A DNA stretch of 64,000 bases, from assembly GCA_034440635.1 (NCBI GenBank), contig JAOTON010000317.1, forward strand, positions 1-64,000. The letters run 5' to 3'. Positions 1 to 64,000 of the stretch are shown in pieces (positions within the stretch are counted from its first letter, which is position 1; each line of letters opens with the position of its first letter). Under the pieces are notes generated by a model. It saw only the letters and a list, made by a program, of their open reading frames with translations. It was not told the origin of the DNA and made no database searches. The position numbers and the translations under genes are program-made. This DNA comes from Lepas anatifera. Lineage: Eukaryota > Arthropoda > Thecostraca > Lepadidae.

Positions 1-813
1 GCTTTTATTCTATTTATGGAGCGTTGTTGTTCATTATTTCTCTAAGTCCTTTCGGGTATGGCAGTGTTTCCAATTTTGGTACTACGCCTAGCTAATCTCT
101 GAGGCAGTTGGTGTATGCTCTTTATTTCCCGTTTTGTTTGCGGGGCATATTTTTATGTAGGAAGTGGTAAGGTCCCCTGGACTAGCGATGTGGAAACTAT
201 TGCTTTCTATATATTCCTGAATAGAATCAGCATTGATCTGTCGTGTCGCTACCAGGTTTGCATTATCAATCAGGACGGTGGAAGTGGTATTTGAATATCA
301 TTATTTTTAAATAGATTTTTGTTCATAATAGGCCATCATTAACATTATATCTATGGAAGAGACTTAGACTTGTTTTAATTTTACTTTTACTATTTATATT
401 TTTGATATTATAGATGTTTTCTTGATGACAAAGCTTTACATTCGTCAGTATACTAAACACCAAAATCACAACCAAAAGGCACATACATGATTCGGCAATT
501 AAACATTTTTACCATCCCAGTCTGGAAGGGTGACCTGTTGCTCTGGCAGGTGTTGATGTTAGTTGTGTGACCCTTCTGTGCAGTTGTGCTAAGCTGCCAG
601 ATGAGTTGAGCTCTTTGCAGATGATAACCGATAATGTTCGACCGGCTGTGGAGGACTGGAGCATTATTATTCTTACAAATTACTTTAAGCACTGCCCTCA
701 GAGGTCACTATGCTTCTGAGTCTGAGCCTCAGATGCAAAAAACTATCTTGTCGTTTTTTTTAACTGTTTTACGCTTAACATCAGTTTGGAAACATTGTGA
801 CTATTCTTGTCAG
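1..813. other. AT-rich non-coding flank
   Basis: I recognise no gene here. The short open frames on both strands show no family motif. At 608-628 the + strand reads ELFADDN, which resembles the FADD block of reverse transcriptases, but no neighbouring RT motif supports it. Just upstream of the next feature the sequence becomes pyrimidine-rich and ends in CAG, as expected for the end of an intron. Confidence 0.4.
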
Positions 814-1085
814 GTCCATTAGACGGCGTGAAGCATGGTATTGTTATGAGGTTGTTGGAGATGTTCGCAGAAGAAAGTCTGGGTCGGGCGGCAGGACCTC
901 GGCAGGCTTTGCGGGAAACCATACTGTATAAATCTGCAACCACTTCAGAGAAGGACTGTGCTGCGAAATATGAACACCTTTTGAAGCCACATCCACACAA
1001 AATGCTTGGGACTAAGTTGCACGTGAAGAAAAAACAACCCGAAGAACCAATGCTCGACGATGCGGCCTTTTGTGGCGGTCAATAG
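814..1085 (+). CDS. Probable terminal coding exon, gene not identified
   Basis: An open frame follows an acceptor-like CAG at 811-813 and reads 89 codons (after a split first codon) to TAG at 1083-1085. A poly(A) signal lies 25 bp beyond, so the arrangement fits a last exon. The peptide is charged, with a basic stretch LHVKKKQ near the end and the C-terminus DDAAFCGGQ. I do not recognise the family and infer no function. Upstream exons would have to lie before this window or in the first 800 bases, where I could not place one with a matching phase. A chance open frame remains possible. Confidence 0.4.
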
Positions 1086-1109
1086 CAAGAACTTATAAAT
1101 AATGTGTTG

Positions 1110-1115
1110 AATAAA
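1110..1115 (+). other. Poly(A) signal AATAAA
   Basis: Canonical AATAAA 25 bp after the stop codon of the open frame at 814-1085. The position fits mRNA 3' end formation for that putative exon. Confidence 0.4.
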
Positions 1116-2651
1116 ATGTTTGATTAGAAATGCTCGGGGTTTTATTTTTGCCTCGTCCCTGGGGCTGGTTGTAAATAGGGCTAACTGAGGTCATTCCATG
1201 TTGAGCGGCCAACTGGGGACAGAGGAGCATTCATTGCGTCTCGTAGTGAAGTTTACGCAATGTGAATATTGGAGGTTGTAATTCTGCAAAGTAATTCTGG
1301 GCACCGGGAAAGTTCGGAGGTTGTCCCAGTGTGGTTATTACGGGAATTGGAAAAGGTGGTCCCGGCAAAAATCATGAATATTAAGGATGTACAGGCAAAA
1401 TATCGATGACTAAACACGTTTTGCGATTCTGGATAGGTTCTGGAACAGGACCCAGTCGGTGCCGGTAAAGTCTTGGCCGGGTGTCCGCTTCCTATGCTCC
1501 GACGACCCCGACGGTACCAACATCACGAACTCCACCCTAACGCTGCACCGCCCGGCACTCTTCTCGCTTGACTAACCACCGCCGCGGGGAGCGGTTCTAT
1601 CAAACCGACCCCCTCCCAACCTACCACCTCTAGAACCATTGGTGATACGGAAAGAAAGAAACGGCGTTGAAAACCTGCGTACCATTTTCTACGTTTGAAC
1701 CATATTTGAATGTATTTCAAATACTATGTTTTGAACCGAATCCGTATCTAGCTGTGACGGAGTTGGAGTGTGACAATGCTGTGTAGCGCGCCTCCTCACG
1801 CAGGCCTGCCGCGCGCACGGGCCGGCGCCGGCGCTGCCTGCCGCGCCGGCCTCGACCACCGCAGCAGGACCTGCAGTCCGACACACAGCCAGTTTGAGCG
1901 ACGCGCGGGAGTTCAGTGTGTTATACAGTGCCGCGCCGCAAGCAGGTCTCTATATCATTTCTGGCAATCTTCTTCAGTTTACTGAATTCGACCTTTATTT
2001 CCTTCAGGCGCTTGTTACAATTACTAAATATATAACTAGAATCATTCTTTTATGATTTGTCGTGTGATATACGAGGGAAAAAACTCGGAAAGGCCAACTC
2101 ACTGATAAAGCACGCGACAACAGAGTTCTGGCACCAGAGCGGGATGTCAAATTTATGCCGAGTTCGGGAAAATGCTTTCTAACTATCATTTGAATGCGTA
2201 GATCATACTCGCCACTGCGAAACAACATTTCGTCGTATCCTTTTCGTTAAAAGCTGTAGACATTTTAAAGACAGTTTGACTCCTTCGATGACTCCTCTGT
2301 TATTGACTTGAAATCCAAACGGCGTTAGCTTACCTCATCGTGTGTTTGTTCCTGCTTTCAGCTTAGTTCCAGCAGCTTAGAGCTTTCGAATGATGTTTTT
2401 ATAAGCTCAGGGGCGCAGCCAGACCTTTATCAACTTTTGGGTACGTTTGGTCCTAGAATAATGCAAATCAGGCATTGACTGAGAAGGAAAACTCGACTAA
2501 AACCGGAAAAATGGCTCGAAATCTCATGCATATAGCCGAGACACAGGTGTGTTTGATATATTTAAAGATAAGTCAGTCAAGTAAGGAAGGTCTTTGATCA
2601 CAAACGAAATGAAAAAATGGTCATGACGACACAGTCTAATGTTCAGGTTGC
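1116..2651. other. Non-coding spacer with a GC-rich patch
   Basis: No gene recognised. A GC-rich patch at about 1788-1880 (many CpG, CCGGCGCCGGCG-like) stands out from the AT-rich surroundings. It could be an unrecognised exon or promoter, but neither strand gives a peptide I know. Confidence 0.35.
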
Positions 2652-2955
2652 TTAACCCTAACCCCGGTGGGAGGGGGTGTTTGAACACCCCCCTCTGATT
2701 TTTCTGGCGGTGCAAAAAAACGGCGGTGCAAAGCGTCACCGTACTAGGTACACCTTTACCCTTGATCACATCTGCAACTTTACACAAAATTTTGGGTTAG
2801 GTGATCTCAGGTCAGATCACCAGGTCAAGTGACAGTGGAGGTCAAGGTCAAGTCCAGTGGAGGTCAAGTGACCTCAACCTCAACAGGGTTACTCTATCCA
2901 ATTGAACTCATATCACCTAATGGTTCCACCGAGCGCTACAAAATATATTCGGGGG
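2652..2955 (+). mobile_element. TTAA family C element, left end (truncated)
   Basis: Begins with TTAA then CCCTAACCCCGGTGGG, followed by the palindrome GGGTGTTTGAACACCC, a second hairpin (GGCGGTGCAAAGCGTCACC region), and then AGGTCA/TGACCT half-sites at 2807-2880. The same order occurs at 7471 and 8927. The element stops near 2955 where satellite sequence begins. TTAA followed by CCC fits piggyBac-type target duplication and ends; no transposase is present. Confidence 0.6.
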
Positions 2956-4104
2956 GCGGCAAGGGTGGACGTCCTCCTTCCTCTTTGGGGCCCGGAGGGC
3001 CCTCTAAAGACGCAAACCGTGCGAAGCGCGGCCCGCTTGCACTATGCTCTGGGGCCAAATGTGGGGCTTCATGTGGGACCAAATGTGGGGCTGCTCAGGG
3101 CCCTCTTAAGCCCTCTCCAGCACTCTATTCTGTGACGGGCAGCGCCCTTTTTGCCCATCTATACCGTCTGTAAAAATGTGCTATTTGAACCACTGGGGGC
3201 CTGGGCCCCCTCTCCGTAGCAGGGCCCGTTTGGTCAGCTAGGCCTTCTTTAACCGATAAAGCCACGATGGCCAGCGGGACTATTTGAGCAACAGCGCCCA
3301 GTGCGACTCGCAGACTGTCAGAGACCTGTCTATAGCCGCCAGGAACCTGTCTGATCAGCTGTGTCCTTCAGTGAGGAGGTTGTTGTGGCTGGTATGGACC
3401 ATTTTAGCCCAAAGGGCCCAGTCTGACAGTCAGGACCCTGTTCAAATAGAGAAGCCTCTGAATTAGTGTTACCGTCTATTCTCCCAGGGCCCTCTCTGAG
3501 TCAATTGGGCCCTCTACAGAGGAGTAACCAAGTAGAGGCGGCTGGTGCGGTGGCCCCTTGAGAGCCTGGAGGGCCCCCTCGCGGATAGGCGCGAAGAGCG
3601 ACCCGCCCGCATTATACTCTGTGGACCGCCGTGGAACTTCATGTCCAACAGGTCCCTCTTAATCCCTCTGCAGTACTCCATTTCTGTGACAAGCAGGGTT
3701 TTTACCAAAGGTTCCTCTAAACCGCTGTCACCCCTAAGGCCCTCTGTCGACAGTAGGACCCTCTGTGGTCAGCTTGGTCCTCTTCAACCGATAAGACCAC
3801 TATGGCCAGCAGGACTCTTTGGGCCACGAGGACCACTGCGTGTGGCAGGCCCAGCTAAAACCTTCAGGGCCCTGACGAACCAGCTGGGCCCTCTTTAAGT
3901 AAGGAGGCCACTGTGGCTTGTAGGAACCGTTTTTAGCCCACAGGGCCTTCTTAGGCTGTCAGAACCCTCTAACTAGAGAATCCCCTTGAACTAGTATGAC
4001 CGACTATTCTCTGCAGGGCTCTTCATCGCTAACAGGGCCCTCTCTGGTCATCTGGGCTCCTACAGAGGCGTAGCCAAAGAGAAGCGATTGGGGTGGTGGC
4101 CCCT
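2956..4104 (+). repeat. ~535-bp satellite array, left part
   Basis: Diverged tandem monomers built from phrases such as GGGCCCTCT, GTCAGCTGGG and AACCGATAAAGCC. The AACCGATAA landmark falls at about 3251 and 3786 here (535 bp apart) and at 6671 and 7174 on the far side of the retroelement. 3786 to 6671 minus the ~2.35-kb retroelement again leaves about 535 bp, so one array was split by the insertion. Open frames here are incidental. Confidence 0.65.
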
Positions 4105-6435
4105 CTACCTATCTGTTTTCCTATCTGACACCACCACTGCTAAATGGCGTGCTCTCCGACACGCGTTCATTTATCACCTGAATCTTGTTGCGCCGCTTCG
4201 TCACGTTTCATCCCAGAGGCGAAGAGTTACACCTGTGTCTGCAGACACACAGAATCTGTTGCGCTCTCGACGTGCCGCGCTCGGTACTGGTGATCTTATT
4301 GAATATGAGCGCATCAACCGCCTATTCCGGGCCGCTATACGCCGCCACTGTGTGACACTGTACACCGGCGAGATCGAGCGGCGGAGGCGCGGGGACTGTG
4401 GCGCGTGCTGCAGCCGGTGATAGGCCGCAAGCAGCAGCAGTGTAGCGTACTTGATGTAGCGCCTGACGCCTTAAATGACTACTACGCCACGATAGGTCAA
4501 GTCACTGCTGACAGTGTACCGCCTCCCACAACAGTGGTGCCAACACTACTGCCTCGAGTTATGACCTGCACATTTGAAATTCAGCCTATTGACTATGATA
4601 CACTCTGCATTGCTCTCGCTTCTATGCGATCCTCCAAAATCTACGGGTGTTGACGGCATCAGCATTGAACTACTTCAAAATGTCTTCTTTGGTGTAGGAT
4701 ACCCTCTTTTGCGCGTCGTCAATTCGAGTCTAACGTCAGCCTGTGTTCCTTCTGAGTGGAAACATGCTTTGGTTACACCAATTCCTAAATATAGAAAAGC
4801 TTCCGTACCAGCTGATACTAAACCTGTTTCGATTCTTCCGGCTGTTACCAAATTAGTTGAACTAATCGTACAAAAACAACTTGCGGAGTACCTCGAAAAC
4901 CACAGACTTGTATCAGACGCCCAACATGGGTATAGGAAACAACACTCGACCGAAACTGCTTTAAATGTCATTACTGACGCGGCTCTCCATGCCATCGGTA
5001 GAGGCGAAATTTCCATTCTGGTTCTACTTGATTTTTCCAAAATGCTTCGATGTCATACCACATGCGAAATTGCTTGAAAAACTCTCTCTATGGCATCAGT
5101 ACCAACTGGTTCGAAAATTACCTTGCAGGCCATACTCAGCAGGTACAGATGCGTACTGGCGGAAGCCCTCCAGAACGCGGTCTGGGCGGAGATGGCCATC
5201 TCTCGTCATCTCGTGACATTCCCATGGAAATATTTCAAGGAGGTGCTCTAAGTTGCACCCTGTTCTCCCTCTACGCTAACGACCTTAGTCTATGTGTTGG
5301 AGACGATGTCCTCGTCGTTCAGTATTGCGATGATACGCAGTTACTAGTTATCGGTAAGAAGCGTGATTTGCCGCAGTTGATCGCACGCATGGAGTCCGCT
5401 CTGGAGTCTGCCTTCCAGTGGTGTTGCCACAACAAAATGAAGCTTAATGCGGGAAAGACCCAAATAATCATTCTGGGTAGCCCAGCTATGTTACACGGCC
5501 TCCCTCTGTAAGACTAAATTTCTGCGGCTCGAACTTTCAAGAAACCCGTTTAGCTAAAAATCCTGGAGTTACCATTAATCGGCACCTAAATTATCAGTCT
5601 CATATTGATACTATGACACGGAAATGTACTGGCATACTTGTCGCACTCAGTCACTCCCGTCATGTACTGCCGCGCGCTGCACTGAAAACTGTTGTTCAGG
5701 CCTTGGTTTTGCCAATTGTTCAGAACTGTGCATCTGTATACGGAAGTTGCTGCAACACACAGGTCCATCGCGTTCAAAAGATTGTGAATTTTTGCGCCAG
5801 AGTGGTGACTGGTCGACGACGATGTGATCACATCTCCGATGCACTGCCTCAGCGAGGGTGGCACACTGCGAAGCAAATGATTGATTTTCGGACTGTATGT
5901 GCACTGCGGCGCGTACTTGTGGCAGGTGCTCCGACTCCGCTGGTAAATACAATTGGCCTGCGCGCCAACGTCCTCCACTCTCATGATACGCGCCGTGCCG
6001 AACTTTTAACTTTGCCGCAAATCAGAACCGAAGCTGGCCGTCGCAGAATTAACTACCGCGGTGTTCAGTTGTTGAATTCCTGTGGACTGGACCCATTTGA
6101 TCTGTCCTTCCAGGCGCCGCTGAAGTCACTGTTTCTAACCAGTCCTGGCTGAACAATTGTAGACATTTTATTGTTTTTGTTTCCATTTACCTTTTAGCAT
6201 TTAAGCATTTAAAACTTTTACTATCATTTTAATATTTTATGATACTTATTATGGCGTGTGTGATTGGGCGAACGGTATCTTATTCTTGAGGTGCTGCGAA
6301 CTTATGTGTGTATGTAGCTTGTTACGGCGCTTCATTCGCTGCTTTTACCATACGAACCCCATTTGTTTTAATATTTTGACGTGACAAGTGAAAGGCCACG
6401 ACTGTGTGGACTTTCGTCAAATAAACTGAACCTGA
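4105..6435 (+). mobile_element. CR1/Daphne-like non-LTR retrotransposon, 5'-truncated
   Basis: About 2.33 kb inserted in the satellite. It holds the linker upstream of RT (about 4110-4420), an RT domain and a C-terminal region to a stop at 6150-6152, then an AT-rich 3' UTR. The 3' end reads AAATAAACTGAACCTGAAC; short TGAAC-type repeats end many CR1/Daphne-clade elements. No endonuclease is present, as expected for 5' truncation during target-primed reverse transcription. Satellite continues on both sides. Confidence 0.75.
4120..6152 (+). pseudogene. Reverse transcriptase pseudogene (CR1/Jockey-like)
   Basis: The coding region is spread over several frames, so it is dead. Recognisable pieces: fingers with GVDGISIELLQ (about 4647), WKHALVTPIPK (about 4758), the HGYRKQHSTETAL block (about 4925), LDFSK followed by a frameshift near 5040, FDVIPHAKLLEKL, FQGGALS, and the catalytic block as QYCDDTQ (about 5320) where active relatives have YADD. 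The thumb/C-terminal part (5540-6152) runs in yet another frame. Shifts lie near 4410-4640, 5040 and 5510. Confidence 0.8.
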
Positions 6436-7470
6436 ACTCCCGGAGGGGTCCCTCGAGGACACGCTGCCCCTACCGCACCATACTCTGTGGCCCAAAGTGG
6501 AACTTAATATCATACAGGGCTTTCTCAAGTCCTCCACGGCACCCCATTCTGTGGCACGCCAAGTTCCTTTTACCATCAGAACCCTGTGAAAGAGAGGGTC
6601 CTGTGAACCACTGTGGTCCCCAGGGCCCTCTGTCGACAGTAGGACCCTGTCTGGTTAGGTCGGTCCTCTTTAACCGATAAAGCCATTATGGCTAGCAGCG
6701 CTCTTTGGGCAGGAGGGTCCACTGCGACTCGCAGGGCCAGCTATGACTGTCAGGACCCTGCCCGACCAGTTGGGTACTCTTTAAGTGAGACGGCCATTGT
6801 GGCTAGCAGGAACCACTCTGACCACTGGCATTGTGATCACTGGTCCACAGCGCCCACTCTGACTATCAGAACCCTCTTTAACTACAAAGAATTTTGAAAT
6901 AGCAAGACTAACTGCTCTCCACAGGACTCTCTATCATCATCAGTCATCCCTGGTCAGCTGGGAACCCTACAGAGACATAGCCAAAGAGAGGATGTTGGGG
7001 CACTGCCCAGCTGCTCTATTCTCTGTAGCCCGCCGTGGAACTTCATGTTTGACAGGGCCCTCTACAGCTCTCTCTAGCACTCCATTCTATGACAAGCGGG
7101 GATCTTTTGACACTGTGGCCACCAGGATGTTTTATCGACAGAAGGACCCGCTCTGGTCAGCTGGGTCCTTTTCAACCGATAAAGTCACCATGGTCAGCAG
7201 GGCGCTTTGGGCACCAGGGCCCACTGCGGCTTGCAGGGCCACAATACCCAGCAGCGCTATAGCTAACCCTGAACAGCTGTCCAGGGCTGTCTGAATAGCT
7301 GGGCCCTCTTTAAGAACACAATTGTGACAACCAGGGACGTTTTTAGCCTGCAGACCCCACTCTGACTATTAAGACCCTCATTGACAGATGAGCCTTTGAA
7401 CCAGTAGGACCGACTGTTCTCCATAGGGCCCTATATTGTCAGAACGGCCCTCTCTAGTGAGCTGGGCCCT
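6436..7470 (+). repeat. ~535-bp satellite array, right part
   Basis: Continuation of the array at 2956-4104 after the retroelement. AACCGATAA landmarks are at about 6671 and 7174 (503 bp apart). Shared segments include GCCCTCTGTCGACAGTAGGA, seen at about 3740 and 6624. No gene. Confidence 0.65.
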
Positions 7471-8735
7471 CCATCCCTCCCCCACCGGTGGGGGGGTGTT
7501 TGAACACCCCCTCGGGTTTTTGCGGCGGCACGAAAAAGCGGCCGCGCGAAGCGCCGCTGTGCTTAGCATAGGCGGATCCAGGATTGCCGATCGGAGGGGG
7601 CACATTCCTGGGGGGGGCGCCATCCGGACCAGGGGGCGCCACTTATGACCGGCAAAACCTATCAGGTGGGCGCCAAATCCTATCGGTGGGCGCCGACTTT
7701 CGTATCCTAGGGGGTGGGAAGCGACATTTCAGGGGGCGCCATCGACCTTTCAGGGGGCGCCGAGGGTTGATCGGGGGGGCACGTGCCCCCTGCCCCCCTG
7801 GATCCGCATATGGTGCTTAGCACACCTTATCCTAGATCAATTCCGCAACTTCTCCCAAAATTTTGAGGTTTTCTTATCTCAGGTCAGGTCACCAGTGTGT
7901 CACCAGTGACCTCACCTCTAAAAATGTTTAAGGTGGCATAAGTAAGAAATAGGTGAATCTATAGGGCTTCAACTTACACCTCATAATGACCCCAAGGAGT
8001 GCTACAAAGCATATTCCGGGATATTTCATTTCGATGACCTAGGGTCAGGTACGGCTCATGACCTCTCCATTGGAAATGCATGGGGAAAACAGGAATTGGG
8101 TTGCATTTGTGTAGACACAGCTGAGAAAACCTTCGTGTTCGCCATATCGCAGTATCTTTCCAGGTTAATGTTGCAATTTTTTACCTGTGACCTCTGATAG
8201 GTCATCTGGGGCTAGTTAAGCAGCTTTCAGACTTGGGTCGATAGCTTAGCAGTAAATAGTGATACAGGTTTTATATGTGATACCATTACGTTTGGATTGC
8301 TATTGCGAGCCGATTGATAAGCATTTTGACTGTTAGGCTGGGAAGTGCTCTTAACCTGACCTGAGGTCAAGTAATTTTTGTGTCTTGACCCAGTATAGTC
8401 ATATTATACATCATTCAATTTACTGTGACGAGAGTAAGCGAATGGTGCCTAAAAATGAAAATTTAAAACTAAAAAGAAAAAACCTAACTGCTTGAGCCCA
8501 AAAATTCTACTCAAAATACCATCTTCTTTAACCTGTCATGACCGCAATATTGACCTGAGCCAAAAAGTGATTGATATGGTTCCTTCATGAATTTTTATGA
8601 GCTGTCCACCAGCATTCGTGTTTTTCGCTATCCTGCATAGGGGCCGAGTTCGAGAGGGGTGTTTAAACACCCCCACCCATCAGGGCGAAGGTGGCTCGGA
8701 GGCCCACCGGGGCGGGTGCTATAGACGATATCTAG
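7471..8735 (+). mobile_element. TTAA family C element with nested hAT MITE
   Basis: Left end has CCACCGGTGGGGGGG and palindrome GGGTGTTTGAACACCCC; right end has GGGTGTTTAAACACCCC and CCCACCGGGGCGGG. Interior carries repeated AGGTCA/TGACCT motifs (7885-7915, 8035-8075, 8350-8390). The terminal TTAA is not clear at either end. Length without the nested element is about 1.0 kb, matching other copies. No coding sequence. Confidence 0.6.
7567..7812. mobile_element. hAT-like MITE, 246 bp, 8-bp TSD GTGCTTAG
   Basis: Flanked by GTGCTTAG at 7559-7566 and 7813-7820. Ends are CATAGGCGGATCCAGG and, reverse-complemented, CATATGCGGATCCAGG. An 8-bp duplication with CA-starting inverted termini fits the hAT superfamily. 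The interior is G-rich (many GGGGGCGCC) and non-coding. It sits inside a family C element, so it is the younger insertion. Confidence 0.8.
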
Positions 8736-8926
8736 GGCCCTGTTGACCCTCGAGTCCACCAAAGGCCTGTGTAGCTTGTAGGCTGCTTTAAAACAACAGA
8801 CAAATTGTGACCCGCAAGGTTTTTTGTGGTTATAAAGTTTCTATAGCCCATTTTACGTATCGCAAGCACGGTTCATTCTAACCCACAGGCATCTCCGCAA
8901 CCAGTAGAACCAGCTGGTCCCTTCTT
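8736..8926. repeat. Decayed satellite-like spacer
   Basis: Contains phrases like those of the 535-bp satellite (AGGGCCCTGTTGACCC, AGTAGAACCAGCTGGTCCC) but too diverged for a monomer boundary. No gene. Confidence 0.35.
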
Positions 8927-9680
8927 TTAACCCTAGCCCCGGTGGAAGTGTTTGAACACCCCTCAGGTTTTTCGATGACACGCAAAAAAGGCGGTGCGAA
9001 GCGCCACCATACTTGGCACACCTTATTCTTGATCAATCCGCAATTTTTCCAAAACATTATAGTTAGGTCATCTCATGTCAGGTCACCAGTGCAGGTCAAG
9101 TGACATCACCCCCAAATAGGTGGCATAAGTAAGAAAGCGTGAATCGATCGGATTGAAACGCATACCACATAATGGGCCCACCGAGTACTACAAAATATAT
9201 TCCGGGATTTCTCATCTCGATGACCTAGTGTCAGGTACGGATCATGACGTCGCCATTGGAATACATCGAGAAAACGGAAATCGGCCGAAAAAGTGCTCTA
9301 TTTCTGTAGATGCCGCTTGGAATACCTTCTTATTCTCCAAATCATAATATCCTAGGCCTCGTTATATGTTCATGTTGCAACTTTAGACCTATGACCTCTA
9401 AGAGGTTTTCTGGGGCTGCTTTAGCACATTTCAGACTTGGGTTAATAACTTTGCAGGAAATGATGATAAAGCCTTTGTTTTGATATCATTACGTTTGGAT
9501 TGATATTTTTAATCGACTAATATGCATATTGACCATGCTAGACTAGATGGTGACTTTGACCTGACCTTAGGTCGGGTCATTTTTTTGTTTTGACCTAGCA
9601 TAGTCACATTACACAGTATTCGATTGGCCGCAACGAAAGGAAGCCAATGGTACATAAAAATAATTATGGCTCAACTATAG
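8927..9680 (+). mobile_element. TTAA family C element, left part
   Basis: TTAA at 8927-8930, then CCCTAGCCCCGGTGG, palindrome GTGTTTGAACACCCC, hairpin GGCGGTGCGAAGCGCCACC, and AGGTCA motifs around 9065-9110, 9225-9245 and 9560-9600. The match to the 7471 copy ends near 9680, where satellite-like sequence intervenes. Confidence 0.6.
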
Positions 9681-10379
9681 GACTCTGTGAAACCAGTTGG
9701 ACCCACAATTGACCGTAGATCCTCTATCAATGGAAGGGCCCATTCTAGTCAGCTGGACACTTCGTAAACAGATTCGGAGCGTCCTGATGGCCCTCTGCAT
9801 CCAGCATGGTTCTCTGTAACTATTTGCTGAAGGCCCGCAGATACCAGCAGAACACTGTGTCTATTAGGCTCTCTAGAAACAGCAGAGCCCCTCTGACCAG
9901 CTGGGCCCATAATAGTCAGCGGAGCTCTCCTTGCCCGCCAGTAAATACCATTTTAAGCGTTTTTTTCGTTTGGAAGAAAGCTCCTAGAAAATATGTAATT
10001 ACCAGCCTATCTTTTTCAATTCTTTCATGTCGTTCAAGCCTGTTAACCTACCATAGTGCAGCGTTGGACGGTAGCGACAGTAAAAAATTGTTACTCGCAT
10101 GGACAACGACAGCTCAAACAAGATGACACCAACTCATCCCCACTTCTCTGTCGGATGCGTTGGCTCATTCATTGATTATTAATTATTATCGAACGTAACT
10201 ATGCCTGCGTAACTACCGGTCCGCAGGTAACGCAGTCGGTAGGGCGTTAGACTAGATGACTAATGATTTTTTCGCATTATGTGATTAATGATATTTGTCG
10301 CATTATGTGTAATTTAATAATTGTCCATACCAGAAAAAATGAAATTGACAGCTTTCAGTGTTGGACATTAGGTTGACGA
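9681..10379. repeat. Satellite-like and unassigned sequence inside a family C copy
   Basis: 9681-9960 resembles the 535-bp satellite (GGGCCCATTCTAGTCAGCTGG, CTGACCAGCTGGGCCC). 10219-10255 contains a short tRNA-like string (AACGCAGTCGGTAGGGCG) that could be a SINE scrap. No gene seen. Confidence 0.35.
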
Positions 10380-10833
10380 CAGGTTTGAGGTTGTTTCCTC
10401 CCCTGCGTTTAGTTTGTTATTGCGAGTTGATTGATGTGCATGTTGACTTTGCTAGATTAGATAGTGACATTGACCTGACCTCAGGTCAGGCTATTTTATG
10501 CTTTGACCTTGTATAGTCATATCATATATCATATTCAATTCACCGTAACAAGAGGAAGCGAATGATGCCTAAAAATTAATTTTAACTCAACTCTATCAGA
10601 CACTAAAACCCAGAAACTCATCTCTAATATGTAATGTTCTTGGACCTGTCATGATCTCAATATTGACCTGAGGCAAAAATTGGCTGGTACCTATAGTTTC
10701 TTCATGAATTTGTATAAGCTATCCACCAGCGACGTTTTTTCACTATCGCGCATAGGTGCCGAGTTCGAGGGGGGGTCGAACACCCTCCTACCATGGCGAA
10801 GGTGGCTCGGAAGCACACCGGGGCGGGTGGTAA
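10380..10833 (+). mobile_element. TTAA family C element, right part
   Basis: Matches the 3' half of the 7471 copy, including TGACCTGACCTCAGGTCAGG (about 10473) and the right end ACCGGGGCGGGTGG at 10818-10831, preceded by GTGCCGAGTTCGAGGGGG. Probably the other half of the copy starting at 8927, separated by inserted sequence. Confidence 0.5.
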
Positions 10834-10840
10834 GCCCAGG

Positions 10841-11640
10841 TGGTGTACCCTCTTTGGGCCGTGCCGCTCGAAATGTAGTGCCCTACGCCGTTGAGCATAG
10901 ATAGAACTAGACTGCATTTAGCGATTTAAACTATTGTTTGACAATGAAGTGCCTTTTTGGACAGTTGGGACATTCTGTCGCCTTGCCAAGCACCCGGGAA
11001 GAGTATAGGCACGTAATCCGTTTCCAGATAATGCCTCATCATTGCCAATAATCGTACGGGCGGAGCTAATCTGGTGCCCCTTGAGCTCATCTGGTGCCCC
11101 CTGAGCGCTGTTCTTGGCCCCTGGAGCTGATCATGTGACCTCTGAACTAATCTGATGCCCTCGTAGTCAATCTGGTGCCCCCTGAGAAAATAATTGTGCC
11201 TTCTGAACCTATATAATGCTCTCTGAGTTAGTCTGATGCCTCCGAGCTTACCTGGTGCCCCATTAGCTGTTTTAGTGCCTCTCGAGCTGATCCGGGCCCC
11301 CTGAACTTATTAAATGCCTCTCGTAGTTTATCTACTGTCCAGGGCCGCAGTCAGGAGGCACAGGGGGCACGTGCCCCCATCGGTGCCGGGTGCCCTTTTG
11401 ATTGCCAGGTGGTGTACCCCCTTTGGGCCGTGCCGCTCGAAATTTAGTGCCCTACGCTGTTGGACCTAGATGGAACTAGACCACATTTAGCGATTTCAAC
11501 TATTGTTTGACAAGTAAGTGCCTTTTTGGACAGCTAAAGCATTCTGCCGCCTTTCCAAGCACCCAGGAAGAGTATAGGCACGTAAACCGTTTCCAGATAA
11601 TGCCTTATCGTCGCCAATAATCGTACGGGTGGGGTTCATC
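10841..11640. repeat. Tandem duplication, ~568-bp offset
   Basis: The segment at about 10841-11070 recurs at about 11409-11640: TGGTGTACCCTCTTTGGGCC, GTGCCGCTCGAAAT, AGAGTATAGGCACGTAA and CCAATAATCGTACGGG all repeat in order. Each copy is followed by the 20-bp minisatellite, so the duplicated unit comprises unique sequence plus minisatellite. Confidence 0.75.
11066..11345. repeat. Degenerate 20-bp minisatellite, first block
   Basis: Repeats of a unit close to CTGAGCTGATCTGGTGCCCC, strongly diverged. The second block after the duplication is at about 11632-11855, and the main array at 12896-14255. Non-coding. Confidence 0.65.
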
Positions 11641-11860
11641 TGGTGTCCCCTGGAGCTGATCATGTGCCCTCTGAGCTGATCTGGTGCCCTCGTAGTCAAT
11701 CTGGTGCCCCCCTGAGAAAAGAAGTGTGCCTTCTGAGCCTGTATAATTTAGTTTGATGCCTCCGAGCTTGCCTGGTGTCCTTTTAGCTATTTTAGTGCCC
11801 ATGGGGCTGATTCGGGCCCCCGAGCTGATCTCATGCCTCCCCAAGTTGATCTACTGTCTC
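11632..11860. repeat. Degenerate 20-bp minisatellite, second block
   Basis: Same unit as at 11066-11345 (GAGCTGATCTGGTGCCC). It ends where TTAA family A begins, so that element landed in or beside the minisatellite, which resumes on its far side at about 12896. Confidence 0.65.
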
Positions 11861-12892
11861 TTAACCCTCGCCCCACCGGGGGCCATCGATGGCCCCCTAA
11901 GGTTTTTCCGAGATAGCAGAAAAACGACGAGGCGCAGCACCGCAGTTGAGGGCTCTACCTCTCACTGCATCATTTTCCCATCATCCCTGAAATTTTTTAC
12001 CCCGGGTCACCCAAGGTCAGGTCACCAGACGAGGTCAACCAAGGTCACCTCACTTCACTTTAGAGCTCTGTAAGAGCTACATTTCAAAGTCGATCGATTT
12101 GAAACTTCCTATACTTCATAACCCCTCCAGGGTCTACAAGGTGTATATCCGGGATTTTTCGATTTCGTGCCCTGAGGTCAGGTCACGAGGCGACCTCTCC
12201 CATTGGAAAAGCATAGGGAAAAGTTGTTTCATGATATAAAAGCCACAAAAATGATTGCAAATACTCAGACTGCTCAGAACAACGTTTTTGGACACCCTTT
12301 CACGGATCCCAGGGGTCATATTTGCCCTTTGACTTTTCCAAGGTCATCCAAGGTCACCAGAGGTCAAAAACAGTATTTTGGCAATAACTTTTGACCTAAT
12401 TAAGCTAGAGCGGTGAAACAAACACCATCGTGTTTGTCTTGTCACTGGCGTTCATTTGATATACGGCAAGGTCACTTTCTGACCTTTCGTGACCTCAAGT
12501 CATATTAGGTCACGAGGTGACCTCTGGAGGTCAAACCACTGGCGGGAGGTCTTTACGTTCCACATAGCAGAAAAAGTACTGGCAATTTTCTATCAAATTT
12601 ACTTTACCAGGCCTCAATAGCTCTAATGACATAAGAGTTATGCCCAGTTTGCTCAATCATTGCATATTTGAGTGAAAATAGCCGATCTTGACCTAATTTG
12701 ACCTCTGGAGGTCAAACCATTGACCTGAGCACTAAAACATGCGAAGTAATTTCTTACTGAATTCACGCAAGCTTTCTATTGCACTTTGCAGATTTGCGCT
12801 AACGCCCATATTTTCGGAGTTAGAGGGGGGGCCATCGATGGCCCCCCGGTGGGGCGAAGGTGGCGCCGGACCCCCGGTGGGGCGTGGGTTAA
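11861..12892 (+). mobile_element. TTAA family A element, copy 1 (complete)
   Basis: TTAA at 11861-11864 and 12889-12892. Left end CCCTCGCCCCACCGGGGG and right end CCCCCGGTGGGGCGTGGG are inverted repeats. Palindrome CCATCGATGG in a G/C run lies next to both ends. The interior is non-coding and full of AGGTCA/TGACCT half-sites, for example 12012-12050, 12170-12195, 12340-12370 and 12475-12535. TTAA followed by CCC is typical of piggyBac-type elements; this copy would be non-autonomous. Confidence 0.75.
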
Positions 12893-14255
12893 GTCAATAT
12901 GGTGCCTCTTCAGCTGATTAGGTGCCCCCTCATCTGATATTTGATGTCTCCTTTGATGGTCTGGTGCCCCCTGAGCTGGTTTGGTGGGCCCTGAGCCCAT
13001 ATTGTGTCCCCTGAGCTGCTATGTTGCTCCCTGAGCTGATTTAGGCTCCTGCCATAGTCTGGGGGGGCTGGGAGCTGATCTGGCCCCCCGAGGGGATCGA
13101 TCTTGTGCCACCTGAGCTGCAGTAATGTCCCTGAGTCGATCTGGTGCCTCCTGAGCCTATCTGATGCCCTCTGAGCTAGTCTGGTGACCCCTGAGCTAAT
13201 CTGGTGCCCTTTAAGCTGATCTGGGCCTCCTTACGTGATTTCATGAGCAGCTCTAAAGCCCTGAGCTGAGCTGGGCTCACAGAGACTGATGAAGGCTCCT
13301 GAGATGGAATGGGGCTCGTGAGCTGATTAAGAGCCTCCTGACGTGATCTGGTATTCCCGAGCTGGTTGGGGACCACTGATATGATTGTTTGTCCCCGAAG
13401 CTGATCTGGTGCCTTATGGGCATCTGGTGTCCCCTGAGCAGCTCTGGGGCTTTTGAACTGATTGGGCCCCGAGCTGGTGAGGGATGCTTGAGCTGATTTA
13501 GTGCCCCTAACTTGAACTTGCCCCCTGCGCTGATCGATCTGGTGCACCCTGAGCAAATATACTGCCTCCTGAACTTAACTAATGTCCCCTGAGTCGATCT
13601 GGTGCCTGCTGAATCATCAGTGTGTCTCCTGAGCCCATCTTATTCCCTCTGAGCTAGTCGGGTGCCCCATGGCTAATATGGTGCCCTTTAGGCTGACCCG
13701 GGCCTCCTGGCTTGATTACGTGATTTTCTGAGCAGCTCCCAGGCTCTGAGCTGAGCTGGGCCCACAGGGGTTGGTGAGGGCCCCTGAGATGGTATGGGGC
13801 TCCTGAGCTGATTAAGTGCCTCCTGACTTGATCTAGTATTCCCAAGCTGATCTGGACCCCGAGCTGGTCGGGGACCATTGATCTGATTGTGTGTCCCCGA
13901 GGCTGATCTGGTGCCCTATGGGCCGATCTGGTGTCCCTTGAGCAGCTCTGGGGCTTTTGAACTGCTTGGGCCCCGAGCTAATGAGGGATTTCTGAGCTGA
14001 ATTAGTGCTCCTGACTTGATCTTGCCCCCTGACCTGACTTGAGGCCCCTGAACTGATCTGGGACCCCAAGAGCTGATCTGGGGCCCAAGAGTGGATCTAG
14101 GTTCTGAGGGTACCCTGAGCTGGTCTGGGCGCTGAGCTTGTGAGAGCCCCTTAAGTTGGTTTGAGGCCCCCTGAGGTGATCTGGCGCCCTAAACTGTTCT
14201 GGAACTTCTTGAACTGGTTTAAGGCCCTATGAGCCTATCTGTGGCCCATTGAGCT
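12893..14255. repeat. 20-bp minisatellite with ~477-bp higher-order units
   Basis: Dense array of GAGCTGATCTGGTGCCCCCT-like units. On a larger scale the block starting CTGAGCTAGTCTGGTG near 13171 recurs near 13648 with the same internal landmarks in the same order (CTGAGCTGAGCTGGGC, GAGCAGCTCTGGGGCTTTTG, GTCCCCGA). Open frames across it are incidental. Confidence 0.75.
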
Positions 14256-14299
14256 AGTCTGATGACCTCATCTCTCGGACCAATGAGCTAGTCTTGTCC

Positions 14300-14565
14300 C
14301 TGGGTGAAGCACGAGCTGCTCTGTGGCCCTGATCTACATCAGGGGCCCCTGAGGTGGTCTTGAATAGACAGATAATAAGAACACAGGGCCAACTCCCATC
14401 ATCTCGGGGGAGGGTCACTGATCTAGTCTGGTCCCTGGAGGCACAACTGGGGGGGATGGGGGAAGCTGCTCTGGAGGGCTCTGATCCACACTTGGGGCCC
14501 CAAAACTGGTCTTGAATAGATGGGGAATAAGAACACAATGGAAACTCCCCTTGTAAAACGGAGCT
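14300..14565. repeat. ~150-bp tandem duplication
   Basis: Two copies share GCTGCTCTG, GGTCTTGAATAGA, AATAAGAACACA and AACTCCCC in order, starting near 14312 and 14463. They close the minisatellite region. Confidence 0.6.
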
Positions 14566-15986
14566 AACTAGGAATGAGGAATTTCCAAAACGGCTTGTGA
14601 TACCTAGGCACCCCTGGTTATATAAATTGCTTGTTATACTGGTGGTTTCTAGGAAGGGATGATAAAAAGGCATGTGCCCCAGAGCCCAGAGCACAGTCCC
14701 CTAAACCAGGATTTCTACTAATTAATTTAAATGAAGAACTAGTTTTCATAATTCTGAGCCCTGTCACATCATCCCCATCCAAACCACCGGGCTGTTCACC
14801 TTTTATTTACTCTTAACTGGGACCGATCCTTGAGAATATGGAAATTAATAAACGCGCTCAAAAGGTATCTCCCAAATTTTCCGGCACCAAAAATGTGTTC
14901 TTCCAAAGACACTATGCTACTTCTCGTCCCACGGCGATTGTGGGAGGCAAGGAACTTAATCCGCGTTCAGCCAGGGCTCACTCGTCACGACAAAACCAGT
15001 GGGCATAACAAATGAATTTTCGACTCCAATATGCCTTAACCTGCACATTGTAACAGATATCACATGCTCCGCTGATTTCTCTGATGTTAAGTACTGGTAT
15101 GAGTTGGCTGACTTGTCCTTAAATATATCCAAAACACTCGTGTTTTGGCTACTTCCATGACATTTTGGTGATATTTTTTTCCTTTTTTCGGTTTTAATCG
15201 AGTTTTCCTTCTTCGTGAATGATTGATTAGCATTTTTATTGAACCAAAGATGCCCAAAAATGATACAAACAAAGATATAGTAAGCTTTTTAGGTTACGTT
15301 AAAAAGTTCCTTTTTTCCCCGGGGTGCCCCTCAAAGTTGATGTGCCCCCTCCATACCAAAGCTCTGACTGCGCCGCTGCCCAGGGGAGATTTCCACGCCA
15401 AACTTGACCTTATGCCAGGTTCACAGCTGGATGACAAAGTGACAAGTTGCCGCGTAAAAGGGTAGTCCACGGATGGGGATGTAAAAAGATACGTTGGTAA
15501 TCATGGAGTAATTAGTCGTCCCTCGCCTTTTAGTTACTTGGATTTTGCTGTACATTTTTATGAATATTCATGCGATTTAAAAAAAATAATGGCTAAAAGT
15601 ATACACACCTTCTCTCCACACATGCCTAAGTTATGCAAATTCCTTTTATTTGGCTATTTTTGACACGCAGGCACCGGCGCCAGGTGCCGGGGCCGTCTGT
15701 CTGAGGCTGTACCCGAGGCACGGGGAGCGGCACCGCACCGCGCGTGGCGGCCGCTGTGGTTGGGATGATACTGCAAGGTTTGTTTAAAAGGATTAACTTA
15801 GTCACACTTGATAGGAATTCATGAATGAAAAATATACGAACAAAATGTAAAATGATTGAGTTTTTTTAGATCCTGTAAGGCACATACGACCGCCTACAAT
15901 TCAAGTTCTCTATCGGTAAACCAGAGGAGGTTTTTTCCGCCATGCCGGCAGGGCGCGTAACTTCCGGGGTGCCGGCAGAGCGAGGG
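14566..15986. other. Non-coding spacer with one GC-rich patch
   Basis: No gene recognised. The GC-rich patch 15665-15770 starts after a CAG preceded by T-rich sequence (TTATTTGGCTATTTTTGACACGCAG region) and is open in one + frame (reads LYPRHGERHRTA), but the peptide is unfamiliar. Recorded as a possible exon only. Confidence 0.35.
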
Positions 15987-16841
15987 TTAACACGCACATT
16001 GACGGGGGTCTGAGCCACCTTCGCTTTGACGAGGGGGTGGGCGGGTACCCGCCCCCCTTAAGATCTCGAGAACCACGGTAGGTAGCAAAAAACGGTAAAC
16101 GGAGTTGTGTAGCCCATCTACTTCTCCATCGAAAATATTTGAACCATTTTTGTCAGGCCACATTTAAGGTCACGAGAGGTCAAAACATGCTGTCATAGGG
16201 ATAACATGTAAATCAAGTTTTTCGGCCATTACATCTGAACAAGTAAAAATAGAGCAAAACGCTTTGAACTATATGAATCCTCGCAGCAGGCCGAATCGAA
16301 TGATATATAATTTGACCTTTCTAGGTCAAATCAAGGATTTGACCTGACCTGAGGTCAGGTCAGGGTCAAATTATATAAAATGCATATCATTAGAACCGCA
16401 AAGCCAAGGCGAGTCTAATGCAGCAAAAATAAACGCTCTATCACCATCCGTTACCGAGTTATTCAGTAAAACCATTTTCCCATCTATTTCCAATGGAGAG
16501 GTCATGCCTCGTACCTGACCTTAGGTCATCGATATCAAAAATACCGGAATATATTTTAGAGAACTCGGTGGTCCCATTATGTGATATGAGTTTCAATCGG
16601 ATAAGTTCACCCTGCTCCGACTTACGCTGTCTTAAAACTTTCTTGAGGTCAGGTCACTTGACCTGTACTGGTGACCAGACCTGAGATGACCTAAGCTTAA
16701 AATTTTCATAAAAGTTGTAAAAAGGATGAGGGAAAAGGCTGGTTAAGTACGGCGGCGCGTAGCGCCGCCGTTTTTTTTTTTTTTGCTATCTTCGAAAAAC
16801 CAGAGGGGCGGGTACCCGCCCCCCGTCAATGCGCGTGTTAA
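15987..16841 (+). mobile_element. TTAA family B element, copy 1 (complete)
   Basis: TTAA at 15987-15990 and 16838-16841. Terminal inverted repeats TTAACACGCACATTGACGGG and CCCCGTCAATGCGCGTGTTAA, with palindrome GGGCGGGTACCCGCCC next to each end and hairpin CGGCGGCGCGTAGCGCCGCCG near the right end. At 16340-16362 lies TGACCTGACCT, one base, then its reverse complement. About 855 bp, no coding sequence. Confidence 0.8.
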
Positions 16842-17010
16842 ACCTAGTGTCGAGTCTCGTATCCGTCGCAATGCATTCGGCATTAGAGTTGTTAACGACT
16901 GGAATGGTCTCCCCAGTCATGTTGTTACTGCACCCACTGTCAACACATTCAAGACCAGGCTTGACAAACACTGGGAGGACTCTTGGTATACTATACCAGA
17001 CACGGATTAG
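16842..17010 (+). pseudogene. 3' tail of a CR1-like reverse transcriptase
   Basis: After the family B end the + frame reads the C-terminal block RRNAFGIRVVNDWNGLPSHV ... TFKTRLDKHW to a stop at 17008-17010. The same block ends the CR1-like element at 50350-52205 (RRASFGVRIMNSWNALPAHV ... TFKSRLDNHW). Only the last ~55 codons survive. Confidence 0.75.
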
Positions 17011-17052
17011 GTAGTGAAACCACACGTACACGAGCTCATTAAGACCGGACAC

Positions 17053-17165
17053 CTCCCAGCTAACATGCCCAGGTGGGGCCCACATGGGCATTTGATGGGC
17101 ATGGTGGGCTAGATGGGCCATGGGCTAGAGGTGGGTAAATTCATGGGCCGGAGGTGGGCCCCACA
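17053..17165. repeat. GGGCCCACATGGGC repeat cluster, left
   Basis: Dense, partly palindromic repeats of GGGCCCACATGGGC, ATGGGCCATGGGCT and GTGGGCCCCACATG. A related cluster lies at 20107-20275. The two could be subterminal repeats of one ~3.2-kb element, but I could not define exact ends or a target duplication. Confidence 0.5.
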
Positions 17166-17609
17166 TGTGGCTAGCCCATATTATGAACATGATCACAATG
17201 TCTCAACATGATCCAAATGTCTCACCTCCGATGCATTTGTAAATACTTAACACTCTCAAGCTTATTTAAAGCATTGATTGTATGGATGAACATGCATGGG
17301 CTTGACATGGGTGATAGATGGGCAACCCATATAGTGGGTTGAAGTTGGGGAATATCTGGGCTGCCCACATTTGGGTCTTTAAAGAAAGAACTAATTGTAG
17401 GTATATGCTATTTTAGTGTTAATACTGAAGTATGTGGGGAAATTGTTGTAAATAAGCCAGGTGAGGACCTATACAGATCTCTATGGTTAAAATACTCTAA
17501 ATTAATTTCGGTTGAGCTCGAAACTTCCTTCCCGCGGAGGATCCCCACGCTGGCAATTACGTCTCCAAGCTACCGAAGGCACGAGAACAAACACATGAAA
17601 AACATACTA
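17166..17609. other. AT-rich spacer
   Basis: No gene. Scattered single copies of the ATGGGC motif (17295-17390) suggest it belongs to the repeat that begins at 17053. Confidence 0.3.
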
Positions 17610-17617
17610 GCTGTTGC

Positions 17618-17720
17618 CATAGAGATTAACTATTACTACTAAGTAATAATAGTAAGTAATAATAAGTATAGTAAGTAAGTAATAAGTATTAATACTAAGT
17701 AGTAATAGTTCATCTCTATG
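17618..17720. mobile_element. 103-bp hAT-like MITE, 8-bp TSD GCTGTTGC
   Basis: GCTGTTGC flanks it at 17610-17617 and 17721-17728. Ends are CATAGAGAT and ATCTCTATG, with ACTATTACTAC and GTAGTAATAGT just inside, so almost the whole element folds as a hairpin around an AGTAATA-rich centre. Confidence 0.75.
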
Positions 17721-17728
17721 GCTGTTGC

Positions 17729-18432
17729 ATATTGAATCTTCCTGTTTTGCTCCTGAAGTTAAAGGTTTGACAGTGCATAATATTTCATTGGCATAAAGCG
17801 CAAATATATTTCATAGATTTTAGTATTATGAATCAGGTTTTGGAGCTCAAAAGTGCAAGTATTATTAAAGTGCAAGATATCTGCATAAACATTCCATATT
17901 CACATTTATTTATTTTCATTACTTTAGAAATATTCACAGACAATGACAGGCGAACCAGGTGAAGACAAGCTGGCAATCAGATGCGATTTCAGCTTTCATT
18001 GGCATCGGCGCGTGCATCACGCTTCCAGCGCGGACCGAGGGCTGCAGCGGCGGGGTGTGGTGCATGGCGTCACCACCGGCACCGGCGGCGACCCAGGTAG
18101 ACTCCTACTTTGAAGGTCGGCCGCAGGAGCCCCGAATCATATCTCCGTCATTGTTCTCGTTGTGGAAAGTGTGTTGTTGCCCCTTCACCCGCTTGAGGTA
18201 CATACCTAGCCAACTCTGGATCCGCCATCGGGTCCCGACTGGGGCCTGCTTCCTCCGCAAGCTGTTCCGTCGCGTGCTCGGTTTCTGTTCCTGGGGACCT
18301 GCCTGCCATTTCCATAGCTATATTTTCATAATTCTAACATACCTAATTCATATCATGCCTTAAACTCTCCCCCCTCTCTCTCGTGTGTGTGTGCATGTGT
18401 GCGTGCGGGCGTACGTACTTGATTCCAAGCGT
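17729..18432 (+). other. Spacer with a possible exon at 17940-18096
   Basis: After ATATTCACAG a GC-rich stretch is open in + frames and ends in CCCAG before GTAGAC at 18097, so an exon is conceivable. One frame starts ATG at 17943 (MTGEPGEDKLAIRCDFSF). I do not recognise the peptide, and no partner exon is found. The rest is non-coding, with a (GT)-rich run at about 18383-18400. Confidence 0.25.
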
Positions 18433-19645
18433 TTAACCCTCGCCCCACCGGGGCCATCGATGGCACCCCTAAGGTTTTTCCGGGATAGTAGAAAAATGAC
18501 GTGGAGCAGCACCGTGGTTGAGGGCTCTACCTCTTACCCCATCATTTTCCCACCATCCCTAAAATTTTTTACCCCGGGTCACCCAAGGTCAGGTCACCAG
18601 GCGAGGTCAACCAAGGTCACCTCACTTCAAATTTTGAGCTCTATAAGAGCTACGTTTCGAAATCGATCAATTTGGAACTTCCTACACTTCATGACCCCTC
18701 CAGGTCCTACAAGGTGTATATCTGAGATTTTTCGATTTCGTGACCTGAGGTCAGGTCACTAGGTGATCTCTCCCATTGAAAAAGCATTAGGAAAAGCTGT
18801 CTTATGATCTAAAAGTCACAAAAACGATTGAAAATGCTCGGCTTGCTCAGAAAAGCATTCTTGGACACCCTTTCACGGATCCCAGGGGCCATATTTTCCC
18901 TTTGACCTCTCCAAGGTCATCCAAGGCCACCAGGGGTTAAAAACAGTATTTGACAATAACTTTTGACCTCACAAAGCTAGAGCGCTCAATCAAACACCGT
19001 CGTGTACCTCTTGTCACTGGGTTTCATTTGATATACGACAAAGTCGCTTTCTGACCTTTCGTGACCTCAGGTCATATTAGGTCACGAGGTGACCTCTGGA
19101 GGTCAAACCACTGGCGGGAGGTATTCACGCTACACATAGCGGAAAAAGGTCTGCCATTTTCCTATCAAATGTACTTTACCAGATCTCAATGGCATAAGAG
19201 TTATGCCCGGGGATGTGGTGGCTTAGTGGATAGCACCCTTGTCTTCTAAGCCACCGGTCCCGGGTTCAAGTCCCGGCGGAGCCTCTGAATAAGTCGATCT
19301 GATCCCGAAAATTCCTTCCAACAGGTTGAGAGTTGGCAACGCCGTATGACCCTGGCAGTTGGTGCGTCGTTAAACCCCAACAATTATTATGAGAGTTATG
19401 CCCAGTTTTCTTAAGCATTGCATATTTGAGTGAAAATAGCCGATATTGACCTAACTTGACCTCTGGAGGTCAAACCATTGACCTGAGCGCTTAAACATGT
19501 GAAGTAATTTCTTACTGAATTCACGCGAGCTTTCTAATGCACTTTGCAGATTTGCGCTAACCCCCATATTTTCGGAGTTGGAGGGGGCATCGATGGCCCT
19601 GGTGGGGCGAAAGTGGCGCCGGACCCCCGGTGGGGCGCGGGTTAA
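18433..19645 (+). mobile_element. TTAA family A element, copy 2, interrupted by a SINE
   Basis: TTAA at 18433-18436 and 19642-19645; ends CCCTCGCCCCACCGGGG and CCCCCGGTGGGGCGCGGG. Interior aligns in order with copy 1 (TCACCCAAGGTCAGGTCACC; GGTCACGAGGTGACCTCTGG). Length minus the SINE at 19209-19391 is about 1.02 kb, as in copy 1. Confidence 0.75.
19209..19391 (+). mobile_element. tRNA-derived SINE with 12-bp TSD
   Basis: Head resembles a tRNA: box A TGGCTTAGTGG (19218-19228) and box B GGTTCAAGTCC (about 19263-19273). A tail GAGCCTCTGAATAAGT ... GTTGGTGCGTCGTTAAACCCC follows, ending in CAATTATTAT. AGAGTTATGCCC flanks it at 19197-19208 and 19392-19403. Inserted in family A copy 2. A SINE rather than a functional tRNA gene, because of the body, the TSD and other copies at 36290 and 50133. 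Confidence 0.85.
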
Positions 19646-20106
19646 ATCACTCAATTTTAACATACGATGGTGTTTGACAGGAGCAACCAACGAAACTCCC
19701 CAACTTCTGAAACGACCAAGGGTCAGCTGGAGACTGCCCTCCGTAAAATATTTACGGGGGCTCTTGATCGGGAAGGAGGCCGCCAACAGAGGATGCCAGC
19801 TGGAAATAGCCAGTGAACGCCGAGGGGAGCTTTCGCCTCTCGGAGAAGTGTGCTTAAACACATTTGACATGTGTTAATAGGTTGGCTGAAATACATTTGG
19901 GCAGCTGCAAATATTTTTATGTGCAATGTTCTGGCGGCAGACAAGGAAATGGATTGGGTAAGATCCCTGTTCAACAAGGCAAGCACCTTTTGTGGGCCAG
20001 ACCATTTTTACATTGTTCTGCCCACATGCACTTCACCATGCTACACTTTGCAGGGCTACACCAAATCACTTTTCTGCCCAGATGAGGCCTATGTAGATTT
20101 GATTGG

Positions 20107-20275
20107 CAGGCCTACACTGTGCCCACCTTGAGCCCATATTGCATGGCCCATATGGGCCCCACATCGGACCTACATAATACCGACATTGGCCAGCCCACAT
20201 GGGCCCCACCATTTACCCAGGGACAAATTAACATGGGCCCACAAAGTGGCCCATGATGGCCCCACATGGGGTCAT
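20107..20275. repeat. GGGCCCACATGGGC repeat cluster, right
   Basis: Repeats of CCCACATGGGCCCCAC, CATGGCCCATATGGGCC and GGCCCCACATGGGG, in the opposite sense to 17053-17165. Non-coding. Confidence 0.5.
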
Positions 20276-21129
20276 CATAGTAATGTTGACTGTATACAGG
20301 CCTAGAGCCTAATTAAGTCTGTATCCTTGAAGTTCAAGTTCAATTGAGTTCCGGCCGAGTATCGTTTTTCAGCTACGTGCGGTTCTCCGCGTCCCTTGGA
20401 AAAACAGGTGGGGGCCTCCAAGGCCCCTCCATGCTCCTCGTGCCAAGTAGTACCCTTCCCTCATAGAAACTCCTCGGTCATGGTCCGCCTAGCGCCAAGG
20501 CGTCAAAAGATTGTGCGATGGGAGACTAGAAATGCCTTTGAGGGAAAACTAAAGGGTTTAAATACTTCTACAGGGATTATTAAAGCTGGTATCGATATCC
20601 AAAATGAGATTGTGTTTGACATTTGCGATCGACCTATATTCGCAATCTTTTTAGGATGTAACTTATACAATCATTTGATATATTTTTTTGAAATAGATGA
20701 AAACTATTACTGGTGTGCTTTTTAGGACTAGCGAGCCTGTTTAGAGAACAGAAAATCTGCTGATGTCTAAAAGACATCTGTTTATGCTGCTTCAGATGTG
20801 TGGTGATGATGGCAGAAGAAGGCAGAAGAAAGTGATATTTTTGTTGTGGTGATTGACGACTTTCTCGCATCAGTTTTCTTCGCGTTTCCGCATTCCCCTC
20901 AACAAAAAAGAGCGAAGAAGGTGGATGAGCTGAGCTTGGTAACGCTTGTTCGAGATTTTGAAGAGTGGGTATGGAGTGTAGCGGATGAATGGGATTGATT
21001 GGACCTGTGTGAAAGGAAGAGGCATACGTTTCTTCTGGGCATGGCTGCACGCAGATTTGACCTATAAAACACTGGTCAGCTGCTGACCCACATAATCAAA
21101 TGCTTTGAAAATAAGATCATTCCTTTGAT
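20276..21129. other. Non-coding sequence upstream of the zinc transporter
   Basis: No gene recognised. It should contain the promoter and 5' UTR of the gene that starts at 21130, but I see no convincing TATA or initiator element to place. Confidence 0.3.
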
Positions 21130-21387
21130 ATGTCAAATAAAGAAGTCTCACTCTTGGACCAGAACTGCAGTGATGATGATCCTATTTTAGACCTTTCTCT
21201 GGAACAGGATACAGCTCCTTTGGATGATGAAGATCCTCGAGTGATGATAGACCAGACTCAAATGTGCAGAGTGTGTAGAATGCTTTCAAAGCCAATGTGT
21301 GTACATAATGATCTAGACAGAGCTAGCACAAATACACCTGGTACTAGGGCTGTGGCACCTCATGGAGTATATCAACCTCTGATTCAG
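21130..21387 (+). CDS. SLC30A2: ZnT exon 1 (N-terminal cytosolic region)
   Basis: ATG at 21130, 86 codons, ending CAG before GTAAGA. Acidic segment ([17 protein letters not shown]) and a Cys pair CRVCRM; last residues VYQPLIQ. Phase 0 matches exon 2. This region is poorly conserved in ZnTs, so the link to exon 2 rests on phase, a strong donor, position and acidic composition. Its codons are more AT-rich than those of exons 3-8. Confidence 0.7.
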
Positions 21388-24300
21388 GTAAGACTTATAT
21401 TTCTACAATCCAGTCTTCAAATAAATTATAGCACTGGGCAAGATGCTTTCTATGTGAATGTTAGCAGTTGGCCAGTGTGCAAACTATGAAAACAGGCCAG
21501 ATGAGAGACACTGGCCATGTGAAATTATCACACTCATGCCTACCACCAGCCACCTTAATTTTGCTCCAAACCCAGGAGAAAAAATGAATTGACCCATACC
21601 AGTGGTTGATACAAGTGTCCAGGGTGCAAAGTGTGGCATTTTCGACGAGATCTTGTCAGTGCGAGTGCTCTTGGGGACAATAGTGAGTGGTGTGAATTTT
21701 ATCAACCTGGTGCGAATTTGCGAGGAAGGTGACATTTAAACCAAACAAATAATGTCTGAATGGTTATTAAGACACAGGAGGGGGCCTTATAAACAAGTCT
21801 TTAACTAAACTACTCGCTGCCCCGGTAGCTCAGTTGGTAGAGCGTTGGGCTCCGCCCGCTGCTCAGAAGCATGCAGTGGCAGTGCATGTCCAGGCTTGGG
21901 ATCGGTTCCCCTGAGACGCTCCGGCGCTCAATAGTTTACCTGAGGTACAGGTCGGCTGGCAACTGACTGGTGAGAGGGTGACCTGAGCAGGGCAGCCGTC
22001 CCTGTGCTTTGTGGGAGGTTAAACTTTGGCTTCTAAATTAATCCTCCATTGAGGGAGTTGCTTGTTCGGGTGGTGGGGTCAGGGTCTCCGTGACAAGTCC
22101 ATTGATGACTAGTGAGACTCGGACTCCAGCAGCCTTACCAGAAACAACTTGAACAAAATTTATAAAAAATAATAACTAATAATATAGGTAGCATTGCATT
22201 GTGTGGGTAGGAATGGGTGCATTTTTCTTTCCTGGTATGTGGCAGATTGGTGTGAATTTTTGGAGGCTGGTGGTGCAAGAATTTTAGATGGCTGGTGCGA
22301 CTTGTCTGGCCTGCTGCCATACTTTGCAGACTGGACAAGGGTGACAATAGCTAGAGAGCTTAAGAACCCCTTTTGGAATTTCAAAGTGTCCATCGTAATT
22401 GGACAGCTGAATGTTGTTCAAGGTAACATAACTTAGACTTGATTTCTCCTGCTGCCTTCCAAAGAGAATTCAGGGATTTGCCACTGACTACCTGGAAATG
22501 GAAAGTCTGATGGGTCTCAGGAGCACACATTAATATGTTGAGCTATCTTTTGCCTACTTAGTGAAATTTATCTAGATGTGAATGGAAGTTTTCAAAACTA
22601 CCCCATACACTGTGTGTCCTTCTATTCTTTGGGGCTGTTTTAACACCCAGTTAGGATGCCAGCTACAATTTGGCTTGACAGACCCTAAAATTGCCAGGAT
22701 AGCTGTAAAATATACAAGGGGGCCCATTGAGTCCCTGATGTCAATGGGGTGGAGACATGATTTGGAATTTTTAGAGCAACTACTTGACTTCTTTTGCCCA
22801 GGGAATATGCCATCCAAGAATCAACCTTTTTCATAGAGGTTATGGAAACAGCCATCATATCATCACATAATGCTTAGGAGTGGAAGAAGTTCAAAGGTCT
22901 TCAGTCAATCAAAGTTGATTCCTTGCCAAGAACTGGCATATACCATTTGCCAATGAAACCATTACAACAGCTGATGCAAATTTCACCTTCCCCTTCTGCA
23001 TTAGAAAGTGAGTGAAAGTGAGACTTTTGTACCAAAAGTGTTTGCATGTGTATATGTGGCAGATGTGGTGCTCTCAGCCTAATTGGCATGATTGCCTATG
23101 TAGCTTTATATGTTCTACTACTTCACAACTAATTCACATTTTCTTGACTTTTCCAAAGAGCACTGTGGGTGTTTGATTTCTGCTCAGTTGCACAAGAGCA
23201 GCCCACCCACACCAATGACCATTCTTTTTGCAAAAGAGCTTGCACAGCTCTTAGCTCTCATAACCCTTGCCCCCCTGAGGGGGTATCAATGGCCCCCTAA
23301 GGTTTTCCAGAATAGCAGAAGAACAAGGAGGCACAGCACCACAGTTGATGGGTCTACCTCTCATCTTGTTGTTTTCCTACCATCCCTGAAAGTTTTTACC
23401 CTGTGGCACACCAGGTCAGTAACCAGGTGAGGTCAAACAAGGTCCAGTCACTTCAACTTCTTAGCTCTACCATAGCTACATTTCTAGGCTGATCGATTTG
23501 AAACTTTCTGCACTTGATGACTCCTTCAGGGTTTACAAAATGTATATCCAGGATTTTTCAATTTGGGGATCTGAGGTCAGATCACGAGGTGACCTCTCTG
23601 ATAGAAAAAGTGTGGGGAAAAGCTGTCTTATGATCTAAAAGTCACAACAATGATTGTGAATAATCATATTTCTTAGAAAAGCATTCTTGCCCCCCCTTGA
23701 CAGATTCCAGGGGCAATATTTGCCCTTTGTTCTATTTGAGGTCATCATAGGTCACCAGGGTAAAAAACAGTATTTTGACAATAACTTTTGACCTAATCAA
23801 GCCAGAGCGCTGAATTAAACGTCATCCTATATGTCTCGTCACTGGCTTTCATTTGATATATGATAAGGTCACTTTCGGACCTTTCGTGACTCCGATTATG
23901 TCAGGTCAAGAGATGTTCTCTGGAGGTCAAACCTGTGGCCGGAGGTCATTATGTTTCCCATAGTGGAGAAAGCCCTGACATTTTCGCATCAAGTTTTTTA
24001 TGATATCTCAATAGCTCTTATGGTATGAGAGCTATGCCCAGGTTTCTTAAGCATTGCATATTTTAGTGGAAGTAGCCTATTGTGACCCAACTTGATTTCT
24101 GGAGGTCAAACCACTGACCTGAGCGCTTAAACATGCGAATTTTAAGCGCTGATTTCATTCCGAATTCACACGAGCTTTCCAATGCACTTTGCAAATCTGT
24201 GCTAACCCTCATATTTTCGGAGTTAAAGGGAGGCCATCATGCCCCCTGTGGTGCGAAAGTGGCACGGACCCTCCAGTGGGGGCGCGGATTAAAGGGCACT

Positions 24301-27300
24301 CTCACGGAGGAAACCTTGTCGAAAGTGTCATATTTTGTGGACTGTTGGTGTTGATGCTTGGGTATTCTTTTTATATAATGTCCTTCATACGTAAATCATA
24401 GTTTTAAATGAGATTCCTGTCTATGAAAGTGTTAACCTGCGCCCCATCGGGGATCCGGCGCCATCTTCGCCCCATCGAGGGGCAATCAATGGCCCCCTCT
24501 AACTCCGAAATACGGGGGTTAGCGCAAATCTGCAAAGTGCATTAGAAAGCTTTTGTTGGTTTGACCTCCAGAGGTCAAGAAGATATGTCACGATAGGCTA
24601 TTTCCACTAAAATATGCAATGCTTAAAGGGAATGTGGCACCTTCACAACGTGATTTTAACTGAGATAGCCAAGTTGTAAAGCAGGTCGGAAAACCCGGTA
24701 CTCCATATTTCATTTGTCTTGGAACCCGATATTTCCGTAGAAAAAGGCTAAAACCTAACTGACACCAGCCCCCCTCAGCCCCCGTCGCCGGCGGCCATTG
24801 TTGTGAGCTACTGGTGTGACGACATATGCTGACGTCACGATGAGCATCAGCCAATTGAACATAATGACCTCCTGCCAGTGGTTTGACCTCCAAAGGTCAC
24901 CCTGTGACCTTATATGACCTGAGGTCACAAAAGGTCAGAAAGTGACCTTGTCGTATATTAAATGAAAGCGAGTGACGAGACATACACGATGACGTTCAGT
25001 TATGGTCAAAGTCCTATTTTGATCCCTCGTAACCTGTGAAGACCTCAGAGAGGTCATAGGGGAAGTATCGCCCCTGGGATCCGTGTAAGGATGTCCAAGA
25101 ACGTGTTTCTGAGCAAGCTGAGCATTTGCAATCATTTTTGTGACTTTTAGATCATAAGACAGCTTTTCCCATGTTTTTTCAATGACAGAGACCACCTCGT
25201 GACCTGACCTCAGGTCACAAAATCGAAAAAGCCGGGATATACATTTTGCAGACCCTGGAGGGGTCATGAAGTGTAGGAATTTTCAAACTGATCGGCTTAG
25301 AAATGTAACTCTTATAGAGGTCAAAAGTTGAAGTGAGGAGACCTTGGTTGACCTCGCCTGGTGACCTGACCTTGTGTGACCCGGGGTAGACAATTTTAGT
25401 GATGGTGTGAAAATGATGGGGTGAGAGGTAGAGCTCTCAACCGCGGTGCTGCGCCTCGTCGTTTTTCTGTTGTTTCGAAGAAACCTTAAGGGGGCCATCG
25501 ATGGCGCCCCCGTGGGGCGAGGGTTCAGTTATAACCAGTTATTTGGGAGGCCCATTCTAAATGCCTGATTTGATAGGGTCCATTTTCTTATTCAGCAAGC
25601 TTTATTGTGCCAAGTACTAAATGTGCTGGATTAACACATCCCTGTCCACAAGCTATGATGAGAGTACCTTACCTTGCCTTACCTACGGATTTCGGAAATT
25701 CGAGACCATGATCACCTCCTAGCATCATTCTCTAACAAGCTCAGGAAGGAGACAGGACTTGGTTTTTCTCAGGCTTTGAGCCTGAGTTGGGTCAATGGAA
25801 ACTTGCTGGCACCTGGGAACTCAAAGGCTTTGGTCATTCTGGACTGCTATATCTTACGTGGGCCCAATGAGCTTTAAGTTTCACCTTGAAATGACTTAAG
25901 TGGGAACATCCAACACAGAGGTGGGCGGGGAATTCCAATTTTTCACGATGTGAACGACAAATAAGGCTCGCTCAGTCCCAGTTGCAACTCGAGGAATCTA
26001 CAACTTCCATCGATGGCCGCAAGTATGAGAGGACATGTCCAGGTGAAACAATTGGTCTGGGTGCTAATCTATTGCTCCATGAAGAAGTTGATACACCTGT
26101 ACTATATTGCCATGGCGTCTCCTTTTGTACATGGATGGCAACTCGAGCTCCATAAACCTGTCGGTGTAGAGTAAGCCTCTCGGGGAGTGAGTCATACTGG
26201 TAGCCCAAAGCTGAGACTTTTGTATAAATTTATCATCAGCTCGGTTGAAAGGTCCCCAAGAAGCTTTTCCATATTCGAGCAAAGTATTAAATTTCCCCAA
26301 GGTAAAGCGTGGTCGCCATTCTTCATTACATTGCATGCATTATCTATCGTATCCAGGTATCATGTTACCGTACCTTCTATCCTCTTAGTTCAGTAACAGT
26401 ATTTTTGGATGACCATTTCTCGCATCCAGGCGCGTCGCCACAGAATTTTAACGGAGGGACGGGCCTTGGGCTGCCCATAACTGAGGGGAGTCGAATTTGG
26501 GGCATAAAGGCTGTCTGAAAACTCAAATGACCATGCACTTCACACACATATTTATGTAAATCGATGCAGATAAAAGAGAGTAAATGTCAGTCGAATTTGG
26601 GGCATAAAGGCTGTCTGAAAACTCAAATGACGATGCACTTCACAAACATATTTATGTAAATCGATGCAGATAAAAGAGAGCAAATGTGAAAAACGTAGGT
26701 TAAGTCCCATGATTATTTTGGGACATACCCTGATTCGCGAGTTTGGACGTATCCCCCCATCAACCCCCTTTGATGCCCATGCCCACATCTCATACTTTTG
26801 CAATGGGTTTTAAGATAAGATACGATTTAAGATATAAGATAAGCAAGTTAAAAGTAGGTGTGATAGTTTTTATATTTGTGATGGTATTTCTATTCTTGAT
26901 CTCCCAGTTTTGTCAAATTAGGTCGAGAAAAATTATCATACAAAACCAAACATATAAGTCACTGAGACTTGAGTTGATATTTGACTCTTCATTCTCCAAC
27001 TGAAACTTGTGCTCTTCGTGATAATTGACTGCATCAAACTTTAATAAACTGAGGTTAAATGGGCAAATACTCTCCCATGAAAAATACAAGGCCAGTTGCT
27101 TTTGACTCCGCCAATTACCACAGGCGGCGGAACGGGAGGTACCGTGCTCCCTCCCCCCACCTTGGACGGACCAGAGGGTACCGCCATTGAGGTGCCCCCC
27201 TTTAAATCGGCGAAGATAGCAATGAAGCGGCGTTTAGTCCGAGATTTCGCAAAGAAGCTTCGAGTTCGTAAGATTTTGTCGTGGACCCACAAAGTGTTAA

Positions 27301-29337
27301 GCGTTTCGGAATAAGCATTTATTTATGCTGTGTCTTAATGTGTAAACCTGTTAATCAAGTCTTATCCTGATCAGTGCCAAATCATGCTGAATATTATGTT
27401 GTTTCATATCAAATGTTACTGCAGAGCTATCCTTCATGGTTTCGCACGGTTATACCCTTCTGCATTTAATATTATGCATCATGTGTGACCATCGTCTATA
27501 CAGCTTATATAAGCTTGTATGGCTTCATTTCTATATGCTTGTATGCCAAAGGATAGATAGTGGATGCCGTAGTACATAAGCGCATACAGCACATAGGTGT
27601 CGTCAACACTGCCGTTCTGTTTTGCAGGATGACTCCTCGCAAGAGCTGCGTCAGGACTTCGAGGACTCGCACTGCCATGGCCGCCCACCGCGCTCCAACA
27701 GCAAACGAGAGGCACTCCTGCGCCTCGTTTTCACTTCAGCTTTCTGTTTCTGCTTTATGGTCAGTGGAGATGGAATATTAACCAGTGTGAAATTTTAAGT
27801 GTGGGCACCGCAAGAGTGCTGTATCTTTCCTAAAACATGGCAAGGTATTATATTATCTTATTTTGTTTAGGTATATCCAATGACTTGTACATGCATGGTT
27901 TCCTTCCACCTTTTATGTAATCTTCCCGGTGGGACAGTGAAGGTTTGATCTCCCCTGCCCAGTTCTGAATCCCATTGAAATCACCCTCGGGCAGCAGCAG
28001 TGCTGTAACGACACAGTTGTATGTCCTACCGTGTGTGTAGCCTTGTCGTGCCTGCGCCTCAGCGTATTGTCACCACCTTACCCGCCCTGGCCAGGTGGGC
28101 GAGTGGCTGGGAGGCTACCTGGCCAACAGCCTGGCGGTGATGTCGGACGCCGCCCACCTGCTCAGCGACTTCGGCAGCTTCCTGCTCAGCATATTCGCCA
28201 TCTGGCTCTCCATGCAGCGGCCCACGCAGAAGATGACCTTCGGCTACTTCCGCGCAGGTCGGTGGGACGTCAACGCGCCGGACTGGTAAAGCCAGTTAAA
28301 GCTGGTCCTGGTGGGCGCTCGTGTTTCCGGTCCCTCCAAATCATTTACCGAACTGATACCATTTCTGGTTTTGCCTGGACTACCAAAGCGATTACTGATC
28401 GGATCGTAGCCTGAAAATTTACCGATACGGGAATCCAAACGTGAGAATAGTTGTTTCTCCAAACTTTCACATTTGTTAAACCGATCACCGAGCCAGTAGA
28501 CCGGAGCCGATGCTGGCACGAGCCGGTGCCCTGTGTTGGCAGCGTGGCGGCGCCCCCTGGGCCAAGGAAAGGTCCTCTTGCACGGGGCTCAGAGTTTAGG
28601 GGGTAGGGGGCGCTAGTATCTTACCACGGGGAACCGATGCCCGATGGGAGGAACTCACCACCTTCCGCCCCCGGCCCCACAGATTACAATCGGGATCCAC
28701 AGATCCGAATGGCTTGCCATTGACCGGATCGGTCTATAGCAAGCGATCCACGCGTCAAATCCTTACCCTAAAAAGGAGACCAGTTCTGAGCAAATTTTCT
28801 CAGTTTCTTTTGGCCACTCCCTCCGAAAAACGCCCGAACAGTAACCACTTGTTTTTACCGCCAGCTGTTTAGATTCTGTATTCCGTAGCTTTGTTTTCTG
28901 TCTTTGTCGTGCTTTCTGGCGGAATTAGTCGTTTATTTTCATCCCAGTTCGGAGGCCGCCGTGTGCGACAGTAATCGGCCGATGCCGTTGCGCTGCCTGC
29001 GGGCGGGTGTGGCTCAGCTGTCCGTCTGCTGCCGCAGAGATCCTGGGCGCGGTGACCAGCGTGCTGACCATCTGGGTGGTGACCGCCGTGCTGGTGTACA
29101 TGGCCGTGGAGCGGATGTCGCACGGGCACTACGACATCGACGCCGACACCATGCTCATCGTCTCCGGCATCGGTGTCGCCGTCAACATCGTGTACGTGTC
29201 TGCGGCTCCTGTCACCGGAGCGAGGCGTCCGCTTGTATCACACGCAAAACCTCGGAACGTTGTAGCTTAGATACAAATGTATATGTTCCATCTAACATTT
29301 TTCAGAAGTATGAATGACTTTTAAGTGAGAGAAAATG

Positions 29338-29416
<79 letters not shown>

Positions 29417-32400
29417 TGAAGCGTTTTTTACTCCAGAGTTTCCCGTCGACGCTGGAATTGAAGATCTGTAAAAATATTGCAACATCTACTTTGAATAGAT
29501 GATGATACCAATACAACTATAAATCGTTAAAAATATATACCATAATAGTGTGTGTGCATCTATAATGTCCATTGATAAAGGACGACAAATTTCCGGTATG
29601 CCTTTGTACATTCAGATGTGAATGTATTGAGGGTGTCTGCTCAGCGGCAGCTCTTAGTTCGGGGTCTTAAGAATTGTCCACTCTTCGGACTGTCTCTATT
29701 TGTAAATACCATGCACAAGTAGCTCAACCAGTTTAGGTTGGGTGCCTTCTGCCAATAGATTGGATCAGCTTCTGAAAGTATTGAAACTGAGCTCATCTCA
29801 CATTCTTCTTGCAGGGGTGGCTGGTCTGTGTGTAGCTGTAATCGTTTTTAGGTATGTTCTGTTGGTGTCTGTTCGCCTCGTTTCTCAGAACCATTCAGAA
29901 ATGAATGTGAGTTAACTTGAAGTTCTTACAGACTTCTCGCGTCCCGAACAGTTGGAGTTGTGGGTAGGCTATCACCACACGCGACTCCGTGTATGTACTT
30001 AAACGAGAGTTATAACCGTCTCGATACATCAGCCTTCAATCGCCGCCCCCGAGCTGGTGTCTGTGACCCTCTCCCTCCCTGGCCAGGATGGGCGCCGTGC
30101 TGCACGGCCGGTGTTTCGGCTCGGGCGGTCACGGCCACAGTCACGGCCTGTCGGCCGGCCGCAGTCACGGCCACAGTCACGGCGGCGACGAGGTGGCGCG
30201 CAATATCAACGTCCGCGCCGCCACCGTGCACGTGCTGGGCGACCTCATCCAGAGCATAGGCGTGCTGGTGGCGGCGGTCGTCATCAAACTCAAGGTTAGC
30301 CGGCTTTGATGCGGGCTCAATGTAATGGGCTTTTGACTGAAGTTTAGTGAGGTTTCTTTTGAAGATACTTCAAAAGATTTGGCCAGGGATTCGACCAAAG
30401 TTTAGAGTGAGAAGTGCTTGACTATTTGGAGTTGCGGCGATCAGCCCAAGGTTGGAGGCTGCTTTGGGTGATGCTGTAGCGGCTCTATGAGGCAACAACG
30501 TGGGAGTGGAATGCGACGAGTGCTAGAAAAGCTTCTCTTGTTTTTCTTGGTTTGAAATCCTACAACCAACAACGCAGTGTCTTCGCTGGGTGACCATTTT
30601 TCATAGCTTTCCTGCCTTGCATGCCAGTCGGTGGAACCCCGGACGATCGGTGAACACTGTCCTGCTGGTGGCCTGTTGTAGTGACGTCGGGGCCGTGTCT
30701 CCGGACAGCCCGAGTACCGAGTGGCCGACCCCATCTGCACGCTGGTGTTCTCCGCCATCGTGATGGCCACCACCGTCGGCGTGATGAGGGACGCCGTCCA
30801 GGTGCTGATGGAGGCGGCGCCGCCCGAGCTCCAGTATAGGTCAGTGGCCGGCCAGGCCAGCCGGTGGCCGCGCGCTGGTGCTGTCTCTAACTCAAATGGT
30901 CGGAGCGTGCTTAGTGTTTCCGCCCCTTTTTACCGCGTCGGTGCGCTTTCCATGCTCGTAACAAAATTCGAAGTGTTAATAACTTTAAACTTGGTGAAAC
31001 GTCTATCCAACACCGATACGCCTCAGTCGGTGCCATACACGTACAAGCAATTGAAGGACGAGTAAGGAAATGGTTATGCCCACGGTGGATTGCGATGCGC
31101 CGAAAGGAGATGCAAATGGCTCATAATTATATTACGGCACATCGCACAAGTACCCAAAAAATGTTGTAATTCCTATGAATGAGACTAGGAACATAATCTA
31201 CCGATGGAGCCCCTTCTGGAGCTGCCGCCAGTTGCTTGCCTGGAGAGGAGATGTGCTGCTACCTGGAATCGCAGGATGGAGTCCGTGTGGACTCATTGTG
31301 CATTGGGTGACTGCTGGTTTTTCAGTTGTGAGCAAGTAACAAACTCCACATAATACGTATCACGTATTGCCTTCCAAACGCGCTGTTATGCACGCTTGCA
31401 ATCGCAAGCTGACCATTTTTGAAATAGCTTCCCTGGCACTAGTCTTTGACTTTCCCACGGCAAAAATATTTGACAGTGGAACTTGGTTTCCTGTTCTTCA
31501 TCCATCCCTTAGAAATACATCGGCTTGTGCGCATCGTCCCCTCATTGGCGTGTTCTGAGCATGCTTCTCTATCTGGCAGCGCCGTGCTGCGCGACCTGGA
31601 GGGTATCGAAGGCGTGGTCAAGGTGCACGACCTCAACATCTGGTCTCTGAACGTCGACCGGTTCGCCGTCACCGCGCATCTGGCCAGGGGTGAGCTCGCT
31701 GACCCCCAACCCATTAAAACATCCAACAGGCTTCCCAACTGTGTACTGATTTGGCTGTTTGGTACTACGAACTTAAACTGGTGCTGACTTAATCTCTCTT
31801 TCACCTTCCCTCTCTCGCCGCCAGACCGGTCCAGTGGAAAGATGCTCCCACTCTCCCAGTCAGTACAGTGATCAGACATCAGGCGTTCCCCAACCCCAGG
31901 GGCTAATAGTGACCAGGTGCATCCTCCCCCAGATCCTGGGACGGGTGGAGATCAGACAATTACTCTTCCTCAGACCCTGGTGCGGACAGTGACCATACGT
32001 TCCCTTTTCCCTCTTCTTGGCAGTGGTCTGGTGCTCCCTCTTTCGTCCACTGGACAGTGACCAGGTGTTACTTCTCCCCCAGACCCGGGTGTGGACAGTG
32101 ACCACGTGCTCCCCTTCCTCAGACCGAGGGACAGACAGTGACCAGGTGCTCCCCTTCCTCAGACCCGGGAGCCGACAGTGACCAGGTGCTCCCCCTTCCT
32201 CAGACCGAGGGACAGACAGTGACCAGGTGCTCCCCTTCCTCAGACCCGGGGGTGGACAGTGACCAGGTGCTCCCCTTGCTCAGACCCGGGGGTGGACAGT
32301 CACCAGGTGCTCCCCTTCCTCAGACCCGGGGGCGGACAGTGACCAGGTGCTCCCCTTCCTCAGACCCGAGGGCTAACAGTCACCAGGTGCTCCCCTTCCT

Positions 32401-33310
32401 CAGACCCGGGGGCGGACAGTGACCAGGTGCTCCCCTTCCTCGGACCCGGGGGCGGACAGTGACCAGGTGCTCCCCTTCCTCAGACCCGGGGTGGACAGTG
32501 ACCAGGTGTTCCCCCTTCCTCAGACCCGGGGGCGGACAGTGACCAGGTGCTCCCCTTCCTCAGACCCGGGGTGGACAGTGACCAGGTGTTCCTCCTTCCT
32601 CAGACCCGGGGGCGGACAGTGACCAGGTGATCCCCTTCCTCAGACCCGCGGGTGGACAGTGACCAGGTGCTCCCCTTCCTCAGACCGGGGGTGGACAGTG
32701 ACCAGGTGCTCCCCCTTCCTCAGACCCGGGGGTGGACAGTGACCACGTGCTCCCCTTCCTCAGACCCGGGGGTGGACAGTCACCAGGTGCTCCCCTTCCT
32801 CAGACCCGGGGGCGGACAGTGACCAGGTGCTCCCCTTCCTCAGACCCGAGGGCTAACAGTCACCAGGTGCTACCCTTCCTCAGACCCGGGGTGGACAGTG
32901 ACCAGGTGCTCCCCCTTCCTCAGACCCGGGGGCGGACAGTGACCAGGTGCTCCCCTTCCTCAGACCCGCGGGTGGACAGTGACCAGGTGCTCCCCTTCCT
33001 CAGACCGGGGGTGGGCAGTGACCAGGTGCTCCCCCTTCCTCAGACCCGGGGGTGGACAGTGACCAGGTGCTCCCCCTTCCTCAGACCCGGGGGTGGACAG
33101 TGACCACGTGCTCCCCTTCCTCAGACAGAGGGATAGACAGTGACCAGGTGCTCCCCTTCCTCAGACCCGGGGGCGGACAGTGACCAGGTGCTGAGGACGG
33201 CACTGGCGCTGCTGCGGCTGCGGCACAACTTCGCCTCCACCACCATCCAGGTGGAACTGTACGAGTCGTCGATGGACGCGTGCGACGCCTGCCAGCTGCC
33301 CGTCCGCTGA
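21130..33310 (+). CDS. SLC30A2: Zinc transporter, SLC30A2/3/4/8 (ZnT) group, 8 exons
   Basis: Cation diffusion facilitator that exports cytosolic Zn2+ into vesicles or organelles in exchange for protons (family knowledge). Exons: 21130-21387, 27628-27759, 28095-28257, 29038-29191, 30087-30294, 30709-30839, 31580-31689, 33165-33310. All join in frame at GT-AG sites to 433 codons plus TGA. Domains: acidic cytosolic N-terminus with SHCHG (about 100-104); TM I in exons 2-3; TM II with the HxxxD zinc site AAHLLSDF (H151, D155); His-rich loop HGHSHG ... SHGHSHG (251-268); TM V with the second site HVLGD (H284, D288); [12 protein letters not shown]; cytosolic domain ending in CDACQ. Length matches animal ZnT2/3/4/8. 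Which vertebrate paralogue it matches best cannot be settled by eye. Intron 1 (6.2 kb) and intron 7 are repeat-filled. Confidence 0.9.
21817..22172 (+). mobile_element. tRNA-derived SINE (long-head type) in ZnT intron 1
   Basis: Starts GCTGCCCCGGTAGCTCAGTT with box A TAGCTCAGTTGG. The box B-like GGGATCGGTTCCCC comes about 90 bp in rather than about 55, so the tRNA-like head contains extra sequence (CAGAAGCATGCAGTGGCAGT region). Ends in an A/T-rich tail (AAAAAATAATAACTAATAATA). A second copy lies on the minus strand at 54616-54986. Confidence 0.75.
22173..23259. other. ZnT intron 1, unassigned
   Basis: No gene recognised on either strand; short open frames only. Composition is AT-rich. Confidence 0.35.
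23260..24292 (+). mobile_element. TTAA family A element, copy 3 (diverged)
   Basis: Left end decayed (ATAACCCTTGCCCCCC), right TTAA at 24289-24292. Same order of landmarks as copies 1 and 2 (TTTTTACCCTGTGGCACACC, ATGGCCCCCTAAGG, ATTTTCGGAGTTAAAGGGAG). AGGTCA motifs partly eroded. Lies in ZnT intron 1. Confidence 0.7.
24432..25527 (-). mobile_element. TTAA family A element, copy 4 (inverted)
   Basis: Reverse orientation relative to copy 3 and only about 140 bp away. TTAA at 24432-24435; the outer end is TTCA (decayed TTAA) at 25524-25527. Contains GGGGGCCATCGATGG near 25492. A segment of about 245 bp (about 24622-24870) has no counterpart in other copies and may be an insertion. Confidence 0.7.
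25990..26336 (-). pseudogene. CR1-like reverse transcriptase C-terminal fragment
   Basis: Minus-strand frames read [20 protein letters not shown] ... [20 protein letters not shown] ... FHLD, matching the C-terminal region of the element at 50350-52205 ([20 protein letters not shown] ... LNLPSLYHRRLRGDMIRVYQ). Frameshifted near 26070-26200. In ZnT intron 1. Confidence 0.75.
26491..26690. repeat. Perfect-period 100-bp tandem duplication
   Basis: TCGAATTTGGGGCATAAAGG starts at 26491 and again at 26591; the 100-bp copies differ at only a few sites (for example CCATGC/CGATGC, CACACA/CACAAA). Recent duplication in ZnT intron 1. Confidence 0.85.
29339..29413. repeat. (TA)n microsatellite in ZnT intron 4
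   Basis: About 75 bp of alternating TA with one break. Located 148 bp after the exon 4 donor. Confidence 0.95.
31870..33164 (+). repeat. 40-bp minisatellite carrying repeated 3' splice sites (ZnT intron 7)
   Basis: About 28 regular units from about 32050, plus decayed ones from about 31870. Each 39-41-bp unit contains a pyrimidine tract ending CCCCTTCCTCAG, then ACCCGGGGGCGGACAG and TGACCAGGTGCT. That is the acceptor of exon 8 plus the first 28 nt of exon 8, which is the last, diverging unit of the array. A larger ~480-bp unit is visible: the variant pair with GGGCTAACAGTCACC occurs at about 32370 and 32850. Confidence 0.9.
33165..33310 (+). CDS. SLC30A2: ZnT exon 8 (C-terminal domain and stop)
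   Basis: Begins directly after CTTCCTCAG. It completes the Asp codon begun in exon 7 and reads [20 protein letters not shown] to CDACQLPVR and TGA at 33308-33310. Equivalent to the last cytosolic helix and strand of ZnT2/3/8 (human-type VLKTA ... CQACQ). The first eight residues come from the repeat unit, so this piece of protein sequence is shared with the intronic minisatellite. Confidence 0.85.
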
Positions 33311-36277
33311 CCGAGAGCGGGGTTAGCGCGACCTCCGGCCAGGGTCCCGGCACAAGGTCATCCCTGATTGAACCTATCGGTCCCAAATGAGATTGCGCTC
33401 AACAGTGAGTATTATGAGTGTTGGTGACACCGTTTTAAGATGGTGTAGGCTATCATCTGATGGTAGCATCCTGTGACAGTTGGGCTTCCACTGATGTAGC
33501 GGGGCAGACCTGGTCAGAGCTTGCCCCAACTGCTGTCGTCCGCTAGTGCCGTGGTCAACAGCACAATCTATTGTTATGAGATTAGTCAGTGCGGCTGAGT
33601 GTTTGCAGTGAGTTTGCGCTCCCGAGCGCTGTCTTCGGGTTGGATTTGTTTGTTCATTGGGTGAAGGTAGTGTGACGCGTTCTCCTCGGCTTAGCCGCCA
33701 GAAATGACCTTCCATTAATACTGAGCAAGCTTGCCATGTATATCTTGTAAGGACACGAGATTGTAGTGTTTCCGGGCGGACCCAGCGGGGAGCATCCCTC
33801 AGCTGACCAGTATGGTGCAATCGTCGTCCGACTGCAGCGGAACCATTCAGTATGCTTGCCGGCTCAAACCATTCCGGGGAAGCCGGTAGTAGTATGTGCC
33901 TTCCGTAAGGTGCCTTTGGCTAGGGTCCATGTGTGGGGTTTTGCGGTGTTTTACTCGTTTGTGGGCCCGACTTGCTCCGTCGGATGTCTGATTTGGGGTT
34001 GGATTGGGGACATTCCGGTGGATGCGGGCCTTCACATACTCTGACGCTGGCAAATCCCGTTCGTGCGCACATTACAAACTCATTGGTATATAGATCTCTC
34101 GGATGGCTACGCGCAGTGGAAGTGCCCACGACAAATTACGTGGAGAAAAAGAGATTGCTACAAAATCCAGAACCTTACTTTCACCCATTTCGGACGCCAG
34201 AACACACGGGTGACAGCAATGTACGCGTACGGTCCGCTGTTTTCGAATTTCAAACAAATTAACCATTTCTCTCAGTTGTGGGACAATGCCTGGTAAGAAC
34301 TGACCCCTTATGGCTCTGTGATCATCTACGGACCAATTCAAATTCGGCGAACCATAGCCCAAATGCGAAATATTACTCAAGGGTGTGCCATCAAAGACGT
34401 GAAAATCAACTGCGAATATTTCTTTCAATTGCGAACACGTTTCGGCGTTCAATTTCTAGACATTTGACGAAACAGCGATGGGTGCGGGCGGAGGATGTCG
34501 TACCTTGCGTTCTGCTGCGCGTGCCAAGAAACCTGATATTTTACGGACTAGGGAAGTTAGAAACGTGATGGGGAAAGTGGCGCAATACCTATATTCGGAA
34601 GGCTGTCTGAGAAGGCCACGCTTTTGCGGTCGCAGACTCGACATCCACTGTGATAGAACGTGTTTCATCTGGTCAACACGTGTACACAACGGGTTCGTCT
34701 CCCGTGGTCCTGCCATGGCGCCATACAGCAAACTCAGACGAAATGTAGGCGACAGATGATTATGTACAGATTCGTGTGTTTGTGGTATGGTGCTTGATTG
34801 AAAACTGTTAATGGTGTCAGTTATTTTCTCATATTTACTCATTGGAATTATCGGATATATCGACTCTGCCGTTTATTTTAGTTTTATGTATATTAATGTT
34901 TTCCTTACCCAGCCTGCTCCTCTATAGAGTTGCATAGGCCTCTGGATCGCTTGGTATCGTGTTTGACAGGCGTTGGAATTAGTTTTGTTTATACGCTATG
35001 TAGTGAAAACTGTGCAATTACGAGGATATTAAAGGACGTGTCGGCTGTACACCTGCCAACGTGACCGTTGCCACGAAAATGATTCAAATTTAACGAGACC
35101 ACCACAGATCGGTAATAATTAGAGCATGTAATCACCCCGGCTCCCGCTGCGCGGACGGTCTGTACCACTATCTCTACGTTCGATCTTAATCTATCGCTAT
35201 CCACGTTGGTGTTCAGTGATCGCTTTAGAACATGCCAAATGTCAGATCATTTATTTTGCGCGAGTGTGTCCATTCCAAATACAGTGAGCAGCTTGAACGC
35301 GAGGTGGCCTAGAATGAGGTTATCGCTGCTGTTACTACGCCGAGTTTGAAACCTGCGCTTAAACAAACTTTGAGTGATTCACTATGAACTCCAGCAAACG
35401 ATCGCGACTGTCGACCCGCCAGAGACCGGGTAACCGCTTGAGTGTTGGGTTTTCTTTTTTGTTTGGCGGCAGAGGCGCGGCCCGAGCCACGGAGGTGGGG
35501 TTCCAGTCGCCCCATTCCCCACAGCACTACCGCAGCGCCGCGCTGAACTGCCAACTCAAACTCACTATAATGGACACGCACGCGAATGTTCGAGCACCGG
35601 ATCCCGTTCCAACCACCACGTATTGACGGGGTGGGAACAGCGTCAGAGGCTCACGAGTTCACAACAGCCCAGCCCCGTCTACTGCGCTCCGACGCAGCAC
35701 AAGGCCCTCAATATGACTCCATAACTCCCAAAATATCCTGGGAAGTAACATGTCTCACAACCAAGCACTTTTTACATCGATTTTGGAATCAAGTCGCGAT
35801 TTCCAGAGTTCCAACGCACAAGCTATTGCACAGGTAAACACAGAATTACCGCCGATTGGTACCTCAGGCTCCACAATACGAGCTATCACAAGATGACTAA
35901 CAACATTGATCTCGTGCTTAACATGGCAACACCGCCAGCATCCAACCTCCGAGACGTCGCCTGCCGGCGGTTTGAACACTCCGCCGCGTTCAGAGAACCT
36001 CCTCAGATATCACCGGCTGCTGAAGCTGGGTTCTCACGCTCGCCGACGTGCCGCTCAAAACTGCCAGGCATTCTCGGTGGCGTGAAGACTCGACATCTCA
36101 GGTACCAGCCGGTCTCGCATAATTTGCTCGCCTGCCAAATACGACCGTCAGCTGACGCCCCTGCTCCAGCGCCGGTTAAAAGCTAGTTTAGTCACTGATC
36201 CTATCTCGGACTCTAGATCGGGATCGGAGGTTATCTTATGTGTTAAGCAGGACTGATCAAGCAGATCAACGGAAAAA
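33311..36277. other. Intergenic region between ZnT and STRAD
   Basis: I recognise no gene. It should contain the ZnT 3' UTR and probably the missing last STRAD exon; I searched the minus strand for the conserved C-terminal W-E-F or W-D-F before a stop and did not find it. Several open frames of 90-150 codons exist, with no recognisable motif. Confidence 0.35.
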
Positions 36278-36289
36278 GTCTGCTGCACA

Positions 36290-36446
36290 TAATAATAATT
36301 GTTGGGGTTTAACGACGCACCAACTGCCGGGTCATACGGCGTCACCAACTCTCCCCTGTTGGAAGGGATTTTGGGGATCGATCGACTTATTGGGCTCCGC
36401 CGGATTGAACCGGGACCGGTGGCTTAGAAGAGGGTGCTATCCTGCC
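36290..36446 (-). mobile_element. tRNA-derived SINE, same family as 19209, 12-bp TSD
   Basis: Reverse complement of the 19209 SINE: GGTTTAACGACGCACCAACT, GGATTGAACCGGGACC (box B) and CCGGTGGCTTAGAAGAGGGT. GTCTGCTGCACA flanks it at 36278-36289 and 36447-36458. The 5' end of the head is truncated within box A. Confidence 0.85.
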
Positions 36447-36744
36447 GTCTGCTGCACAAAGTGGCTGGTGCAAGCTTCACAGCAAATCTCCTTTTGTGAA
36501 GAATCACAACAGGGGATTTATGTAACCCGCGGCGGAAAAACTATCGTGGCCCTAGTCTCCGGGATGGTCCCTTGACGCTTATGTATATGGCTATTGTCTC
36601 GCGAAGAAAATTCAACGTTCCAAGAGAATATGATCTTTTATAACAGGATTTGAACGGAATTAGCCACATGATGAGCTATGCCAAAAAAGGTTTTATTTTT
36701 TCCCATAGCTCACCTTTTGCGTAGAAAAAGTGTATATTTAGAGC

Positions 36745-36850
36745 ACATCAACCCACGAACACCATTGACTGTAATGATCCCACTGGCTGTAATCAACCCA
36801 CCCACACCACTGGCTGCAATGAACCCACCAGCCCACTGGTTGTTATCAGC
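36745..36850. repeat. Short tandem repeats near a STRAD 5' splice site
   Basis: About four imperfect ~27-bp units on the minus strand (CCAGTGGTGTGGGTGGGTTG; CAGTGGGCTGGTGGGTTC). They begin about 15 bp inside STRAD intron 5. Confidence 0.6.
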
Positions 36851-36865
36851 CGGGCGCAGACCTAC

Positions 36866-46837
<9,972 letters not shown>

Positions 46838-46853
46838 TGTGCACGCTCCACCT

Positions 46854-47990
46854 GAAATGTGTAGTTTGAAGTCATCAAATATGTAATATACAGGGCATAT
46901 TTCATAATGATACATATTATGTACCATATTATGTATGATAACATTATGAAGAAAAACATGTCTTGAGAAGATTTGTTTTATCAATAATGAGGAATCCTAG
47001 TCAGTATAAGCCTTCGATGTATTCTGCCATGATAGTGTCCCACATACCAGACCGTTAAGAGCCTTGAAAACCCAACAGCGGGCTCTGCCGGCTGGTTTCT
47101 GGCCAACAGCACTTGAACAACTGGCACAGTAAAGTTACACAACTTGCAAAACAATAACCCCTCACAGTGTGTTTCATGACTTGGCTTAATTTGAGCATCC
47201 GTGCAGTTTCATTAAAATTGCATCACGCTTTTAGGTCACGCAAAATGGTCGAACATTTTTGTTCAGGCAAGTTTCGCTAAATCGCAATTCGTCAACGAAA
47301 CGCAATAAGAAGTTATGTTGTATTTTGTAAATCGTCTCGACGAAGTCAAGGCTCTTAACACTTTTCCATGTGTGTAGCTAGAATGGTTCACACTTACTCT
47401 GATACTGATTTTTCCTTATTTCTGTCAACTAACGCAGCTGGCGCACTACAATGTGAGCACGGCGGCCTAAACTGCACACGATAGCAAGGAGAGAGGAAGG
47501 GTTGTAGGGGACGCTTTTGACACATCTTTACTGAATTTGGCCCATTGAATTCTGATTGCACCTTTAATCGAACGTATCGGGCTTCAGGAGCACCTGAAAA
47601 TGGGTCATCCTATCATCAATAGAAATAGAGGCCACCCCGAGAGCTCTACCTGGACAAGTGAAAACCAAGCAGTCATCCCCGGAATCGAACGAAATCATCA
47701 ACAGAAAACCGCTCTAAAATACTACAGCGGCAGAAAGATTCGCGCCATTACAGAGATAACACCACTATCAGCACGATTGTAACCATGAAGACATTTTAAG
47801 CCATGGCGCGTCTTTTGACGATCTTGGAATACAACTGCAAGGATAAATTTCAACAACTGCTCGGCAGAAGGCGCTTGCTGAAAAAGAGCAAAGTGAAGGA
47901 AGATGATGCTCAGAAAAGAGAACGAAAGAAAAGTTCGGAAGTACGCCAGATGGGCCCTAGGATATTGGCATGCCCTAATCCATCGCCGAG
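46854..47990. other. Spacer between STRAD and the Gypsy remnant
   Basis: No gene recognised. STRAD promoter or 5' exons may lie here. From about 47590 the sequence may already belong to the Gypsy element, but no protein motif is clear until about 48200. Confidence 0.35.
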
Positions 47991-49556
47991 ATAAAAGCCA
48001 TCTGGTTTCTGTAAGAGGACAAGCGACAGCAAATTACCTTCCACGAATATCAGCGCGGCCCACAACTTCAATGTGGTGACGATTCCTCCCCAGCCAGCAT
48101 CCGTCCTGACGTAACAGAAAAAATGCGGGCTAACGCAACAGACATAAAGCTGGAAAATTGCTAAGTGCCTCAGCTATCGACGACGAGTCTAGACTTCTCC
48201 TGGAAACCTCCTAAAACGGATATCCAAACTCCAAAGCCGAAATTCCGTAGGCCATGAAAAAATACTGGCCCGTTCACGATCGACTAACCACTGATGACAG
48301 CTTGATTATCTGGGGCTGCAGGATCGTCATACCTACAGCCCTACGACGGGAGACCCCCAAACACTGCAAGCTAGCCATCTGGGCAAGGAGCGCACAAAAA
48401 CCAGGGCACGGCGAACACTATTCTGGCCAGGCATGGATGCCGACATTGAAAGAATCACAAAAACCTGTGAGAAATGCAAGCACGAACTTTCAACCCACCA
48501 GAGGGAGAAATTCACATTACACACTAGCCAACCAATAGGGCCTTTCAGCACTTACACATGGACATCGGTACTTACGCTGGAGGAAAATATCAATATTCCG
48601 GGTGGCAGTTTATCGAGCATCTAGGCACTCACTTTAATACGAGCAAACCATACCTGCTGTTTGAAACATTTAGCCAAGCCGAGATTGAACAGGCTAGATG
48701 GAGGCCCAGAAGTCTCGTCGTTTCAGTTCCGGGAATTCCTTGTAAAAATGGAACGTGCAATACTTCATATCGTCTCCCTAGTCCCACTATCCCCAATCAA
48801 ATAGTTTGGAGTATCGCCTGGAGTAAAGGCAACAAAAACACTGCTGAGACGATGTTGGGATACTCGCAGGGGACGTCTCAACCAAGACGCCGGAACACAA
48901 GAAATACTCCAGCACCGGAACACTCCCGGTAGCAGCGAGCTCTCAGCCGCTCAACTCGTCTATGACCGCCTGGTACGCAATTACCAGCCAGCTCATCCAG
49001 GGGCGTACTACCAGGAGGCGCCGACACACTGTGCAGTTGAAGTACGACAGGAGCTGCACCAGAAGGTGGAAGAGAGGTAAGGCCATCCATGCAAAGGACC
49101 TTCCGCAATTCTCCGTCGAGACACAAGTCCGGGTGCAAGGCCCATGAACACAGCACTGGAAGGGGTGTGGCATGATTGTTCAGATACGCCCATGCCGACG
49201 ATACCGACGATAAACGCTGCTTATACAACAGTGGCGGGAAGGTAGAGAGGAACCAGTGCCAACTGAGAAGACAGTATACCACAGTCACTACTGACCAGTT
49301 GGAGAGGTCGGATCAGACCGTGGCGAGTAGACTACCACGTCTGATGCTGCCGTCAACAGCGCCACCACGCCTAGGTGATACCCCCAGCCACACCATGGTT
49401 CTACCGGCCCCAATCACACGCCGCCCAGACACCACCACCCACACTGTAGGTTGGCCTGCATTATGAGGGCACCACAGTTTGAACACGTCTATATAGAAGA
49501 AATATAGACTATCCATCGCCGATATGAACACTGTCATACCCCCAGGGAAGGGGAGA
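47990..49556 (+). pseudogene. Ty3/Gypsy integrase remnant
   Basis: Frame-shifted remains of the RNase H-integrase part of a pol gene: YWPVHDRLTTDDSLIIWGCR and RIVIPTALRRE (48266-48350), the zinc-binding H2C2 tail with FWPGMDADIERITKTCEKCK (about 48421-48480) and a core-domain trace MDIGTYAGGKY (48558). A C-terminal region with AAQLVYDR (about 48950) and PQFSVETQVRV follows. At least three frameshifts and internal stops. Ends in a polypurine tract GGGAAGGGGAGA before 49557. Confidence 0.75.
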
Positions 49557-49720
49557 TGTGACGGTGTGTGCTAACCCATGCTGAGTCTGCCCGCTCGCAG
49601 GCACCCCTCGGCAGCTGGGCGGTGGTGTTGGGCTGGTGCCCCAGCAGTGTCTATCTGTTCTGGGCAGAGAATGCTTCAATACATGAGGAGCATTTATCTC
49701 ACATACACTGAGATTACATA
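49557..49720 (+). repeat. Start of the Gypsy 3' LTR
   Basis: Begins TGTGACGGTGTGTGCTAACC immediately after the polypurine tract, as plus-strand priming requires. I could not locate the LTR end or a 5' LTR, so the end given is approximate. Confidence 0.5.
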
Positions 49721-50132
49721 TTCAGGCACTGCCCTTAATCAGAATCCTCATAACTCAAAAAGGTAAACTCACAAATTCTTGGTCATAATGTAGCCCAGGA
49801 TTTTTCCCCATATCTTAACTGTTTACATTTTTCAAATATGTTTGGTTATGTGCTATAATCATTAAAAAGAAGGCTAGGTGCACTGCGTGCACACCGAGCC
49901 TTTGACACCAACTTTTGTCACTTTGTTAACCTTTTTGACACTAGTACTACTGGAAATTCTGGTGCATTTATGCACTTTGTCCTGTGTTAGATGTGTGCCA
50001 ATATATTAAGTGCAGTGAAAAAGAATAATCAGAATTTGTAGGAGATAATTTTAATGAATACAGTTCAACCTGCTGATTCTGGTTATGTACCATTTCCTAT
50101 AGAAAACCTTTCATTTGTTGGCCCCCAGTCAC
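49721..50132. other. AT-rich spacer, no gene
   Basis: Nothing recognisable, except that part may still be LTR. Confidence 0.3.
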
Positions 50133-50330
50133 CAACCATAGAGGTCACACTGTTGGGAGGGATGTAAGGGATTAGATAAACTTATTCAGAGGCTCTGCCA
50201 AGAATCCAACCTGAGACCTGTCGCTCGCAAACACAGTATGTAGGTAGACACGACACTCACAACGCACACAAGGTTCACAAATCACAAGGCAGGTGATATT
50301 CCACTGAGCGATGCATCCCCCTGAATTTAT
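50133..50330 (-). mobile_element. tRNA-derived SINE sharing the tail of the 19209 family
   Basis: On the minus strand it starts GGGGATGCATCGCTCAGTGG (box A-like), has a box B-like CAGGTTGGATTC, then GCAGAGCCTCTGAATAAGTT and a tail with CCAACAG and GGTTGGTGAC. Same tail as 19209-19391 but a different, longer tRNA-like head. Confidence 0.7.
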
Positions 50331-50349
50331 ATTAGACACCTAAACCTAT

Positions 50350-52205
50350 ACCTAAATATTACAGATTTTGCAAGGCCTTATCGGCCTGTTGGCTCTGGTC
50401 TTTGACGCGCTCTTTCCAGGCTGAGTCTTCTGTCAGTCTTTCTCAGATCGAAGCGTCTGAGAGAAGCGGAGACCCTCGTTGACCGAGTGACCTGCCGAGA
50501 AGTGTTCCTAGGGTGTGTGTGGGCCTAATGAGTTCCTGGGGAGATACATGGTTCTCGAATACCGAGAAGCCCACGTCCTCAGGCACTCGTGTCGATTAAC
50601 GGTCTTTGTCGGGGACATGGAACATCTGCCGGGCCCAGTGATTGTCCAACCGAGACTTGAACGTATTTAATGAAGGAGCAGCTATCACGTGGGCTGGCAA
50701 TGCATTCCAGCTGTTCATAATCCGGACCCCGAAGGACGCCCTACGCACGTGCGAAACAGCATCCGGCTTTGTCAACTTCATAACATGCCCGCGCGTTCGA
50801 GATCGGCCATCAAGATGGAAGAACTGGGTGTAGTTCTGATCGATGGCGCCAGGTAAGAGTTGATAAACTCTTATCATGTCCCCCCGGAGTCGACGATGGT
50901 AGAGGGAGGGAAGATTGAGTGCACGCAGTCTGTCAACATGTGAGTGTCGTCTCAGGGATGGTACCATGCGGGTGGCTCGACGTTGGACCCTTTCAATAAG
51001 CCTCTGATCTGCCCTGTTAAATGGTCCCCAGACAGAGTTTCCGTATTCGAGCAGTGGGCGCACCATAGTTTTGTAGAGTACCAGAAGTGTGAAAGTATCG
51101 ATGTTGGCAAAAGACCTCCTCATGATCGCCAGTACTCTGGATGCCTTAGAGGCTGCTGTGGCTGCCTGGCATCGAAATTTCAGGTCTCTATCCACAAGAA
51201 CTCCCAGGTCCTTCTCAACCTCTTGTGCCTGGATTTTTCCGCCGTCCACTTCGTAACTGTGCTCTTGGTTGTTGTTTCCTAAGTGGAGCACGCCGCATTT
51301 GCTTAAGTTGAAGGGCATCTGCCAAGTGGAGGGCCAATCCAGTGCCCTTTCCAGGTCCGCCTGGAGGGATGCAACAAGAGTGGAGGAGTCACCTCTGGCA
51401 TAGAGCTTGGTTTCGTCCGCAAAGATTTTGATGCCTGAGGTGATGGCGTTCGGCAGGTCGTTGATATAGACAAGGAACAACACGGGGGCCAGCACTGAGC
51501 CCTGCGGTACACCACTGGTAACATGCATCCAATCAGAAGCTGAAGAGCCAACCACCACCTGCTGGTGGCGACCCGCGAGAAATCCTCTCAACCAGGCTAG
51601 CAGCCTCCCCTTACACCATACCCTTCTAAGTTGGTTAGCAGGCGCTCATGCTGGACCGAGTCGAATACCTTTTGGAAATCTAAATACACTGTCGATGGGG
51701 TGGCCTTCCTCAATTTGCTGACTCTAGTCTTCCATGGCTTCCAGGAGTTGTGATTCGCACGAACGTTTCGGACGAAATCCATGCTGATGGCTGGTCAGGA
51801 GGTTATGTGCGTCAAGGTGGCCCAAAAGTGCATCCTTTATCAGAGACTCAAGCAGTTTGCATGGTATGGCAGTTAGGCTGACAGGCCTGTAGTTCCCTGG
51901 GTCCTGCTTGCCTTTTTGTATATGGGTTTAATTGTGCCCAGTTTCCAGTCCTGCGGGATGACTCCTGTATCGAGAAATTTTCTAAAAAGGAGGGCCAATG
52001 GTGAACTCTGACTCAGCACCATCATGGAGCACCCGAGGGTGGAGTGGTCTGGGCCAGGCGAGCTGGTTGTTTTGAGCAAAACCAGTTTTTTTGTGGACAG
52101 CATCTGCCGTTATCATTATGGATGAAATGTATTCCAAAGCTGCCAGTTGTACCCACATGTAGGCACGCAATATCCGTGCTGATACTGATGAAAGATGTTA
52201 CCAGC
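50350..52205 (-). mobile_element. CR1-like non-LTR retrotransposon, 5'-truncated
   Basis: About 1.85 kb with RT and C-terminal region plus 3' UTR. The 5' side ends at the family B element at 52206. RT signatures run on the minus strand in several frames from about 52170 to 50596. Confidence 0.8.
50596..52170 (-). pseudogene. CR1-like reverse transcriptase pseudogene
   Basis: Fragments in order: ALLFRKFLDTGVIPQDWKLG with TIKPIYKK (52030-51930), VYLDFQKVFDSVQHERLL (about 51690), then a long open part 51591-50596 with GVPQGSVLAPVLFLVYINDL, catalytic block IFADETKLY (FADD to FADE), and C-terminal GPFNRADQRLIERVQRRATR ... WNALPAHVIAAPSLNTFKSR. Disrupted near 51900, 51780 and 51600. The FADE change removes a catalytic Asp. 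Confidence 0.85.
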
Positions 52206-53049
52206 TTAACAGGCGCATTGACGGGGGTCTGAGCCACCTTCGCATTGATGGGGCGGGTTCCCGCCCCTAAGATCTCGAGAACCACGGTAGGTAGCGAAAA
52301 ACGGTAAACGGCGTTGGGCTGCCCATCCACGTCTCCATCGAAAGTATTTGAACCATTTTTTGTCAGGTCATATTTAAGATCACGAGAGGTCAAAACATGC
52401 CAGTCATAGGGATAACATGTAAATTCACGTTTTTCCGCCATTACATCTGAACAAGTAAAGATAGAGCAAAACGCTTTGAAATATATGAATCCTCGCAGTA
52501 GGCCGAATCGAATGATATATAATTTGACCTTGCTAGGTCAAATCAAGGATTTGACCTGACCTGAGGTCAGGTCAGGGTCAAATTATATAAAATGCATATC
52601 ATTAGAACCGCAAAACCCCAGGCGAGTCTAATGCAGCTAAAATAAATGCTCTAACACCATCCGTTACTGAGTTATTCCGTAAAAACCATTTTTCCCATGT
52701 ATTTCCAATGGAGAGGTCATGCCTCGTACCTGACCTTAGGTGATCGATATAAAAAATATCGGAACATATTTTAGAGAAGTTGGTGGGGCCATTATGTGAT
52801 ATGAGTTTCAATCGGATAAGTTCACCCTGCTCCGACTTATGCTATCTTTAACTTTTTTTAGGTCGGGTCACTTGACCTGTACTGGTGACCTGACCTGAGA
52901 TGATCTAACCTTAAAATTTGCGCAGAAGTTGTAAAAATGATGAGGGAAAAGGTATGCCAAGTAGGGCAGCGCTACGCGCAGCCGTTTTTCTACTATCTCC
53001 AAAAAACCCGAGGGGGCGGGTACCCGCCCCCCGTCAATGCGCGTGTTAA
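52206..53049 (+). mobile_element. TTAA family B element, copy 3 (complete)
   Basis: TTAA at 52206-52209 and 53046-53049; left end CAGGCGCATTGACGGGGG, right end CCCCCGTCAATGCGCGTG; palindrome GGGCGGGTACCCGCCCC near the right end; TGACCTGACCT inverted motif near 52555. 844 bp. Right-end hairpin partly lost (GGGCAGCGCTACGCGCAGCC). Confidence 0.8.
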
Positions 53050-53054
53050 ACAAA

Positions 53055-53185
53055 AATGGTGGGCGTCTGCTGGGCTCCGAGCCCGTGCCCGTCTGGGCGT
53101 AATTTAGAGCGCCTCGCGCCGTCGGCGGTCACGGGTTCGGGGCCCAGCGCCTCCGTGTGTAGTTTATCTTTGCCCACCACGGCCA
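53055..53185. repeat. Imperfect GC-rich inverted repeat (hairpin)
   Basis: TGGTGGGC (53056) pairs with GCCCACCA (about 53173-53180), and GCTGGGCTCCGAGCCCGTG pairs imperfectly with CACGGGTTCGGGGCCCAGC. The loop region holds GGCGTAATTTAGAGCG and a box B-like GGGTTCGGGGCCC. Could be a folded-back MITE or a Pol III-related RNA; undecided. Confidence 0.5.
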
Positions 53186-53518
53186 GGGCTTGTTTTCTTG
53201 TTTTTTAAAATCACTGTATGGATCATGTATCGCCCCGTAGTGTGAATATACGTGTATGGTATCAAATTAGTAGCCTGCCTTGAGTGCTGATTGTTATTGC
53301 TATTACTACAATAAACGATACACAACGCTATGTTACTACTACAATGAACAATGTAACTACAAAAACACCACCAACACCGCTCCTCTCTTTACCGTCTTAT
53401 TACTTTGGCCCAAGGCAATAGAGTAACTTTGGCCGCTCCCCCACCATAGAAACCCGCTTCTCCCCAACAACAACGGCGGTTTCAAGCAAGGGTTTCAAGC
53501 AGCAGCTCAGCATCTGCT
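53186..53518. other. AT-rich spacer, no gene
   Basis: Contains a short CACTACAA/ACTACTACAA-rich stretch (53300-53380), nothing else recognisable. Confidence 0.3.
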
Positions 53519-53638
53519 ATTCTGCCGGCAGAACGCATACTAGTATACCGCACGCATGCGCAGTACCGTATCAAGGACCACAAGATAAAGTACTGCGCAT
53601 GCGTGCGGCATACTAGTAGGCGTTCTGCCGGGCAGAAT
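53519..53638. mobile_element. 120-bp palindromic MITE
   Basis: Arms of about 48 bp: ATTCTGCCGGCAGAACGC, TACTAGTATACCGCACGC and ATGCGCAGTAC are mirrored at the right (GTACTGCGCAT ... GGCGTTCTGCCGGGCAGAAT), with ~20 bp between. No clear target duplication. Confidence 0.7.
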
Positions 53639-54615
53639 TACAAAGCTAAGGCCTCAAGGCCCTAAAAGAAACCATTAACTGCGCAAATGAGACAATTATG
53701 ATTGAAGTTAGGGAAGAGTTTTTAATTTCTAGCAAGAAACAAAACGGAAGCAAATTACTAATATAAGCACGTGACCAAAATCAAAATACCCTCAAGTGTC
53801 GACCTTCTAACGAGAATAGAGAGAAACATCACCAAGCACGTGAAACAAACAAGAAACATCACAGACGGACCGTGGGTTGTCTGTCTTGGTGTGGGAGAGG
53901 TCCTCGGATTTTTAATTAAACCAAAGAGGATACGTTAGTAGGTCTAACCGTACCTAATACATATTGAAGTGAGATTTGGGTACGATGCAATCATATGGAT
54001 CCATACGCGTATATTAACAGTAAAAACGCAGTACATGGTAAAACATACACTCCTAACACTAGGCAAAAATACTAGACAGGGGCGCCGCCACGGAATTTAA
54101 GCTATCACACATTTATTAGGTAGGTACTCAACATACTCAGGTTAAAAATAAAAGACAATAAAAACGGAATCGTTCTCACACCACCAACGGACACAGGCAG
54201 CGACGTACCACTCAGCAGCTGGGCGCCATCAGGCCCCATGGTCCGCGGATGCCAACACCAACGCTCATAGCTCAGCGGAAATAAGATTCTGGACAGAGGA
54301 GGAGACGGGTTGCTAGAACGGTTATTGAGGAGAAAACCCGACAGACGGCGGGCAGAGACGCTACGGACGCAGGGCAAGAAAATGGCGCGGCAGCGCAATC
54401 CCGGCGCGCGCACGCGGAAACGGCGGCGGGCATCGGCGCGGGCATCACGGCCCGGTCGACGGACACGGCGGCGCCAAACGGCATACGCGGCATAATATAT
54501 AATAGTCATAATGCAATTTATATCGTATAATGTATATCTACAAGAGAAATGATTCCTTGCCTTAGATATGTGTCAAGGTTTTGCCATTGCTCAAGAAACT
54601 TATGCTCCAGAGTCC
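53639..54615. other. Spacer with a hAT-like end at 54078
   Basis: CAGGGGCGCCGCCACGGAAT at 54078 resembles a hAT terminus and is similar to CAGGCGCGTCGCCACAGAAT near 26429. The other end was not found. The CpG-rich block 54360-54490 is open on both strands but unfamiliar. Confidence 0.35.
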
Positions 54616-54986
54616 AATGCCTTTATTTATTTAATTTATAAATTTTGTCCAAGTTGTTCCTCGTTTGGCTGTTGGAGTCGGAGTCTCACTAAACTCCTCG
54701 AGGGACTTGTCACAGAGACCCCGACCCCACCACCCGAATGAGCAACTCCCAAAATGAAGGGTTAATTTAGAAGTCAAAGTTTAACGTCCCTCAAAGCACA
54801 GAGATGGCTGCCCCGCTCAGGTCGCCCTCTCACCAGTCAGTTTCCAGCTGACCTACGTCTGTAAACTGTTGAGCGCCAGAGTGTCTCTGGGGAACTGATC
54901 CTAAGCCTGGATATGCACTGCCAATGCATGTTTCTGAGCAGCAGACCGGATCCCAACGCTTTACCAACTAATCTACCAGGGCGGCA
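54616..54986 (-). mobile_element. tRNA-derived SINE (long-head type), second copy
   Basis: Minus strand starts GCCGCCCTGGTAGATTAGTT, then TTGGTAAAGCGTTGGGATCC, GCTGCTCAGAAACATGCATT and AGTTCCCCAGAGACACTCTG. The body shares AGTCAGTTTCCAGCTGACC-type sequence with 21817-22172. A/T-rich 3' tail at 54616-54640. Confidence 0.75.
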
Positions 54987-55776
54987 ATTTATTCAAGATA
55001 TCAATATCTTTTTTTCAAGTGGAAGGTACTCTATAGGATGCAGCTACAAATTTGGGGAGGTCATCCATTTGTGGTGTTCATTTCTTCTCTTCAAATAAAT
55101 TGTTTTGTGAGAATAAGAGGATTAGGCACCATTACACATTTTGTGTCAACAGTCTAGATAAAGGACTGAAGAATATTTTGTGTTGATAGTCCAGGAAGAA
55201 AAAGAAATCATTATACAAAATTATGCCCTTGATCTAAAAACATGCCCTTGATTGTGTCACCACTGCATCAGCTGGGACTCAGGAAAACATTGGCAGAGGG
55301 AACAGCTCTGCCTCAGTTGAGAATAAATTCTGTCCTGTCAGCAAAATATTTGCCTCATGGGGGACTTAGTTTTAGCTGTGCCAACCATATTTTTCAATCT
55401 CTATGTTCTGTGGACTGATTTACAGGGTCGTGAGGGCCACAGATCCCATTAGGGAAAGAACAAGGGTATAGTTGAAGCTTCATTGGCACCAGGAGCTTGA
55501 CACTGCTCTCAAACACAATAAACCGCTAATACATTCCTTAAAACCATGTCAATATGTCAGACTTGGAACCATCACAAACAAGCTCCTGGCTGCTTCTTTG
55601 AGCACCTGTGAATGTGTGTGTATGATTGCTGTGTAGGAACCTACCAAATTACTCATGTTCATTGTGCACATATTCCCTCAACTGCTGTCTCTGTTGGCAG
55701 GTAGTCGTTGCTGCATCCCCAGCGTCTGACTGCATCTACACCCTGTCACTGGCCAGCTTCTTTCTGTACCATTGCC
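54987..55776 (+). other. Upstream region of UFSP2
   Basis: No separate gene. CTGTCTCTGTTGGCAG at 55685-55700 is a good acceptor, and the UFSP2 frame is open from there, so a 5' intron is possible. In that case the open frame before ATG 55777 would be either UTR or extra N-terminus. Confidence 0.4.
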
Positions 55777-57478
55777 ATGCGGGTGTCCATTTTCGAGCCT
55801 CTGCTGGCTCGCCTGCTGGCAGGGCCGCGTCCCTACGTCGGCACGCTGGTTGGCTTTGTCGACTGTGACGTGGCGCACGTGCTGGGTTGTCTGCTGGACC
55901 ATGTGGAGGGAGGCACTCCTGGCGTGGGGTCGGAGCTACTGTCAGCGCTGCCAGGGGGTCTGGAGCCTCTGGGTGTGGCTGGAGACAGCGACAAGCAGTT
56001 GGAGGAGGTGGGCTTGCTCTCGGCGATAGTCCACCTGCTGCCGGAGAGTGTGCAGCAGGCGGTGGTGGTGTCCGTCGGCAGTGAGGGCGAGACCGAGCCC
56101 AAGGTGTTCCTGTACACAGACGGACAGCTTTCGGGGCTGGAGACGTACGATACGTTTTCGGAGGCGCAGCTGAAACAGCGGACGGTGATGTTGCGACTAG
56201 AAGGTGCCTTGCCACTCAGCTGTAGGCCGGCGACAGACGAGATCGCCTCCGCTTTTGACGAGCTGCAAAAGCTGTTGGATTCACCGGCCGCGTGTTTTGT
56301 GCATAGCGGAGAGCACAGCCTGCTGCTGCGGGCGCGGGGTGACTCAGAAACTTCCGGAACCTGCTCTATGCTAGCTCCGAAGAAGACTTCTGGGGCTTCA
56401 GAGGCCGTGTTTAGATTGATGCTACAACGCAGTGGAACGTCCGGTACCGGGACCGTGCCAGTGATCCACTACTCGCGGAGTCCGCAGACACTGAGCCAGC
56501 TACGGCTTCCGCTGCAGTGTCTGGCGGTGGTGGCGGCGTCAGCCCCGCTGACCGAGGCCGCCGCCGCCCTCCGCCAGACGGCGCTCAGGCAGCTGTCGCA
56601 ACTGCGCTCCGCCGTCGCGGACGTCTACGGCGAGAAGAGAAATATAGTACCGGCGGCGGCGCTTCACTTCCGACCGGAACAGCTGGGACACTTCCTCTCG
56701 CTGGTGTACAGCGATGCGTCGCCGGACGAGGAGCTGGAATCCTTCCGGAGGGACGTCCACGCGGCGCTGCTGCTGCCCGCAGACCGGCCACTGTTCCGCC
56801 GCGCCAACAGCATCAGCTTCAGCGACACCAGCCCCTATCTCACCAACGTTCACGTGGGACTGCGGCCTCCGAAGACGGCGTCAGCACCGGGCGCTCAGAC
56901 TGCGGTGGTCAGTGGAAGGTACGTGTACCATCACTACATGCAGGACCGAATGGACGACAGCGGGTGGGGCTGTGCCTATCGGTCTCTGCAGACGCTGGGC
57001 TCGTGGTTCAAACTTCAGGGGTACGTGGACCGTGATCCGCCCTCCCACCGCGAGATCCAGCAGTGTCTGGTTGACATGGGCGACAAAGAAGCCAAGTTTG
57101 TCGGTTCTCGACAGTGGATTGGCTCCACTGAAGTGAATTACGTGCTGAGCCAGCTGTACGGTGTGGAGTCCAAGATCCTCCACGTCAGCAGTGGAGAGGA
57201 TCTGGTGTCTAAAGGGCGGGCTCTGCTGCAGCACTTCAACAGCGAGGGCACACCAGTGATGATCGGCGGAGGCGTTCTGGCGCACACGCTGCTGGGGGGT
57301 GTGCTTTGACGAGGAAAGTGGTGACACGGAGTTTCTGGTGTTGGACCCGCACTACACGGGCGCCGAGAAGCTAGAGACGGTGCAGGGCAAGGGCTGGTGT
57401 GGCTGGAAGGACGGCGCGTTCTGGGACGCCACTGCCTACTACAACATGTGCATGCCCACCCGGCCCAGGTGTGTGTAG
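55777..57478 (+). CDS. UFSP2: UFM1-specific protease 2 (UFSP2), single long exon with a frameshift
   Basis: Cysteine protease that matures UFM1 and removes it from targets, acting at the ER (family knowledge). ATG 55777 in context GCCATGC is the first ATG; the frame reads to TGA at 57307-57309. N-terminal domain (residues ~1-300) is diverged. The catalytic domain is unmistakable: YHHYMQDRMDDSGWGCAYRS with catalytic Cys399, SHREIQQCLVDMGDKEAKFV, GSRQWIGSTEVNYVL, GTPVMIGGGVLAHTLLG. After a run of six G (57294-57299) the frame breaks. Homology continues in the +1 frame: LVLDPHYTGAE (catalytic Asp codon 57344, His codon 57350), GKGWCGWKDGAFW, ending CMPTRPRCV, TAG 57476-57478. One G too many explains it. 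Human UFSP2 has 469 residues; this one would have about 566. The CCCAG at its end precedes GTGTGT, so a further small exon is possible. Confidence 0.93.
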
Positions 57479-58905
57479 GCGATCGGCCTGCCATCTGTGA
57501 TAAGTATGTCAACTAATGATACACAGGTTTGTCGTTTTGGTAACGGGGCTGAATTGTCAGTTAGTTGAGTGGATGACTGAAAAAGTATTTGTGCTTCCTC
57601 CTGTTCATTCCGAATGGTTTCTGCCCATCCTCGCTCGTTCATGTAAGTGCGAAAAGAATTCGCATGGCTGTGGGATCTTCTATTACCTGGCACCCGTCAG
57701 GCACAATAGCCCTGTTTGGTCTTTTAGCACAGTTTTGTCAGCAAGGCCTCGTTAAGTCCCCTCCAGAAAAGCAACATCACCGCCACAATCGCCTATGGTC
57801 TCTACTAACCCAACGAAAATAGAACATAATACTTGACCGATCATTCACAAAATGGTAGGCTGCCGTTGTCGTGCTGTTGCTTTATCAGCAGCACAACTGC
57901 AAGGCAAGCCGTCAGCCCGTAAAGCCTCTAGACCAGTTCCCGGGGAGGGGCTACAGTCGTAGGCACAATGCTGCCCGCTGATTGGTGCTGACAAACTGAA
58001 GAGGGCTGTTTGTGCATATGGGCGTTTGTGGGTCAGGGATGGAGACTGGAGTAAAAACTACCAGTGTCTGCTGTTGGTGGTGGGTGGTGTGGTTTTCGAC
58101 CATTTTCCAGTGTTTTAGTGGATGCTAGGAATGGTTTTCAACCTCAGAAATATTTATTGGATGTTGCATACGGCGGTCATGTGTTTGCGGGGCGTTTTAG
58201 CTGATGTGAAGGTGGCAGGTCGTGGACCGCTCCCGTGTCGCCCCACAGTGCCTGCGCCGGCGTGCTGGGCGACCGGCCTGTCCCTGAAGGAGTCGTGGAT
58301 GAAATCACTGTTAGTGTTAGTGTGCGCTACTGCTATGTGACTAGAAAAGACAACATACGCCTTATTTTTCGGGAACAGTCAAGTGAGGAGTTGGCGAAAA
58401 TATTGACTTGAATTATAGGGGTTTCTTTCCTTTGGAATGTTTTCCGAATGCTGATACAATGTAGAAATCAATGTTATTTATAAGGATACCTGGCCATGTG
58501 AAACAGACAGTGGTCATGAAGTCTCTCCCGCTTTATTTTGTCTCCAAGAATTTGTGTACAATATGTAATGATCATCACTTTTCATGTCCGTATTAAAATT
58601 TTATGTTCATAGTTGTCAAAAAAAGAAAATTAGAGATCAGTGGACATGAAAAGCAACTATGGTAGTTACTTTGAACGTTGTCCGAAAGAGGTTCGCTAGT
58701 TACAAAAGAACCGAAAGTAAAAAATTTACACTAGGGCCCAGTGCTTCAATTTTTCATTAGTTGGATTGGAAGCTAACTCGAAGAATGTAAGAATGGCGTG
58801 TGTATATCATGGTACATTTATTTTAAAGCACGTCTGTGGATTCTGCGCTTTATTGACATGATGCCAGCTATTTGAATGTGATGCGCATATATATTTTTTG
58901 ATTGA
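57479..58905 (+). other. UFSP2 3' UTR or downstream spacer
   Basis: No gene recognised. Short open frames (for example 58122-58340) have no motif. It may be largely 3' UTR, given the poly(A) signal at 58906. Confidence 0.35.
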
Positions 58906-58911
58906 AATAAA
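58906..58911 (+). other. Poly(A) signal AATAAA
   Basis: Canonical hexamer followed within 30 bp by a GT-rich stretch (GGGTTGTCTTTTGG). Candidate 3' end for UFSP2, 1.43 kb after its stop. Confidence 0.35.
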
Positions 58912-60749
58912 CTAATGGGTTGTCTTTTGGAAACGCGCTGGTTTTTGTAGGTGTCGGACTCCCATGAAAATGTATCTACTATGCATAGTTTTTTCCTGAA
59001 TACCTCGAGACATGTTTGGTCTTTTCATTGTTTAATTGTATTGCTGTGGTGGGATTGAACAGAAAAGAGGTAACCGGGCAGGATTTGGGGGAAATTCGAC
59101 GATAGCGACCTCTCGCCGCAGTTGAAAGGTCAGTTGCCTCCGAGTCAGCGGCGGTGACTGCGCAGTGGCATACCGTGATCTTACCCTACAAGTCACCGAA
59201 TCCATGGAACAGAGTCACAGTAATGAGGGGACGGGCGACTCACTGTCGGGGTCGGCCGCGTCGCCACTGGCAAAATCAGTGAGGATGCTGGGAACCTTCA
59301 GCATCCTGTTGCTGGCCCCATGACCAACAAATTATTAGATTTGGGTTCGTTATTTCAGTTGATTGAAGTTAACGACATTGCCCGATATCTCACGTAGTCT
59401 GGCCGCTTGGCACGGTAAGCGGGGGCAGACCCCCCTTCCCATCAGCCTTCCACACTGACGCTTGTACTGTGTTCCTGGCTGCATTCTAACGTTTCGGCGG
59501 GGCTCTGTATAAGCGTCGTCTAACCCTTACCACACACACACACCGATACGGGATGGGGGGGGGAGACAGATACCTATCCCGCCAAAGGATCTCACAGGTA
59601 GCAAACAAGGGCAGTCCGAAGTGCCTACGTACTTTGTATACCTTTTACCTCGTTGTTTTGCAACATCTTGATTTTTTACGTCCCCGGTTATATCAGGTCA
59701 GCTCACTAGTCCAGGTTAAATGATCTAGTCCCAAAAAAATATAGATTTGCAACGGCAAGGACAAACTTGAGCTATCGATCTGAGATTTACGTATAATAAA
59801 GGTACTGAATACAACAGTTTGTAACGGGCCACTTTATAGCGATGATCCAAGGTCAGATCAGGGCTCTAACCTCTCCGGCTGAAATGCATGGATAAGCTGG
59901 CCTGAGTTTGATAGCGTTGCAAAGAATGGCTATAGACCGTTTTTGGGTTATCGTATTCAGCTTATCAGTACGGTTCGAATTATTGCATTGTGATCTATGC
60001 TGACCCTGATCTCGCTTCAAGTCAGGTCAATTTCAGGATTTGACAAGGCCGTGAAGGTTTTGTCATTCTCGGGAGGTCATGTTCGATCGGATCGGCCATG
60101 AAGGCCGTCGTTTGATCGAGCTTGAGATAATTTTGATGATGCTTATACATTTTCTACTGCTCTACTCGGTGACCCGTTATGACCAGTGCACTGTGCGGCG
60201 GGGCGGGACAAAAGTCGCATGTTGACGAATTTTTGACTTTGATGAAACTAGTTAAAGTGGCCATTTCTGATAACTGCAATACCCTTGGCATGCATAACAG
60301 CTACTTTTGATGAATTTTCGATAGTTGTTTCTAATTTATTGCACTTTGAATCAGCCCCCGACTGTGACCGTGTTTTCTTCCATGTGAAATGTAGATAAAA
60401 CATATGTTTGTAATAGCGACGTCATTGGACGACACAAACGATTTCAACAGTGTCGATGATACACTTGGACCAGGAGAGCGTTCTGATAAAAATTGGGGAA
60501 CCTGTCTTTTCTTTCCGTGGTAAGGAGGGCAATTGTTTAAGGATATGCACAGAAACACATGGGAAACCGAAAAAATAGAATTTCGATTTAATTTTTGGAC
60601 AAGATTCAATCCGATTCAAAAGCTGGATAGCATGGTGTTATAGCATGATCTTTCTCCTATCGTGTGGTTTCAAAATATTCTGCGTGCAGCTGCGTTTTTC
60701 CTATATTTTATCATTGTTCCGAGCCTTGTGCCTCACCTTTTTAGAGATC
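58912..60749. other. Spacer with decayed TTAA-family sequence
   Basis: 59630-60080 has the wording of families B/C in eroded form (TATACCTTTTACCTCGTTGT, TATCAGGTCAGCTCACTAGTCC, CAAGTCAGGTCAATTTCAGG). No gene. A (CA)n of ~14 bp lies at 59531-59544. Confidence 0.4.
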
Positions 60750-61570
60750 TTCACACGCCTTGACCTCTTGGATGGCCCCTAAACACCTCTCATTGCAAGA
60801 GTATTCGAACCGTGAGCCCAGAAGATGTCTTAAAAATATTTCTCTTACTTCAGGGTTCCATGTGCTGCGATGCAGTCCCCTAAAAATTAAAAACTTCGGG
60901 ACATATTTAAGGAAACGTTGGGAAAGAGTATCCCGTTCAAGGGCATGCATGGTTTCCAGCCAGGCTGTGTGGCTCTCTGAGCCTGTTAAACCTCGAGAGT
61001 GTCTCCCCTCACCCGCCATCACCATCTGAGACGCCAAATTTTCTTGGCCGTTGAAGTCGCCTCAGCACGCTCCAAAAATTGGCGCTTACTACCGCTACGT
61101 CGAATGCCCATCATCGAGCTAAATACAAATAGATGTCCTGCAGCCCACTCAAGTAGACATCATCGATGAAGTAGTCGTCATGGTTCGCCACCATCTCCAC
61201 CTGATTTGCTCGACGAGATGGCGGACATGTTTGTGGCCCTGATATATTATCCCTGGGCCCGGATGACGCCAACTCTTCCCAAAATCCTCCTTCATGGGCA
61301 AACCATTATTGAAGCAGCTCCTTTGCTCATTGGAGTCATGACTGAAGAGTCCCTGGAAGCACGGACGAAAGATGTTTGGTACCTACGCAAACACCACTGC
61401 AGGAAGACCGCACTAGCTGCTATTCTCAATATCTTACGTGGTCTTCATGTCATGTAAGATCCCGTGGTTGCCCCCATCAAAAAATGAAGGCGGGTGAACT
61501 CGAAGCCATTACCAATTTGCCTCCGATTCACACGCTCAGGAGCTCCGCCAAACTCTTCGGATGAGGACTA
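60750..61570 (+). pseudogene. Decayed transposon-associated ORF
   Basis: One frame (about 61206-61457) reads PPTL-like MTPTLPKILLHGQTIIEAAP, then MTEESLEARTKDVWYLRKHH and CRK, followed in a shifted frame by SDPVVAPIKK. This pattern (HKIL.HG..II, E.ASEARNK, R.HHARK, SDP) occurs in uncharacterised repeat-borne proteins of arthropod genomes; I cannot name the family with certainty. Frameshifts and stops show it is dead. Confidence 0.45.
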
Positions 61571-62050
61571 AAAGGATGGTGTACCACAGTGAACGATTGA
61601 TGATGATGATGATGTTGATGGTGAGGGTGCTTTTATGGAAAAAATGCAACATCATCAGTGCCTTTTTGTAACAGGTTTGAAGTGTATCACTTGCTGAATT
61701 ATTTATATATTTATATTGCATTCACGCCTACCTGAATATATTGCCAAACTGTCTTTGTTTTGATGAACTTTTATGTGTAGAGCTTCCTATAAGTGAAAAA
61801 GGTATACAAGCATTAGGTGACGGTCTTTGGGTCATTTTCCAATAATTTTGGGCGGCCCCAGACTTTTGTCCTGAAAAACTGTAATCGGCCGCACAGTGCA
61901 GTGGTGTGCATTTATATATTTTCGGTGTGACCGGGCGCTCCCAACGAAACGACAAAGTAGTGGAAAAAATATCGATTTTTGTGTTTTTTCTTTCAAAACC
62001 TTGAGAGCATTTTTATGCAGTTCTACTGACGTATGCGGAGGTTAAAACAT
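61571..62050. other. AT-rich spacer, no gene
   Basis: Contains a short (ATG)n run (TTGATGATGATGATGATG) at 61598-61615, nothing else. Confidence 0.4.
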
Positions 62051-62311
62051 TTAACACGCGCATTGACGGGGGTCTGAGCCACCTTCGCTTTGACGGGGGA
62101 GTGGGGGCGGGTACCCCCTAAAGTCTTGAGAACCACACTAGATAACGAAAAACAGTAAGCGGTGTTGGATAGCCAATTCAAATGTATATAGAAAACATGC
62201 AAACTATTTTCGTCAGGTCATTTTTGAGGTCACTAGTGCAGGGCATTTTTTAAGGAAAAGTCAGTGAGGGGGCATTTCTTGTGCTGACCATTATAGTGTC
62301 TTCAGGGGATC

Positions 62312-62609
62312 CAGGGGCGGACGCAGATCCAAGTTTGGGGAGGGGGCAAACCCATGTCTGCCTCTCCTCCTGGGGGGGGTGGGACGTGCATTTTGGGTGC
62401 TCCACAGACCTAGTATAGGCTACCTCTCCGAGTACATGATTGCTCTCCTGGGGGGAGGGATGGGGGAGCGAATATCTTTTGCAGGACAGACCTAGTGTAA
62501 GCACCTTTTTCACAAATTTCTCCGGACTTTGGGGGCCCAAAGATATTCCCACTCCAGCGCTTTGGAGGGGCCATGGCCAGAATGCCCCCCCCTCCTGCGT
62601 CCGCCAATG
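62312..62609. mobile_element. 298-bp hAT-like MITE nested in the 1.5-kb element, TSD AGGGGATC
   Basis: AGGGGATC at 62304-62311 and 62610-62617. Ends CAGGGGCGGACGCAG and (reverse-complemented) CATTGGCGGACGCAG. The interior holds CTCTCCTGGGGGG-like repeats. It is the youngest layer of a three-deep nest. Confidence 0.85.
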
Positions 62610-63029
62610 AGGGGATCAAGATCCCATTTTGAGGGATTTGATAAAACTGACGCGTTAGTGTTGAAAATGTTTCTTAATTTTTGGGTTATTCCATGTCTAG
62701 AGATTATAGATGCTGCCCAGGACTGCCAGGTTTTTTTCGACGGGAAAGGTCAAACCGAGTTAGAAAAGGGCCAGAGAAGGGGCAAAATTTTATTTCCACT
62801 AAAATAGCCAAATAAACACCACAAAAGCCAGATTTGAGGCTAAAATGACCACTTGCGATAGTCATCAACCCGCAGAAAAACGGCTTGTATCACTGCTTCA
62901 AACTAATTGTTGACAGTTTGACATTAACTTGATGCAATATTTTTAGCTCACTACCCATCTAATAGAAAGTCAAGGGTGCCCTTCCAACTCCGCGTGGCCA
63001 TCAAATGAATTTATCCACATAACCATAAC

Positions 63030-63195
63030 ATTAACAAAAAATGGGAGGAAACCGGAAATCTGTACAATCAGCCGCTGCGGAAGGCAAAGAGGAGCCCAAA
63101 TTCGGAAAGTTTTTGGTACTAACGTGGAAAGTTTGCTGTAAGAGTCAGGTTAAAGTTTGGCTAGCCCCCTCACTTGTTTGCCGGTGGCGACGCTT
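63030..63195. repeat. Dispersed repeat D, copy 2
   Basis: Matches 40440-40620 in order: CAGCCGCTGCGGAAGGCAAA, GAGGAGCCCA, ATTCGGAAAG, GGCTAGCCCCCTCA and GTTTGCCGGTGG. Confidence 0.55.
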
Positions 63196-64000
63196 ATGCA
63201 TGCTACCACCACAATAATAAATAAAAAGGCTAAGCACTTCATACCGCCACACCAGCAACCAGTCTTACGCACTTTGACTACACCGTGTCCCGTCTAATCC
63301 ACGAGAAGCGCTGACAACTGACTGCGTGTGAAATCATCCTGCAATGTCACGGTACTGGCTGGGACGTGGGCTTCCGGTCGGATAGAACGGGATGTTTGAT
63401 TGGTTGTAGGCCAGCGTTCATCTCCAGCGTTGTGATTTGTTGATGCTGAGGCTGTTTTGCCGGGATTTCCCGTAACTACGCGCTTTGTTTCGTCTTCGCA
63501 CGATGGAGCAGACAGCCACGGGCGTAATTTTTTAACCGAATCTTTGTGGATTGCCAATTTTGGACCAGCAATAGAATTAACTTATAATCATCGGGTGATG
63601 TTTTGTCTTATTTTTGTTAGGTAAGTCTACATTTTGTAAATTTTAAGTCATCTGTCTATTTCACTGGGGGGCCAATTTCCGGGCACTGGGGGCATTTCGG
63701 CCAACTGGGGGCAAATGCCCCCCCCAGTTAACATGTAAAAAAATGGCCTGCACTAGTGGTCAAGGCATGCCACCATAGGGATAACATGCAAAAGAAGGTT
63801 TTCAGTCATGGAATTTGAACCAGTAAAGATAAAGAAAAAACAAGATAGATCATTGGGCTCCCCGCAGCAAGCCGAATCAAATGATGTATAAGATGACCTT
63901 GTCAGGTCAAATCTAGTATTTGACCTGACATGAGGTCATGTCAAGGTCACTCTAGTTCAAAATTTCTATCATTGAAACCGCAATTATGCCGAGAATCTAG

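Follow-up and report, generated by a model that had tools for sequence, protein, structure and literature searches.

The closest described counterparts of the locus reported here are the mirage minisatellites of amphioxus, found in Adh3, the globins BflGb6 and BflGb9, troponin C and PGBD5. They are described as tandem duplications over an intron–exon boundary beside a genuine exon, with units of 10-72 bp in Adh3 and 150-160 bp in the globins, and with unstable copy number (PMC3087553, PMC3902484). Published data suggest that normal splicing is undisturbed; the draft assembly rendered one mirage incorrectly, and intron gain by tandem duplication (the Rogers model) has been proposed for mirages (PMC3087553). 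Minisatellites with units of ~30 bp, termed variable internal tandem repeats, also occur at exon–intron boundaries in human duplicated genes, where they sit in segmental duplications, can change splicing, and can create introns (PMC2812944).

The repeat analyzed here resembles the amphioxus mirages in lying over a boundary, at an acceptor, with a genuine exon at one end; acceptor-side and donor-side cases are both present in this genome, as they are there. It differs in its crustacean host, in its 28 copies, and in having counterparts in several unrelated genes within a small sample. It shares with the human repeats the position of a minisatellite at an exon–intron boundary, but those belong to segmental duplications (PMC2812944), and what is multiplied in the present case is an ordinary exon boundary. 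Tandem duplication and units with splice signals are also features of Rogers-model intron gain from AGGT segments; unlike in that model, one intron end is duplicated here, without an evident new intron. The sequence-only reading knew of no standard description of such an arrangement in this gene family; the arrangement had, however, already been described in amphioxus (PMC3087553, PMC3902484). What is new is the presence of mirages in a barnacle-like genome, together with their recurrence across genes, and mirages thereby shift from a lancelet curiosity to an arthropod occurrence. Of the few barnacle papers retrieved, none bore on the subject, going by the titles.

The acceptor array of the zinc transporter gene

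The window (the whole 64,000-nucleotide stretch analyzed) contains an SLC30A2-like zinc transporter gene, ZnT, which hosts a 40-bp minisatellite at the end of intron 7 (Table 1). The open frame alone places the start codon of its putative first exon. At the other end of the gene, a ZT_dimer match (residues 343-417) extends into exon 8, which is intact at the end of the array and collinear with three relatives (P0001, P0002, and P0003). Because the exon 7–exon 8 junction is gapless against all three in protein alignment, 33165 is very probably the real exon 8 acceptor; this homology contradicts the refuting possibility, raised beforehand, that 33165 is not an acceptor. P0001 and P0003 share a 19-residue stretch without change, and P0002 differs from it at two residues. 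Conservation of the exon start in these relatives identifies the exon, not the repeat, as the source, and rules out the reverse origin, in which the exon would have been recruited from the repeat.

Table 1. Coordinates of the ZnT exons, the STRAD-like exon, and the repeat arrays in the window
Feature	Position	Strand	Evidence or remark
ZnT putative first coding exon	21130..21387	+	Open frame; ends CAG/GTAAGA, phase 0 into exon 2
ZnT exon 2	27628..27759	+	Homology
ZnT exon 3	28095..28257	+	Homology
ZnT exon 4	29038..29191	+	Homology
ZnT exon 5	30087..30294	+	Homology
ZnT exon 6	30709..30839	+	Homology
ZnT exon 7	31580..31689	+	Donor GTGAGC at 31690
Decayed ZnT array units, presumably older	31818..32082 (from about 31820)	+	Wrap-around alignment
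Regular ZnT array units (n=27, 40-41 bp)	32083..33164	+	TRF, wrap-around alignment
ZnT exon 8, last coding exon	33165..33310	+	Stop codon 33308-33310; last copy of the array formed by its first 28 nt
Second mirage of the window, donor side	38375..38521	-	50-bp unit x 2.9
STRAD-like pseudokinase exon, codon-aligned part	38485..38667	-	Donor GTGAGA just beyond 38485

TRF places a single array at 32051-33192, with 28.5 copies of period 40, 89% matches, and a score of 1785. At lag 40 the autocorrelation reaches 0.73, and no value above 0.33 occurs among 2000 shuffles. Each unit joins 28 nt from the start of exon 8 to 12 nt of the intron end and so spans the boundary, and wrap-around alignment makes exon 8 the 28th copy. 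The array of about 28 copies of acceptor and exon start, its unit composition, and the place of exon 8 as last unit are thus as first proposed. The further claim that every unit contains the acceptor holds for 26 of the 27 regular units, which keep AG; the unit at 32404-32443 ends TCGG. Two acceptors with AG, at 31933 and 31974, lie among the decayed units. With decayed units counted, the upstream unit starts match the real acceptor over the last 12 intronic nt in 22/33 cases and over the last 24 in 9/33.

A dispersed repeat or transposon origin of the unit is rejected on a DNA search of the whole assembly, in which simple repeats and words of very high frequency are passed over. The array recovered its own locus and one distant match (72%), itself an independent array at another gene. 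The ZnT locus was found as a single copy. Higher-order structure within the array is not claimed, as units at lag 12 (mean identity 0.930, 3/15 pairs identical) compare with those at lag 2 (0.932, 3/25).

We consider it likely that the array is a mirage-type minisatellite derived from a junction-spanning duplication and tolerated through exon-proximal splicing. A segment of ~40 bp, running from the last bases of intron 7 into exon 8, would have undergone tandem duplication, followed by expansion and reshuffling of the array through unequal exchange or slippage. With each duplication the intact exon would stay at the 3' end while surplus copies passed into the intron. Splicing would pick the exon-proximal copy, which is the last acceptor in ZnT and the first donor in donor-side cases, and because that copy is used, the array would be largely tolerated and nearly neutral. 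The ZnT array is one of several arrays of this kind in the barnacle-like genome.

Most units hold a donor-like CAGGTG as well as an acceptor-like CAG/A. This pairing, and the capacity of human boundary repeats to create introns (PMC2812944), would fit relics of intron gain, in which exonic segments containing AGGT were duplicated in tandem as in the Rogers model. The ZnT array, however, covers the acceptor end of intron 7 only, and since sequence from the intron end is part of each unit, the intron probably predates the array; we regard such an origin as very improbable.

Variation is uneven along the unit: 45/351 cells vary at positions 1-13, the first exonic ones, 10/405 at positions 14-28, and 3/324 in the splice-site part (positions 29-40). 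The contrast between the splice-site part and positions 1-13 is not predicted by simple neutrality and stands against a mirage-type origin with neutral tolerance. CpG decay and G-run slippage at positions 1-13 could account for it, and the CK2 and receptor arrays described below show only a weak trend in the same direction.

Recurrence at other genes

The arrangement is not peculiar to ZnT: acceptor-side and donor-side arrays with differing periods recur in unrelated genes. Two arrays in a glutamate-receptor-like gene repeat its own splice site and exon bases, and tandem copies of the same kind occur at CK2 alpha, LIM kinase, the kinase exons L038 and L051, and the ABC exons L069 and L073. The window itself holds a donor-side case, in an exon whose residues 3-61 (of 61) match STRAD alpha in PDB at E 9e-12, where the real exon end is followed by two copies, one with GT and the other with CT.

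Among 68 exon loci (60 kinase, 8 ABC) whose flanks played no part in their selection, mirages were found at six, judged partly by eye. L069 and L073 were assigned by eye, on a longer exon match: the 20-nt junction test, allowing up to 6 mismatches, gave one copy for L069, the other TRF copy there lacking one base, and three for L073 (6, 6, and 4 mismatches; the copy with 4 reads CT in place of GT). At 9/134 kinase exon edges, a splice-site-like probe of 24 nt taken near the edge had at least two copies in its own locus, as against 0/2680 probe sets on other loci and 0/134 on the reverse strand, and this probe reflected the true junction in only four of the nine (at the junction in L028, L038, and L062; at the next copy in L051). 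L021, L027, L034, L054, and L060 were rejected as mirages, their best probe being internal to the array and not the true junction; the 20-nt test gave 0 copies for L021 and 1 for L027. These five and L032 form an adjacent-only class. When kinase exons alone were compared by BLAST with the flanks of their own loci, no reliable excess over other loci emerged (7/67 at 24 bits against a control rate of 0.062; 4/67 at 30 bits against 0.021), the control being inflated because paralogue flanks contain real exon sequence. Repeated matches at the exon edge were nonetheless recovered for L028, L051, and L062, and L066 reached 31 bits.

This recurrence bears on the possibility that collapsed or stuttered reads generated the tandem copies, for which the misassembled amphioxus mirage offers a precedent (PMC3087553). 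The ZnT units differ from one another and decay toward the 5' end, and because the pattern recurs at unrelated, independent loci, with different periods and on both exon sides, an assembly artefact is extremely unlikely.

AG is retained in 72/74 extra acceptor copies over five arrays; GT is retained in 19/25 extra donor copies (20/26 if the single copy of L027 is counted). The Fisher P for this difference (0.003) is set aside as a test because copies inside one array are not independent.

Reading frames from the extra acceptors

The spliceosome probably has to choose among near-identical acceptors. Use of the next one upstream (33124/33125) adds 40 nt and, as computed, reaches a stop after 19 codons, which bears out the frameshift and early stop anticipated by the sequence-only reading. 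Frames were read in three acceptor arrays. The normal C-terminus is reached from 0/28 upstream ZnT unit acceptors with AG, and the exon is read in frame without a stop from 0/12 extra acceptors in glutamate-receptor-like array A and 0/11 in the CK2 alpha array; open reads out of frame number 2/12 and 1/11, respectively.

The extra acceptors might instead be used, with copy number tuning the dose of functional transporter through altered C-termini. The uniform failure of the upstream ZnT acceptors, the low variability of the acceptor part, and the retention of AG across arrays would all suit such poison-site regulation. Shifted frames, however, are expected to hold stops anyway, and a premature stop would here fall in the final exon and thus should not trigger exon-junction-dependent decay. 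The amphioxus data likewise suggest undisturbed splicing (PMC3087553), and we consider regulation of this kind very unlikely. Should the sampled loci be typical of the genome, its arrays would offer natural experiments in which near-identical acceptors, from 2 to about 28 in number, share nearly the same upstream context, and what decides acceptor choice among equals would be directly testable.

Placement of arrays and minisatellite content

If the sample is typical, a small-sample extrapolation, thousands of introns in this genome would carry their own splice site in tandem, and the question is raised whether exon–intron junctions are birthplaces of minisatellites. Array edges meet kinase exon edges in 10/18 cases, against 2.9 expected under random placement. 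Strict mirages number 6 in 21 arrays (P 0.001 in a rough test), or 4 in 18 for kinase arrays alone (P 0.02), both values depending on an assumed rate of 6%. Splice junctions might be hot spots of minisatellite birth genome-wide in this lineage, by a mechanism coupled to transcription or splicing; a few percent of introns would then carry arrays of their own acceptor or donor, and splice-site choice would place a constant burden on the spliceosome. This is made less probable by the array coverage profile, which is flat, without a peak at exon edges, and we consider it rather unlikely. The excess of array–exon edge contacts may nevertheless point beyond random duplication, and in that respect counts against the mirage-type reading.

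The term minisatellite-rich fits this genome in places only. Two further stretches, each 9,901 bases long, contain no minisatellites, which make up 2.7% of the window, 6.7% of the 78,557 bases at the 60 kinase loci, and 15.1% of the 29,702 bases of contig C152.

Anatomy of the ZnT acceptor array

The zinc transporter gene (ZnT) is of the SLC30A2 kind, with eight exons on the plus strand of the window, and its 433-residue product matches the Pfam families Cation_efflux (E 1.9e-38) and ZT_dimer (E 6.4e-12). Among the best 120 of 2703 matches, residues 90-433 share 73% identity with Amphibalanus amphitrite, 77% with Pollicipes pollicipes (both barnacles) and 75% with an unnamed protein, and the next named matches (sea spider, ticks, horseshoe crabs) share 52-56%. 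On this ranking we take the source for a barnacle or a near relative of one. P0004, which its record assigns to a bird (Zosterops borbonicus), is the fourth match in that set (46%, 524 bits), between barnacles and chelicerates.

The sequence-only reading described an intronic array of about 28 copies of the exon 8 acceptor with 28 exonic nucleotides, exon 8 being the last, and both TRF (28.5 copies) and unit-by-unit alignment bear this out: each unit joins the opening 28 nt of exon 8 to 12 nt of intron end, which contain a pyrimidine tract and CAG. The same reading placed an acceptor in every unit; AG is kept in 26 of the 27 regular units and absent from one. TGAC occurs in 23 of the 27 and TCAC in four, its A lying 21 nt before the unit's last G (column counts), and this TGAC may be branch-point-like.

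The 19-letter peptide at the exon 8 start is the same in two related proteins (P0001, P0003) and has two changes in a third (P0002), so the exon is the ancestral copy and the array is derived. Six internal units match exon 8 across all 28 nt; the most diverged regular unit is the one directly before it (22/28 exonic nt match). Upstream sequence does not set the real acceptor apart from the upstream unit starts, 9/33 of which share its preceding 24 nt and 22/33 the last 12; what sets it apart is exon sequence past position 28.

Coordinates and features of the arrays and side observations (L numbers, fetched genomic loci; other positions, window)
Location	Gene or exon	Splice site	Copies	Feature
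32051-33192	ZnT exon 8	acceptor	28.5	40-bp unit (TRF)
32083-33164	ZnT exon 8	acceptor	27	regular copies, running into exon 8; decayed units 5' to ~31820
26489-26687	ZnT intron 1		2	100-bp direct duplication, 96% matches
37199-37785, minus	next STRAD exon	donor		(GA)n, ~587 bp, starting directly at the GTGAGAGAG donor
11063-14098			several arrays	degenerate 20-bp arrays, consensus near ATCTGGTGCCCCCTGAGCTG
L005 4021-5494	receptor-like gene	donor, not copied	64	23-bp array from ~25 nt past GTAAGG donor
L003 5300-5320	glutamate-receptor-like exon			one frame up to SISP, another from SCDSDEAW
L028	CK2 alpha	acceptor	11 extra	exon 64/65 identical to PDB casein kinase II alpha
L062	LIM kinase	donor	16 extra
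L038	kinase exon	acceptor	3 extra
L051	kinase exon	donor	7 extra
L069	ABCB-like exon	acceptor		strict by eye
L073	ABC exon	donor		strict by eye

Reading frames from the extra acceptors

None of the 28 upstream unit acceptors with AG leads to the normal exon 8 C-terminus. The predicted products have 402 to 511 residues (433 normally), and the normal 48-residue tail is in none of them, though similarity to it can appear over the first few residues. The expectation that the next upstream acceptor (33124/33125) would shift the frame and meet TGA within about 20 codons agrees with the stop after 19 codons read from 33125. Classical exon-junction-dependent decay need not act on a stop in a terminal exon and, because the premature stop would fall there, need not act here. 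Frame reading covered three acceptor arrays (ZnT, receptor array A of the glutamate-receptor-like gene, and CK2); in all three an open in-frame read begins at the exon-proximal acceptor only, which would fit exon-definition splicing.

Recurrence in other genes

Genome-wide recurrence is a more interesting result than the ZnT array alone. Searching the assembly (1.04 Gb, 2126 contigs) with the ZnT array gave a sole other match, in a different gene: an exon whose own acceptor is present in 13 extra copies. This exon is putatively glutamate-receptor-like; its Pfam match to ANF_receptor is weak (E 0.051, below Pfam's cut-off), and a PDB search returned no match. The frame change within it (L003) may be a frame break, a sequence error or a very small intron. 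Further along the same contig, exon MIGDLLEGRADLAIADLTI, presumably also receptor-like, has its own acceptor in 17 extra copies (units ~71 bp, ~33 exonic nt in common), and two more arrays there adjoin an acceptor and a donor with no clear copies of these sites. On the minus strand of the window, a STRAD-like (pseudokinase) exon ends in a 50-bp repeat of 2.9 copies that holds its own donor; the (GA)n at the next STRAD exon is a dinucleotide array beginning at a splice donor.

From 139 exon-level matches to Pfam kinase domains, partial-domain ones were picked by eye with flanks unseen (60 loci, 67 matches, 500 nt each side). Minisatellites (period at least 15, score at least 90) occur in 15 of these loci, as 18 merged arrays. 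An array edge lies within 40 nt of a kinase exon edge in 10/18, where 4000 random placements predict 2.86 (P 0.0005); for 15 nt the observed and expected numbers are 5/18 and 1.16 (P 0.004), for 60 nt 11/18 and 4.19 (P 0.00075). These counts take HMM match edges as exon edges, and introns so short that an array fills them would inflate them. Array coverage by distance is flat in the kinase loci, with no junction peak: 0.084 in the nearest 50 nt upstream and 0.075-0.133 farther, 0.065 nearest the exon downstream and 0.051-0.112 farther.

Strict mirages, judged as such where the array repeats the exon's own splice site together with at least about 11 nt of exon, number four among the 60 kinase loci. 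In L021, L027, L032, L034, L054 and L060 the array merely adjoins the exon. An ABC transporter search gave 19 matches, of which eight were taken with 150 nt each side; three have an array at or near an exon edge, and two of these are, by eye, strict mirages. The total is 6/68 loci, or 6/150 exon edges, in a small sample biased to conserved exons.

Precedent in amphioxus and possible origin

Two amphioxus reports describe mirages as minisatellites that span an intron-exon boundary, at acceptors as well as donors; their copy number is unstable, and splicing apparently proceeds normally (PMC3087553, PMC3902484). On that description the ZnT array is the same kind of thing, and therefore adds a member to a known class. 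The sequence-only reading, which knew of no standard description of such an arrangement in this gene family, was right in part: the anatomy stands, but amphioxus already offers examples and other genes of this genome share the arrangement with ZnT. In the literature searched, with subscription journals mostly outside its scope, no barnacle report of such arrays was found, and only the amphioxus papers use the term mirage.

The simplest account would be a tandem duplication across the junction, which would leave one good exon and add a spare junction inside the intron, with slippage or unequal exchange then expanding the array. Two facts may call for more than tandem duplication. The excess of array edges at exon edges could arise from intron length, or exon edges could be a mutational hot spot. 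The least variable portion of the ZnT units is the splice-site part, with only a weak counterpart in two other arrays; selection or chance could lie behind this, as could CpG decay combined with G-run slippage among the exonic positions. Counting copies that are not independent within arrays, AG is kept in 72/74 extra acceptors (five arrays) and GT in just 19/25 extra donors (three arrays).
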